A stretch of DNA of 64,000 nucleotides from Actinoalloteichus hymeniacidonis. GTDB lineage: Bacteria; Actinomycetota; Actinomycetes; Mycobacteriales; Pseudonocardiaceae. A program made the translations under genes and the position numbers. Below, one piece after another: positions 1 to 64,000 of the stretch. Below the pieces are notes generated by a model. That model saw only the letters and a program-made list of their open reading frames with translations. It searched no databases and was not told where the DNA came from. The stretch lies in assembly GCF_014203365.1 (NCBI RefSeq), contig NZ_JACHIS010000001.1, forward strand, positions 2,666,001 to 2,730,000. Direction: 5' to 3'. The stretch's first letter is position 1, and every line of letters starts with the position of its first letter.

Positions 1-59
1 GCTGAACTCGACCGATCGTATGCATCGCGGTCGGCGCTGCCAACCCCTACGAACATGCT

Positions 60-89
60 GTTCACCGGTGTTCTCGGTATTCGGTGAAC
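60..89. repeat. Inverted repeat GTTCACCG / CGGTGAAC
   Basis: There are two perfect 8-base arms (60-67 and 82-89) separated by 14 bases. No run of T follows, so this looks more like an operator for a dimeric regulator than an intrinsic terminator. A terminator for a gene left of the window is not excluded. Confidence 0.4.
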
Positions 90-115
90 CGTTGTCGAGG
101 CGACGTTTCACTATT

Positions 116-144
116 CTGTCGAAACCGAAGGAGTACCGGATAAT
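116..144 (+). promoter_or_regulatory. Candidate promoter for the PKS1-3 operon
   Basis: A GATAAT hexamer (139-144, five of six matches to the vegetative consensus) lies 17 bases after CTGTCG (116-121, three of six matches). A GTGTG-T-CACAC palindrome at 149-159 would overlap the transcription start, which is a typical repressor position. The leader to the PKS1 start would be about 300 nt. Confidence 0.3.
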
Positions 145-148
145 ACGG

Positions 149-159
149 GTGTGTCACAC
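149..159. promoter_or_regulatory. Palindrome GTGTG-T-CACAC, possible operator
   Basis: This perfect 5-base-arm palindrome with a one-base centre lies just downstream of the candidate -10 box. Short arms of this kind also occur by chance. Confidence 0.3.
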
Positions 160-175
160 TCGGGAAGCAGGTGCT

Positions 176-194
176 AATTCGCTTTATGCGAATT
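176..194. repeat. Inverted repeat AATTCGC-TTTAT-GCGAATT
   Basis: Two perfect 7-base arms flank a 5-base AT-rich centre. It is AT-rich against a very GC-rich background, which makes a chance origin less likely. It could be a regulator binding site in the leader or an RNA hairpin. Confidence 0.4.
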
Positions 195-312
195 CGGGCA
201 GGGGTGGGCAGGGGTTCATTGTAGGGGTGGGTTCGGTCGTAATATTCCTATCCTGGCAGCCCCGGAATCAGGGTTCTTCCGGTGTCGTGGAATGGGTTCT
301 CAGGAGCCCGCG

Positions 313-492
313 ATGACGTTCGGTTCGCCGTTCGGTCGACGACGTCGACGGAGGGCGTGCGGGAAGGGTGGCGCTCGCCGCGTCGCCGCCCGCCGTTCCC
401 GGTCGCTGCATTACCTGGGTGGGAAGACGACGAGGGGAAGTGGCGGCGCCGATGACGAGCGACTCCGTTTCGGACGGTCGGAGCAGAGCTGA
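313..492 (+). CDS. Possible small Arg-rich upstream ORF overlapping the PKS1 start
   Basis: This is a 59-codon frame with a good ribosome site (AGGAG at 302-306, 6 bases before the ATG). It ends at TGA 490-492, 41 bases inside PKS1 in another frame. The product would start MTFGSPFG and contains a run of six Arg residues; I recognise no family. The ribosome site is better placed than that of PKS1, so it could be a leader that couples translation into PKS1. The Arg run may simply reflect GC-rich sequence read in a non-coding frame. I regard it as doubtful. Confidence 0.2.
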
Positions 493-3400
493 GCGGTTCG
501 CCTCGGCCGTGGCGATCGTGGGCGCGGCCTGTCGCGTTGCGGCAGGCGCACGCGAGATCGACGACCGACCCGGCGGCTCCTCGGGACCCGTCGAGCCTGG
601 GCCGTTCGACGATCCGGCATGGGAACTGGCCGACGCGGCGCTCGTCGCCGACGCGCCCCACGGTGCGCCGATGGAGCCGACGGTCGATGCCCTGTGCCGG
701 GGGGCACTGGCGAATGCGGGGATCACCTTCGGCGCGGATGCCCCACCCCGGGTGGGTGTGGTCCTCGCCCTCCCGGACTCCGCGACCCCAGCCGTTCTCG
801 GCCTCGCCGACCGTCTCGCGGTTGCTCTCGACCTACCCATGACGCACGTCCGGATCCGCACCAGCCCGACCGCGCTCGACGCCGTGCACGCGGGCGCACG
901 ATGGGTGGCGGACGCCTCTGTCGACATCGTGATCGCGGGAGGCGTGTCCTTGCGGGCGACGGCCGCTCCCACCCCGGAGACCGCAGCCGCGGAGGGAGTG
1001 CCGGGCACCTCGGTGGTCGTCCTCACGACGCGGCTTCGCGCGGAGGCCGACGGTGCCATAGTGCGCGGACTCCTTCTCGACGAGACCGCAGGCGACGCCG
1101 TCGAACCGGGCCCCGCCGCCACCGAGGCGCCCGACTCCGCCGAGGCGGAGCTGATCTGCGACTTCGAGGATGATCTCGCCGTCGAATTCGTCGGCGTCAC
1201 CCGGCTGCTTCGGGTGCTGGCGGTACTGCGGGATCGCGAGGTCGGTCGTCCCGCCGACCATGACCCGGTGAACGACCCGGTGGGACCGTCGACTTCCGAC
1301 GAATCCGCCCCGGCCGCCTTCCTGTTCCCCGCCGCCGCTGGAGCCGCCGAGCACGGCCCCTACCGTGTCGCGGCCGCACCTCCCGCCGCCGACCGCATCG
1401 ACGCCTCGGCGGACGGCGCCGCCGAGGCCGACGCGCCGGTGGGACTCCTGCTGTCGGCTCCGGACGATGCGAGCCTGCGTGCGGAGGCCCGCAGACTCGC
1501 CGCCCACCTCGCGGCCCGACCTGGGCTTGCGCCCGCCGACCTCGCATACACGCTCGGCACGGCACGTCCGCTCCACCACAGGCGGGCCGCGGTCTTCGGT
1601 GCGAACCCGGGCGAGTTGGGGGAGCGGTTGACCGCCATGGCCGCAGGCCGACCGGCTACCGGAGTGCTCGGCGCACGCGACGCCACGCCCAGGGCCGCAG
1701 CCTTCGTCTTCCCGGGACAGGGCTCGCAGTGGGCGGGTATGGCGCGCGGACTCCTCGACGCGGCCCCCGTCTTCTACCGGCACATGGCCGAGTTCGACGC
1801 CGCCTTCGCCGAGTTCGCGGACTGGTCCCTGCTCGCGCTGCTGCGGGAGGAGCCGGGACAGCCGCCGCTACAGCAACCCGACGTCGTCCAGCCCGCCCTG
1901 CTGGCCGTGATGGTCTCGCTGTCCCGACTCTGGCAGTCGGTCGGGGTGCAACCCACCGCCGTCGTGGGACACAGCCTGGGTGAGGTCGCTGCCGCCCAGG
2001 CCGTCGACGCCCTGTCGGTGACCGACGCGGCCCGCGTGGCGGTGCTGTGGAGTCGACTGCAGGCGGAACTGTCGGGACACGGCGAGATGGCCTCGGTGTC
2101 GCTGCCCCTGGAACGGTTGCAGGCCCGGCTCGCGCCCTGGGGTGAGCGGATCGACATCGCGGGTGTCAACGGTCCCGCATCGATCGTGGTCTCCGGTGAC
2201 GCCGATGCGGTGCGCGAACTCTCCGCCGCGCTGGTCGCCGACGGCATCCGATCCCAGCTGATCCCCGTCGGGCTCGCCGCGCACTCGCGCCAGGTCGACC
2301 TCCTGCACGATCGGCTGCTGCGTGATCTGGCGCCGATCACCCCGCGCAGCTCGACCGTCCCGTTCTACTCCGCCGTCCACGACCGACTGATCGACACCGC
2401 TGAGCTGACGGCCGACTACTGGGCACGCAACCTGCGCAGCAGGGTCCTCTTCGACCCGGCCGTCCGCACCCTGCTCGGCGACGGCGCCGACGCGCTGTTG
2501 GAGATGAGCCCGCATCCGGTGCTCACCGTCGCCATGCGTCAGACCGTCGAGGACCTCGGTGCCGACGCCGTGGTGTTGGAGACACTGCGCCGAGGAGAGG
2601 GCGGGCCGGATCGATTCCGCCGCGCCGTCGTGGAGGCACGGGCGACCGGTGTCGACGTCGACACCTCGGCGGTGTACGCGGATTCGGGTGCTCGGCGGGT
2701 CACCCTGCCGTCCCCGGTCGACCTGGCGTGGCTGGGCCGCGACGGAGCTGCGGGCGCCGAGTCCGATGCGGTCGACGCAGCCGTGGCGGCGACGCCGGTC
2801 TCCGCACACGTGGCCCTCGCGGAGCGCCTCGCGATCCTGGACGACGTCGAGCGGCGTCGATTCGTGCGGCGGCTGGTGCGAACGGAGACCGCCGTCGTGC
2901 TCGCCGCAGCGGGCGGCGACGCGGTCGACGGCGCGACCACCTTCCTCGGCCTCGGACTCGACTCGCTGGCCGCCGTGCGTCTACGGGACGCGCTGAACAG
3001 CGCGACCGGCCTCGATCTGCCCGTCACCACCGCCTTCGACCATCCGACCCCTGACGCGCTCGCCGCGCACGTGCTCGCCGCACTGCTCGGAGCGTCCTCG
3101 GGCGACCGGGCGACACCGCCCGTGACGCCCTCGGCGCCCGACGACCCGATCGCCGTCGTCGCCATGACCTGTCGGGCACCCGGGGGCGCGAATTCGCCGG
3201 AGGAGCTGTGGCGTCTCGTCGCGGAGGGCCGCGACGCGATCTCCGCGTTCCCCACCGACCGAGGTTGGGACCTGACCAGCCTCTACCATCCCGATCCGAC
3301 GCATCCCGGCACCACCTACACGACCTCCGGCGGCTTCCTCGACGGCGTCGACCGCTTCGACGCCGGACTGTTCGGCATCAGCCCCCGCGAGGCCATGGCG

Positions 3401-6400
3401 ATGGAGCCGCAGCAGCGGGTGCTGTTGGAGGCCTCGTGGGAGCTCTTCGAGCGGGCGGGTCTGGACCCGCGTTCGCTGCGGGGCACCGACGTAGGAGTCT
3501 TCCTCGGCGCCATCGCCCAGGACTACGCCCCACGGCTGCACCACGCGCCTGCCGGTCTCGAGGGCTACCTCATGACCGGCAACACCGCCAGCGTGGTCTC
3601 CGGGCGTATCGCCTACACCTTCGGCCTGGAGGGGCCTGCGATCACGGTCGACACCGCCTGCTCCTCGTCGATCGTGGCCGTGCACCTCGCCTGCCAGTCG
3701 CTGCGTCAGGGCGAGAGCTCCCTCGCCGTCGCGGGCGGCGTCGCGGTGCTCTCCCACCCCGGCATGTTCGTCGAGTTCAGCAGGCAACGGGCGTTGTCAC
3801 CCGACGGACGGTGCAAGCCGTTCGCCGCCGCCGCCGACGGCACCGCCTGGGCCGAGGGCGCGGGCGTCGTGCTGCTGGAGCGGCTGGCCGACGCACGGCG
3901 CAACGGCCATCGTGTCCTCGGAGTCATCAAGGGCAGCGCCATCAACCAGGACGGCGCCTCAAACGGACTCGCCGCGCCCAGCGGCCCCGCCCAGCGACGG
4001 GTGATCCGCCAGGCACTGGCCAACGCGCGAGTGGGCGCTGCCGAGGTCGACGTGGTCGAGGCACACGGCACCGGGACGACTCTGGGCGACCCGATCGAGG
4101 CCAACGCGCTGGCCGCCGAGTACGGACCGCACCGACCGGCCGACCGACCGCTGCTGCTGGGCTCGGTCAAGTCCAACATCGGTCACGCTCAGGCCGCCGC
4201 AGGCATCCTGGGTCTGATCAAGACGGTGCTGGCCATGGAACACGGCATCCTGCCCCACACCCTGCACGTCGACGAGCCGACACCGCACGTGGACTGGTCC
4301 TCGGCGGGACTGTCGCTGGTGACCGCGACCAGGGAGTGGCCGACGACCGACGGGCCCCGCCGTGCCGCCGTGTCCGCCTTCGGCATCAGCGGCACCAACG
4401 CCCACCTCATCCTCGAGCAGCCGCCCTCGGCGCCGGAGCAGGCCGACGCCGCGCCCGCGACCACATCCGACGAGCCGATCGCCCTGCCCTGGCTGCTGTC
4501 CGGTCGGACACCCGCCGCGCTCCGGGAACAGGGCAGGCGACTGCTGGCCCGGGTGGTGGACGACCCCGACCTGCGTCCGGCCGACGCCGCGTTCTCGCTG
4601 GTCACGACCAGATCATTGTTGGAACAGCGGGCCGTCGTGGTCGCGGAGGACTTCTCGGCACTGCGCCGAGGCCTGCGGAGCCTCGTCGACGACGAGGCCG
4701 CGCCTGCGCTTCTTCGAGGCGAGGCGGGAGCGTCGCCTCGACGGGTGGCGTTCGTGTTCCCCGGCCAGGGCTCGCAATGGGTGGGTATGGCGGTCGACCT
4801 GCTTGCCGCCTCGCCCGCCTTCGCGACGCGGATGGCGGAGTGCGAGGCCGCGCTGGCTCCCCACGTCGATTGGTCGTTGTTCGAGGTGCTCTCGGACGAG
4901 ACCGCCCTGAACCGGGTGGACGTGGTGCAGCCGGTCCTCTGGGCGGTGATGGTGTCGCTGGCCGAGGTGTGGCGGGCTCATGGGGTTTCTCCGGAGGCCG
5001 TGGTCGGCCATTCGCAGGGGGAGATCGCTGCGGCCTGCGTGATCGGCGCACTCACCGTCGCCGACGCGGCTCGGGTGGTAGCACTGCGCGCCTCGGCGCT
5101 GGTGCGGCTGGCGGGCACGGGCGGAATGGTCTCGGTCTCGGCAAACCGTGAGACGGTCATGGCCGCGTTGTCGCAGTGGGCGGACCGGCTCTCCGTGGCG
5201 GCGGTCAACGGGCCGAACTCGACGGTCGTCTCCGGTGAGTCCGAGGCACTGGACGAGTTCCTCGCCGACTGCGAGGTACGTGGACTGCGGGCCCGGCGGA
5301 TCGCGGTGGACTACGCCTCGCACTCCGCGCGAGTGGAGTCGCTGCGCGCGGAGTTGATCGAGTCGCTGGCGGAGCTGAACCCACGGTCGGTGTCCATACC
5401 GTTCGTCTCCAGCGTCACGGGCGAGGTGATGGACACGTCCGAGCTGGACGGCGAGTACTGGTATCGCAGTCTGCGCGCCACAGTGGAGTTCCAGCGAGCC
5501 GTCGAGACTGTCGCGGCCGAGGGAGTCGACGCGTTCATCGAGGTCAGTGCTCACCCGGTGCTCGCCGTCGGCCTCCAGGAGACGCTGGAGGGTTGTGCCG
5601 AGGACGCAGTCGTGCTGTCGACGCTGCGCCGTGACGAGGCCGACCGCCGGCGACTGCTCGGTGCCCTGGGCGAGGCGCACGTGCGGGGCGTGGCCGTCGA
5701 CTGGACCTCGGCTTTCGCCGGGTCGAGACCACAGCGCGTCGACCTTCCGACGTATCCCTTCCAACGACAGCGGTACTGGTTGCGCGAACAGCACGGTGCG
5801 GCGGTCGATCACGACGCGGCAGGCCTCGATCCGCGGCCGCACCCCCTGCGGGGCTCCGCCCTCGTCCTGGCGGATTCGGACGGCGTGGTCTTCACCGGCA
5901 GGGTCTCGGCCTCCTCCCATCCGGTACTGGCGGGACATCGGGCGCACGGTGCCGAACTCCTTCCCGGCAGCGCCGTTCTCGACCTCGTCTGCTGGGCGGG
6001 AGAGGCCCTCGGGCTGGAGCAGGTCGTCGAGCTGGTGTTGGAGAACCCTCTCGTCCTGCCCGTCGGCGGCGCTGCCCGGTGGCAGCTCACGTTGGCGGCC
6101 CCCGAGGCGTCGGGGACCCGAACGCTGATCCTGCACAGCCGCGCCGAGGGCGACGACGACGGCTGGACGACCCATGCCACCGGTCTGCTCGGGTCCGCCG
6201 ACGCCCCGCCCGCCGTCTCCGTGTCGCTCCCGCCCGCTGACGAGGCGGCCGAGATCTCCGTGCTGCCACCGGCGGAGGAGGAGGGAATGGCGGCGTGGCG
6301 GTGTCTGCGCACGGTGCGCAGACATGGCGCCGACCTCGTCGTCGACGTGGCGCTGCCCGCAGACCTGCGGGACGAGGAGACGTTCCTGCTTCATCCCGGT

Positions 6401-9400
6401 CTGCTCGACGCCGTCCTGCTCGCGTGGACCGCGAGCACCGGGCGGCAGGCGCGACCGTTCGCCTTCACCGACGTGACGTGCTACGCCCCGATGCCCGAGG
6501 AGCTGCGCGTGCACGTGCGGCCGTCGGCACCGGATGTGGTGTCGCTGCATCTCACCGACCTCGACGGCGAGCTGATCGCCGTCGTCGGCTCGGCGACTCT
6601 GCGGCCGGTCCCGGCCACCGACCGGCACCCCCGGTCCGCCGGATCGCTCCTTCGGATGCAGTGGACCCAGGTCGATGTGCCGTCTCAGACCGGGGACGAC
6701 GAGCGGTGGGCGGTGCTCGGCTCGGCGGACGAGGCGACGGCCGCACTGTGTGACTCGGGGCTGATCGTGTCGGTCCTCCCCGGACTGGCCGAGCTCGGCG
6801 CGTCGCTGTCGCCGGAGGCGCCGGCGCCGACCACCGTGGTGCTGATCGCCCAACGGAGCCCGCGCGACGGACTCGCGCTTCCCGACGCGGCTCGTGATGC
6901 CGTGCACCGCACGATCGAACTGATCAGGACCTGGCTGGCCGACGACCGGTGGGCGGCGACGACCCTGGCGGTGCTCACCGGGCGGGCGGTCGCCGTCGGC
7001 TCCGACGACGATGTGCCGGACCTCGTGCACGCCCCGTTGTGGGGTCTACTGCGGACGGTGCAATCGGAGAATCCCGACCGGGTACTGCTCGTGGACGTCG
7101 ACGACGCACCGGACTCGCACCGCCTGCTGCGTGCCGCGATCGCCGAGGGCAGGCCGCAGACGGCGATCCGCGAGGGTCGCCTCGTCGCGCCGACCCTTGC
7201 CGCAGCCGCGACGGCGTCCATGCCCGCGCGGCCCGTGCTCTCGCCCGAGGGCACGGTCCTCATCACCGGGGCGGGTGGCGGCCTGGCCAGGATCGTCGCC
7301 CGGCACCTGGTGACCGAGCATGGCGCCCGTCGGCTCCTCTTGATCGGCCGTCGCGGCCCGACCGCGCCCGGCATCGCCGAGCTCGTCGCCGAACTCGCCG
7401 AGCATGGCGCCGACGTCGCCGTCGCCGCCTGTGACGTCGCGGACCGGGAGCGGCTCGTCGAGGTGCTCGACTCCGTCCCCGCGACGCATCCCCTCACCTC
7501 GGTGATCCACTGCGCGGGAGTCCTGGACAACGCGTTGGTGCCCTCGCTGACGGCCGACCAGGTCGACCGGGTGCTCCGCCCGAAGATCTACGGCGCCTGG
7601 CATCTGCACGAGCTGACGCGAGACGCCGACTTGTCGACGTTCGTCCTCTTCTCCTCGGTGGCCGGGCTGATCGGCGGCGGTGGGCAGGGCAACTACGCCG
7701 CCGCGAACGCCTTCCTGGACGCACTGGCCGCCCACCGACAGGCCGCCGGATTGCCCGGTACCTCGCTGGCCTGGGGACTGTGGGAGGACCGCGCGGGCAT
7801 GGCCGGTCGCCTGGGCGACGTGCACGTCGCCCGCGCCGGGCTGCGGGGCCTGGCCGCGCTGCCGGAGGCGGAGGGGCTGCGCCTCCTCGATGCGGCGCTG
7901 GCCGTCGGCGAGCCGCTGCTCGCCCCGGTGTGCCTCGACAGGACGGAGCTGCGGTCCTCCGACGCGGCGGCCGCGCTGCCTGCGTTGTTCCAGGGGATCG
8001 AGACGCCGTCCCAACGGCGACCATCCCGCATTAGGAACACAGCCGACGACGCGCCGCCGTTGCTGCGACGCCTGCGCGGCCTGCCCGCCGCCGAGGCCGA
8101 GCCGGTGTTGCTCGATCTGGTTCGCAGCCGGGTGGCCGCTGAACTGGGGCACGCCTCCGCCGCCGAGATCTCCGTCGGCCGCGCCTTCAGCGATCTCGGC
8201 TTCGACTCGCTGACCTCCGTCAACCTTCGAAACCGCCTCGCAGCGGACACCGGGCTCCGCCTGCCCGTGACGGTCGCCTTCGACCACCCCACCGTGCAGG
8301 CGCTCACCGATCGGCTGTGGGCCGAGCTGGGCGCGCTGCTCGGGTCGACGGGTGCGGAACCTGCCTCGGCCGGTCTCACCGACGGGTCGGGTGCGACGTC
8401 GTCTACACCGCAGAGTCTGGCCGACGAGCCCATCGCCATCGTCGGCATGTCCTGCAGGCTGCCCGGTGGAGTGACCTCGCCGGAGGCGCTCTGGGAGTTG
8501 CTCGCGGCCGAGATCGATGCGATCGGGGACTTCCCCGGCGATCGAGGCTGGCAGCGTGAGGGACGGTACGACCCCGAGCGGTTGCACCCGGACAGTCCCT
8601 ACTCGCGGGTCGGCGGCTTCCTCTATGACGCGGGCGACTTCGACGCGGAGTTCTTCGGAATCTCCCCCCGCGAGGCCTCGGCGATGGATCCGCAGCAGCG
8701 TCTGCTGCTGGAGACGGCGTGGGAGTCCTGGGAACGTGCGGGCATCCCCGCGGAGACGCTGCAGGGCAGTGGGACGGGTGTCTTCGTCGGGACCAACGGA
8801 AGCGACTACGGGGCGCTGCTCGCCGAGTCGCCCGAGGCGGTCGGGCACGTCATGACCGGTGGGGCGGCGAGCGTCGCCTCGGGGCGCATCGCGTACTCCT
8901 TCGGTCTCGAGGGCCCCGCGGTGACGGTGGACACGGCCTGCTCGGCCTCGCTGGTGGCGCTGCATCTGGCCGTCCAGTCGCTGCGCCAGGGCGAATGCTC
9001 TCTCGCCCTGGCCGGCGGGGTCACGGTCATGACCACGCCCCGACTCTTCGGCGAGTTCGCCCGCCAGGGCGGATTCGCCTCGGATGGTCGGTGTAAGTCC
9101 TTCGCGGAGGGTGCGGACGGCACCGGTTTCTCCGAGGGCGTCGGGCTGGTGGTGTTGGAGCGGTTGTCGGATGCGGTGGCGAACGGTCGTCGTGTTCTGG
9201 CGGTTCTGAGGGGTTCTGCGGTGAATCAGGATGGTGCGTCGAATGGGTTGACGGCGCCGAATGGTCCGTCGCAGCAGCGGGTGATTCGGCAGGCGTTGGC
9301 GAATGCGGGTTTGTCGGCCGGGGATGTCGATGTGGTGGAGGCGCATGGCACTGGGACTCGGTTGGGTGATCCGATCGAGGCGCAGGCGTTGTTGGCGACC

Positions 9401-12400
9401 TATGGCCGGGATCGTGAGCCGGAGAATCCGGTGTTCCTGGGTTCGGTGAAGTCGAACATCGGGCACACCCAGGCCGCTGCGGGTGTCGCGGGTGTGATCA
9501 AGATGGTGTTGGCGTTGGAGCACGGGGTGCTGCCGTCGACCCTGCATGTGGACGAGCCCTCGTCTCAGGTGGATTGGTCGTCGGGTGCGGTGGAGTTGCT
9601 CGCCGAGTCGCGGTCGTGGCCGGAGGTGGGTCGTCCGCGTCGGGCTGCGGTGTCGTCGTTCGGGATCAGTGGGACCAATGCCCACGTCATCCTCGAACAG
9701 GCCCCACCATCTGCCTCGCCGAGCGGATCGAACGACACGGAGCAGCCGTTCGACGGGACACCCGAGGCACCGTCCTCGGTGCCGCCGTGGGTGATCTCAG
9801 GCGGATCGACGCAGGCGCTGCGCGCCCAGGCCGCCCGACTCCTCGAACGACTCACGGCGGATTCCGAGTGGTCTCCCGTCGAGGTGGCCGTCGCTCTGGC
9901 CAGGTCACGTGCGCGGCTGGACCACCGCGCGGTGGTACTCGGCTCCGACCGAAGCGAACTCCTCGTGGGCCTCGCCGCGGTCGCCGATGATCGTGACGCC
10001 GCCGGCGTCGTGCGCGGAACCGCCCAGCAGGCGGGACGGGTCGCGATGGTCTTCACCGGGCAGGGCTCCCAACGCGCCGGGATGGGGCGCGAGCTCTATG
10101 AGCACCACCCGCTGTTCGCCGCCGCCTTCGACGAGGTGTGCGCGGAGCTGGATCCACTGCTCGGGTTCTCTCTTCGGGACGCCGTCTTCGCGACCGATCC
10201 CGCGCAGACGCCCGGCAGCCTGACGATCGACGACACCGGGCTCGCCCAACCGGGATTGTTCGCGGTGGAGGTGGCTCTCGTCCGTCTGCTGGAGTCCTTC
10301 GGCATCACCCCGGCCGTCGTCGCGGGGCACTCGCTGGGCGAGGTCACGGCGGCGCACATCGCCGGACTGTGGTCGCTGCCGCAGGCCTGTCGTGTGGTGG
10401 CGGCCCGGTCCAGCATGATGCAGCAGCTGCCGGAGGGCGGCGCGATGGCCTCCGTCGCGGCCACCGAGGACGAGGTGCGTATCGGGCTGCTCGAACTCGA
10501 TATGACACCGGACGACCACGGCTGCGACATCGAGATCGCCACCGAAGTCGGCATCGCGGCCGCCAACGGCCCGTCCTCGACCGTGATCTCCGGCGAGACC
10601 GACGCGGTGGAGCGGGTGCTGCGCTGGTGGCAGGACCGAGGCCGTCGAGTGCGTCGACTCTCCGTGTCCCACGCGTTCCACTCACCGCTGATCGATCCGA
10701 TGCTCGACGACTACCGCCTCGCACTGGCCGATGTGGAGTTCGGCGACGCCGCGTTACCCGTGGTGTCGACGGTGACGGGCGCGATCCTCAGCCGTTCGGA
10801 CGCGGCGGACCCGGAGTACTGGGTGCGGCAGGTACGCGAACCGGTCCGTTACGTCGACGCGGTGCGCACCCTGGAAGAACAGGGCGTGACGACCGTACTG
10901 GAGATCGGTCCCGGATCGGTGCTGACCGCGCTCACCCGCGACGCGCTGGATCGCACGGACCCGACCGGTTCGGTCGCCGCGCGCCCGGTGACGTGCCTGT
11001 CGATGCTGCGCTCCGACCGAGGCGAGCGAGCGGCCCTGCTGAGCGGCATCGCCGCATCCCTCGCGCACGGCGTGCCGGTGGACCTCTCCCCACTCCTGCC
11101 CACCCGCGTCGCCCCCACCGAGCTGCCGACCTACGCCTTCCAACGCGAGCGGTACTGGCTGGACGTCGGACGGAAGCCGACCGACGCGGCGGGACTCGGG
11201 CTCGTCGCGTCGGGCCACCCGGTGCTGGGTGCGCGCGTCGACCTGCCCGACTCCGGCGCCGTCGTCTTCACCGGCCGCCTGTCCACGGCGGCGCTGCCCT
11301 GGACAGCCGCCCACCGGGTCGGAACCGCCGCCGTGTTCCCCGGAACGGGACTCGTGGATCTCGTCTTCGCCGCCGCGGTCGACCTACGGAATCCATTGAT
11401 CGACGAGCTCACACTGCACTCCCCGGTGATCGTGCCCGCTGAGGGCGGTCTCGCCGTCCGAGTCCGGCTCGACCGACCCGCCGATGAGCAGCCGGTCCCG
11501 AGCGCGGACGAGACGTCGTCCCGGATCGGTGCACCCGCGCGGGACAGCGAACGCGTGGTGACCGTCTACACCCGCCCCGAAGAAGACCCCACCGCCGAGT
11601 GGACCAGCCACGCCACCGGACATCTGATCGAGGCGGAGTCCGCCGCACCCGCCGACGAAACCGGTCGGGCGACCTGGCCGCCGCCTGCGGCCGTGCCGGT
11701 GTCCACCGACGGCCTCTACGCGGCCTTCGAGACGGCAGGCCTCGGGTACGGACCGGTCTTCCAGGGCCTGCGCGCGGCCTGGATCTCCGCCGATACCGTG
11801 TTCGCCGAGATCGAGCTGCCCGAGCAGGCATGGGTGGAGGCGTCCGCCTACTGCCTCCACCCGGCGCTGTTCGACGCGGCGCTGCACGCCCTAGGCCTCA
11901 CCGACGCCGTCGGGGTCCTGCCGTCCGGCGAGGCCGACGGCGTGCGCCTGCCGTTCTCCTGGGCAGGCGTTCGAATCCACGCCACCGGTGCCACCCGACT
12001 GCGGGTCACGCTGCGCACCATCGAGGACGGCGACGTCGAGGTCCGGGCGGTCGATCCCGAGGGCACGCCCGTCGTCACCGTCGACCGGCTGACCCTGCGA
12101 CGCGCGGCGTCCGGCGATCGACCCGCCGCTGCCTTCGATGTCCGCGAGGCGATGTTCGACCTGGACTGGGTGCCGACGTCCCTCATGGACACACCGACCG
12201 AACCCGGCTGGTGGGCGCTGCTGGGCTCCACCGACGCAGGGCTGACCGGCGGGCTCGTCGCGGCGGGACTGTCCGTCGAGTCCGGAGCGGACCTGGCCGA
12301 CCTGAGTTCGCGGATCGCCGCAGGCGGCCCGGCACCGAGTGTGCTCGTCGTCCCCGGCGGTGCACTCGCACCCACCGGGACCGCACCGGAGCCGGTCGAC

Positions 12401-15145
12401 GGCGTGCAGCACGCGGTCGAACGGATGCTGGACGTGCTGCAGAGCTGGTTGGCCGAGGAACACCTGGCGGCTACGCACCTGCTCGTGGTGACACGAGGAG
12501 CCGTCGCGACCGGCGAGACCGACGACGTCCCCGATCTGGCGGGCGCCGCAGTGTGGGGGCTGTTGCGCACGGCACAGACCGAGAACCCCGGCCGGATCAC
12601 CCTGTTGGACCTCGACCCGGCGAGCAGCGAGCCCGATTCCCTCGCCCGCCTGAGCGAGGTTTCCAGGCTGATCGGGGGCGCGGACCCGCAGTACGCGGTT
12701 CGAGCCGGCCGGGTGCTGACTCCGAGGATGGCTCCGCTGCGGCTGCTCCAGTCGGTCGAGGATCGCAGGCAGTCCCCGGGCGAGCCGGTCGCCGACGACC
12801 GGCCCGCCTCCGACGACGTGATCGTGACGGGCGGCCGGTGGCGGGTGGGCGTGGTGACCCCCGGATCGGTGGCGGGCGTGGGCCTGCTGCCTGCGGCGGA
12901 AACGCCGACGCGCGACACGGCCCTCGCACCGGGCGAGGTGCGGATCGCCGTCGCCGCCGCCGGACTGAACTTCCGGGACGCCATGGCTGCGCTGGGCATG
13001 TACCCGGGCGCGGTCGAGATCGGCGGCGAGGGTGCCGGGACGGTCGTGGAGATCGGCGCCGACGTCACCGACGTGGCACCCGGAGACCAGGTCATGGGCG
13101 TACTACCCGGTGCCTTCGCCGCCTCGGTGGTGGTGGACCGACGCATGGTGACGCCGTTGCCCGCCGGGTGGACCGCCGTCGAGGGGGCGGCGGTGCCCAG
13201 TGTCTTCCTGACGGCCCTGCACGGCCTCGCCGGACTGGCGGACCTGTCCGCCGGTCAGTCGGTGCTGATCCACGCCGCAGCAGGCGGTGTGGGCGCGGCG
13301 GCGGTGCAGGTGGCCAGGTCCAGGGGCGCGACGGTGTTCGCCACCGCATCACCCGGTAAGCACCAGGTACTGCGCGACTGGGGCATCCCCGACGAGCGGA
13401 TCTCGTCCTCGCGCGACCTGGACTTCGAGTCCAGGGTGCTCGCCGCCACCGGCGGGCGGGGCGTCGACGTGGTGTTGAACGCCCTGGCAGGCCCCTTCGT
13501 CGACGCGTCGCTGCGGGTGACCGCGCCCGGCGGCGTGTTCCTGGAGATGGGCAAGACCGACCTGCGGGACCCCTCGGCCGTGGCCGAGGAGCACCCCGGC
13601 CTCGCCTATCGCCCCTTCGATGTCTCGGCACTGCACCCCAACCTCGTCGCCGCGCTGCTCACCGAGTTGCGAGGACTCTTCGACCGTCGGGAGCTCACGC
13701 CGCCGCCGATCACCGAGTACCCGCTGCGACATCTGCGACCCGCCCTGCGAGCACTGGCGGGAGCCGAGTTGATCGGCAAGGCCGTCCTGCGGATGCCTCG
13801 GCCGGTGCCGTCCAACGGCACCGTGCTGATCACCGGCGGTACCGACGGCTTGGGCCGGATCGTGGCCCGACACCTGGTCACCCGGCACGGTGTCGCGGCG
13901 TTGGTGCTGCTGTCTCGTCGCGGCGGGGACACGCCGGGCATCGCGGACCTCGTCGCCGAACTCGAGGCGGCAGGCGCCCGAGTGACCATCCATGCCGGCG
14001 ATGTCGCCGATCCCAGGGTCGTCTCGGAGGTGATCGACGCGATCCCGCCGGAGTTCCCGCTCGCAGGGGTCGTCCACGCCGCAGGTGTACTGGCCGACGG
14101 GGTCCTGTCCTCGATCGACGCCGATCGAGTGGCCCGAGTGCTCGCGCCCAAGGTCGCGGGCGCCTGGAACCTGCATCGGGCCACGGAGCACCTCGGCCTG
14201 TCGCTGTTCCTGACGTTCTCCTCGGTTGCGGGCGTCTGGGGTGCGGCGGGCCAGGGGGCCTACGCCGCGGGCAACGCATTCCTGGACGCGCTGATCTCCC
14301 GACGGCGGGCCCGAGGGCTCGCCGGAACCTCGTTGGCCTGGGGGCCGTGGACGACGGAGGCGGGCATGACCGCAGGCCTCGCCGCGACGGATCAACACCG
14401 GTTGCATCGTTGGGGCCTGCGGGCGTTGGCACCGCAGGACGCCCTGGAAATCCTGGACACGGCGTTCACGACCCGACCGGTGCTCGCCGTCGCGGCCGGG
14501 GTGGACCTCACCGCACTCGGGCGCCGCCCGGCCGAGGACGTCCCCGCCGTCCTGCGCGGACTGGTGCGCACCCCGGACCTTGGCGCGCCGCCGCGATCCA
14601 CGCAACCCGTCGAGGCCGTCCCGCCGCTGCGTTGGGCCACGGAGATCGCCGCCCTGCCCAGGGGCGAGCGGCACCGCCGGGTCACCACGCTCGTCAGGGA
14701 GGCGGCGGCCGCCGTCCTCGGCCACGCCAGAGCGGATCGGGTGGGGGAGACACAGGCGTTCGGCGAACTGGGATTCGACTCCCTCACCGCCGTCGAACTG
14801 CGCAACCGCCTGCGTGCCGTCACCGGCGTGACCCTGTCGGCGACGTCGGTGTTCGACCACCCCAACCCGGCGGAACTGGCAGAGCGGATCCTCGGCGGGC
14901 TCGCGCTCCCCGAGGACGATCCGACCCGAGACGTCCTGCGCGGTATCGACGACCTGGAGGCGGGGCTCGCCCTGCTCGCCTCCGACGACGATCACGCGGA
15001 GATCACCGCCCGACTCCAGAACATCCTCTGGCGGTTGGCGGACGCACACAGCGCCGCCGAGCCGTCCTCGCCGGAGCAGCTGACGGAGGCGAGCCCCGAC
15101 GAGCTGTTCGATTTCATCGACCGCGAGTTCGGCGAGCTGACCTGA
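452..15145 (+). CDS. Type I modular PKS: loading module, modules 1 and 2 (PKS1)
   Basis: This 4,897-residue protein selects the starter and performs the first two extensions. Approximate domain order: decayed KS 20-260; loading AT 415-715; ACP 808-880; KS1 897-1323; AT1 1431-1730; atypical DH1 1795-2053; KR1 2083-2500; ACP1 2553-2627; KS2 2658-3085; AT2 3196-3500; DH2 3588-3886; ER2 4124-4450; KR2 4456-4680; ACP2 4746-4815; C-terminal docking segment 4822-4897. Both extension KSs keep Cys in DTAC, HGTGT and NIGH. I chose ATG 452 because the KS-like homology begins soon after it and a GAGGGGAAG stretch (432-440) precedes it. GTG 440 and ATG 368 are in frame but have no convincing ribosome site. 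It is the first gene of the PKS1-PKS2-PKS3 operon, 78 nt before PKS2. The chain it hands on should be a tetraketide-stage precursor lacking module 3 units. Confidence 0.93.
509..3100 (+). other. Loading module: KS remnant - AT - ACP
   Basis: The AT (about 1694-2600) has GHSLGE and an AAHS motif where extender ATs have YASH or HAFH. The Arg that binds the extender carboxylate (ALRAS in AT1) is replaced by Trp (VLWSR). That exchange is known from loading ATs that take monocarboxylic acyl-CoAs. The ACP (about 2872-3090) has an intact GLDSL. The segment in front of the AT (509-1228) is a shrunken, inactive KS relative rather than a KSQ. I infer a non-carboxylated starter such as acetyl, propionyl or a branched acyl group; which one cannot be read from motifs. 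Confidence 0.8.
3140..8340 (+). other. Module 1: KS-AT(methylmalonyl)-DH*-KR-ACP
   Basis: AT1 has GHSQGE and VDYASHS, which predicts methylmalonyl-CoA. DH1 (about 5835-6610) keeps the HxxxGxxxxP motif and an Asp in HPGLLDA. It has lost the YGP motif before the second half, and its middle aligns poorly, so it is probably inactive. KR1 keeps catalytic Ser, Tyr (GNYAAAN) and Lys, but its nucleotide loop reads TGAGGGLA instead of TGGTGxLG and its B-type motif reads LDN. The likely outcome is a beta-hydroxyl with an alpha-methyl. ACP1 is normal (GFDSL). Confidence 0.75.
8423..14910 (+). other. Module 2: KS-AT(malonyl)-DH-ER-KR-ACP, full reduction
   Basis: AT2 has GHSLGE and SHAFHS (malonyl-CoA). 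DH2 keeps His, YGP (GYGPVFQGL) and the DAALH Asp, although the HxxxG glycine is shifted (HRVGT). ER2 (about 12821-13800) has the nucleotide loop [15 protein letters not shown], the LGMYP Tyr, and the Lys and Asp of SPGKH and SRDLD. KR2 has TGGTDGLG plus Ser, Tyr and Asn. The KS active site reads DTACSAS. The predicted result is a saturated two-carbon unit without a methyl. Confidence 0.85.
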
Positions 15146-15223
15146 CCTCGGGCCGTCCCGCGCCCCACCACCGTTTGCACCATGACCTGTAGTGCCGCAT
15201 GACGTCGAGGAGCTGAGATTTCA

Positions 15224-18200
15224 GTGGCGGATGACGACCGGCTTGTCGAGTACCTGCGGCGAGTGACCGCCGATCTGCACCAGACGCGGCAGCGGCTGCG
15301 GGAGGTCGAGTCCCGAGGCCGGGACGCGGTGGCGGTGGTGGGCATGGCGTGCCGTCTCCCCGGCGGGGTGACCTCGCCGGAGGACCTGTGGCGGCTGGTG
15401 GCCGCAGGCGGCGACGCGGTGTCCGGCTTCCCGGTCGACCGGGGGTGGACGCCGGCCGACCCGGCGATGCCGCACACCAGGCAAGGCGGTTTCCTCGACG
15501 GTGCGGCCGACTTCGACGCGGGCCTCTTCGGAATCTCGCCCCGGGAGGCGACCGCGATGGACCCGCAGCAGCGGCTGCTGCTGGAGACCTCCTGGGAGGC
15601 GCTCGAACGAGCAGGTCTCGCACCGACCGCCCTGCGTGGCACGGACACGGGCGTCTTCGTCGGCATGGGAAACCACGATTACGGCCCCCGGTTGGACGAG
15701 GAGGCCGAGGACGTCGCCGGACACGTGCTGACCGGCACCATCGCCAGCATCGCCTCCGGTCGTATCGCCTACACCCTGGGCCTGGAGGGGCCCGCCATCA
15801 CCATCGACACGGCCTGTTCGTCCTCCTTGGTCGCCCTGCACCAGGCAGCGCAGTCCCTCCGCGACGGCGACTGTTCGCTGGCCTTGGCGGGCGGTGTCGC
15901 CGTCATGTCCCATCCCGGTCTCTTCACCGAGTTCCACCGGCAGGGCGGACTCGCCTCCGACGGGCGATGCAAGTCCTTCGCCGACACGGCCGACGGCACC
16001 GGTTGGGGTGAGGGCGTCGGCGTGCTCGTCCTGGAGCGGCTGTCCGACGCCGTGCGTAACGGGCGGCACGTCCTCGCGGTGGTCCGAGGCTCGGCCGTCA
16101 ACCAGGACGGTGCCTCCCACGGGCTCACCGCTCCGAACGGGCCCGCGCAGCAGCGGGTGATCCGCCAGGCCCTCGCGAACGCGCGACTGTCCACCCAGGA
16201 CGTCGACGCGGTCGAGGCCCACGGCACCGGAACCCGGCTCGGCGACCCCATCGAGGCGCAGGCGCTGCTCGCGACCTATGGACAGGGACGCGATCCCGAT
16301 CGTCCCCTGTTCCTCGGCTCGGTGAAGTCCAACATCGCCCACACCCAGGCCGCCTCGGGTGTGGCGGGCGTGATCAAGATGATCCTCGCGATGCGACACG
16401 GGGTGCTGCCACCGACGCTGCACGCCGAAGAGCCCTCCGCCCAGGTGGACTGGTCGGCCGGAGCAGTGGAGCTGCTGACCGCATCGCGTCCGTGGCCCGC
16501 TGTGGACCGCGCCCGGCGGGCGGCGGTGTCCTCCTTCGGGATCAGCGGCACCAACGCGCACGTGGTCCTCGAACAGGCCCCGGAGCCGGAGTATGACGAG
16601 GTCGAACCGCGCCCGGCGTCCGCCGCCGCGCCCGCGCCGCTGCCGTGGGTCCTCTCCGGACGAACGGCGGAGGCACTGCGGGGGCAGGCCGCCCGACTGA
16701 TCGACCACGTCGCCGCTGAGCCTGCGGTCTCCCCGACGGACGTGGCCTTCTCGCTGGCCACCACGCGGGCTCATCTGGAGCACCGGGCGGTGATCCTCGG
16801 AGCGGACCGCGCCGAGTTGGCCGCGGGACTGTCGGCCGTGGCCGAGGGCACTGAGGCACCCGGCGTGGTGACCGGCACGACACGCGCCACCGGCAGGCTC
16901 GCGATGATGTTCACCGGGCAGGGCTCCCAGTACCCGGCGATGGGCCGGACTCTGTACCGCACCTACCCAGTGTTCGCCGCGGCCTTCGACGAGGTGTGCG
17001 CCGAGCTGGACCCGCTGCTGGGCGTCTCGGTCCGCGATCTCGTCTTCGCCGACGACGACTCGGGCGGCGGTCTCGGTGCCGCCGTCGAAGCCGGGCCTGC
17101 CGAATCCGCGACGACGCAACCCGACACGGCCATCGATCGGCCGCTCGACCGCACCGACCTCGCTCAAGCTGCGCTGTTCGCCGTCGAGGTCGCCCTCAGT
17201 CGCCTGCTGGCCCACGTCGGAATCCGCCCCGATGTCGTGTTGGGACACTCATTCGGCGAGGTCGTGGCCGCCTACCTGGCGGGCGTCTGGTCCCTGCGCG
17301 ACGCCTGCGCGGTGGTCGCCGCCAGAGGCGGGCTCGTCCGGCGACTGGCCCTGCCCGGCGCGATGGTCGCCGTGGCGGCCACCGAAACCGAGGCCGCCGA
17401 CTACCTCGCCGAGATCGACGGGACCCTGGTGATCGCCGCCGTCAACGGCCCGAATTCGGTGGTCTTCTCCGGAGACGCCGACACCGTGGCAAGGGCGACG
17501 CACGCCTGGCGGGACCGGGGCCGACGGGTACGCCTGCTACGCGGCGGCCAGGCCTTCCACTCCCCGTTGATCGAGCCCGCTGTCGCCGCCTTCACCGAGG
17601 CGTTGCAGCAGGTCTCCTTCGTGGCGCCGGAGATTCCGCTGATCTCCACGGTGACCGGCAGGCCCGTCGACCCGCGGGCAGTCACCACGCCGGAGTACTG
17701 GGCCGACCAGCTCCGGCGTCCGGTCCGCTTCGCCGACGCCATCCGCACCCTCCGGGAGGAATCGGTCACGACGATTCTGGAGGTCGGTCCCGACGGTGTG
17801 CTGACGCCGATGGCGCGCGAGGTCCTCGACGAGCAGCACGCCGACGAGGAGGTCACCTTCGCCGTCACCCTGCGTCGGGGACGGCCGGAGCCCGACACCT
17901 TCGGCGCGGCCTTGGCCGCGTTGCACGTCCGAGGGCTCGTCCCGCGCTGGGCGGGGCTGCTCGACGGGGCCGCCCGTCGGGTTCCGCTGCCCACCTACGC
18001 CTTCCAGCGGAGCCGCTACTGGTGGGACCGCTCGACGGCAGGCGGCGACTCGACGGCGACGACCCTCGACGCCGACTTCTGGGAAGCGGTGCGACGCGGT
18101 GACCTGTCCGCGCTCGCCGAGACACTCGGTCTGCGTGCACCGGACGAGCACGGCGCTCTGACGGCCCTGCTGCCAGCCCTGAGCGAGCGGGCCGCGCGGC

Positions 18201-21200
18201 GACGGTCGCTCGCCGAGACCGCGTCCTGGCGCCATCGCAGCACCTGGATCCCGTTCGCCGCCGACCACACCGACGGAACCGCGGGTCGGTGGCTGGTCGT
18301 CCACACCGAGGAGCAGAGCGACGATCCCGACATCACCGCGATCGTCGACGCCCTCACCGACGGCGGCGGTGTCGCGCACCTCGTGCTCGACGAGGCCGGG
18401 TCGACCGGGTCCGTGCAGGTCGAGCGACTCGCCGAAGCCGTCCGCTCCGCCGACGGCACCGAGGTCGCAGGCGTGCTCTCTCTGCTCGCCCTGCGCGATG
18501 GGGCGTCGGAGCACGACGGTCTCGACACGCCGACGGCGATGCGCGCCACCACCGTTCTCCTCCAGGCACTGGGACAGGCTCGCGTGCGCGGGCCCCTCTG
18601 GTGCGTCACGCGGTCGGCCGTCTCGGTCGGCGAGGGCGACGCTCCCGTCGATCCACGACAGGCCTTGCTCTGGGGCTGGGGGCGCAGCGCCGCGCGCGAG
18701 CATCCGGACCGGTGGGGCGGGCTGATCGACCTTCCCGCCACGACGGACGGTCGGACGGCCGGGCTCGTGGCGGGCGTGGTGCGCGGCGGCCATGCGGAGG
18801 ACGAGATCGCCGTCCGCTCCTCGGGCCGCCACGTCCGGCGACTGCGGCCCGTCCCCGAGGACAGCTCGGTGGCCCCACCGTGGCGGCCGGATGGCGCGGT
18901 GGTGCTCACCGGCGACTGGGACGACACCTGGCCGACGCTGGCGTGCCGCGTCGCCGAACGCGGCGCGCGCCACGTCCTGCTGGCACCGCGCTTCCCCGCC
19001 GAGGCCGGCGACCGGGACGACTCGGTGCTGACGGATCGACTCGCCGAGCTCGGCGCCACCGTCAGCGTCGTCCGCGACACCGACGAGACTCGCCACGAGA
19101 CCCTCATCGGGCTGCTCGGCGCGACCCCGCTCGCCGCCGTCGTCCACGTCGAGACGGCCTCGGTGCCCGTCGGACGGCTCGACGACGTCGATGCGGCCGA
19201 GTTCGACGCAGGGGTGCGCGCCGCCCTGCACTCGATCTACGAGGTGATCCGGTTCGCCCACCGGGCGGGCGCCGCCGACCTGCTGATGTTCTCCTCGCTG
19301 ACCGGCGTGTGGGGCGCGGGCGGATACGCGGCGCAGGCCGCGATCGAGTCCCACCTCGACGCGCTGGGCCGACGTTCCTCGACCGACGGCCCCCGCGTCC
19401 GCTCGCTGTCCTGGGGGACCTGGCAGTCGGAATCGGTCCGCGGCGCGTCCTCGGACGCGGCGAGCGATCACTGGGGCGATCGCGGTCTGCGACCCATGCC
19501 CGCCGAGCGCGCCCTGGACGTCCTGGACACGGCGATGGTCGTCGACGCCGAGCCCTGGATCGTCGCCGACGTCGACTGGACGGTCTTCGCCGCCGCCTAC
19601 ACCAGCCTGCGTCCCGGACCGCTGGTGGACGGACTCGTCGACGCCGACGTCGACACACCGGACGATTCCGCCGCTCCGGCGGCCGAGGACACCCGGCTGC
19701 GCGACGTCGACGCCGAGGAACGGCGCAGCCTGCTACTCGACCGGGTGCGCGGCGACGCCGCCCTGCTCCTCGGACACGCCTCGGCCACCGCCGTGGGGGC
19801 CGATCAGCCGTTCCGCGACATGGGCGTGGACTCGCTTACCGCCGTCCGGCTGCGTGACCGGCTCGCCGCGAGCACGGGACTCCGACTGCCCAGCACCCTG
19901 GTCTTCGACCACCCGACTCCCCAGGCGCTCGTCCGTCACCTGGAGGCCGAGATCCTCGGCACCTCGGCGGAGCCGAGCCGCGACCGGACCGCCGAGATCG
20001 CCGCCGTCGCCGAGGACGAGCCGATCGCGATCATCGGTATGGCCTGCCGGTTCCCCGGCGGCGTCGACTCGCCGGAGTCGCTCTGGCGGCTGCTCGTCGA
20101 CGGCGAGGATGCGATGTCGCCGTTCCCGCTGGATCGCGGCTGGGACGTCGAGGCGCTCTATCACGCCGATCCGGCCAATCGGGGCACGAGCTACACCCGC
20201 TCCGGCGGCTTCCTCGACGACCCCGCGGGTTTCGACGCCGACTTCTTCGGCATCTCCCCGCGTGAGGCGACGGCGATGGACCCGCAGCAGCGGTTACTGC
20301 TGGAGACCTCGTGGGAGGCCTTCGAACGGGCGGACATCGATCCGTCGCTGATGCGGGGCAGCTCGACGGGAGTCTTCACCGGCATCGCCTGGCGCGACTA
20401 CGGCAGCGAGCCGGGTCGGGACGCCGACGCCGCCGAGGGATACCTGATGACCGGCAACGCGACGAGCATCGCCTCCGGTCGCGTCGCGTACACGCTGGGG
20501 CTGGAGGGCCCGGCGATCACGGTGGACACGGCCTGTTCCTCCTCGCTGGTCGCCGTGCACCTGGCGGGCCAGGCGCTGCGCAGCGGCGAGTGCTCGATGG
20601 CGTTGGCGGGCGGAGCGGCCGTGATGGCCACGCCGGTCGCCTTCGTCGAGTTCTCCCGCCAGCGCGGTTTGGCACCCGACGGCCGCTGCAAGCCGTTCGC
20701 CAAGGCGGCGGACGGCACCGGTTGGTCGGAGGGCGTCGGCGTGCTGCTGCTGGAACGACTCTCCGACGCACGACGCAACGGCCGCCGTGTGCTGGGGGTC
20801 GTCCGTGGCACCGCGATCAACCAGGACGGCGCCAGCAACGGCCTGTCCGCTCCCAACGGCCCCGCGCAGCAGCGCGTCATCCGACAGGCTCTGGCCCAAT
20901 CCGGGCTGACGGCGGACGACGTCGACGCGGTCGAGGCCCACGGCACGGGCACCAGACTGGGCGATCCGATCGAGGCGCAGGCGCTCCTCGCCGCCTACGG
21001 CAGGGACCGATCCGAGGATCGTCCACTGTGGCTCGGGTCGGTGAAGTCCAACATCGGCCACACCGGGGCCGCCGCGGGCGTCGCCGGAGTGATCAAGATG
21101 GTGATGGCACTGCGGCACGAGGTGCTGCCGCGCACGCTGCACGTGGATGAGCCCACTCCCGAGGTGGACTGGACGACGGGCGGGGTGCGGCTGCTGACCG

Positions 21201-24200
21201 AGGCTCGCGACTGGCCCCGCCAGGACCGGCCGCGTCGCGCCGGGGTGTCGGCGTTCGGTTTCAGCGGGACGAACGCACACGTTCTGCTGGAGGAACCCGA
21301 GTCCGCCGTCGTTCCCGAGCCCGCCTCCGTTCCGGAGGCCGCCGCCATGCCGCTGGTCGTCCGGCCGGACGCGGTGCCGCTGTTGCTCTCCGCGCGCAGC
21401 GAGTCCGCGCTGCGGGCGCAGGGCCGACGCCTGCGTCGGCTGCTGGTCGAACAGCCCGAGTCGTCGATCGTCGACGTGGCCGGCGCGCTGGTGACGAGCC
21501 GCACGACGCACCGGCATCGTGCGGTGGTGGTCGGTGCCGACCGTTCGGAGTTGCTGGCCGGTCTCGACGCGGTGGCCGATGGGCGCGAGGCTCCCGGCGT
21601 CGTCGCGGGCATCGCCCACGACGGTGACCGTCGTCCGGTCTTCGTCTTCCCCGGGCAGGGTTCCCAGTGGCGGGGGATGGCGACCGATCTGCTGGCCTGC
21701 TCTCCCGTCTTCGCCGAGTGGATCACCGCCTGCGAGCAGGTACTGACCCCCTTCGTGGGCTGGTCGCTGCGCGACATGCTGAGCCCTGACGTCGATCCGG
21801 CGCTCGCCGATCGCGTCGACGTCGTGCAGCCCGTGCTCTGGGCGGTCCTGGTGTCGCTGGCGGAGCTGTGGCGCTCCTGCGGCGTGGTTCCCGCCGCCGT
21901 CCTCGGTCACTCGCAGGGCGAGATCGCGGCGGCCTGCATCGCGGGTGGTATCTCCCTCTCCGACGGGGCCAGGATCGTCGCCCGGCGTAGCCAGGCCGTC
22001 GCCGAGACTCTCTCGGGCGGCGGCGGAATGGCGTCGGTGGGTCTGTCCTCACGTCAGACGACGGAGGCGATCGCGGCACTCGGCGATTCCGCCGTAGGCC
22101 TGGAGATCGCCGCCGAGAACGGACCGACCTCGACCGTCGTCGCGGGCGCAACGGCGGCGCTGGACGCACTCGTGGCGCACTGCTCGACCAGCGGCGTCCG
22201 CGCGCGGCGCGTCACGGTCGACTACGCGTCGCACTCCGATCAGGTGGAAGCACTGCACACCCGGCTGCTTGAACTGTTCGAGGAGGTCGAGCCGCACGCC
22301 GGTGAGGTGCCGTTCTACTCGACGGTGGCGGCCGCCCGGATCGACACCGCCGAACTCGACGCCGAGTACTGGTATCGGAACCTGCGCCGGACGGTTCGGT
22401 TCGAGGAGACCACGCGTGCCGTCGTCGCCGACCGACACGAGGTGTTCCTCGAGGTCAGCCCGCATCCGGTACTCGCCATGAGCATCGAGGAGATCCTGGC
22501 GGACACCGCCGTCGAGGAGGCCTTCGCCGGGGCGACTCTGCGGCGGGACGACGGGGGAGCCGCCCGGTTCCTCACCGCCCTGGCCGAGCTGCACGTCCGA
22601 GGCGTCCCCGTGGACTGGTCGCACCTGATCGGCGGATGGGGCGGCAGGCGGATCGACCTCCCGACGTATGCCTTCCAACGGGAGCGGTTCTGGCTCGCAC
22701 CGGATCCGAAGCCCTCGCCGATCGACTCTCGCCCGTACCCGGGCGGGGGCTCGGTGGAGGACTCCTTCTGGACGGCCGTGGAGCAGGGCGACGCGGCGGG
22801 TGTCACGCGGTTGGTGGCGGACTCGACGGCGGACGACCACGACGCGGTGGCCTCGGTGCTGCCGATGCTGTCCCGATGGCGGCGCCGAGCCCGGGAGCAC
22901 GAGATCGTGGACTCGTGGCGGTACCGCGTCCGGTGGGCGCGGGCGTCGGTGCCGACAGACGCCGACGCCGCTCGGCTCGATGGTCGCTGGCTGCTCGTCG
23001 ACGCGCCTGCGATGCCTGCCGCGTTCGACGGCCCGTCCGACACCGCGCGCCACGCGGAATCGGATACCGATGCCGATCAGGTGATCCACGCCCTGTCTCG
23101 CGGGGGCGCCGAGGTCGTCCGGCTCATGGTGGAACAGGGCCTCGATCGCGGGGCGCTGACGGAGCGACTGCGGACGACGATCGCCGTCGACGGCCCGGTG
23201 ACCGGCGTGGTGTCGCTGCTCGCCCTGCCGTCGGTCGGGCACCCACTCGACGCCGAGGACGGCGGCCGCCACCCGTCTGTCGTACCGGGCCACGAAGCTT
23301 CACGTGAATTGCCCGACACGGTGTCGGGTGGCCGGCTCGCCGACACGGTGACCCTGTTGCAGGCGCTGGGGGATGCGGGTGTCGGCGCGCCGCTGTGGTG
23401 CGTCACCCGCGACGCGGTGTCCCCACACGGGCCCGGCTCCGCGTTCGTCGACCCCGAACAGGCGATGGTCTGGGGTGTGGGCCGCGTGGCGGCGCTGGAA
23501 CAGCCCGACCAGTGGGGCGGCATGATCGACCTTCCCGCGTCCCTCGGTGATCAGGCCGCGTCCCGGCTGTGCGGAATCCTGGCGGGCACCACGGGCGAGG
23601 ACCAGGTGGCGGTGCGCTCCTCCGGGGTGTTCGCGCGCCGACTCGTCCGCGCACCGCTGCCCGTGGGCGGCCGCGTCGATTCATCGGTCGAGCAGGAGCC
23701 CGACGGCGCATCCGTCGCGGTGACCGATGAAGGGCCCGTTCCGTTGCCGGCCGCGACGTCCGGTCGCTGGACGGCGGGCGGCACCGTGCTGGTCACCGGC
23801 GGAACCGGTGCGCTGGGCGCCCAGGTCGCGCGGTGGCTCGTCGGTCGCGGCGTCGAGCACCTCGTGCTCACCTCGCGGCGCGGTGCGGCGGCACCGGGAG
23901 CCGAGGACCTCGCCGACGAACTCCGCCGTCTCGGCGCGGAGGTCACCCTCGCGGCCTGCGACGTGGCCGAGCGCGACGCGCTGCACCGTGTCGTGAAGGA
24001 GATCCCGGCCGAGGCGCCGCTGACCGGCGTGGTGCACACCGCCGGAATCCTGGACGACACCACGCTCGAGGCACTCACACCGCAGCAGATCTGCGCGGTG
24101 CTCGATGTCAAGGCCCAGGGCGCGGTGAACCTGCATCACCTCACGCGTGACCACGACCTCGCCTGCTTCCTGCTGTTCTCCTCGGCGGGCGCGACCGTCG

Positions 24201-27200
24201 GCGTGCCGGGTCAGGGCAACTACGCGCCCGGCAACGTCTTCCTCGACGCACTCGCCGAATGGCGGCGGGCCGCGGGGCTGCCCGCGACCTCTGTCGCATG
24301 GGGAGCGTGGGAGGACAGCGGCATGGCCACAGGGGCCGTGCGAGACCTCTTCGAACGCCACGGCACTCCGGCGTTGGACCCCGCCGCCGCCCTGACCGCC
24401 CTGCATCAAGCGGTCGAGCATCACGAGGCCTTCCTGTGCGTCGCGGACATCCGTTGGGAGCGTTACCTCGTCGCCTACACCGCCGCACGCCCGAGCACCC
24501 TGTTCGACGAGGTACCGGAGGTGCGTGCGCTGAACGATCGGGAGCGCCTCGGTGCTTCGGGGCCGGCCTCTGCCGCCACCACCGCATTCGATCGCCTGCG
24601 TGGCCTGCCCGTCGGGGAACGCGAGAAGGAACTCGCGGACCTGGTGCGCTCCACCGTCGCCGTCGTGCTGGGCCACGGAACACCGGACCAGGTCGATCCG
24701 CGTCGGCCGTTCCAGGAGATCGGTTTCGACTCGGTGACCTCCGTCGAACTGCGCAACCGACTCAACGGCGCGACCGGGCTCCGACTTCCCGTCACCGCGA
24801 TCTTCGACCATCCCACTCCGGCCGCACTGGCCGCCGAACTGGCCCAGGGATTACTCGGCACGAGGGACGAACCTGTAGTCGTCGCGAACCAGCGGAGGCA
24901 GAGCGCGTCGGACGACGACCCGATCGCCGTGGTCGGCATGGCCTGCAGGCTGCCCGGTGACGTGCGGTCCCCGGAAGAGCTGTGGCGGCTGCTCACCGAG
25001 GGGCGTGACGGTCTCGTTCCGCTGCCCATCGACCGGGGCTGGGCGGACGAACAGGCGGACGGAACCGCAGAGGGCTCGCCTTCTCTCCCTACGGCGGGCG
25101 GTTTCCTCTCCGACGCCGCCGACTTCGACGCGGGTCTGTTCGGGATCTCGCCTCGGGAGGCGGTGGCGATGGATCCGCAGCAACGGTTGTTGTTGGAGAC
25201 CGCCTGGGAGGCCTTCGAACGGACCGGTCTCGATCCGCACTCGGTCCACGGCCGGGACATCGGCGTCTTCGCGGGCGTCGCGGGCGTCGACTACGTGACT
25301 CGTCGACGGCATGCGACCGAAGCGGGCCAGGGACACCTCATGACGGGCAACGCGGCGAGCGTCCTCTCCGGTCGCCTCTCCTATGTCTTCGGGCTGGAGG
25401 GTCCGGCGGTGACGGTGGATACGGCGTGTTCGTCCTCGTTGGTTGCCTTACATCAGGCGGCGCAGTCGCTGCGTGCCGGTGAGTGCTCGATGGCCCTGGC
25501 CGGCGGGGTGACGGTCATGTCCACCCCGCTGGTGCTCCAGCAGTTCAGCCAGCAGGGCGGCCTGGCCGCCGACGGCCGGGTCAAGGCCTTCGCGGATACC
25601 GCCGACGGCACCGGCATGGCCGAGGGTGTCGGGGTTCTTGTTCTGGAGCGGTTGTCGGATGCGGTGGCGAACGGTCGTCGTGTTCTGGCGGTGGTGAGGG
25701 GTTCGGCGGTGAATCAGGATGGTGCGTCGAATGGGTTGACGGCGCCGAATGGTCCGTCGCAGCAGCGGGTGATTCGGCAGGCGTTGGCGAATGCCGGTCT
25801 GTCCACCGGGGATGTCGATGTGGTGGAGGCGCATGGCACTGGGACTCGGTTGGGTGATCCGATCGAGGCGCAGGCGTTGTTGGCGACCTATGGCCGGGAT
25901 CGCGAGCCGGAGAATCCGGTGTTCCTGGGTTCGGTGAAGTCGAACATCGGGCACACCCAGGCCGCTGCGGGTGTCGCGGGTGTGATCAAGATGGTGTTGG
26001 CGTTGGAGCACGGGGTGCTGCCGTCGACCCTGCATGTGGACGAGCCGTCGTCTCAGGTGGACTGGTCGTCGGGTGGCGTGGAGTTGTTGATCGAGTCGCG
26101 GCCGTGGCCGGAGGTCGACCGTCCGCGTCGGGCTGCGGTGTCGTCGTTCGGGATCAGCGGGACCAATGCCCACGTCATCCTCGAACAGGCCCCGACCATC
26201 GAGACAGACGATCACCGCTCGGCCGACCCGGTGGAATCCGCCGAGCGTGCCGTCGAGCCCGGGAGATCGTCGATCGAGAAGCCCGTGTCTCCGTCGGTGC
26301 CCTGGCTGCTGTCCGGGCAGACCGCAGCCGCCCTGCGGGCACAGGCCCAGCGGCTGGCCGAGCACGGGGCGCTGCCGGGAACGGCACCGGCCGACGTCGC
26401 ACGTTCACTCATCACCACGAGAGCGGCACTGGACCACCGTGCGGTCGTGGTCGCGCAGGACTCCGCAGAATTCGCGGCCGGTCTGGCCGGGGTGGCGGCG
26501 GGTCGTTCGGGGGCGGGTGTGGTGTCGGGTGTGGTGCGTGGTGCACGCCGGGTGGGGTTGGTGTTCTCGGGTCAGGGTTCGCAGTACGTGGGGATGGGTC
26601 GGGAACTGTATGACGTGTTTCCGGTGTTCGCGGGGGCGTTCGATGAGGTGTGTGCGGAGTTGGACCCGTTGTTGGGGTTCTCGCTGCGCGAGGCCGTGTT
26701 CGCCGCTGCCACGGCGGGAGAGAAGTCGCCCGCCGACGAGCCGAGCCGCTCCGTCGAGGAACCGCCCGCCCGCTCGATCGACGACACAGGACTTGCCCAG
26801 CCTGCCCTGTTCGCCGTCGAGGTAGCTCTGGTGCGCCTGCTGGCTGCCGCAGGCGTGACGCCGGAGGTTGTTGCGGGACATTCGCTGGGCGAGCTCACCG
26901 CCGCCTATGTGGCGGGCCTGTGGACGCTGCCTGCGGCCTGTCGAGTCGTCGCGGCGCGGGCGAGGCTGATGCAACGGCTGCCCGACGGCGGGGCGATGGC
27001 CTCGATCGAGGCAGCCGAGGACGCAGTGCGAGCACACCTGGCGACCCGGACCGCCACAGTGACGGGTCAGCAGTCCACGGTGGACGTCGCTGCGGTCAAC
27101 GGTCCGCTCGCCACGGTGATCTCCGGCGACGCCGCCGAGATCTCCGAGATCGTTGCGTGGTGGCGGGACCAGGGACATCGCGTGCGGCTGCTCCAGGTCA

Positions 27201-29980
27201 GCCACGCCTTCCACTCGTCGCTACTGGACCCGATGCTCGAGGACTACGGTCGCGAGCTGGCGACCGTGGCGGCCGATGTCCCGACGGTCCCGCTGGTCTC
27301 GACGGTGACCGGTGCGGTGCTCGACCCCTCCACCTCGGCCGGACCCGAATACTGGGTGCGGCAGGTGCGTGAGCCCGTGCGCTACGCGGACGCGGTCCGC
27401 ACGCTGCGCGAGCTGGGGGTCACCACGGTGATCGAGGTCGGACCCGGCGGTGTGCTGACCGCGCTGACGCGCGAAACACTGGATGACGACCGTGCGGCCA
27501 CCGAGGCTGCGGCGGACGGGATCGTCGATGCACCGCGCGGATCGACGCCTGAGACATCCTGCATCGCCCTTCTACGGTCGGACCGGGCGGAGACGGCCGC
27601 GCTTCTCGGCGGTCTGGCCGCCGCGCACGTCACCGGTGTCGCCGTGGACTTCACGCCACTGCTGCCTTCCGACGCCTCGGTTGTGGACCTGCCTACCTAT
27701 GCGTTCCAACGAGATCGGTTCTGGTGGGACGCCGCCCCGGCCGCCGCGCCGACCGGTCCGGTCGGATCGGGTTCGGCCGCCGAGGACGCGTTCTGGGCCG
27801 CCGTCGAACGCGACGACCGGGCAGGACTCGCCCGGCTGGTCACCCTGCCCGATGGGGAGGCCGAGGACCTCACATCGATGCTGCCCGCGCTGTCCCGGTG
27901 GCGCCGCCGATCACGCGATCGGGAACGGGTGGACTCCTGGCGGTACCGGGTGCGCTGGACGGGAGTGCCGACCCGCGAGCACGCTGCGTCGACGCCGCTC
28001 CTCGGCAACTGGCTCCTCGTCGAGGACCCCGCCGCCGGGCGATCCATCGGCGAATCCGCCAGCGTCGAGAAGCTGCTCACACAGGGCGGTGCCAGGGTGA
28101 CTCGGATCGAGGTCGAAGCCGGTTTGGGCCGTGTCGAGCTGGCCACGCGACTGCGACGTCTCGCGGAGACAGCGGAGCCGCCCACCGGGATCGTGTCGCT
28201 GCTGGGGCTGCCGAGGACCGACCCCGCGACGACGTTGGATCCGGCCGAGCCGGTAGCGCCGATCCTGCCGGTCCGCGACCTGGCGTCCACTGTCACGTTG
28301 GTGCAGGCGCTCGGTGACGCTGCGGTGACCGCCCCGCTGTGGTGTCTGACGCGTGGTGCCGTGTCGGTCCGGGACGACGATGCACCGGTCGATCCCGCGC
28401 AGGCGATGCTGTGGGGACTGGGCCGGGTCGTCGCCCTGGAACACCCGGAGCGGTGGGGCGGCCTGGTGGACCTCCCGAACCTCCCCGGACTGTCCGAATC
28501 GGACGCCGACCGGATCGGCGCGCGGCTGCGCGGCGTCTTGGCGGCAGAGTCAGGAGAGGATCAGGTTGCCGTGCGCCCGGCCGGGGTGTTCGGCCGCAGG
28601 CTGGTGCGGGCTCCGCTGAACCCGGTTTCCGCCGAGACCGCCGAACGATGGCGAACTCGCGGGACGGTGCTGGTGACCGGCGGCACCGGCGCGTTGGGCG
28701 TCCGCGTCGCCCGCTGGTTGGCGAGCCGGGGGGCCGAGCGACTGGTGTTGACCTCGCGGCGCGGTCCGGCGGCACCCGGGGCCGCCGAACTGGTGGCGGA
28801 GCTTGCCGAGGTCGGTGTCGAGACCGTCGTCGTCGCCTGCGACGTCGCCGATCGCGACGCGCTGCGCGACGTTCTCGACGCCATCCCCCCGGCGACGCCG
28901 TTGACCGGTGTCTTCCACACCGCAGGAGTGCTCGACGACACGGCACTGACCGACCTCTCCGAGGCCCGGATAGCCGAGGTGCTGCGCGCCAAGGCACAGG
29001 GAGCGGCCACTCTGGACCAGCTCACCCGGCACCATCCGATCACCGCGTTCGTGTCGTTCGCGTCGATCTCGGGGGTCTGGGGCAGCGGAAGCCAGGGGGC
29101 CTACGCGGCCGCCAACGCCGCCGTCGATGCGATCGCCTCGCAGCGCAGGGCCGTAGGCCTGCCCGCGACGTCGATCGCCTGGGGAGCCTGGGCCGAGAGT
29201 GGGATGGCCGCAGGCGAGGCAGGCGAGTACCTCCGGCGGCGCGGCGTGATCCCCATGTCGCCGGACCCGGCGATGGCGGCCTTGGAAGCCTCGGTCGGCA
29301 ACGACGATACGGCGATCGCGGTGGCCGACGTGGACTGGGCGAACTTCGTCCCCTCGTTCACCCTGCACCGCCCGCAGCCGCTGTTGTCGGAGCTGCCGGA
29401 GGCACGGCAGGCGGTGGACTCCGTCGCCCCGGCCGCCGACGGTGCCGGGGACGAACAGGACGGCCTGGTGCGAAGACTGACCGCGATGCCGCCGGGCGAA
29501 CGGGCCCGGGCAGTGCTCGACCTGGTGCGCTCCGAGGTCGCCTCGGCTCTGGGCTACGTCTCCGCCGATCAGGTCGATCCCGACGCGGCATTCCAGTCCG
29601 TCGGCTTCGACTCGCTGATCGCGGTGGAGCTACGCAACAACCTCGGCCGGATCACCGGTCTGCGGCTCCCACCCACGCTGGTCTTCGACCATCCCACCCC
29701 CTCGGCGGTGGCCGAACTCCTGGACACCCGACTGGCGGCCGACGGCCCGACGGCCGACCTCCCGATCAGTGCGCAGCTGGACCGACTCGAAGCCGACCTG
29801 GCCAAGGTCGACGCGCGGGACGCCTCCCGGTCGCAGATCACCACCCGTCTGCGCGGGCTGCTGCTCAAGTGGACCGACGAGCCCTCCCCGACGGTCGAGG
29901 ACACCGTCGACGACGAGATCGAGTCGGCCTCTGACGAGGCGCTGTTCGAGTTCATCCGAGGACGGCTCGGCAGGGACTGA
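15224..29980 (+). CDS. Type I modular PKS: modules 3, 4 and 5 (PKS2)
   Basis: This 4,918-residue protein performs extensions 3 to 5. Approximate order: N-terminal docking coil 1-33; KS3 34-455; AT3 558-875; degenerate KR3 1224-1410; ACP3 1502-1577; KS4 1597-2025; AT4 2136-2445; KR4 2853-3080; ACP4 3137-3209; KS5 3231-3655; AT5 3776-4085; KR5 4480-4725; ACP5 4764-4838; C-terminal docking 4846-4918, which ends in a helix of the [10 protein letters not shown] type. The start is GTG 15224 with GAGGAG at 15207-15212. The first residues ([13 protein letters not shown]) match the docking coil that begins PKS3 and PKS4. It sits 78 nt after PKS1 and 58 nt before PKS3, so co-transcription and docking in gene order are expected. 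Confidence 0.95.
15322..19965 (+). other. Module 3: KS-AT(malonyl-like)-KR0-ACP, ketone retained
   Basis: KR3 is dead by several independent criteria. The nucleotide-binding loop reads TGDWDDTW instead of TGGTGxLG, the catalytic Tyr is Gln and the Asn four residues later is Glu (YAAAN becomes QAAIE), and the Lys is absent. Only the Ser of FSSLTG remains. AT3 is malonyl-like but odd, with GHSFGE and GQAFHS. KS3 reads NIAH for NIGH with the His kept. ACP3 has GVDSL. Module 3 should leave the beta-ketone unreduced. Confidence 0.85.
20012..24860 (+). other. Module 4: KS-AT(methylmalonyl)-KR-ACP
   Basis: AT4 has GHSQGE and VDYASHS (methylmalonyl). KR4 has [11 protein letters not shown], catalytic Ser and YAPGN. 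LDD marks a B-type KR, and Pro two residues after the Tyr is, as I recall, a mark of the epimerising B2 subtype also seen in erythromycin KR1. There is no DH or ER; the AT-to-KR interval contains only the post-AT linker and the KR structural subdomain. ACP4 reads GFDSV. The predicted outcome is a hydroxyl with an adjacent, possibly epimerised, methyl. Confidence 0.85.
24914..29740 (+). other. Module 5: KS-AT(malonyl)-KR-ACP
   Basis: AT5 has GHSLGE and SHAFHS (malonyl). KR5 has [11 protein letters not shown], Ser (FASIS) and YAAAN. It carries both the B-type LDD and a Trp eight residues before the Tyr; I give LDD priority. ACP5 has GFDSL. The second half of KS5 is a nearly exact copy of the corresponding part of KS2. 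The predicted outcome is a hydroxyl without a methyl. Confidence 0.85.
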
Positions 29981-30038
29981 TCCCGCCCCGCCTCGACCCC
30001 GCGTTTGCTGACGCGAACCACGCTAGGAGTAACTGGAC

Positions 30039-33000
30039 ATGGCGAACGAAGACGAGCTCCGCGACTACCTGAAGTGGGTCACGACTGATCTTCATCGGAC
30101 CCGGCAGCGCCTGCTCGACGTCGAGTCGCGCGAGCGGGAGCCGATCGCCGTCATCGGCATGGCCTGTCGTTATCCCGGCGGCGTCGAGTCGCCCGCAGAC
30201 CTGTGGCGTCTCGTCGACCACGGTGTCGATGCCGTCACCGGACTGCCCGCAGACCGGGGATGGGATCTCGACTCGATCGCAGGCGGCGGGGCGGCAGGCG
30301 ACTCTGCGGGCGACTTCGGCGGGGGTTTCCTCACCGACGTGGCCTCGTTCGATGCAGAGCTCTTCGGAATCTCGCCCCGTGAGGCGCTGGCGATGGACCC
30401 GCAGCAGCGCCTGCTGCTGGAGGCCGCCTGGGAGGTGTTCGAGCGCGCGGGCATCGACGCCTCGACCCTCAAGGGCAGCCGCACCGGCGTGTTCGCCGGG
30501 GTGTCCGGGCGAGATTACGGCGGTGCGCTCACCGACATGCCCGAGGAGGTCCAGGGCTACCTGCTGACCGGCAACGCCACCAGCGTCGTGTCCGGTCGCG
30601 TCGCCTACACCTTCGGCCTGGAGGGACCAGCGGTGACGGTGGACACCGCATGCTCGTCGTCATTGGTGGCCCTGCATCTGGCCGCGCAGGCGCTGCGTGC
30701 CGATGAGTGCTCGCTGGCGGTGGTCGGCGGCGTGGAGGTCATGGCGTCCCCCGTCATCGTGCGGGAGTTCGCCCGGCAGGGCGGCCTGGCACCCGACGGG
30801 CGCTGCAAGTCGTTCGCGGCCTCGGCGGACGGCACCGGCTGGGGTGAGGGCGTGGGCGTCCTGCTCGTCGAGCGGCTGTCGGACGCGGTGCGTAACGGCA
30901 GGCGCATCCTCGCCGTGGTCAAGGGCTCCGCAGTGAACCAGGATGGCGCGTCGAACGGGCTGACCGCGCCGAACGGCCCGTCGCAGCAGCGGGTGATCCG
31001 CGAGGCGCTGGTCAACGCGCAGATCAGTCCGGCGGACGTCGATGTGGTGGAGGCGCATGGCACCGGGACCCGCTTGGGTGATCCGATCGAGGCGCAGGCG
31101 TTGTTGGCGACCTACGGACAGGGCCGTCCCGATGGAAGGCCGTTGTGGCTGGGTTCGGTGAAGTCCAACATCGGCCACGGCCAGGCCGCTGCGGGTGTGG
31201 CCGGTGTGATCAAGATGGTCGAGGCGATGCGGCATGGGGTGTTGCCGAGGACGTTGCATGCCGAGGAGCCCACGCCCCAGGTGGATTGGTCTGCGGGTGC
31301 GGTGGAGTTGTTGACCGAGTCGCGGTCGTGGCCGGAGGTGGGTCGTCCGCGTCGGGCTGCGGTCTCGTCGTTCGGGATCAGCGGGACCAACGCCCACGTG
31401 ATTCTGGAGCAGCCCGAGCCCGCGGACACCGAGCCCGCCCTCGGCGATGGGGACGGCCACGTCGCAGGGCCCGGTCCCGTCCCGTGGGTCCTGTCCGGTC
31501 GTTCCGCAGCGGCCCTGCGCGCGCAGGCGGGCAGGCTCGCCGCCATCGCCGTCGAGGCGGGACCGCAACCGCCGTCGCCGGTCGACATCGGACAGGCGCT
31601 GGCCACGACGCGGACGCCGTTGGAACACCGTGCCGTGGTGCTGGGCGGGGATGCGGCCGAGCTGGCCGCTGGTCTGGCCGAGGTGGCGGCGGGTCGTTCG
31701 GCGCCGGGTGTGGTGTCGGGTGTGGTGCGTGGTGTGGGTCGGGTCGGGATGGTGTTCTCGGGTCAGGGTTCGCAGTACGTGGGGATGGGTCGGGAACTGT
31801 ATGACGTGTTTCCGGTGTTCGCGGGGGCGTTCGATGAGGTGTGTGCGGAGTTGGACCCGTTGTTGGGGTTCTCGCTGCGCGACGCCGTGTTCGCCGAGCC
31901 TGTGGCCGAGCGGACCGAGGGCCAGGACCGGCGATCGGCGGACGAGGGCTCGGATTCGATCGACGACACCGGACTGGCCCAGCCTGCCCTGTTCGCGGTC
32001 GAGGTGGCGCTCGTGCGCCTGCTCGCCACCTTCGGCATCGCCCCCGAGGTCGTCGCGGGTCACTCGCTGGGCGAGGTGACAGCGGGCTTCGTCGCCGGCC
32101 TGTGGTCGCTGCGACAGGCGTGTCTGGTGGTCGCCGCCCGCGCCGGACTGATGCAGCGCCTGCCTGCGGGTGGGGCGATGGCCTCCATCGCCGCCACCGA
32201 GGCCGAGGTCCGGGACTGCCTCGCCGAATCGGCCGCGACGGCGCGACGCGGCCCGGACAACGCGGTGCCGGTGGACATCGCAGCGATCAACGGACCGAGT
32301 GCGACGGTGGTGTCCGGGGACTCCGATGCCGTGGCTCGGGTGATGGAGTTCTGGCGGGCCCGTGGTCGCCGGGTCCGGGCGCTCTCGGTGTCGCACGCGT
32401 TCCATTCCGCGCTGATGGACCCCATGCTCGACGACTACGGCCAGGTCCTGGACCGGATCGAATTCGGTTCGCCCGCGTTGCCGCTGGTGTCCACTGTGAC
32501 GGGCGGCGTGCTCGCATCCGCCGTCATGACCGACCCGAGGTACTGGGTGCGGCAGGTGCGCGAACCGGTGCGGTTCGCGGAAGCTGCGGGCGCACTACGC
32601 GACCTCGGCGTGACCACCGTGATCGAGGTCGGGCCGGGTGCGGTGCTCACCGCGCTTCTGCAGGCCGTCGTCGAGCCGACCGACGGCCCGGATGCCGAAG
32701 ACCGGCCCGTCCCTTCCGACATCGGAGCCGAGGAGCACAGCGGAGCCGCCCCGAGTGCGGCAGCCCCCGTGTCGTGCGTATCGCTGCTGCGCTCGGGCCG
32801 AGGCGAGCGGGAGTCCCTGCTCGCCGGGCTCGCCACGGTGCACGTCTGCTGTGCCCGGGTGGACTGGTCACCGGTGTTCCCGACTCGGGTTCCCCCGCTG
32901 GAGCTGCCCACCTATCCGTTCCAGCGCCAGCGGTTCTGGCTGAATGCCGAAGACGGACGGGCGGACGCACGCGGCCTGGGACTGACGGCGGGTGGGCATC

Positions 33001-36000
33001 CCGTGCTGGGTGCGCGAGTGGATCTCCCGGACGCCCGAGGCATGGTGCTCACCGGCGTGCTGTCCGTCTCGGCCGCGCCCTGGACATCGGATCACCAGGT
33101 CGGTGGGGCGATCGTGTTCCCCGGTACAGGACTGGTGGACTGGGTGCTGCACGCGGCCGCCGATCTGGACGCCCCGGTCCTCGAAGAGCTGACCCTGAAC
33201 GCCCCGGTGCTCCTTCCGCCGACCGGCGCGCTCACGGTGCGGGTGCACCTCGACCACCCCGAGGCGGACGGACGCCGGGCGGTCACGGTGCACACCCGCC
33301 CGGCGTCCGACCCGGACGCCGACTGGACCGCACACGCCGTCGGCACGCTGCTGGAGTCCGATCCGACCGTTGCACCGACGGCATCGGACGGGTTGACGAA
33401 GACATGGCCGCCGCCCGACACCCGCCCGGCGGAGGCGACCGAGCTGTACGACGCCTTCACCTCGGCAGGACTGACCTACGGCCCGGCCTTCCGGGGCCTG
33501 CGAGCGGCCTGGGTCGGGACGGACGCGGTGTTCGCCGAGGTGGAACTGCCCGCCTCCGTCGATGCCTCGGGGGGCGGTCGGCCCACGGAGATCGCCCACG
33601 CGGTGCACCCGGCACTGTTCGACGCCGCCCTGCACGCGCTCGGCCTGCCCGAGGCGGCTCGGGTTCTGCGACCGTTCGACGACGACGGCACCGGCGTCCG
33701 ATTGCCCTTCTCCTGGACCGGGGTCCGGGTGCACGCGGTCGGGGCCACCCGTCTCCGGGTGCGACTGAGCCCGGTCGGGGACGACGCCCTGGCCCTGACC
33801 ATGACCGATCCGGACGGGACGCCGGTGCTCACCGTCGACCGGTTGGTCCTGCGCCCCCTCGCCGCTGGCACGTTCGACGACGCAGCAGATCGGGAATCGG
33901 CCCTGTTCGAGGTGACATGGGTCCCCACGACACTGCCCGCCGTGCCGCCGGAGTCCGCGCAGTCCGCCGAATGGTTCGCGGTGCTGCCTGCGGCCGGAGC
34001 ATCGACGATGGCCGAGATCGAACCCGAGTCCGCGGATGACGGGCGGCTCGGTCCCGTCCGCCGCTTCCCAGACCCGGCGCGGCTCTTCTCGGCCGTCGAA
34101 CGCACCGAGAACCCGCCCGCGCTGATCGTGTTGGATTGCCGAGATGCTGGACAGGCAGGCGACGCCGCCGTGCCGGAGGCGGTGCACCGCGACATCGCAC
34201 GACTGATCGGCATCGTCCAGTCGGTACTGGTCGAGGACGTCCTGCTCGAAACCCGGTTACTGGTCGTCACGTGCAACGCCGTGGCGGCCGAGCCCACCGA
34301 CCAGGTCGACGGGCTGGCAGGCTCGGCGATCTGGGGTCTGCTGCGCACCGCCCAGACGGAGAACCCCGACCGCATCGCGCTGCTCGATCTGGCCGATCCC
34401 GACGTCTCCGTCGAACTCGACTCGGGCCTGCTGCGCAGCCTGCGCATCGCGGCGGACTCGCAGATCGCGATCCGCGAGGACCGGGTGCTGGTGCCCCGAC
34501 TCGACAGGTCGAGCCTCGCGCGGCCGTCCGACCAGGACGAGCTGATTCTGCCCGGCGGACGCTGGCAGATCGGCATCGCATCGCCGGGATCGTTGACCGG
34601 CGTCGACGTGCTTCCCTCCTCACCGAACGGACAGCAGCCGTTGGCCCCCGGCGAGGTCCGGGTGTCCGTCCGTGCGGCCGGGGTGAACTTCCGTGACGTG
34701 ATGGCGGCGCTGGGGATGTACCCCGACGTCATCGAGATCGGCGGTGAGGGTGCGGGCGTCGTTGTCGAGGTCGGTGCCGAGGTCACCGGCCTGGCCTGCG
34801 GCGATCTGGTGACGGGCGTGTTCTCCGGCGCGTTCGCCTCCGAGGTCGTGGTGGACTCCCGCTGCGTGATCGCCGTGCCGACCGGCTGGTCGGCGCTCGA
34901 GGCCGCGTCGGTGCCCAGCGTGTTCCTCACCGCGTACCACGGCCTGGTCGAGCTGGCGGGACTGTCTGCGGGCCGCTCGGTGCTGATTCACGCAGCCGCA
35001 GGCGGCGTCGGCTCCGCCGCCGTCCAGGTGGCCCGCGCGGTCGGAGCGGAGGTCTTCGCCACGGCTTCCCCCGGTAAGCACGCGGTGCTTCGGGACTGGG
35101 GGATCCCGGCGGATCACATCTCCTCCTCTCGCGACCTCGAGTTCGAGTCGCGGGTGCTTGCGGCGACCGACGGTCGTGGCGTCGACGTCGTGCTGAACGC
35201 CCTGGCGGGGTCCTTCGTGGACGCCTCGCTGCGGACGCTGGCCCCCGGCGGGATGCTGCTGGAGATGGGCAAGACCGACCTGCGCGACGCCGGGCAGGTC
35301 GCCGAGAAGCATCCCGGAGTCCGGTACGAGCCCTTCGACGTGTCGGCGCTGCACCCCGACCGGGTCGCACACGCGCTCGCGAAGCTCGGGGAGCTGTTCG
35401 AACAGGGCGTCCTGACACCGCCGCCGATCACCGAGTTCGACGTCCGCCGCATCCGCCCCGCCCTCCGAGCCCTTGCGGGCGCCACCCTGGTCGGTAAGGC
35501 GGTGCTGACGGTGCCTCGGCCGGTGCCGCCGAGGACGACCGTGCTGATTACCGGTGGTCTCGGGTCGTTGGGTCGCGCGGTGGCGCGCCACCTCGTCGCC
35601 GTGCACGGCGTCACCGACCTGCTGCTGGTGTCCCGGCGCGGCGCGGACACGCCGGGGGCCGCCGAGTTCGTCGCCGAGCTCGCCACGCTCGGCGCCCGAG
35701 CCCGCGTGTCCGGTGCGGATGTCACCGACGCTCGGGCCCTCGCCGAGGTGATCGACTCGATCCCCGAGAATCGGCCGCTGGCCGGAGTCGTCCATGCCGC
35801 CGGGGTGGTCTCCGACGGCGTGTTCGCCACCCTCGACGCGACGCGGATCGAGGAGGTGCTGGCCCCCAAGGTCACCGGAGCCTGGAACCTGCATCGGGCC
35901 ACCCGGCACCTGGACCTGCCGTTGTTCCTGACGTTCTCCTCCGTCGCGGGCGTCTGGGGGGCCGCGGGCCAGGCGGTCTACGCGGCAGGCAACGCGTTCC

Positions 36001-39000
36001 TCGACGGGCTCGTCGCGCATCGCCGCGCGCGCGGTCTCGCGGGCACCGCGCTCGCGTGGGGACCGTGGTCCGCCGACTCCGGGATGACGGCGGGTCTGAC
36101 CGGCACGGACCGCAGCCGACTGAGCCGAGGTGGGGTGACCCCCCTGACGCGGGACCGGGCTCTGGAGCTTCTCGACGTCCTGCTGGCCACGCGACCGACC
36201 CATGCCGTCCCGGTGGATCTCGACCCCGCCGCGCTGCGCGACTGGGATCGTGTTCCGGAACTGTTGCGCAACCTCGTCCGCGTCCGCCGGACCCGCGCGC
36301 CGCGACGGGCCACGACCTCGACATCGGCCGCGCCCGGCTGGGCGGACCGGATCGCCGGACTCGCCGAGTCGGAACGTCGCCGACAGGCGGTCGACACGGT
36401 CCGCCAGGAGGCGGCGGCGGTGCTCGGTCATGCGGGTGCCGACCGGGTGGCGGCGGATCAGGCCTTCAGCGACCTGGGTTTCGACTCGCTGACCTCGGTG
36501 GAACTGCGTAACCGGCTCCGAGCGGCCACCGGTCTGACGCTGCCCGCCACCGCCGTCTTCGACCATCCGACGCCTGCCGAGCTCGCCCGTCACCTGCTGA
36601 GCAGGCTCGGGCCTGCCGACGGCGCCGTCGCGGGGAGCGCCGCGCAGCGCCTGGCGGACGTCGGCACTGGACGGGCCGACGACGACGCCGTCGCGGTGGT
36701 CGGCATGGCCTGTCGCTTCCCGGGAGAGGTGGGATCACCGGAGGACCTCTGGGAGCTGGTCGTTCAGGGCCGTGACGCGATGGCCGCCTTCCCCGACGAC
36801 CGTGGCTGGCGGACATCCGACGCCGACGGCTTCGCCAGGGTCGGCGGCTTCGTCGCCGATGCCGCCGGTTTCGACGCGGGTCTGTTCGGGATCTCGCCTC
36901 GGGAGGCGGTGGCGATGGATCCGCAGCAACGGTTGTTGTTGGAGACCGCCTGGGAGGCCTTCGAACGCTCGGGACTGGCCCCGAACACGCTGGGCGGCAG
37001 CGATACGGGCGTGTTCGTCGGAAAGGCGAGCCAGGACTACGGGCTGGGCGCCGTCGGGCTGCCCGAGACCGTCCGCACGCATCTGAGCACCGGTATCTCG
37101 AACAGCGTGACCTCCGGCCGCGTCGCCTACGCCTTCGGACTGCAGGGGCCTGCGCTGACGGTGGACACGGCCTGTTCGTCGTCGCTGGTGGCCCTGCACC
37201 TGGCCGCGCAGTCGCTGCGTGAGGGCGAGTGCTCCCTGGCACTGGCGGGCGGCGTCACCATCATGGCGACCCACGGCATCTTCGAGGACTTCCACCGGCA
37301 GGGTGGTCTGGCCGCCGATGGTCGGTGTAAGTCGTTCTCGGACGCCGCGGATGGCACCGGCTGGGGTGAGGGTGTCGGGGTTCTTGTTCTGGAGCGGTTG
37401 TCGGATGCGGTGGCGAACGGTCGTCGTGTTCTGGCGGTTCTGAAGGGTTCGGCGGTCAATCAGGACGGTGCGTCCAATGGGCTCACGGCGCCGAATGGTC
37501 CGTCGCAGCAGCGGGTGATCCGGCAGGCCTTGGCCAATGCCGGTCTGTCCACCGGGGATGTCGATGTGGTGGAGGCGCATGGCACCGGCACGCGGTTGGG
37601 TGATCCGATCGAGGCGCAGGCTCTGTTGGCGACCTATGGGCAGGATCGTCCCGGTGACAGGCCGTTGTGGCTGGGCTCGGTGAAGTCCAACATCGGCCAC
37701 ACCGTCGCCGCCGCAGGCGTGGCGGGTGTGATCAAGATGGTCATGGCGATGCGTCATGGGGTGTTGCCGTCGACCTTGCATGTGGACGAGCCGTCGTCTC
37801 AGGTGGATTGGTCGTCGGGTGGCGTGGAGTTGTTGACCGAGTCCCGGCCGTGGCCGGAGGTCGACCGTCCGCGTCGGGCTGCGGTGTCGTCGTTCGGGAT
37901 CAGTGGGACCAACGCCCACGTCATCCTCGAACAGCCGCCCGTGCCCACCACGCCGCAGGCCAGCCACCCCCTCGACGGTGCCCGCCCCGCCCGCGCCCTG
38001 CCGTGGCTGTTGTCCGGCCGGTCGCCGCAGGCCGTGCTCGACCAGGCCGCACTGCTGGCCGCCTTCGTCACCGCGAACCCCGAGACCTCCGATGCCGACA
38101 TCGCACACGCCCTGGCGACGAGTAGGGCTGTGCTGGAACACCGGGCGGTGATCCTCGGCGCGGGGCGGGGTGAACTCGCGGCAGGCGCGGCCGCCCTCGC
38201 CGAGGGTCGCTCGACCCCGGCAGTGATCACGGGCATGGCCGAGAACCCGGGAAGGCTGGCCATGGTGTTCACCGGCCAGGGCACCCAGTACCCCGGCATG
38301 GGCCGCGAACTCCATGCTGCCTATCCGGTCTTCGCCGCGGCCTTCGACGAGGTCTGTGCCGAGCTGGACCCGCTCCTGGGCTGTTCGCTGCGAGCGGCTC
38401 TCTTCGCGGTGCCCGACGACGCGGTGCCCGACGACGCGGCGCCCGAGGCAGAGCCCGCAGCCCGTGCCGTCGACGCGACCGGGTTGGCGCAGCCAGGACT
38501 ATTCGCGATAGAGGTGGCACTGGTCCGCCTGGCGGAGTCCTTCGGCGTGGTGCCCGACATCGTGAGTGGACACTCGCTGGGCGAGGTGACGGCGGCGTAC
38601 GTGGCAGGCCTGTGGTCGCTGCCGCAGGCGTGTCGAGTGGTCGCCGCCCGGGCCAAGCTGATGCAGGCCCTGCCCGAGGGCGGCGCGATGGCCGCCGTCG
38701 CGGCGACGGAACAGGAGATTCGAGAGGATCTGATCGATCGTGCGGCGCGTCGACTCGGGGAGCAGGACCCCGCCGGAACTCCGGGTTCACCGCCGCCGGT
38801 GAGCATCGCGGCGGTGAACGGCCCGACGGCGACCGTGGTCTCCGGCGAGGCCGAGGTCGTCGAGGAGATCGCCGAGTCGTGGCGGGCGCGCGGGCGTCGG
38901 GTCCGAGACCTGACGGTGTCGCACGCCTTCCACTCCGCCCTGATGGACCCGATGCTCGACGACTACCGGCGGGAGCTGTCCCACGTCGAGTTCGACACCC

Positions 39001-42000
39001 CGACCATGCCGGTGGTCTCGACGGTGTCCGGTGCCGAGGCAGATCTCGCGGCGTTGACCGATCCGGATTACTGGGTGCGCCAGGTTCGCGAGCCGGTGCG
39101 CTACGCGGACGCGGTGCGCAGCCTGCGGCGGCTCGGGGCGTCCATCGTGATCGAGGTCGGCCCCGGCACGGTGCTGTCCATGCTCGCCCGCGACACCCTG
39201 GATCACGACGAGGACGACGATCGCGATGCAGGCGGCACGAGGACGCGCGACACCGCCGGAGTGCGCTGTCTCCCCCTGCTGCGCACCGGGCGCGGCGAGG
39301 TGGACGCGGTCCTGACCGGACTGGCCACGGCCCACGCCGGGGGTGTGCCGGTGGACTGGTCGCCTCAGCTGCCGTCCGCGCCGTCATCGGTGGACCTACC
39401 GACCTACGCCTTCCAACACGAGCGGTACTGGCTCGATGTCGGCGCGAACCCCGGAGACCCGCGCGGCCTCGGATTGGGCGCCGCCGACCACCCCATGCTC
39501 GGCGCGATCGTGGCCTCGCCCGACACACCCGGTGTCGTACTCACCGGCAGTCTCTCGCATGCAGCGCAGCCCTGGCTCGCGGACCACCGGGTCGCGGGCG
39601 GCATCGTGCTGCCCGGCACCGCCTTCGTGGAGCTCGTTCTCCAAGCGGGTCGGCACGTCGGCCGCGACACCGTGGCCGAACTGACCCTGGAGGTCCCGCT
39701 CGTGTTGTCGGCGGGTGAGGAGGTCCACCTCCAGGTCGTCGTCGGCTCGCCGGACGAGAACGACGCGGTTCCCGTCACCGTGTACTCGCGTGCGCAGGAC
39801 GACCCGCCGGACGAGAACTGGACCCGGCACGCCCACGGCAGCCTGACCGTCGGCGACCGCATGCCGACCGTCCGAACGGGACCCTGGCCGCCGGCCGACG
39901 CCGATCCGGTCGACGTGGCCGACCTCTACACGGCGGACTCGGATTCGGCTCTCGCCTACGGGCCGGCCTTCCAAGGTCTGCACCGTGCCTGGCGACAGGC
40001 GAACGAGGTCTTCGCCGAGGTACGACTGCCCGATTCCGTGCGGGAGGAGGCGGGCCGGTTCGGGATGCATCCCGCACTGCTGGACGCGGCCCTGCACACC
40101 ATCGGACTCGCCGCGAGCCCGACCGACGACCCCACCCGGCTGCCGTTCGCCTGGACGGGGGTGACCCTCCACCAGACCGGAGCCGCCGCCGCTCGGGTCC
40201 GGATGTCGCCCGGTGCGGGGACCGCGCTCTCGATCGAGCTGACCGACGAGCTGGGCAGGCCACTGGCCTCGATCGAGGGCGTCACCCTGCGGCCGGTCGC
40301 ACAGACCGGGCCTGCCTCGGCGGGAAGACGGCGCCCGGATGCGCTGTTCAGGCTCGACTGGATCTCCTCGCCGCGCACACCCGAGCCCGTCGCGCCCATC
40401 GGGTGGGCCGTCCTCGATCAGGACACAGTGGATCGGCTGCCCGTCCGGATCGGCGGGGTGGAACTACCCCGATGGACGGACCTCGAAGCCGGGTCCTCCT
40501 CAGCGGCGGGCGCGGCACGACCGGAGGTCGTCCTCGCCGAGCTGGTGGGCGGTGACTTCTCCGACGACCCCGCCGAGGCCGTGCGCGACGCCGTGCATCG
40601 GACGTTCGGCCTGCTGCGTCGATGGCTCGCCGACGACGGTCTGTCCTCGACCAGGCTCGTGTTGGTGACCCGGCGGGCCTTCGCGACGACCGACGACGAG
40701 GACGTGGCCGATCTGGCGGCTGCCTCGGCTCTCGGGCTGGTTCGCTCCGCGCAGTCCGAGCATCCCGAACGCTTCCTGATCGTCGACATCGACGGGGAGG
40801 AGACGTCCTTCCAAGCGTTGCCCGCCGCCGTCGCTGCGGCGACGGCCGCTGCCGAACCCCAGACTGCCATTCGGGCGGGCACGCTCCACACCCCTCGGCT
40901 GGCGCGGTTGCCTGCGGAGGCGAACCGGTCGCGGGTCAACGCTCTTCCGTGGCACAGCGTTGCCGGGGGAACGGTGGTGGTGACGGGCGGCACCGGCCTG
41001 CTCGGCGGTGCCGTCGCGCGGCACCTCGCCGCCGAGCACGGGGCACGCAGGCTGCTGCTGCTCGGCAGACAGGGCGGCGATGCCCCTGCGGCGGAGCGCC
41101 TCGTCGAGGAATTGGCCGAACTCGGGACGGACGCCTCTCTCGTCGCCTGCGACGTCGGTGATCGTGCGGCGCTCGCGGCAGTACTCGCGGACGTTCCCGC
41201 CGACCATCCCGTGACGGCCGTGGTGCACGCTGCGGGCGTGCTCGACGACGGGCTGCTCACGTCGTTGACGCCCGAGCGAATCGACCGTGTGCTGCGCGCC
41301 AAGGTGCACGGCGCGGTCAATCTGCACGAGACGACCTTGGAGTTCGGCGCCGTCCCGCTGGTGTTGTTCTCCTCCGTCGCCGGGCTTCTGGGCTCGGCCG
41401 GTCAGGCGAACTACGCTGCGGCCAACGCCTTTCTCGATGCCTTGGCGCAGCACAGGAGAGCACTCGGCCTGCCCGCCGTATCGCTGGCCTGGGGGCCATG
41501 GGCCGGCTCGGGTGGCGGGATGACCGGGGCGCTCGACGGTGCCGATGCCCGGCGTACGGCGCGCACCGGGCTGCGGCCGCTGTCGATCTCGGAGGGACTG
41601 CGGCTGTTCGACGTCGCCGTCGCCGCCGATCGGGCCGTGGTGTCCCCGGCCGACTGGGTGTTGGACGCCGGCGTCGAACGCCGCGACGGCCCGATTCCCG
41701 CAGTGCTACGCGGCCTCGTGCGCGCACCGGCCCGGCGGCTGCCGTCGGCCGGTGATGCGGGCGCGGCGCTGCGGGCGAGCCTGGCCGGGCTGTCCGAGGC
41801 GGATGCCAGGGCCGCGCTCGTCACCATGGTTCGGCAGGAGGCTGCCGTCGTCATCGGCCATCGGTCCGTCGAGATGGTGAGCGCGACGACCGCGTTCACG
41901 GAGTTGGGTTTCGACTCGCTGACCTCGGTGGAGCTGCGTAACCGACTGAACGAGCTGACCGGGCGGCGTATGCCAGCCACGCTGGTCTTCGATCATCCGT

Positions 42001-42281
42001 CGCCCTCGGCGGTGGGGGACTTCCTCGCCGCCGAGCTCGGCACCCGGACGGAGAACCCGGACGGAGCGGTCCTCGCCCAGCTGGATCGGCTGGAACAGGG
42101 TGTCTCCTCGGTCGAGCTCGGTGGCGAGGCCCGCCGGGCCCTGGCGACGCGGTTGACGGTGCTCCTGTCGAGGCTCGGCGACGCCGACCACGACGAGCCC
42201 GGTGCGGCAGACGTGGCGCTGCACGCCGCCGACGCGGACGAACTCCTCCGATTGATCGACGACGAGTTCGGCGGGATCTGA
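30039..42281 (+). CDS. Type I modular PKS: modules 6 and 7 (PKS3)
   Basis: This 4,080-residue protein performs extensions 6 and 7. Approximate order: docking coil 1-33; KS6 34-457; AT6 568-873; DH6 986-1276; ER6 1504-1830; KR6 1833-2060; ACP6 2121-2188; KS7 2215-2634; AT7 2740-3057; DH7 3150-3420; KR7 3644-3880; ACP7 3930-3995; C-terminal docking 4005-4080, ending [11 protein letters not shown]. The ATG is preceded by AGGAG at 30025-30029, nine bases away. The C-terminal tail resembles those of PKS1 and PKS2, so a PKS partner downstream (PKS4) is expected despite the intervening P450 and ferredoxin genes. A small hairpin lies 44 nt after the stop. Confidence 0.95.
30138..36605 (+). other. Module 6: KS-AT(malonyl)-DH-ER-KR-ACP, full reduction
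   Basis: AT6 has GHSLGE and SHAFHS (malonyl). DH6 has the intact HxxxGxxxxP ([10 protein letters not shown]), YGP and DAALH. ER6 has the [13 protein letters not shown] loop, LGMYP, SPGKH and SRDLE. KR6 has TGGLGSLG, Ser, YAAGN and Lys. The module closely resembles module 2 in domain order and motif detail, suggesting a duplicated module. It should deliver a saturated unit without a methyl. Confidence 0.88.
36681..42030 (+). other. Module 7: KS-AT(malonyl)-DH-KR-ACP, alkene
   Basis: AT7 has GHSLGE and SHAFHS (malonyl). DH7 is intact: [18 protein letters not shown] and DAALH. KR7 has [17 protein letters not shown] and YAAAN with Lys. There is no ER between DH and KR. A B-type KR with an active DH normally gives an E double bond. 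ACP7 has GFDSL. Confidence 0.88.
38409..38438 (+). repeat. Two tandem 15-nt copies inside AT7
   Basis: The unit gtgcccgacgacgcg occurs twice in a row (38409-38423 and 38424-38438) and is followed by a partial third. It encodes VPDDA repeats in a variable loop of AT7, so the reading frame is kept. This loop varies in length among the malonyl ATs here. Confidence 0.8.
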
Positions 42282-42324
42282 CCCGGGTGCCCGACCTCGG
42301 CAGCCGGCCGATCGATGGAATCGG

Positions 42325-42341
42325 GAATCTCATCGAGATTC
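42325..42341 (+). terminator. Small stem-loop after PKS3
   Basis: GAATCTC (42325-42331) and GAGATTC (42335-42341) pair perfectly around a 3-base loop, 44 nt past the PKS3 stop. The stem is short and only TTCAT follows, so it is at best a weak terminator. It may instead be an operator for the P450 gene. Confidence 0.3.
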
Positions 42342-42517
42342 TTCATCCGTCAATTGGCCGGCCCGAGGTCGGTATGAATTAAGGCGATCTACCGGCGTTC
42401 GTCGATAAGGGTGCTGCGGAGAGTAGGGGCAGGCTAGGGGGCGATCCTCGATCGTCGTCGAATTAGGGTTGTCGCGACCTATTCGGCCCGAATTCCCGTT
42501 GATTTTGGAGCGAGCTT

Positions 42518-43744
42518 ATGACTGACGCGGCCACGGATTCCGTAGTCGAGTTCCCGATCCTGCGCAAATGCCCCTACGAGCCGCCCGCCGAGTACGGTGA
42601 AATGCTCGCCACGGGTGGTCCCAGCCCGATCCGGCTGTACAACGGGACGCAGGGCTGGCTGGTCACCGGGTACGACGATGCGAAGGCCGTGCTTTCCGAC
42701 CCGCTGTTCAGCTCGGACGCCGCCAACCCCGGATACCCGATGCTGAGTGCCGCGATGGAGGGTACTCGGGCCTTCTCGACCCTGATCACGCTCGACGCTC
42801 CCGAGCACACCAGGCTTCGACGCACCGTGATCAGCGAGTTCACCGTGCGCCGAATGAACGGGCTCCGGCCGCTCATTCAGCAGACCGCCGACGAGCTGAT
42901 CGATGCCATGCTGGCCGCCGACAAGCCGGTGGATCTGGTGCAGGCCTATTCGTCGCCGATGGCAGGCAGTGTGGTCTGCCATCTCCTGGGAATCTCCTAT
43001 ACGGATATGCAGGAATTCGTCGCGAAGAGCCGCGACGTCCCGCTGGAGACCAGTGACTCCCTCGACGCCGACGACGTCGGATCGGCGATGAACGCCCACC
43101 TCATCCCGGTTACCCGGTATCTGTACCAGGCGATCATGGAGAAGGAGAGCGAGCCGGGGGACGACCTGCTCAGCCGTGTGATCGCCAAGCACGTCGCCAC
43201 CGGGGCGCTGACGCACGAAGAACTGGTCAGCCTGTGCTTCCTGTTCTTCGGCGCAGGCCAGCTGCCCACCGCGTCGATGATCTCCCTCGGTGTGGCGGCT
43301 CTGCTGGAGAACCCCGGCCAGCTCGCCGCACTGCGGGCCGACGAGGCCGTGCTTCCGGGAGCCGTGGACGAGCTGCTGCGCTACATCAGCGTCTCCGACC
43401 TCTCCGGACTCCGTGTGGCCACCGCGGACGTCGAGATCGGCGGCGTGGCGATCGCGGCGGGTGACGCCGTCATCGTGGCCAACGGCGCGGCCAACCGCGA
43501 TACCGAGGTATTCGACGAGCCCAGCGTGCTGGACGTGCACCGCAACGCCCGCGCGCACATCGCCTTCGGGCACGGTTCCCATCAGTGTCTGGGCGCCAAC
43601 CTCACCCGGGTGGAGCTGGAGATCGCCTACGGAACGCTGTTCCGCCGCATTCCCGATCTCCGCCTCGCCGTGCCCGCCTCGGAGCTGACGGGCCTGCCCG
43701 GCTCGCCGCTGCCCGACATCATGTCGATGCCGGTCACCTGGTGA
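42518..43744 (+). CDS. Cytochrome P450, probable macrolide tailoring oxidase
   Basis: This soluble bacterial P450 of 408 residues (the usual length is about 400) resembles the CYP105/107 group. The heme loop is canonical (FGHGSHQCLG, Cys near residue 353) and the K-helix ExxR is present (DELLRY). The I-helix is odd: where relatives have AGxET it reads AGQLPT, so the acid is Leu and the oxygen-activating Thr is Pro. The tail TASMISLG is typical of CYP105. The start has GGAG at 42507-42510, seven bases before the ATG. The stop overlaps the start of a ferredoxin that can supply electrons. From its position between PKS3 and PKS4 it likely hydroxylates or epoxidises the polyketide after release; the target carbon is not known. 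Confidence 0.93.
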   Translation: MTDAATDSVVEFPILRKCPYEPPAEYGEMLATGGPSPIRLYNGTQGWLVTGYDDAKAVLSDPLFSSDAANPGYPMLSAAMEGTRAFSTLITLDAPEHTRLRRTVISEFTVRRMNGLRPLIQQTADELIDAMLAADKPVDLVQAYSSPMAGSVVCHLLGISYTDMQEFVAKSRDVPLETSDSLDADDVGSAMNAHLIPVTRYLYQAIMEKESEPGDDLLSRVIAKHVATGALTHEELVSLCFLFFGAGQLPTASMISLGVAALLENPGQLAALRADEAVLPGAVDELLRYISVSDLSGLRVATADVEIGGVAIAAGDAVIVANGAANRDTEVFDEPSVLDVHRNARAHIAFGHGSHQCLGANLTRVELEIAYGTLFRRIPDLRLAVPASELTGLPGSPLPDIMSMPVTW

Positions 43745-43950
43745 GTGCCGACGCAGCCGGACCGTACGTCCACGCCGACCGGGACGTCTGCACCGGCTCG
43801 GGCAAGTGCGTCTTGATCGCCCCGGAGGTCTTCGACCAGGACGACGACGGCCTCGTCCTGCTTCTGGATTCCGAGCCCGATCGTCGCCTGCACGACGCTG
43901 CTGAGGAAGCGGTGGCGTTGTGTCCCGTCGGGGCCCTGCGGATCGGCTGA
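43741..43950 (+). CDS. Ferredoxin, 3Fe-4S type, partner of the P450
   Basis: This is a 69-residue electron carrier starting at GTG 43741, which overlaps the P450 stop (GTGA). Cys17, Cys23 and Cys61 form the C-x5-C ... CP pattern of actinomycete P450 ferredoxins with a 3Fe-4S cluster, and APEVFDQDDDGLV is the conserved middle segment of that family. An in-frame start far upstream exists but would lie within the P450 gene. Translational coupling to the P450 is expected. No ferredoxin reductase is present in the window, so a genomic one must serve. Confidence 0.92.
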   Translation: MSADAAGPYVHADRDVCTGSGKCVLIAPEVFDQDDDGLVLLLDSEPDRRLHDAAEEAVALCPVGALRIG

Positions 43951-44583
43951 TCGCGGGAGATCGACTTCCTCCGCCTGCACGCCCTGGATCCGCCCTCGCA
44001 GGTGAGCCGAGGGAGAGGCGCCGTAGTGGGGCGGACGACGAGGTCGTCGGCTCGGTCGCCGATTCGCCGCAGACGTGCGCGGAGGACATGCGGAGGGTCG
44101 ACGACCTGGCGGACGACGGCGGGATCGGTGCCGTGTCGGTGCGCAGACCTACTCCGCCGTGGTGGGCCTATGCGCGGCCGAGACCGGCGGCTCTGTCGTC
44201 CACCACGGATTTTGGGTAGGCGACTGCCCGCCGAGGCCGTCGCCGTCCCGCCGGCTGCGGTGTCCACCGTCGACCCCGGGCTCCCGGTGCGGAGTTGCGG
44301 AGCGCCGTGTCGGCGGTGCTGCCGACGATCCTGCTGCAGCGAGGCGCTCTGGCTCGCCCGGGTAACCGGTGTCGCCCGTTGCGGCAGACCCGCCGTCCCG
44401 GCGACTGCGGTCCGGACCGGCTCGCCGGCGAGACGATGGCGACGCGCGCCGCCGAGTGTGCGAGAAGGCGGGTACGCGGCGGTGAACGGGACCGCGACAT
44501 CGTCGAGGACCAGGCCGCTCGACGTTGAGCCACCCGGCTGATCGCGCGGACTCCTCATCGCCGCAACTCGCCGTGTCGACTCG

Positions 44584-44605
44584 ATTCGCCGATTTACCGG
44601 CGAAT
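44584..44605. repeat. Inverted repeat ATTCGCCG-ATTTAC-CGGCGAAT
   Basis: Perfect 8-base arms surround a 6-base loop, about 120 nt upstream of the candidate PKS4 promoter. It could end transcription from the P450-ferredoxin operon or bind a regulator. No T-run follows. Confidence 0.4.
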
Positions 44606-44721
44606 AGCAAAGAGCCAGTTCCCGAGGGCGATCCAGCGCGAATTTATGCCCCTATGTGCACCCCTAAAATCCCCTATCGCCGTGCCGTGACTCGGCAGTA
44701 CCGATTCGGGGTTTCGGGGCG

Positions 44722-44751
44722 TTGTTTCCGGCGGTAGCGTACACCGATAAT
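44722..44751 (+). promoter_or_regulatory. Candidate promoter of PKS4
   Basis: TTGTTT (44722-44727) and GATAAT (44746-44751) are spaced by 18 bases in a locally AT-richer stretch upstream of PKS4. The predicted leader would be roughly 275 nt. This is the best vegetative-type promoter match seen in the window. Confidence 0.45.
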
Positions 44752-45033
44752 AGTGTGGTCGATGAGGCGAAGCGCCCGGATCGGGGATGCGGTTCGTGGG
44801 TGCGAGAGTCGTCACGACGACGTCGACGGGACGGTCTCCCGGTGCCGCGGGCGTCGAATTCCTGGGACTGGTCCCGCATGTCGTGAGATCGGCCGATACG
44901 CGGCCGTGCGTGGGTGATGCGGCCCGCGCCTGTGCAGGTTCGACCACATCAGGACCACTGCGGGAAATGTCACGGCCGGACAGCCGGGGACGCGACAGAC
45001 GAGTTCTGACCGGTGTGCAGAGTGGAGATGGCG

Positions 45034-48000
45034 ATGGTAATGGCCGAGGATAAACTGCGCAGTTACCTGAAGCGGGTGACCACCGAACTCCAGCAGACCA
45101 GAACGCGGCTGCAGGATGTCCGGGATCGGGCCCAGGAGCCGATCGCCATCATCGGAATGTCCTGTCGATTCCCGGGCGGAGTGAGTTCGCCCGATGATTT
45201 CTGGGAATTGATGGCGAACGGCACCGATGCCATCACCGGATTCCCCGCCGATCGGGGCTGGGAATCATTGGAACTGCCGGCAGGCGGATATGTCCGTCAA
45301 GGCGGATTCCTGCATGACGCGGCCGAGTTCGACGCTGAGTTCTTCGAGATCTCGCCTCGTGAGGCGGCGGCGATGGACCCGCAGCAGCGGCTGCTGCTGG
45401 AGACGTCCTGGGAGGCGATCGAGCACGCGGGCCTCGACCCCTCGACCCTTCGCGGCAGCCACACCGGGGTCTTCGTCGGCGGCACCCCGCAGGACTTCGC
45501 CACCGTTTCCGTCGGGGCCCCCGCCGAGGCTGCGGGCTTCATCCTCACCGGCACGGCGGGCAGCATCCTCTCCGGGCGGCTCGCCTACACCCTCGGACTG
45601 GAGGGGCCTGCGGTCACCATCGACACCGCCTGTTCGTCCTCGCTAGTCGCGTTGCACCTCGCGATCCGCGCCCTGCGCAACGACGAGTGCTCGATGGCCC
45701 TGGCTGGCGGCGTGACGGTGATGTCGACGCCCGGTGCCTTCGTCGAGTTCTCCCGGCAGAACGGGCTCGCGGCCGACGGTCGCTGCAAGCCCTTCTCCGA
45801 GGACGCGGACGGCGTCGGCTGGTCCGAGGGCGTCGGCCTGCTGCTGGTGGAACGCCTCTCCGACGCGCGCCGCAACGGCCATCCGGTGCTGGCGGTCCTG
45901 CGGGGCTCCGCCGTGAACTCCGACGGCGCGTCCAACGGACTGACCGCGCCGAACGGTCCCTCGCAACACCGCGTGATCCGACAGGCCCTACTCGACGCGG
46001 GAGTGGCGGCGGGCGACGTCGACATCGTGGAGGCCCACGGCACCGGCACGGAGCTGGGTGATCCCATCGAGGCGCAGGCCCTGATCGCGACCTACGGACG
46101 TCATCGGGAGTCGGACAGGCCGCTGCTGCTCGGCTCGGTGAAGTCCAACATCGGACACACTCAGGCTGCGGCGGGCGTGGCAGGCGTGATGAAGACGGTG
46201 CTCGCCCTGCGTCACGGGATGGTGCCCTCCTCTCTGCACGCCGCGGAGCCGACAACCAAGGTGACCTGGCCCGACGGCGCCGTGCGACTGGTGTCCGAGG
46301 CCACCGTGCTGCCCGACCTCGACCGCCCGCGACTCGCGGGAGTGTCGTCCTTCGGGTTCAGCGGCACCAATGCGCACGTCATCGTCGAAGAGGCCCCCGC
46401 GACGCCCCCGTCTCCCGACACCGACGGGCGCCCCGCCGCAGGCTGGGTGCCCTGGGTGCTCTCCGGCCGCACCGAGGACGCGCTGCGGGCGCAGGCGCAG
46501 CGGCTCGTCGCCGCCGTCGACGCCGCTTCGGAGTCGTCGGCGGCCGACGTCGCCTCGGCGCTGCTGCACGGGAGATCGTGCTTCGAACACCGCGCGGTGG
46601 TGATCGGTGACGATCTCGAGGCGCTGCTCGCCGGGGCTACGGCCGTGGCCGAGGGCAGACCCGCGCCGTCGGTCGTCGTGGGCTCCGGCGCGCCCGAGCT
46701 GGGACCGGTGTTGGTCTTCCCCGGACAGGGCTCACAGTGGCTGGGAATGGCTGCGGACCTCCTGACGTCCTGCTCGCCCTTCGCCGACCGCCTCGCCGAG
46801 TGCGAGCGGGCGCTGGCGCACTGGGTGGACTTCTCCGTCACCGATGTCGTCCGAGGTACTGCGCCGCGCGAGGCGCTGGACCGGGTGGAGGTCGTGCAGC
46901 CCGCACTGTGGGCGGTGATGGTGTCCCTGGCCGCCCTGTGGGAGGCCGAGGGCGTACGGCCCGCCGCAGTCATCGGCCATTCCCAGGGCGAGATCGCCGC
47001 CGCCTGCGCCATCGGCGCGCTGTCACTCGAGGACGGGGCGAGGATCGTCGCCCTGCGCAGCGCCGCCGTGGCCGAGACGCTGTCCGGTCGCGGCGGCATG
47101 GTGTCGGTCACCCGCTCCGTGGCCGAGGTGCGCGCTGACCTCGCGGCCTGGGGTGAGCGCATCTCCGTCGCGGCGATCAACGGACCCGAGTCGGTGGTCG
47201 TCTCCGGTGAGCGCATCGCCCTGACCGAGCTGGTCGAGCAGTGGGAGCGCCGCGACATCCGCGCCCGGTGGATCCCGGTGGACTATGCCTCACACTCCCG
47301 CGAGGTCGACCTGCTGCGGACCCGCATCCTCGAACTGGCTGGCCCGATCGAGCCTCGTCCTGGCAGCGTGCCGTTCTATTCCACCGTCACGGGCGAACCG
47401 CTGGCCACCGAGGAGCTCGACGCCGACTACTGGTTCCGCAATCTCGCCGAGACCGTGCAGTTCGAACAGGCGGTGAGGGCCTGCTCCGCACGCGGCCACA
47501 CCGTGTTCTTGGAGGTCAGTCCGCATCCAGTCCTGACGATGGGCATTGAACAGACCCTGACCGCCACGGGTGTCGCCGACACCGCCGTGGTCTGTGGAAC
47601 GCTGCGCCGGGACGAGCCGGATTTACGTCGACTCCTGTTGGCCGAGGCCGTCCTGCACACCCGAGGAGTCACCGTCGGCTGGCACGGGACCGTGCGGGCC
47701 GCGACCGCCGCCGAGGTGGCGCTGCCGACCTATGCGTTCCAGCGCCGACGCTACTGGCTGGAGCCGCACCGCCCGTCCATCGAACCGACCGGGACTCCGG
47801 CGGGCGAGGGCGAGACGGCGTTCTGGGCACGCGTCGAGCAGGAGGACCTCACGGGTCTTGCCTCGTCCCTGGACGTCTCGACGGACGCCCCACTGGACGC
47901 GGTGCTGCCCCGACTTTCCGCGTGGCACCGACGGCGACGTGAGCTGTCCACCGCGGACTCGTGGCGGTATCGGATCGAATGGCGACCGATGCGGGCTCAG

Positions 48001-51000
48001 CCCGACGCCCGGCTCACCGGGACCTGGCTGGTCGTCGAGCCCGCCGACGGACGGTGCGCCTCCTCGGCATCGGACGTGGGAACGACGCTGCGGGCAGGCG
48101 GAGCCGAGGTCGTCGTCCTGCCGGTGCCGAGCGAACTTGATCGCGGCGGCCTGGCCGACCTGCTGCGCCGGACGCTCGACGGCTCGGCGCCCTTGGCCGG
48201 GATCGTGTCCTTGCTGGCACTGGACGAGAAGAACGGCACCGCGATCACCTCGACCATGCCCGAGGGGGGACCGGCCACCGTCGCGCTGGTGCAGGCCTTG
48301 GGCGACGCCGACCTCGACGCCCCGCTCTGGTGCCTCACCCGAGGTGCCGTCTCCACCGGACCCGCCGACCCCGTGACTGCCCCGTTGCAGGCGCAGACCT
48401 GGGGATTCGGCCGCGTCGTCGGAGCGGAACACCCCGAGCGGTGGGGCGGCCTCGTCGACCTGCCGGAGCGACTCGACGCCCGCGCCGGGGCCCGGCTCCG
48501 CGCCGTTCTCGCCGCGCGGGACGAGAACGAGGTAGCGGTGCGCGCTGCGGGCTCCTACGGCCGCAGGCTCGTGCGCGCCCCGTTGGGCGAACGACCGGCG
48601 GTCCGCTCCTGGCAACCCGAGGGCACGGTGCTGCTGACCGGTGGCACCGGATCACTGGGGGCGGCGGTCGCTCGGTGGCTGGCCCGTGCGGGCGCCGAGA
48701 ACCTGTTACTGCTCAGCCGGCGGGGCCCCTCGGCGCCGGGCGCCGAGGACCTGCGTGCCGAGCTGACCGGCCTCGGCACCGAGGTGACGATCCTGGCCTG
48801 CGACATCGCCGAGAAGGATCAGCTGCGCGCAGCGCTGGATTCGATCCCGGCGCACCGACCGCTGACCTCGGTGGTGCACACGGCCGCGGTGCTGGACGAC
48901 GCGCTGGTCGACGCCGTCACCGACGCGAAGCTGGCCGCCGCGTACGGCGCGAAGGTGCGCGGCGCCATCAATCTGCACGAACTGACGGCCGACCGTCCGT
49001 TGGCCGCCTTCGTCCTCTTCTCCTCCCTCGCAGGCTCCCTGGGGATTCCCGGCCAGGCCACCTACGCACCGGGCAACGCCGTGCTCGACGCATTGGCCCA
49101 GCATCGCCGCGCCCGAGGACTGCAGGCGACCTCCGTGGCCTGGGGACACTGGGCGGGCGGCGGTATCGCCGACGACGCCGTCGAGCAGCAGCTGCGGCGG
49201 CGCGGCACCGTCGACATGGACCCGGAGACCGCGCTCACCGTCCTCGGACAGGTACTGGACCACGACGAGACCCTGCTGGCCGTGGCCGACATCGACTGGT
49301 CCCGGCTGGCGGCACAGGTCGGCACCGTCCATCCGCTGTTTCGCGACCTCCCGGACCTGCGAACCGCGCCGACTGCCCCCGGAACCGCCGACGCGCCGAC
49401 GACTGCCGCCGGAGGCTCGCTGACCGGTCGACTGGCCGGGCTGTCGACTCAGGACCAGGACCGGCTGCTGGTCGACCTGGTGCGCGCCGAGGCCGCCTCG
49501 GTCCTGGGCCACTCCTCGTCCGAGGCGGTCGGAGACGAGCGGGCGTTCCGGGAACTCGGGTTCGACTCGCTGACGTCGGTCGAACTGCGCAACCGACTCA
49601 ACGCCGTGACCGGTCTTCGGTTGCCCGCGACCCTGCTGTTCGACCACCCCACACCGGCCGGTCTGGCCGCGCGGCTGCGCGCCGACATGGCGGGCGGGCC
49701 GAGCGAGGACGACGGTCCCACCGCGCAGACAGGCGCGGACGACCCCATCGCGATCGTCGCCATGAGCTGTCGTTTCCCCGGCGGCGTCGACTCTCCCGAA
49801 CAGTTGTGGAGTCTGCTGGCCGATGGGCGCGACGCGATCTCGCCCTTCCCAGCCGACCGGGGCTGGGAGGTGCTCACCGGAGACGGCTCGTTGGACGCGG
49901 AGGCAGACGCCCCCCGGTCCGGCGGATTCCTCGACGACGTCGCCGGTTTCGACGCGGCCCTCTTCGGCATCGCGCCGCGTGAGGCGGCGGCGATGGACCC
50001 GCAGCAACGGCTGCTGCTGGAGACGTCCTGGGAGGCGATGGAGCGGGCGGGCATCGATCCTCAGTCGCTGCGCGGCACTGCCACCGGGGTCTTCGTCGGC
50101 TCCAACAACCAGGACTACGCGAACCTGCTCGTGCGAGCGGGCGCCGAGGCGGCGGGATACCTGAGCACCGGCGGAACGGCCAGCGTGCTCTCCGGCAGGC
50201 TCGCCTACTCGTTCGGCCTCGAAGGGCCCGCGATGACGGTGGACACGGCGTGTTCGTCCTCGCTGGTGGCACTGCACCTGGCGACGCAGTCGCTGCGCAA
50301 CGGTGAATGCGAGCTCGCGCTGGTAGGCGGTGTGACTGTCATGTCCACGCCCGGTGGACTCCTCGAGTTCCATCGCCAGGGCGGACTGTCTGTGGACGGT
50401 CGTTGCCGGGCCTTCGCCTCCGACGCCGACGGGACCGGCTTCGCCGAGGGCGCGGGTGTCCTGTTGGTCGAACGTCTCTCCGACGCCCAGCGCAACGGGC
50501 GCCGGGTTCTAGCCGTGATCCGAGGATCGGCGGTCAACCAGGACGGCGCCTCCAACGGACTGACCGCCCCCAACGGCCCCGCCCAGCAGCGAGTGATCCG
50601 ACAGGCGCTGGCCAATGCGCGGCTGGGCACCGACGACGTCGATGTCGTCGAGGCCCACGGCACGGGCACCAGGCTGGGCGACCCGATCGAGGCACAGGCC
50701 CTGATCGCCACCTACGGTCGGGACCGGAGTGCGCAGCGCCCGCTATGGCTGGGCTCGGTCAAGTCCAACCTCGGGCATACCCAGGCCGCCGCCGGCGTCG
50801 CGGGCGTGATCAAGATGGTTCTCGCCATCACACGGGCGAGTCTGCCGCCGACGCTGCACGTCGAGGAGCCCACCCGGGAGGTCGACTGGTCGACGGGCTC
50901 GGTGCGGCTGCTGACCGAGCCCCGACCATGGCAGCGGGCGGACCGGCCGCGCCGGGCCGGGGTGTCGTCGTTCGGCATCAGCGGGACCAACGCCCACCTG

Positions 51001-54000
51001 ATTCTCGAGGAGCCGCCGTCGGTGCCGCCCACCCCGGCCCGCCCGAGTCCTGCCGTCGTCCCCTCGACATCGGTCGTCCCGTGGGTGCTCTCCGCACAGA
51101 GCGAGGCCGGGCTGCGTTCGCAGGCCGCGCGGCTCCGCGCCTTCCTGACGGATCGTCCCGGTGAGTCCCCGGCCGACATCGGCTTCTCCCTGGCCACCAC
51201 CAGAGCCGTGCTCGACCACCGTGCCGTGGTACTCGTCCCGGATCTCGACCACGGACTCGCCTCCCTGGACGATCTCGCCGAGGGACGTCGCACCGTGGAC
51301 GGCGGCACACGAGGGAACAGCCCCGACCTTCGTACCGCGGTGCTGTTCACCGGCCAGGGCGCCCAGCGGCCCGGGACGGGCCGCGAACTGTACGAGGCGT
51401 CCCCCGTCTTCGCCGAAGCCTTCGACGAGGTCTGCGCAGAACTGGACACCCGGCTCGACACGCCGCTGCGGGAGATCGCCTTCGCGGAGGAGGGCTCCCC
51501 ACAGGCCGTTCTGCTCGACGAGACCCGCTACACCCAGGCCTGTCTCTTCGCGCTCGAGGTCGCACTGTTCCGGCTCGTCGAGTCCTTCGGCCTGCGCCCC
51601 GCCGCTGTCGGCGGGCACTCGGTCGGGGAACTGGTCGCCGCGTACGTCTCCGGGGTGTGGTCGCTCGCCGATGCCTGCGCTGTCGTCGCCGCGCGGGGCA
51701 GGCTGATGCAGGCGCTGCCCTCGGGCGGGGCGATGGTGTCCGTCCGCGAAACCGAGTCAGCCGTCGCCGAGTCTTTGGCGGGACTGACGGACCGCGTGTC
51801 GATCGCGGCGGTGAACACCGCCGACTCGGTGGTGGTCTCCGGCGATGCCGAGGTGATCGACGGCCTCGTGACCGACTGGACGGCGGCGGGACGTCGCACT
51901 CGTCGGCTGTCGGTCAGCCACGCCTTCCACTCGCCGAGAATGGACCCGATGCTCGCCGAGTTCGCCGAGGTACTGGCGGCCGTCGAGTTCCACCCGCCGC
52001 GACTGCCCATCGTGTCCAACCGGACGGGCGAGTTCGCCGCGGCGGACTTCGGCACCCCGGAGTACTGGGTCCGGCATGCCAGGGACGCGGTTCGCTTCGC
52101 GGCGGGCCTGCACACGTTGCGTGCCGACGGCATCACCGCGTTCCTCGAACTCGGCCCGGACGCCGTCCTGACCCCCATGGTCCGCGACACCCTTCCCGAC
52201 GTCGTGGGCCTCGCCGTGTTGCGCCGCGACCGGCCGGAGATCGAGTCACTGTTGACCGCGCTCGGCGGGCTGCACGCCCGAGGGCCCGCCGTCGACTGGG
52301 CCTCGGCCTTCGTGGGCCGAGACGTCCGAGTCCTCGACCTGCCGACGTATGCGTTCCAGCGGCGGCGTTTCTGGCTGGACCCCCGTGTGACCGAGACCGA
52401 TACCCGGCAGCCGACACCCTCGGGCCTCGACGACGGCGCGTTCTGGCGTCAGGTGGAGGAAGAGGACCTGACGGGGCTGGCCACGACCCTGGACGTGGAC
52501 GCCGACGCGCCGTGGCACGAGGTGCTGCCCATGCTCGCGGCCTGGCGGCATCGCAGGCGCGAGATGTCCACGGTGGAGTCGTGGCGGTATCGCGTCCGCT
52601 GGCAGCCGATCGCCGTGTCACCGGGAGCGCTGCTGACGGGAAGATGGCTCGTGGTGGAGGCCGCCGTCGAGGCGAGCCGAGCGCACTCGGTCCCGGATGT
52701 CGCGCAACTGCTGTCGCAGGCCGGTGCCGAGGTGGTCCGGCTCGTCATCGAGTCCGACACAGACCCGACGGAGACCGCTGCACTGTTGCGCTCCACGGCG
52801 CACAGACCGTTCGCGGGTGTGGTCTCCCTACTCGCGCTGGACGAGACCGCCCATCGGGACGAGTCGGCGGTGCCCGCAGGCCTGACGGCCACCGCCGCCC
52901 TGGTCCGGGCGCTGCGCGACGCCGACCTGCGGGCGCCGCTGTGGTGTGCCACCCGGGGCGCGGTGTCGGTGGGCGACTCCGATCCGCTGCACAGCCCGGC
53001 GCAGGCGCTGACCTGGGGCCTGGGCCGCGTGCTCGGCTTGGAGCGTCCCGACCGCTGGGGCGGTCTGATCGACCTGCCCGACCTGCTCGACGCCCGCTCG
53101 ACGGAGTGGTTCGTCGCCGCCCTCGCCGGCGTCGACGACGAGGATCAGCTCGCCGTGCGCCGCTCCGGCGTCTTCGTCCGCAGGCTCGTCCCGGCGCCGC
53201 CTGCCGCGCAAGCGGGATCAGGCTGGCGACCCAGCGGGACGGTGCTCGTCACGGGTGGCACCGGATCCCTCGGCAGTCACGTCGCATGCTGGTTGGCCGG
53301 TCAGGGGGCCGAGCACCTACTGCTGGTCAGCCGCAGGGGCCGCAGCGCTCCGGGCGCCGAGGACCTCGAACTGGAACTGGCGGGCATCGGTGTCCGCGTC
53401 ACGATCGCCGCCTGCGACCTGGCCGACCCGGCCGCCGTGCGGGACCTGATCGCGAGCATCCCGGCCGATCGTCCGCTCTCCGCCGTCGTCCACGCCGCAG
53501 GCATCGTCGACGACTGCCCGGTGGAGGAGCTGACCGTCGACCGGCTCGCCCCCGTGCTGCGCCCCAAGGTCGCGGGCGTGGTCAACCTGCACGAGGCGAC
53601 GCGGGGACTCGACCTGAACGCCTTCGTGCTCTTCTCCTCGGTCTCCGCGGTGTGGGGCAGTGCGGGGCAGGGCGCCTACGCGGCGGCCAACAGTTACCTG
53701 GACGCCTTCGCCGAGCATCGCCGGGCCCAGGGGCTGCCCGCGACCTCGATCGCCTGGGGCGGTTGGGGCAGTGGCGGCATGGTCGACCCGGCCGCCGAGC
53801 AGGTCCTGCTCCGGCGTGGCCTCAACCCGATGGCGCCGGAGCTCGCCATGACGGCTATGTCGCAGGCCGTCGACGCCCGCGACGCAGCCGTCGCCATCGC
53901 CGACGTCGACTGGACCAGGTTCCTTCCGGCCTTCACCATCGCCCGCCGCCGTCCGCTGCTCGACGTGCTTGCCGCCGGACTGGTACGGACGAACGACCCG

Positions 54001-57000
54001 ACACCAGGACCGGATGTCCGCTCGACGGCGGGGGAGCTCCTGCGAACGCGCCTGTCGGCGGCCGACGAGGCCGAGGGGCGGGCACTGCTGATCGAGATGA
54101 TCCGCACCGAGGCCGCGGGGGTCCTCCGCCACGTCGACGCCGAGGCGATCTCGGCCGACCGCTCCTTCCAGGAGGCCGGCTTCGACTCGCTGACGGCCAT
54201 CGAGTTCCGCGAGCGGCTCGGACTGGTCGCGGGCCTGACCTTGCCCGCCACGCTCGTCTTCGACCACCCCACGCCCGAGGTGCTCGCGACCCATCTGCGC
54301 ACGGAGCTGATCGGCGCCCCGACGGGTGACGGCGCCGGGACGTCGGTGACGACGTCCGCCCGCCCGAGCGCGGACGAGCCGTTGGCGATCGTGGGCATGG
54401 CCTGCCGTCTGCCCGGCGGGGTGCACAGCCCGGAGGACCTCTGGCGCGTGGTGTCCGACCAGGTGGACGGGATGACGACGTTCCCGACAGACCGAGGCTG
54501 GCAGCTCGCGGGCGTACCCGGCGCGCCCTCGGGGTCGCCGTCGGACCCGACGGCGCCCTCGGTAGTCGGTGGCTTCCTCGACGACGTCGCGGGCTTCGAC
54601 GCCGCCTTCTTCTCGATCGCCCCGGTGGAGGCGGCGGCGACCGATCCGCAACAACGACTGTTGCTGGAGACCACCTGGGAGGCACTGGAGCGGGCGGGCA
54701 TCGACCCGCAGGCTCTGCGGGGCAGCGACACCGGCGTGTTCGTCGGTGGCACCGCGCAGGAACACGCGACCGCGTTGCTGGGCGAGCCCGCGCTCGGCGC
54801 GGACTACATCCTGACCGGCGCGGCGGGCAGCGTGCTGTCCGGGCGCCTCGCCTACACCTTCGGTTTCGAGGGACCGGCGGTCACCGTCGACACGGCGTGC
54901 TCCTCCTCGTTGACGGCACTGCACCTCGCCGCCCAGTCGTTGCGCACGGGCGAGTGCGACCTCGCACTCGCGGGCGGTGTCACCGTCATGTCCTCGCCGG
55001 GCGTCTTCGCCGCGTTCTCCCGCCAGGGCGGCCTCGCAGGCGACGGTCGCTGCAAGGCGTTCTCCCACGCCGCCGACGGAACCGGCTGGGGCGAGGGCGT
55101 CGGGATGCTCGTCGTGGAACGGCTTTCCGACGCGCGGCGGCACGGGCACCGTGTGCTGGCCGTGGTGCCCGGGTCCGCGGTCAACCAGGACGGCGCCTCC
55201 AACGGGCTCACCGCGCCCAACGGGCCGGCACAGCAGCGGGTCATCCGCCGGGCGCTGGCCAACGCGGGCCTGACGCCCTCGGACGTCGACGTCGTGGAGG
55301 CACACGGCACCGGGACCCGGCTGGGCGACCCGATCGAGGCTCAGGCACTGCTGGCGACCTACGGTGCGGCCCGGCCCGCCGACGCCCCGCTGTGGCTCGG
55401 GTCGGTGAAGTCCAACATCGGCCACACCCAGGCGGCGGCGGGCGTGGCGGGCGTGATCAAGATGGTGCAGGCGCTGCGACACGGGACCTTGCCCGCCACG
55501 CTGCACGTCGACGAGCCGACGCCGCACGTCGACTGGTCCTCGGGAGCGGTCCGAGTGCTCACCGAGCCGCAGCCCTGGCCCGACCGCGACCGGCCCCGCC
55601 GGGCGGCCGTCTCCGCCTTCGGCCTGAGCGGCACGAACGTCCACCTCATCCTCGAACAGGACACGGCGGACGTCGATCAGCCCGAGATCGTCGATGCCCC
55701 CGAGGTCGACGACTCGGGAGGCTCGGCGGTCCCCGAGCACGGTCCCGAGGCCGTCGCCACCGACCGGACACCGCCGACGCCGTGGGTGATCTCCGCCCGC
55801 ACACCCCAGGCGCTGCGGGCGCAGGCACAGGCGCTGCACACCCGGCTGACCGACCAGCCACAGCTCTCGACGCTCGACGTCGGGTATTCGCTGATCACGA
55901 CCCGGGCGTCGCTGGGCAGCCGTGCCGTCGTCGTCGGCGACGACCGGACGGAACTGCTCGCCGGACTGGCAGACATCGCCTCCGGGCTCGTCCCGCCCGC
56001 TGCGGGCACACAGACCGAGACCCGGCCGGTCATGGTCTTCTCCGGACACGGCTCTCAATGGGCGGACATGGCGGCGGAGCTGATCGAGACGAATGCGGTC
56101 TTCGCCGACCGTATCGACGAGTGCGAGCGTGCCCTCGCACCGTGGGTCGACTGGTCGCTGCGTGCGGTGCTCTGTGACGCGGAGCAGTCCGCACTGTTGG
56201 CGCGGGCCGACGTCGTCTCGCCGGTGCTGTGGGCGACGGCCGTCGCCCTAGCCGAGCTGTGGGCCTGCCACGGGGTTCGACCGGCTGCGGTGGTCGGCCA
56301 CTCCCAGGGCGAGATCGCCGCCGCCTGCGTGGCCGGGACGCTGTCCCTCGCCGACGGCGCCCGACTCATCGCGCTACGCAGCAGGGCGGTGCTCCGGTTG
56401 GTCGGACGAGGGGGGATGGCCCTGATCGCGGCCACAGCCGAGGACGTCCGGACCCGGATCGCCCGGTGGGCCGACCGGCTGGTCGTCGCGGGGCACAACG
56501 GGCCGAGATCCGTCGTCGTCTCCGGCGATCTCACCGCGCTCGACGAGCTACGTGTCGACTGCGCGGCCGACGAGGTGCGCTTCGACCGGGTGGACATCGC
56601 CTACGCCTCGCACTCGCCGCAGACCGAGGTCCTACGGGACGAGTTCCCGGAGCTGGCCGCCACGATCACCCCGATCGAGCAGCCCGACGCCGTGCCGATG
56701 ATCTCCACCGTGACCGGCGCTCCGGTAAGCCCCGCCGACCTGGATGCCGACTACTGGTTCCGCAACCTGTCACGACCGGTGGAGTTCGATGCCGCGATTC
56801 GGGCCTGCCTCGACCGAGGCCACACGACGTTCCTCGAGGTCAGTCCGCACCCGGTACTGGGCCTGGGACTGACGCAGATCCTCGAGGACGCCGCGCCCGA
56901 ACGTCGGACGCTCGTGCAGGGCACCCTGCGACGGAACCGGCCCGCAGCACGGTCCTTCCTGCTCGCGGCCGGGACGCTGCACACCCACGGCATCGCGGTC

Positions 57001-60000
57001 GACTGGTCGGCGTGCTTCGCGGGCCGAGGAGCCTGCCGGGTCGATCTGCCGACCTATGTCTTCCAACACGAGCGATTCTGGCTCGGCCCGCCGACCGCGA
57101 CCTCGCTCGACACGAGGGGCCTGGGACTCACCATGGCGGACCACCCGGTGCTGGGCGCCGCCGTGGACCTGCCCGATGTCGGAGGAAGCCTGCTCACCGG
57201 CAGGCTGTCGGTGCCGACACACCCGTGGCTCGGCGATCATGTGGTCGCGGGCTCGGTGATCTACCCGGGAACCGGGTTCGTCGATCTGGTGCTGCGGGCG
57301 GGCGCCGAGGTCGGCTGCCATCGTATCGAGGAGCTCGTCCTGCACACGCCGCTCGTGCTGTCGGGTGACGACGCCGTCGCGGTGCAGGTCGCGGTCGGCG
57401 CGGCGGACGAGCAGGGCCGTCGCTCCGTCGCCGTCTACGCCCGTGACGAGCAGGACGTGCACCCCGAGGCCTGGCGGCGGCATGCGGGCGGGGTCCTGGC
57501 TCCGGACACCCCGATCGCGGGCGACGAGACACTCGCCTCGTGGCCGCCTGCGGCCGCGACGGCGGTGTCGACCGACGGTTTCTACGATCGGATGGTCGGC
57601 GAGGCCGAGCTGTACTACGGCCCGGTCTTCCAGGGATTGCGGGGCATGTGGCGCCGCGATGACGCGGTGTTCGCCGAGGTCGAACTGCCAGCCGACGCCG
57701 TGGGCGAGGCCGAGCGCTTCACCGTGCACCCGGCCCTGTTCGACGCGGCCCTGCATGCGGTCTGGCTGCTGGGCGCCGGTGACACTGCGGACTCGGATCA
57801 GGAGGATGCCTCGGCGGAGGGAGCACGGGATCACACGCGGCTGCCGTTCTCCTGGAGCGGTGTGTGGCTGGGCGCGGTGGGAGCCAGCCGTCTCCGGGTG
57901 CGGTTGCGCTCGACAGGCGGCGGCGTCTCCATCCTCGTGGCCGACGAGACGGGTTCTCCGGTGGCCTCGGTGGCGGAGCTGGTGCTTCGTCCGCTCAACG
58001 GAGCACCACGCGACGCCACGGTCGATGCGCACCGGGATTCGCTGTTCCGGCTCGACTGGACGAGGGTGGAGGCCGCCCCGGGGGACCCGCGACCGGTCGT
58101 CCTCACCGGACACACCGCCGAGCCGCACTGGTGGGTCGATCGGTTCGGTGCCGAGCTGGACACTGTCGAGTCGGTGACGACGCTACCCGCTCCCATACCC
58201 GCTGCGGTGCTGCTGCCGTGGTCGTCCCAATCGGAGGTCGACGACCTCGGCGACCTTCCCGCAGATCTCGCGACCCGAGTGCACGACGGGGTGGCCGACG
58301 CACTGGACACGGTGCGGACATGGCTCACCGAGGAGCGCTTCGGCGCTGCCACCCTGGTGGTCACGACTCGGGGCGCCGTCGCGGCCCGCCCGAAGGAGGA
58401 CATCACCGATCTCGCTGCGGCCACGCTGTGGGGACTGCTGCGCTCGGTGCAGGCGGAGCACCCGGCCCGCATCGCGCTGCTCGACATCGACGAGCACGCG
58501 ACGCCTGTCGCCCTCCGGTCGGCGCTGGCGACGCTCGCGGGCCACCTCGAGCCGTGCCTGGCGGTACGCGGTGGCGAGGTTCTGGCATCCCGGCTGGCGA
58601 GGGTCGCACACTCGGAACTCGCCGCCGCTCGGGACACGGCCGCCGATGAGAGCGGCCCGGGCGACCACTCCGAAGGCGGTGGTGCGGTGGGCGACGCGGG
58701 AACGACCGACGCGGCGGCCGACGGGACGGTGCTGGTCACCGGCGGGACCGGCGCACTGGGTGCCCGGCTGGCCCGCCACCTGGTCGTCGAGCACGGCGTG
58801 CGACACCTCCTGCTCACCGGCAGAAGGGGACCGGACGCGCCGGGGGCCGCCGAGCTGAGCGCCGAGCTGACCGGACTCGGGGCGAGCGTGACGATCCGGG
58901 CGTGCGACGTCGCCGACCCGGTGGAGGTGCGCGGACTGCTGGCCGAGGTGCCCACCGCACACCCACTGCGGGGTGTCGTGCACACCGCGGGCGTGCTCGA
59001 TGACGGCGTCGCCACGGCTCTCACTCCCGAACGGCTCGGAGGTGTGCTGCGGCCCAAGGTGGACGGAGCATGGAACCTGCACCGGCTCACCCGAGATCAG
59101 GACCTTCGTATCTTCGTGCTGTTCTCCGCCGCCGCAGGGGTCATGGGGACACCGGGACAGGCCGCCTACGCGGCGGCGAACTCCTTCCTGGACGCCCTCG
59201 CCGCCCACCGCCGGGCTCGCGGGCTGCCCGGTCGGTCGCTCGCCTGGGGGCTGTGGGCGCAGCCGGACGGCCTCGCGGCCGACCTGCACGGCAGTGATCA
59301 AGCGCGACTGACGGGCGGCGGGATCAAAGCGCTGTCCACCGACCATGCGCTGGCCCTGTTCGATCGATGTCTCCGCGCCGAGGACGCCGTGCTGATACCG
59401 ATGCACCTCGACAGCCGGACGCTGGCGAGCTGGGCGGGCCACGACGTGCCCGCGATCCTGCGCGGCCTGGTTCGTTCCGGGCCGCGGCCTGCGGCCCGCG
59501 GCAGGCAGCAGTCGGCGGGGGAGACGACGGCCAGGCTGACCGAGCTATCGATCGAGGACCGTCGCGTCGAGCTGCTGCGGATCGTCCGCACCGTCACGGC
59601 GAGGGTGCTCGGGCACAGCGGCCCGGACGTGATTCCCGAGGACGGGTCCTTCGCCGAACTCGGGGTCGGCTCGCTCACCGCAGTGGAACTGCGCAACGCC
59701 CTCGCCGAGCTGTCGGGGCTGGTCCTACCTGCCACGCTGGTGTTCGACGTGCCGACGGTGGCTGCGGTGGTCGAGGACCTGCTACGCAGACTGGCGGAGC
59801 ACGACGGGGAGGCGACTCCCGCGACGGCGAGATCCGGAGCCGATCCCGAGCCACCCGGCGAGCAGTCCGGGTCGCTCGGCGGCATCACCGCCCTCTACCA
59901 CCAGGCATTCTCCGCAGGCCGCATCGAGGACGGCAGGCTGCTGCTCGCGGCCGTGGCGAATCTCCGACCGACGTTCAGCTCCCCGGCAGAGCTCGTATCC

Positions 60001-60732
60001 GCGCCCGCCGCGGTGCGACTGAGCAGTGGGCCTCGGCCGTCGCCGCTGATCTGCTTCCCGTCGTTCAGCATGTTGGGCGGGGTCCACGAGTTCAGCCGTT
60101 TCGCGGAGTCCTTCCGAGGCGACCGGGATGTCTGGGCACTGCCCGCACCGGGCTTCGCCCCGCAGGAGACGCTTCCCGCGACGGTGCACGCTCTCGTCGA
60201 ACTGCACATGGAGTCGGTGCGGCGATACGTGCAGGAAGGACCGTTCGTCCTGGTCGGACGCTCCGGCGGCGGCCTCATCGCCAACGCCGTTGCCGCTCGT
60301 CTGGAGGAGGTCGGACTGCCCGCAGCCGCCGTGGTCCTCCTGGACACCTCGCCCGCCAGATCCGAGCAGGCGGAGGCGATCGTGCCCGTGCTGTCCGAGA
60401 AGCTGTTGGAGAAGGAGACCGAGTTCGTCGCCATCACCGGCGGCGCTGTCAACGACGTGCGCCTCACCGCCATGGCGGGGTACTCCGCCTTGATCGCGGA
60501 CTGCCCGCCGATCGCGACCGCCGCGCCGACACTGCTCGTCCGGGCGGTCGAGTTCCCCGGAGACATCGGCGACGCCGAGGTCGCGGACGCGGACTGGCAG
60601 AGCTGGTGGCCTCATGCCGAGGAGGTCGTCGAGGTGGCGGCGGACCACTTCAGCATGATGGAGGATCGGGCCGCCTCGACGGCCGAAGCCGTACGAGCGT
60701 GGCTGGACTCCTCCTCGACCACGAGGCGGTAG
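45034..60732 (+). CDS. Type I modular PKS: modules 8, 9, 10 and thioesterase (PKS4)
   Basis: This 5,232-residue protein performs the last three extensions and chain release. Approximate order: docking coil 1-34; KS8 35-458; AT8 558-862; KR8 1197-1430; ACP8 1479-1552; KS9 1569-1995; AT9 2101-2398; KR9 2735-2975; ACP9 3019-3092; KS10 3114-3540; AT10 3665-3970; DH10 4036-4325; KR10 4564-4810; ACP10 4847-4920; TE 4949-5232. Possible starts are GTG 45013 and ATG 45028, 45034 and 45040. I prefer 45034 because GGAG (45024-45027) is six bases away. ATG 45040 would align exactly with the start of the docking coils of PKS2 and PKS3 and is almost equally likely. It has its own promoter candidate upstream, and a strong terminator directly follows the stop. 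Confidence 0.94.
45136..49690 (+). other. Module 8: KS-AT(methylmalonyl)-KR-ACP
   Basis: AT8 has GHSQGE and VDYASHS (methylmalonyl). KR8 has [17 protein letters not shown] and YAPGN. Like KR4 it combines LDD with Pro two after the Tyr, a B2-like pattern. ACP8 has GFDSL. The predicted outcome is a hydroxyl with an alpha-methyl. Confidence 0.85.
49738..54310 (+). other. Module 9: KS-AT(malonyl)-KR-ACP
   Basis: AT9 has GHSVGE with SHAFHS, predicting malonyl; Val after GHS is less common than Leu or Ile. KR9 has TGGTGSLG, a VDD version of the B-type motif, FSSVSA, YAAAN and Lys. KS9 reads NLGH. ACP9 has GFDSL, followed by the less usual EFRERL. The predicted outcome is a hydroxyl without a methyl. 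Confidence 0.83.
54373..59795 (+). other. Module 10: KS-AT(methylmalonyl)-DH-KR-ACP with deviations
   Basis: AT10 has GHSQGE and YASHS (methylmalonyl), but its oxyanion-loop motif reads GHGSQ instead of GQGSQ. DH10 is intact ([23 protein letters not shown]). KR10 has [11 protein letters not shown], Lys and YAAAN, but FSAAAG replaces FSSxAG, so the usual catalytic Ser is Ala. ACP10 reads GVGSL instead of GxDSL; the phosphopantetheine Ser is kept. If KR10 works, the product is an alpha-methyl alkene at C2-C3; if not, a 3-ketone. Confidence 0.8.
59870..60729 (+). other. Thioesterase domain, chain release
   Basis: This C-terminal alpha/beta-hydrolase domain of about 285 residues is typical of macrolactone-forming PKS thioesterases. 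The nucleophile elbow is GRSGGG (Ser codon 60261-60263), with Arg where GHSxG is usual. An Asp follows strand 6 (LLDTSP), and the His is in ADHFSMMED near the end. The triad is therefore complete. It likely releases the chain as a lactone with one of the predicted hydroxyls; hydrolysis to the acid cannot be excluded. Confidence 0.88.
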
Positions 60733-60733
60733 G

Positions 60734-60767
60734 GCGGTGGCCGCCCGGTCGACCGGGCGGCCACCGC
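60734..60767 (+). terminator. Strong hairpin terminator after PKS4
   Basis: Two perfect 15-base arms (60734-60748 and 60753-60767) surround a TCGA loop, starting one base after the PKS4 stop. The stem is almost all G-C. A T-tract is absent, which is common for actinomycete terminators. The structure is symmetrical and would also work on the other strand. Confidence 0.85.
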
Positions 60768-61183
60768 TCCCATCACGACGGCGCAGCACGGACCGCTGCG
60801 GTCGCCGCCGCCGCTCGGTCCGCGCCCGCAGTGCGGCCGGATCGCGCAGCGGCCGTTCGTCCGCCGCAACCTCCGCCGCACCAGCGATGGCCGGTCGCAG
60901 CGGCATCGCGAACGATCCGACCGGATCTGTCGTGCCGGATGCTGCGATCGAGCTAGACAACACGCCCCGGTTCCTTCTGCTCAGACCAGGTGACCACCAA
61001 CCGGAGCGACCGACATCGGCGAAGCTCGCCGATTTCTGCGCTATGCCCTTGCACACGCCGCGCCCGGTAACCACCGTATCTGCACTGTATTGCGCATTAC
61101 CCCGACAACCGACGATTCTCCATGGCCACTTCAGCTCGATAGACCCATCATGTCGGCAAGACCGGCAAGACCGGCGATTCCGA
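60768..61183. other. Intergenic stretch between PKS4 and the minus-strand regulator
   Basis: I see no recognisable gene. The first 150 nt are highly GC-rich and the later part is mixed. A short direct repeat, GGCAAGACC twice in tandem (about 61153-61170), lies just past the end of the minus-strand gene. The stretch separates two convergent transcripts and probably marks the right border of the PKS cluster. Confidence 0.5.
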
Positions 61184-62599
61184 TCAGGAGGAGGCTGCGG
61201 CGACGAGCGCCTCGCCGATGCGCTGCGCCGCGGTATCGAACGCGCCCGGGTTCGGGCCTGCGAAGTTGAGTCGGATGTAACGCCCGGTCGGTTCGGCGGG
61301 AAACCACTCGTCGCCGGTTGCGATCATGACGGCGCGCGCCTCGCATTCGCGGGCGAGTCGGACGAGATCCGTGTCGTCGTCGAGCCTGACCCAGAGGTTG
61401 AGCCCACCGGCGGGGATCACCTCGATGCTCGCCGTCGGGATGCGAGTGTGAACCGCGTCGATGAGAAGATCCCGACGGGCCGCCAACTGTTGCCGGAGAC
61501 CACGCAGATGGGTATTCCAGGCCGGTTGTGTGACGACTTCGAGTGCGGCCGCCTGTAGGACGCCGCTGACGTACATCGTCTGTGCTTGCAGGTCCGCGAG
61601 AAGACGTTCCCGCAGCGGGCCTCGCGCGACGATCGCTGCGACCCGGATCGTGGGCGACACACTCTTGGTGAGCGAGCGCAGGTAGACGACGTGTCCACCG
61701 TCGTCGCGCGCCGCGAGCGGCGACGCGTCGGAGGTGATCGCGAAGTCGTGTGCCCAGTCGTCTTCGATCAGAAACGCTCGGTGAGCTCGGACGATCCCGA
61801 GCACCGCGTCAGCGTGTGGTCTCCCCCACTGCACGCCGGTCGGATTGGCGAACGACGGTTGCGCGTAGAACGCGCGTGCACCGGTCTCGGTGAATGCGCG
61901 ATCAAGGGCTTCGAGGTCGGGGCCATCGACTCCCGTGGATACGGGGACCAGCGTCACCCCGACCTGGGACGCGGCGAGGATCGCACCCCAGTACGTCGGC
62001 GACTCGACCAAGAGCACGCCGCCGGCGCCGACGATGCTGCGGAAGAGAGAGCCGAGACCGAGCTGGCTGCCGGGGAGAACGATGACGTCTCTCGCGGTCG
62101 GCGTCGAGAATCCGGCAGGCGTCTGGCGACCGAGTTCCATCGCTACCCAGGATTGCAACTCGGGCATGCCCGCCGAGGGTGGGCGGCTGACCGCCGAGTC
62201 ACCGCGCGCTGCGCGGGTGATCGCGGCGCGTACCAGTCTCTCGGGGAGCAGCTCCCGATCCGGGTAGCCCGAATGGAGCGCGATCATCTCCGTGGAGACC
62301 GCTCGCAATGCCGCCGAACTCGCTGACGCAGTCCAAGCCTGCGCGCCGAGCGCGGCCGTCTGCCACGCGAAATCCTGCGAGCGCGCGCGACGCACCGTGC
62401 GGACGAATGCCCCCGCGCCGGGACGCGTCTCGATGACGCCCTGCGCCACCAGCGTCCGCAGCGCCTTCTGCACGGTGACCGGACTCGCGGAGTGGCGGGC
62501 CGTCAACTCGCGAGTCGTTGGCAACTGCGCACCTGGCGCCGCAGAGGCGATCCACACTCGTAAGGACTCCACGATACGGTCACTGCTATCGTTTTCCAT
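61184..62599 (-). CDS. MocR-type regulator: GntR DNA-binding domain fused to aminotransferase-like domain
   Basis: This 471-residue protein has an N-terminal winged helix (about residues 5-70, with LPTTRELTARHSASPVTVQKA as the recognition region) and a class I aminotransferase-like fold (about 105-465). The aminotransferase part has NPTG and a PLP-binding Lys in SLTKSVSPTIR. Family members sense PLP or an amino compound and often control a divergent gene. Here the EamA transporter gene starts on the other strand, with its ATG overlapping this one at 62597-62600, so control of that transporter is the natural guess. The start is supported by the beginning of the GntR domain; no ribosome site is visible and the message may be leaderless. 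A link to the PKS is not evident. Confidence 0.9.
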   Translation of the reverse strand: MENDSSDRIVESLRVWIASAAPGAQLPTTRELTARHSASPVTVQKALRTLVAQGVIETRPGAGAFVRTVRRARSQDFAWQTAALGAQAWTASASSAALRAVSTEMIALHSGYPDRELLPERLVRAAITRAARGDSAVSRPPSAGMPELQSWVAMELGRQTPAGFSTPTARDVIVLPGSQLGLGSLFRSIVGAGGVLLVESPTYWGAILAASQVGVTLVPVSTGVDGPDLEALDRAFTETGARAFYAQPSFANPTGVQWGRPHADAVLGIVRAHRAFLIEDDWAHDFAITSDASPLAARDDGGHVVYLRSLTKSVSPTIRVAAIVARGPLRERLLADLQAQTMYVSGVLQAAALEVVTQPAWNTHLRGLRQQLAARRDLLIDAVHTRIPTASIEVIPAGGLNLWVRLDDDTDLVRLARECEARAVMIATGDEWFPAEPTGRYIRLNFAGPNPGAFDTAAQRIGEALVAAASS

Positions 62600-62620
62600 G
62601 TCTGGTCATGATAGCGATAC
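62572..62620. promoter_or_regulatory. Candidate operator between MocR regulator and EamA transporter
   Basis: GCTATC (62585-62590) and GATAGC (62610-62615) form an inverted pair across the overlapping start codons. CGATAC occurs on both sides (62572-62577 and 62615-62620). Repeated short boxes at the divergent start are typical of self-regulating MocR pairs, although the binding motif of this protein is unknown. Confidence 0.4.
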
Positions 62621-63539
62621 ACCCAATCGCGAGGCTCCGCTACTCCGGTCGAGGAGCGGTCTGGGCTGGGGATTGCTTGGTGTCGTTGCGTTCTCGTTCA
62701 CGGTGCCGCTCACGCGCATCACGGTCGAGGCAGAGCGAATGCCCCCGCTGTTCGTGGGCAGTGGTCGCGCAGTGGTCGCCGCGATCCTCGCTGCCTGTGC
62801 TTTATCGCTGACCCGTCAGCGCGTCCCGAGAGGCAGACAGTGGGTGAGCGTCGCAATCGTGGCGGCCGGTGCGGTAGCGGGATTTCCGCTCCTGACGTCG
62901 TTCGCCCTCACCGAAGCACCTGCAAGCCACGGCGCGGTGGTGATCGCACTCCTGCCCGCAGCGACCGCAGTGGTCGCCGTACTCCGTACTCGTGAGCGGC
63001 CCGCCCGGTCGTTCTGGATCGCAGCAGGAACGGGTGCGGTCGCGGCGGTCGGATTCGCCGCTGTCCAGAGTGGCGGCCTCGGTCGGCTGCACGGGGCTGA
63101 CGTGCTGCTGTTCGCCGCAGTGATCGTCTGTGCGATCGCCTACGCCGAGGGGGGCGTGCTCGCACGGGACCTCGGGTCATGGCAGACGATCTCGTGGGCG
63201 CTGGTCGTCGCCGCACCCGTGATGGCTGCGCTCGCGGGTGTCTCAGCCACCGAACAGCCGCCCACCGGCACCCTCACGGAATGGGCGTCCTTCGCCTACC
63301 TCAGCGTCTTCAGTATGTTCCTCGGTTTCGTCGCCTGGTATCGGGGACTCGCCATCGGCCCGATCGCTCAGATCAGCCAGGTTCAGCTTGTGCAGCCTGT
63401 GCTGAGCATCTGCTGGGCGGGTGTGCTCCTACAGGAGCAGATCCATCAGACGACGCTCCTCGGTGGCGCTGCCGTCATCACCTGCGCCCTGATCGCCGTG
63501 CGCTCGCGAAACCCCCGGAGCCGGGGAGTCCCGGCGTAG
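62598..63539 (+). CDS. EamA/DMT-family membrane transporter
   Basis: This 313-residue integral membrane protein shows about ten hydrophobic segments in two repeated halves, as in the drug/metabolite transporter superfamily. TM1 begins near residue 22 (GWGLLGVVAFS), and a second EamA repeat starts near residue 155 (ADVLLFAAVIVCAIAYAEG). The conserved end of the first repeat contains a Pro-rich LLPAATAVVAV stretch. ATG 62598 shares bases with the start of the divergent regulator. The substrate cannot be told from sequence; MocR-controlled relatives often export amino acids or similar small metabolites. Export of the polyketide is possible but unsupported. Confidence 0.88.
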   Translation: MSGHDSDTPNREAPLLRSRSGLGWGLLGVVAFSFTVPLTRITVEAERMPPLFVGSGRAVVAAILAACALSLTRQRVPRGRQWVSVAIVAAGAVAGFPLLTSFALTEAPASHGAVVIALLPAATAVVAVLRTRERPARSFWIAAGTGAVAAVGFAAVQSGGLGRLHGADVLLFAAVIVCAIAYAEGGVLARDLGSWQTISWALVVAAPVMAALAGVSATEQPPTGTLTEWASFAYLSVFSMFLGFVAWYRGLAIGPIAQISQVQLVQPVLSICWAGVLLQEQIHQTTLLGGAAVITCALIAVRSRNPRSRGVPA

Positions 63540-64000
63540 GGCGAGGCGGCGGGACCGGTCATCGATCGGGCCAGAACGGGTGTCGGCGGTGGGTCATGCC
63601 GACCGCGCCGATCTCGCTGATCGGCGCAATACGGTTGTGGTGGTGGTCCGGGCGATTGTCGTGGAACCGGTTCGGTGATGCGTACCGATCACGGCAGGTG
63701 CGGAGAAGATCCACCTCCTCGCAGGGGTGCCGCCCGCGATGACGGCGATGGGAAACCGTGATGCCCCTTCGGACCGATCACCGACGCGCGATTCCGCGAC
63801 GCTGCCATGCATCCGAACCGGATCGAGCGTCCTAGAAGACATCGGCAGCCAGCGCTGCACACCGGGACACCCGATGCCGACGAACCACGAGCTAGCTCCG
63901 CTAGGCCGTTCGGACGATAGAACGGGGAATTCGGGGGATGGAGGGCGGCAGCTCTGGTCATCCGTTCGGAGAGCGTCTTAGCTGATCGGGTGTGCGAGAT
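63540..64000. other. Right end of window, no supported gene
   Basis: Short open frames on both strands give no recognisable protein. The sequence is less GC-rich than the PKS genes. A gene reaching in from the right cannot be excluded, but no start or end I can defend is visible. Confidence 0.4.

Follow-up and report, generated by a model that had tools for sequence, protein, structure and literature searches.

A Trp-type loading acyltransferase behind a putative decayed ketosynthase in a modular polyketide synthase of Actinoalloteichus hymeniacidonis

Which kind of starter unit primes the modular polyketide synthase (PKS) encoded in the 64,000-nucleotide stretch of Actinoalloteichus hymeniacidonis DNA that was analysed here (the window), and what is the protein segment in front of its loading acyltransferase (AT)? 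The loading module in PKS1 consists of an N-terminal domain, a ketosynthase (KS)-to-AT linker, an AT and an acyl carrier protein (ACP), and is followed by the KS of module 1 (KS1). The likely start of PKS1 is an ATG with the purine-rich sequence GAGGGGAAG just 5' of it, and an 18-letter stretch of the protein was also read in the ortholog. The features are, in window positions:

452..15145, + strand, PKS1: putative reduced KS, AT (Trp), ACP, module 1, module 2 (likely ATG 452; open frame from 368, GTG)
494..1351, + strand, putative decayed ketosynthase, about 285 residues, PKS1 residues 15-300 (hhalign, PF00109, column map)
1445..1630, + strand, KS-to-AT linker (PF22621, E=4.9e-9; PF22336, E=3.1e-6, on a similar stretch)
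1703..2656, + strand, loading AT domain (PF00698, E=1.1e-86)
1967..1981, + strand, GHSLG active-site serine motif
2048..2050, + strand, Trp codon replacing the carboxylate-binding Arg
2276..2287, + strand, AAHS specificity motif (in LAAHS)
2915..3073, + strand, loading ACP (LGLDSL)
3143..3895, + strand, KS of module 1, N-terminal domain (DTACSS)

The sequence-only reading had proposed that Trp replaces the carboxylate-binding Arg in the loading AT, and this was borne out: following the active site, the loading AT has ARVAVLWSR (from 2030) and AT1 has ARVVALRAS (from 5069), with the Trp as residue 561 of the frame that opens at 368, and a motif scan found Arg at this column in all ten extension ATs of the window. 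The second motif is indeed AAHS, unlike the YASH of AT1 and the HAFH of module 2, and the range given for the domain (1694-2600) was about right. Both Trp and AAHS are kept in the ortholog of genome G341, the AT of which is 93% identical, making a sequencing fault unlikely.

The same exchange had been said to occur in loading ATs of the erythromycin and avermectin type. The erythromycin (DEBS) loading AT also has Trp at the Arg position. The DEBS loading module takes a propionyl-CoA starter (PMC6164871). An erythromycin-like loading AT was sought in seven ATs from family matches, all of which have Arg and an intact KS. For the avermectin type the statement holds: when solved structures were searched by sequence, the avermectin loading AT, known from a crystal structure (4rl1, AVES1), aligned with 345 query residues (E=1.2e-91), Trp on Trp, with LWSR and LAAHS in the window opposite LWSQ and VPAHS. 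This structure ranked second, and sixth with a longer query, the top match being the Arg-bearing tylactone synthase AT both times. The V of the IPV motif is kept in the window, and by our own count on the chain, allowing for a presumed purification tag, we take it to be V222 of the avermectin enzyme. Changes at V222 narrow the substrate range of the avermectin loading AT (PMC7242659). The two ATs further share GHSLGE and an xAHS motif; they differ in PAHS versus AAHS, and for avermectin a loading module of the form LAT-ACP has been described (PMC4581413).

To place the window AT among its relatives, it was searched in 386 and 394 genomes (near relatives, among the matches listed), and an alignment of seven Trp-type ATs was searched in 295, 220 and 35 genomes (again among the matches listed). 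Once rows that agreed throughout their first 80 aligned residues had been removed, the 205 loci among the matches listed gave 229 distinct ATs, with Arg at the relevant column in 207, Trp in 21 and Cys in one. Each of the 21 Trp types among these matches has LAAH or VAAH (LAAHS in 19, LAAHG and VAAHS in one each), while the Arg types listed include 133 with YASHS and 24 with HAFHS. xAAH also occurs in some of the Arg types listed (11 YAAHT, one IAAHS and one FAAHS), so the motif is not exclusive to Trp types. Nine of the 21 Trp ATs are close orthologs within one genus; by our own count about 11 lineages are represented among the matches listed.

A quick tree of 85 rows (all Trp rows and the Cys row, 4rl1, the 18 best-scoring odd Arg types, 38 random YASH and six random HAFH types) put the 22 Trp rows (the 21 and 4rl1) and the Cys row in one group with an SH-aLRT support of 98. 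An earlier tree of 144 rows contained a like group (support 92) that additionally held the Arg rows L074 and L083; these two combine Arg with LAVHS, stand behind an intact KS and fall outside the Trp group in the 85-row tree. By its Trp, its xAHS motif and its grouping with 4rl1 in the quick tree, the window AT would belong to the Trp-type class, and it has no functional KS upstream and an ACP and KS1 downstream. That its starter would be a monocarboxylic acyl group, as had been suggested, is supported by this homology. Motif swaps alone fail to switch AT specificity, and there are polyene ATs with GAAH (PMC12843615), so Trp with AAHS is to be read as a marker and not as proof.

Two other members of the census deserve mention. 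The Cys row (L028, + strand frame from base 7546) is a loading-type AT with IAAHS and is sister to the avermectin loading AT. At L065 loading is assigned to a separate protein of about 915 residues, AT(Trp)-DH-ACP, whose loading module thus includes a dehydratase (Pfam, L065); eight loci of genus g10 are related to it (L067, L068, L071, L073, L077, L078, L079 and L084).

Trp-type and Arg-type ATs differ in what precedes them. Judged by motif and among the matches listed, an intact KS stands upstream in frame in 172 of the 194 Arg types that could be determined and in none of the 21 Trp types. Thirteen further Arg types could not be judged, and of the 22 without an intact KS, 17 nevertheless have KS sequence in the stretch that was read. 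In an HMM scan upstream of the Trp types, KS pieces were found, among the matches listed, in the window, G341 and L155 alone, with single KS matches below 0 bits for L160, L127 and L067. According to a proposal of 2026, upstream domains become redundant once an AT has been reprogrammed, and this drives their loss (PMC12843615); the difference between the two types of AT fits that proposal.

For the window itself, the sequence-only reading had noted the absence of a KSQ. This was right with regard to a catalytic KSQ, but what is probably a decayed KS in the same protein had been overlooked. By sequence, the first 332 residues gave no match to the PDB at E<=5, NCBIfam gave none on the N-terminal domain, and the single Pfam family at E<=10 was PF00109 (ketoacyl-synt, E=0.22, residues 140-179). 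When the window and G341 pair was aligned by hhalign with a profile of 85 KSs, residues 80-173 fell on KS columns 97-209 with a score of 41.9 (window alone 40.3, G341 alone 33.8). The highest control scores were 24.1 for 200 column shuffles, 23.9 for 110 real non-KS segments (a random draw from 129, each paired with its best G341 match) and 23.3 for the same segments reversed. Plain MAFFT gives the same register in the first half of the domain, and in one alignment the window fills 270 of 430 KS columns, the register being less sure after about column 230. At the catalytic Cys both the window and G341 have a gap (L155 has Ala), the His of HGTGT is Val and the His of NIGH is a gap; with Cys-His-His lost, the domain would be a KS remnant and not a KSQ.

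Several other tests of the KS homology of these N-terminal 300 residues gave weak results. The HMM local score was modest, being matched by seven of 5000 shuffles and 11 of 719 overlapping reversed segments for the window and by 62 of 5000 shuffles for G341; a profile of ten KSs gave by hhalign a mere 26-column match in the wrong place, and the free-end alignment was uninformative. In the end-to-end alignment with cheap gaps, run at two gap settings, 0 and 1 of 1000 shuffles scored at least as high as the window, as did 9 and 52 of the 138 real decoys (3 and 38 when reversed). For G341 the numbers were 8 and 57 of the 1000 shuffles, and 93 and 128 of the real decoys (94 and 126 when reversed). 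Since the window is not separated from the decoys, this alignment gives no support to KS homology. Structure models of the domain were poor (pLDDT 36 from the single sequence and 39 with its own KSs aligned). In a search of 390 genomes of the family the domain matched in three, namely its own genome, G341 and G008, the last with a short and weak match (61 residues, E=3.2e-4). We found no earlier description of such a KS remnant in the open-access literature.

The domain evolves fast, yet not freely. Between the window's genome and G341, identity is 77% over the first 305 residues (297 aligned positions), compared with 93% for the AT and 98% for KS1. The pN/pS between the orthologs is 0.48 (bootstrap 0.36-0.68) for the putative decayed KS, 0.14 for the AT, 0.05 for KS1 and 0.82 (0.46-1.57, near neutral) for the AT-ACP linker. 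None of 1000 bootstraps reached a pN/pS of 1 for the decayed KS, indicating significant purifying selection; the remnant is relaxed yet constrained, which leaves room for a structural role.

A second case came from the search of 295 genomes, which gave 29 new loci and, among the matches listed, five Trp types in the 29 distinct ATs read. L137, L155 and L158 are one place in genome G958, where an AT with LWSK and LAAHS is preceded by a plainer reduced KS. The latter was picked up by the HMM in six collinear pieces, of which the fifth is not significant by itself (61.6 bits including the linker, 54.7 excluding it), with an hhalign score of 133.7 and a PF00109 match of E=1.5e-16 (L158), and it has Ala at the Cys column. 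An ACP-like stretch and then an intact KS1, both read by eye, follow downstream. The module thus resembles that of the window in having a reduced KS, a Trp-type AT, an ACP and KS1, and differs in that it comes from another family, is less decayed and falls in a different sub-group of the tree. The window and L155/L158 have 65 missing KS columns in common, compared with 32 on average when one domain is shifted circularly (321 shifts), and the nine shifts within 9 columns alone reach 65; for G341 the number is 56 compared with a mean of 27 and is reached by 13 of the 321 shifts. At the co-missing sites the gap fractions in 85 ordinary KSs are 0 to 0.08. The two reduced domains are 24% identical, and 27% and 37% identical on average to ordinary KSs. 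Although the deletions coincide, each sequence is at least as similar to ordinary KSs as to the other, so a common reduction is not shown. A search for the G958 reduced KS and AT in 61 relatives returned, besides itself, two matches, to the linker and AT part alone.

How are these data best read? That the N-terminal 300 residues are unrelated to KS and the likeness due to chance or composition would agree with the 26-column match, the HMM scores that some shuffles and reversed segments attain, and a cheap-gap global alignment no better than real decoys. However, the scores with the 85-KS profile lie above all controls, on which ground chance resemblance was rejected; moreover, PF00109 was the sole Pfam match, the domain precedes a true KS-AT linker and the counterpart at L158 is plain, so that we consider this reading very improbable. 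Priming of the KSQ type, through decarboxylation of malonyl or methylmalonyl units, would agree with a KS-derived domain standing before the AT, an arrangement also present in the KSQ loading modules of ossamycin (OssA1, PMC6490886) and ebelactone (EbeA, PMC5082578). A KSQ decarboxylates, whereas the domain in the window is reduced and has no catalytic residues: its active site has neither Gln nor Cys, HGTGT and NIGH were not found and the AT has no Arg. As neither a full-length KS with Gln or Ser nor an Arg-bearing AT is present, a KSQ module was rejected, and its likelihood is close to nil.

The domain may also be a reduced KS that was retained because the loading module needs it, for instance as a dimer platform or cap, with the reduction being adaptive. 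The significant purifying selection, the intact frame and the absence of nearly the same KS stretches in the distant L155/L158 all speak for this, but the pN/pS is about ten times that of KS1, the likeness between the two reduced domains does not exceed that of either to ordinary KSs, and about nine of the eleven Trp-type lineages (own grouping, among the matches listed) are without a reduced KS; on balance we find it doubtful. With regard to the AT, a dicarboxylic or unusual starter, or an inactive AT with the starter supplied in trans, seems improbable. Many residues set AT specificity (PMC12843615), which leaves such a reading some room, but the Trp removes the usual salt-bridge partner and the AT groups with 4rl1. 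Inactivity was rejected in view of the intact GHSLG and the strong constraint (pN/pS 0.14).

We therefore consider it likely, judging from sequence comparison, that the window encodes a priming module of the avermectin-loading-AT kind, in which the AT takes a monocarboxylic acyl-CoA and the KS in front of it decayed after the AT had switched. The AT would bind an acyl-CoA without a free carboxylate, Trp standing where Arg would pair with the carboxylate of a malonyl-type substrate, and the acyl group would pass via the active serine of the AT to the adjacent ACP and on to KS1. Decarboxylation would not be needed, which would leave the N-terminal KS without chemistry. It would then have been stripped of its three catalytic residues, of several stretches in its interior and of a large part of its C-terminal end, and would survive as a weakly constrained remnant, perhaps a structural cap. 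The AT switch would have come first and the KS loss after, with the KS of the window caught part-way. It is also conceivable, although we lean against it, that Trp-type loading modules have an N-terminal domain of their own kind, a non-catalytic reduced KS, which would be ancestral at least as a KS, lost in most lineages and retained as a small structural domain in a few.

The Trp exchange alone is ordinary for its class and the KS remnant is the new element. The eurocidin and rimocidin loading ATs resemble our reading in that a switch from extender to starter acyl-CoA took place in a module with upstream domains; they differ in the GAAH motif of eurocidin and in the position of the polyene loading ATs within the extender clade, and no decayed KS is described in the Results and Discussion of that paper (PMC12843615). 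KS loss in AT-primed lines was argued there from the switch in AT specificity, and the paper states that an extant AT-starting eurocidin cluster was looked for in vain (PMC12843615). If the reduced KS is indeed a distinct domain of Trp-type loading modules, it would directly record the origin of KS-free AT-ACP priming, with the substrate switch first and KS decay after. Two Trp-AT loading modules with a KS at different stages of decay would give natural intermediates to the AT-switch model, and could indicate to engineers where such modules may be truncated at the N-terminus.

As to the class of starter, homology gives good support for a monocarboxylic acyl-CoA. No acyl-CoA ligase or carboxylase was found among the nine cluster proteins scanned (a set that covers the small ORFs in part), and because none of them looks like a starter-supply enzyme the starter is most likely an acyl-CoA of primary metabolism, i.e. 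acetyl-, propionyl-, isobutyryl- or 2-methylbutyryl-CoA. The genome consists of one contig of 6,306,207 bases. Of the six PKS genes four lie within the window. The other two precede it, at -35998 to -19706 and at -19709 to -3738 in window coordinates, and the second of these ends in an apparent docking segment and not in a thioesterase. PKS4 carries the terminal thioesterase (PF00975) at 59902-60729, the active serine of which lies within GRSGGG. The docking segment makes it probable that in the assembly line the loading module is followed by 16 extension modules and finally by the PKS4 thioesterase, in a docking order that we infer. The surroundings encode a LuxR-type regulator, a hexose 2,3-dehydratase, a glycosyltransferase, a GFO/IDH oxidoreductase, a methyltransferase and two P450s. 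A. hymeniacidonis has several type I PKS clusters, for instance one for a 34-membered macrocyclic lactone (cluster 15), and its cluster 19, for a glycosylated polyene macrolide, is common to Saccharomonospora xinjiangensis (PMC5168871). From its content, the window cluster may correspond to cluster 19.

Some further peculiarities were seen in and around the cluster. The AT of the first module of PKS2 (window 17243) is odd in combining GHSFGE with QAFH, and the first module of the upstream PKS at -19709 to -3738 (L056) has an odd extension AT with IASH. In the orthologous cluster of G341 (L050-L053) the PKS frames show breaks and runs of unknown letters, which are probably assembly faults or masking. 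Just upstream, at -82267 to -47236 relative to the window (L118-L120), lies another, distinct PKS cluster, in which the loading KS is of the KSQ type (DTGQSS) and a GHSSGG motif resembles that of a thioesterase.
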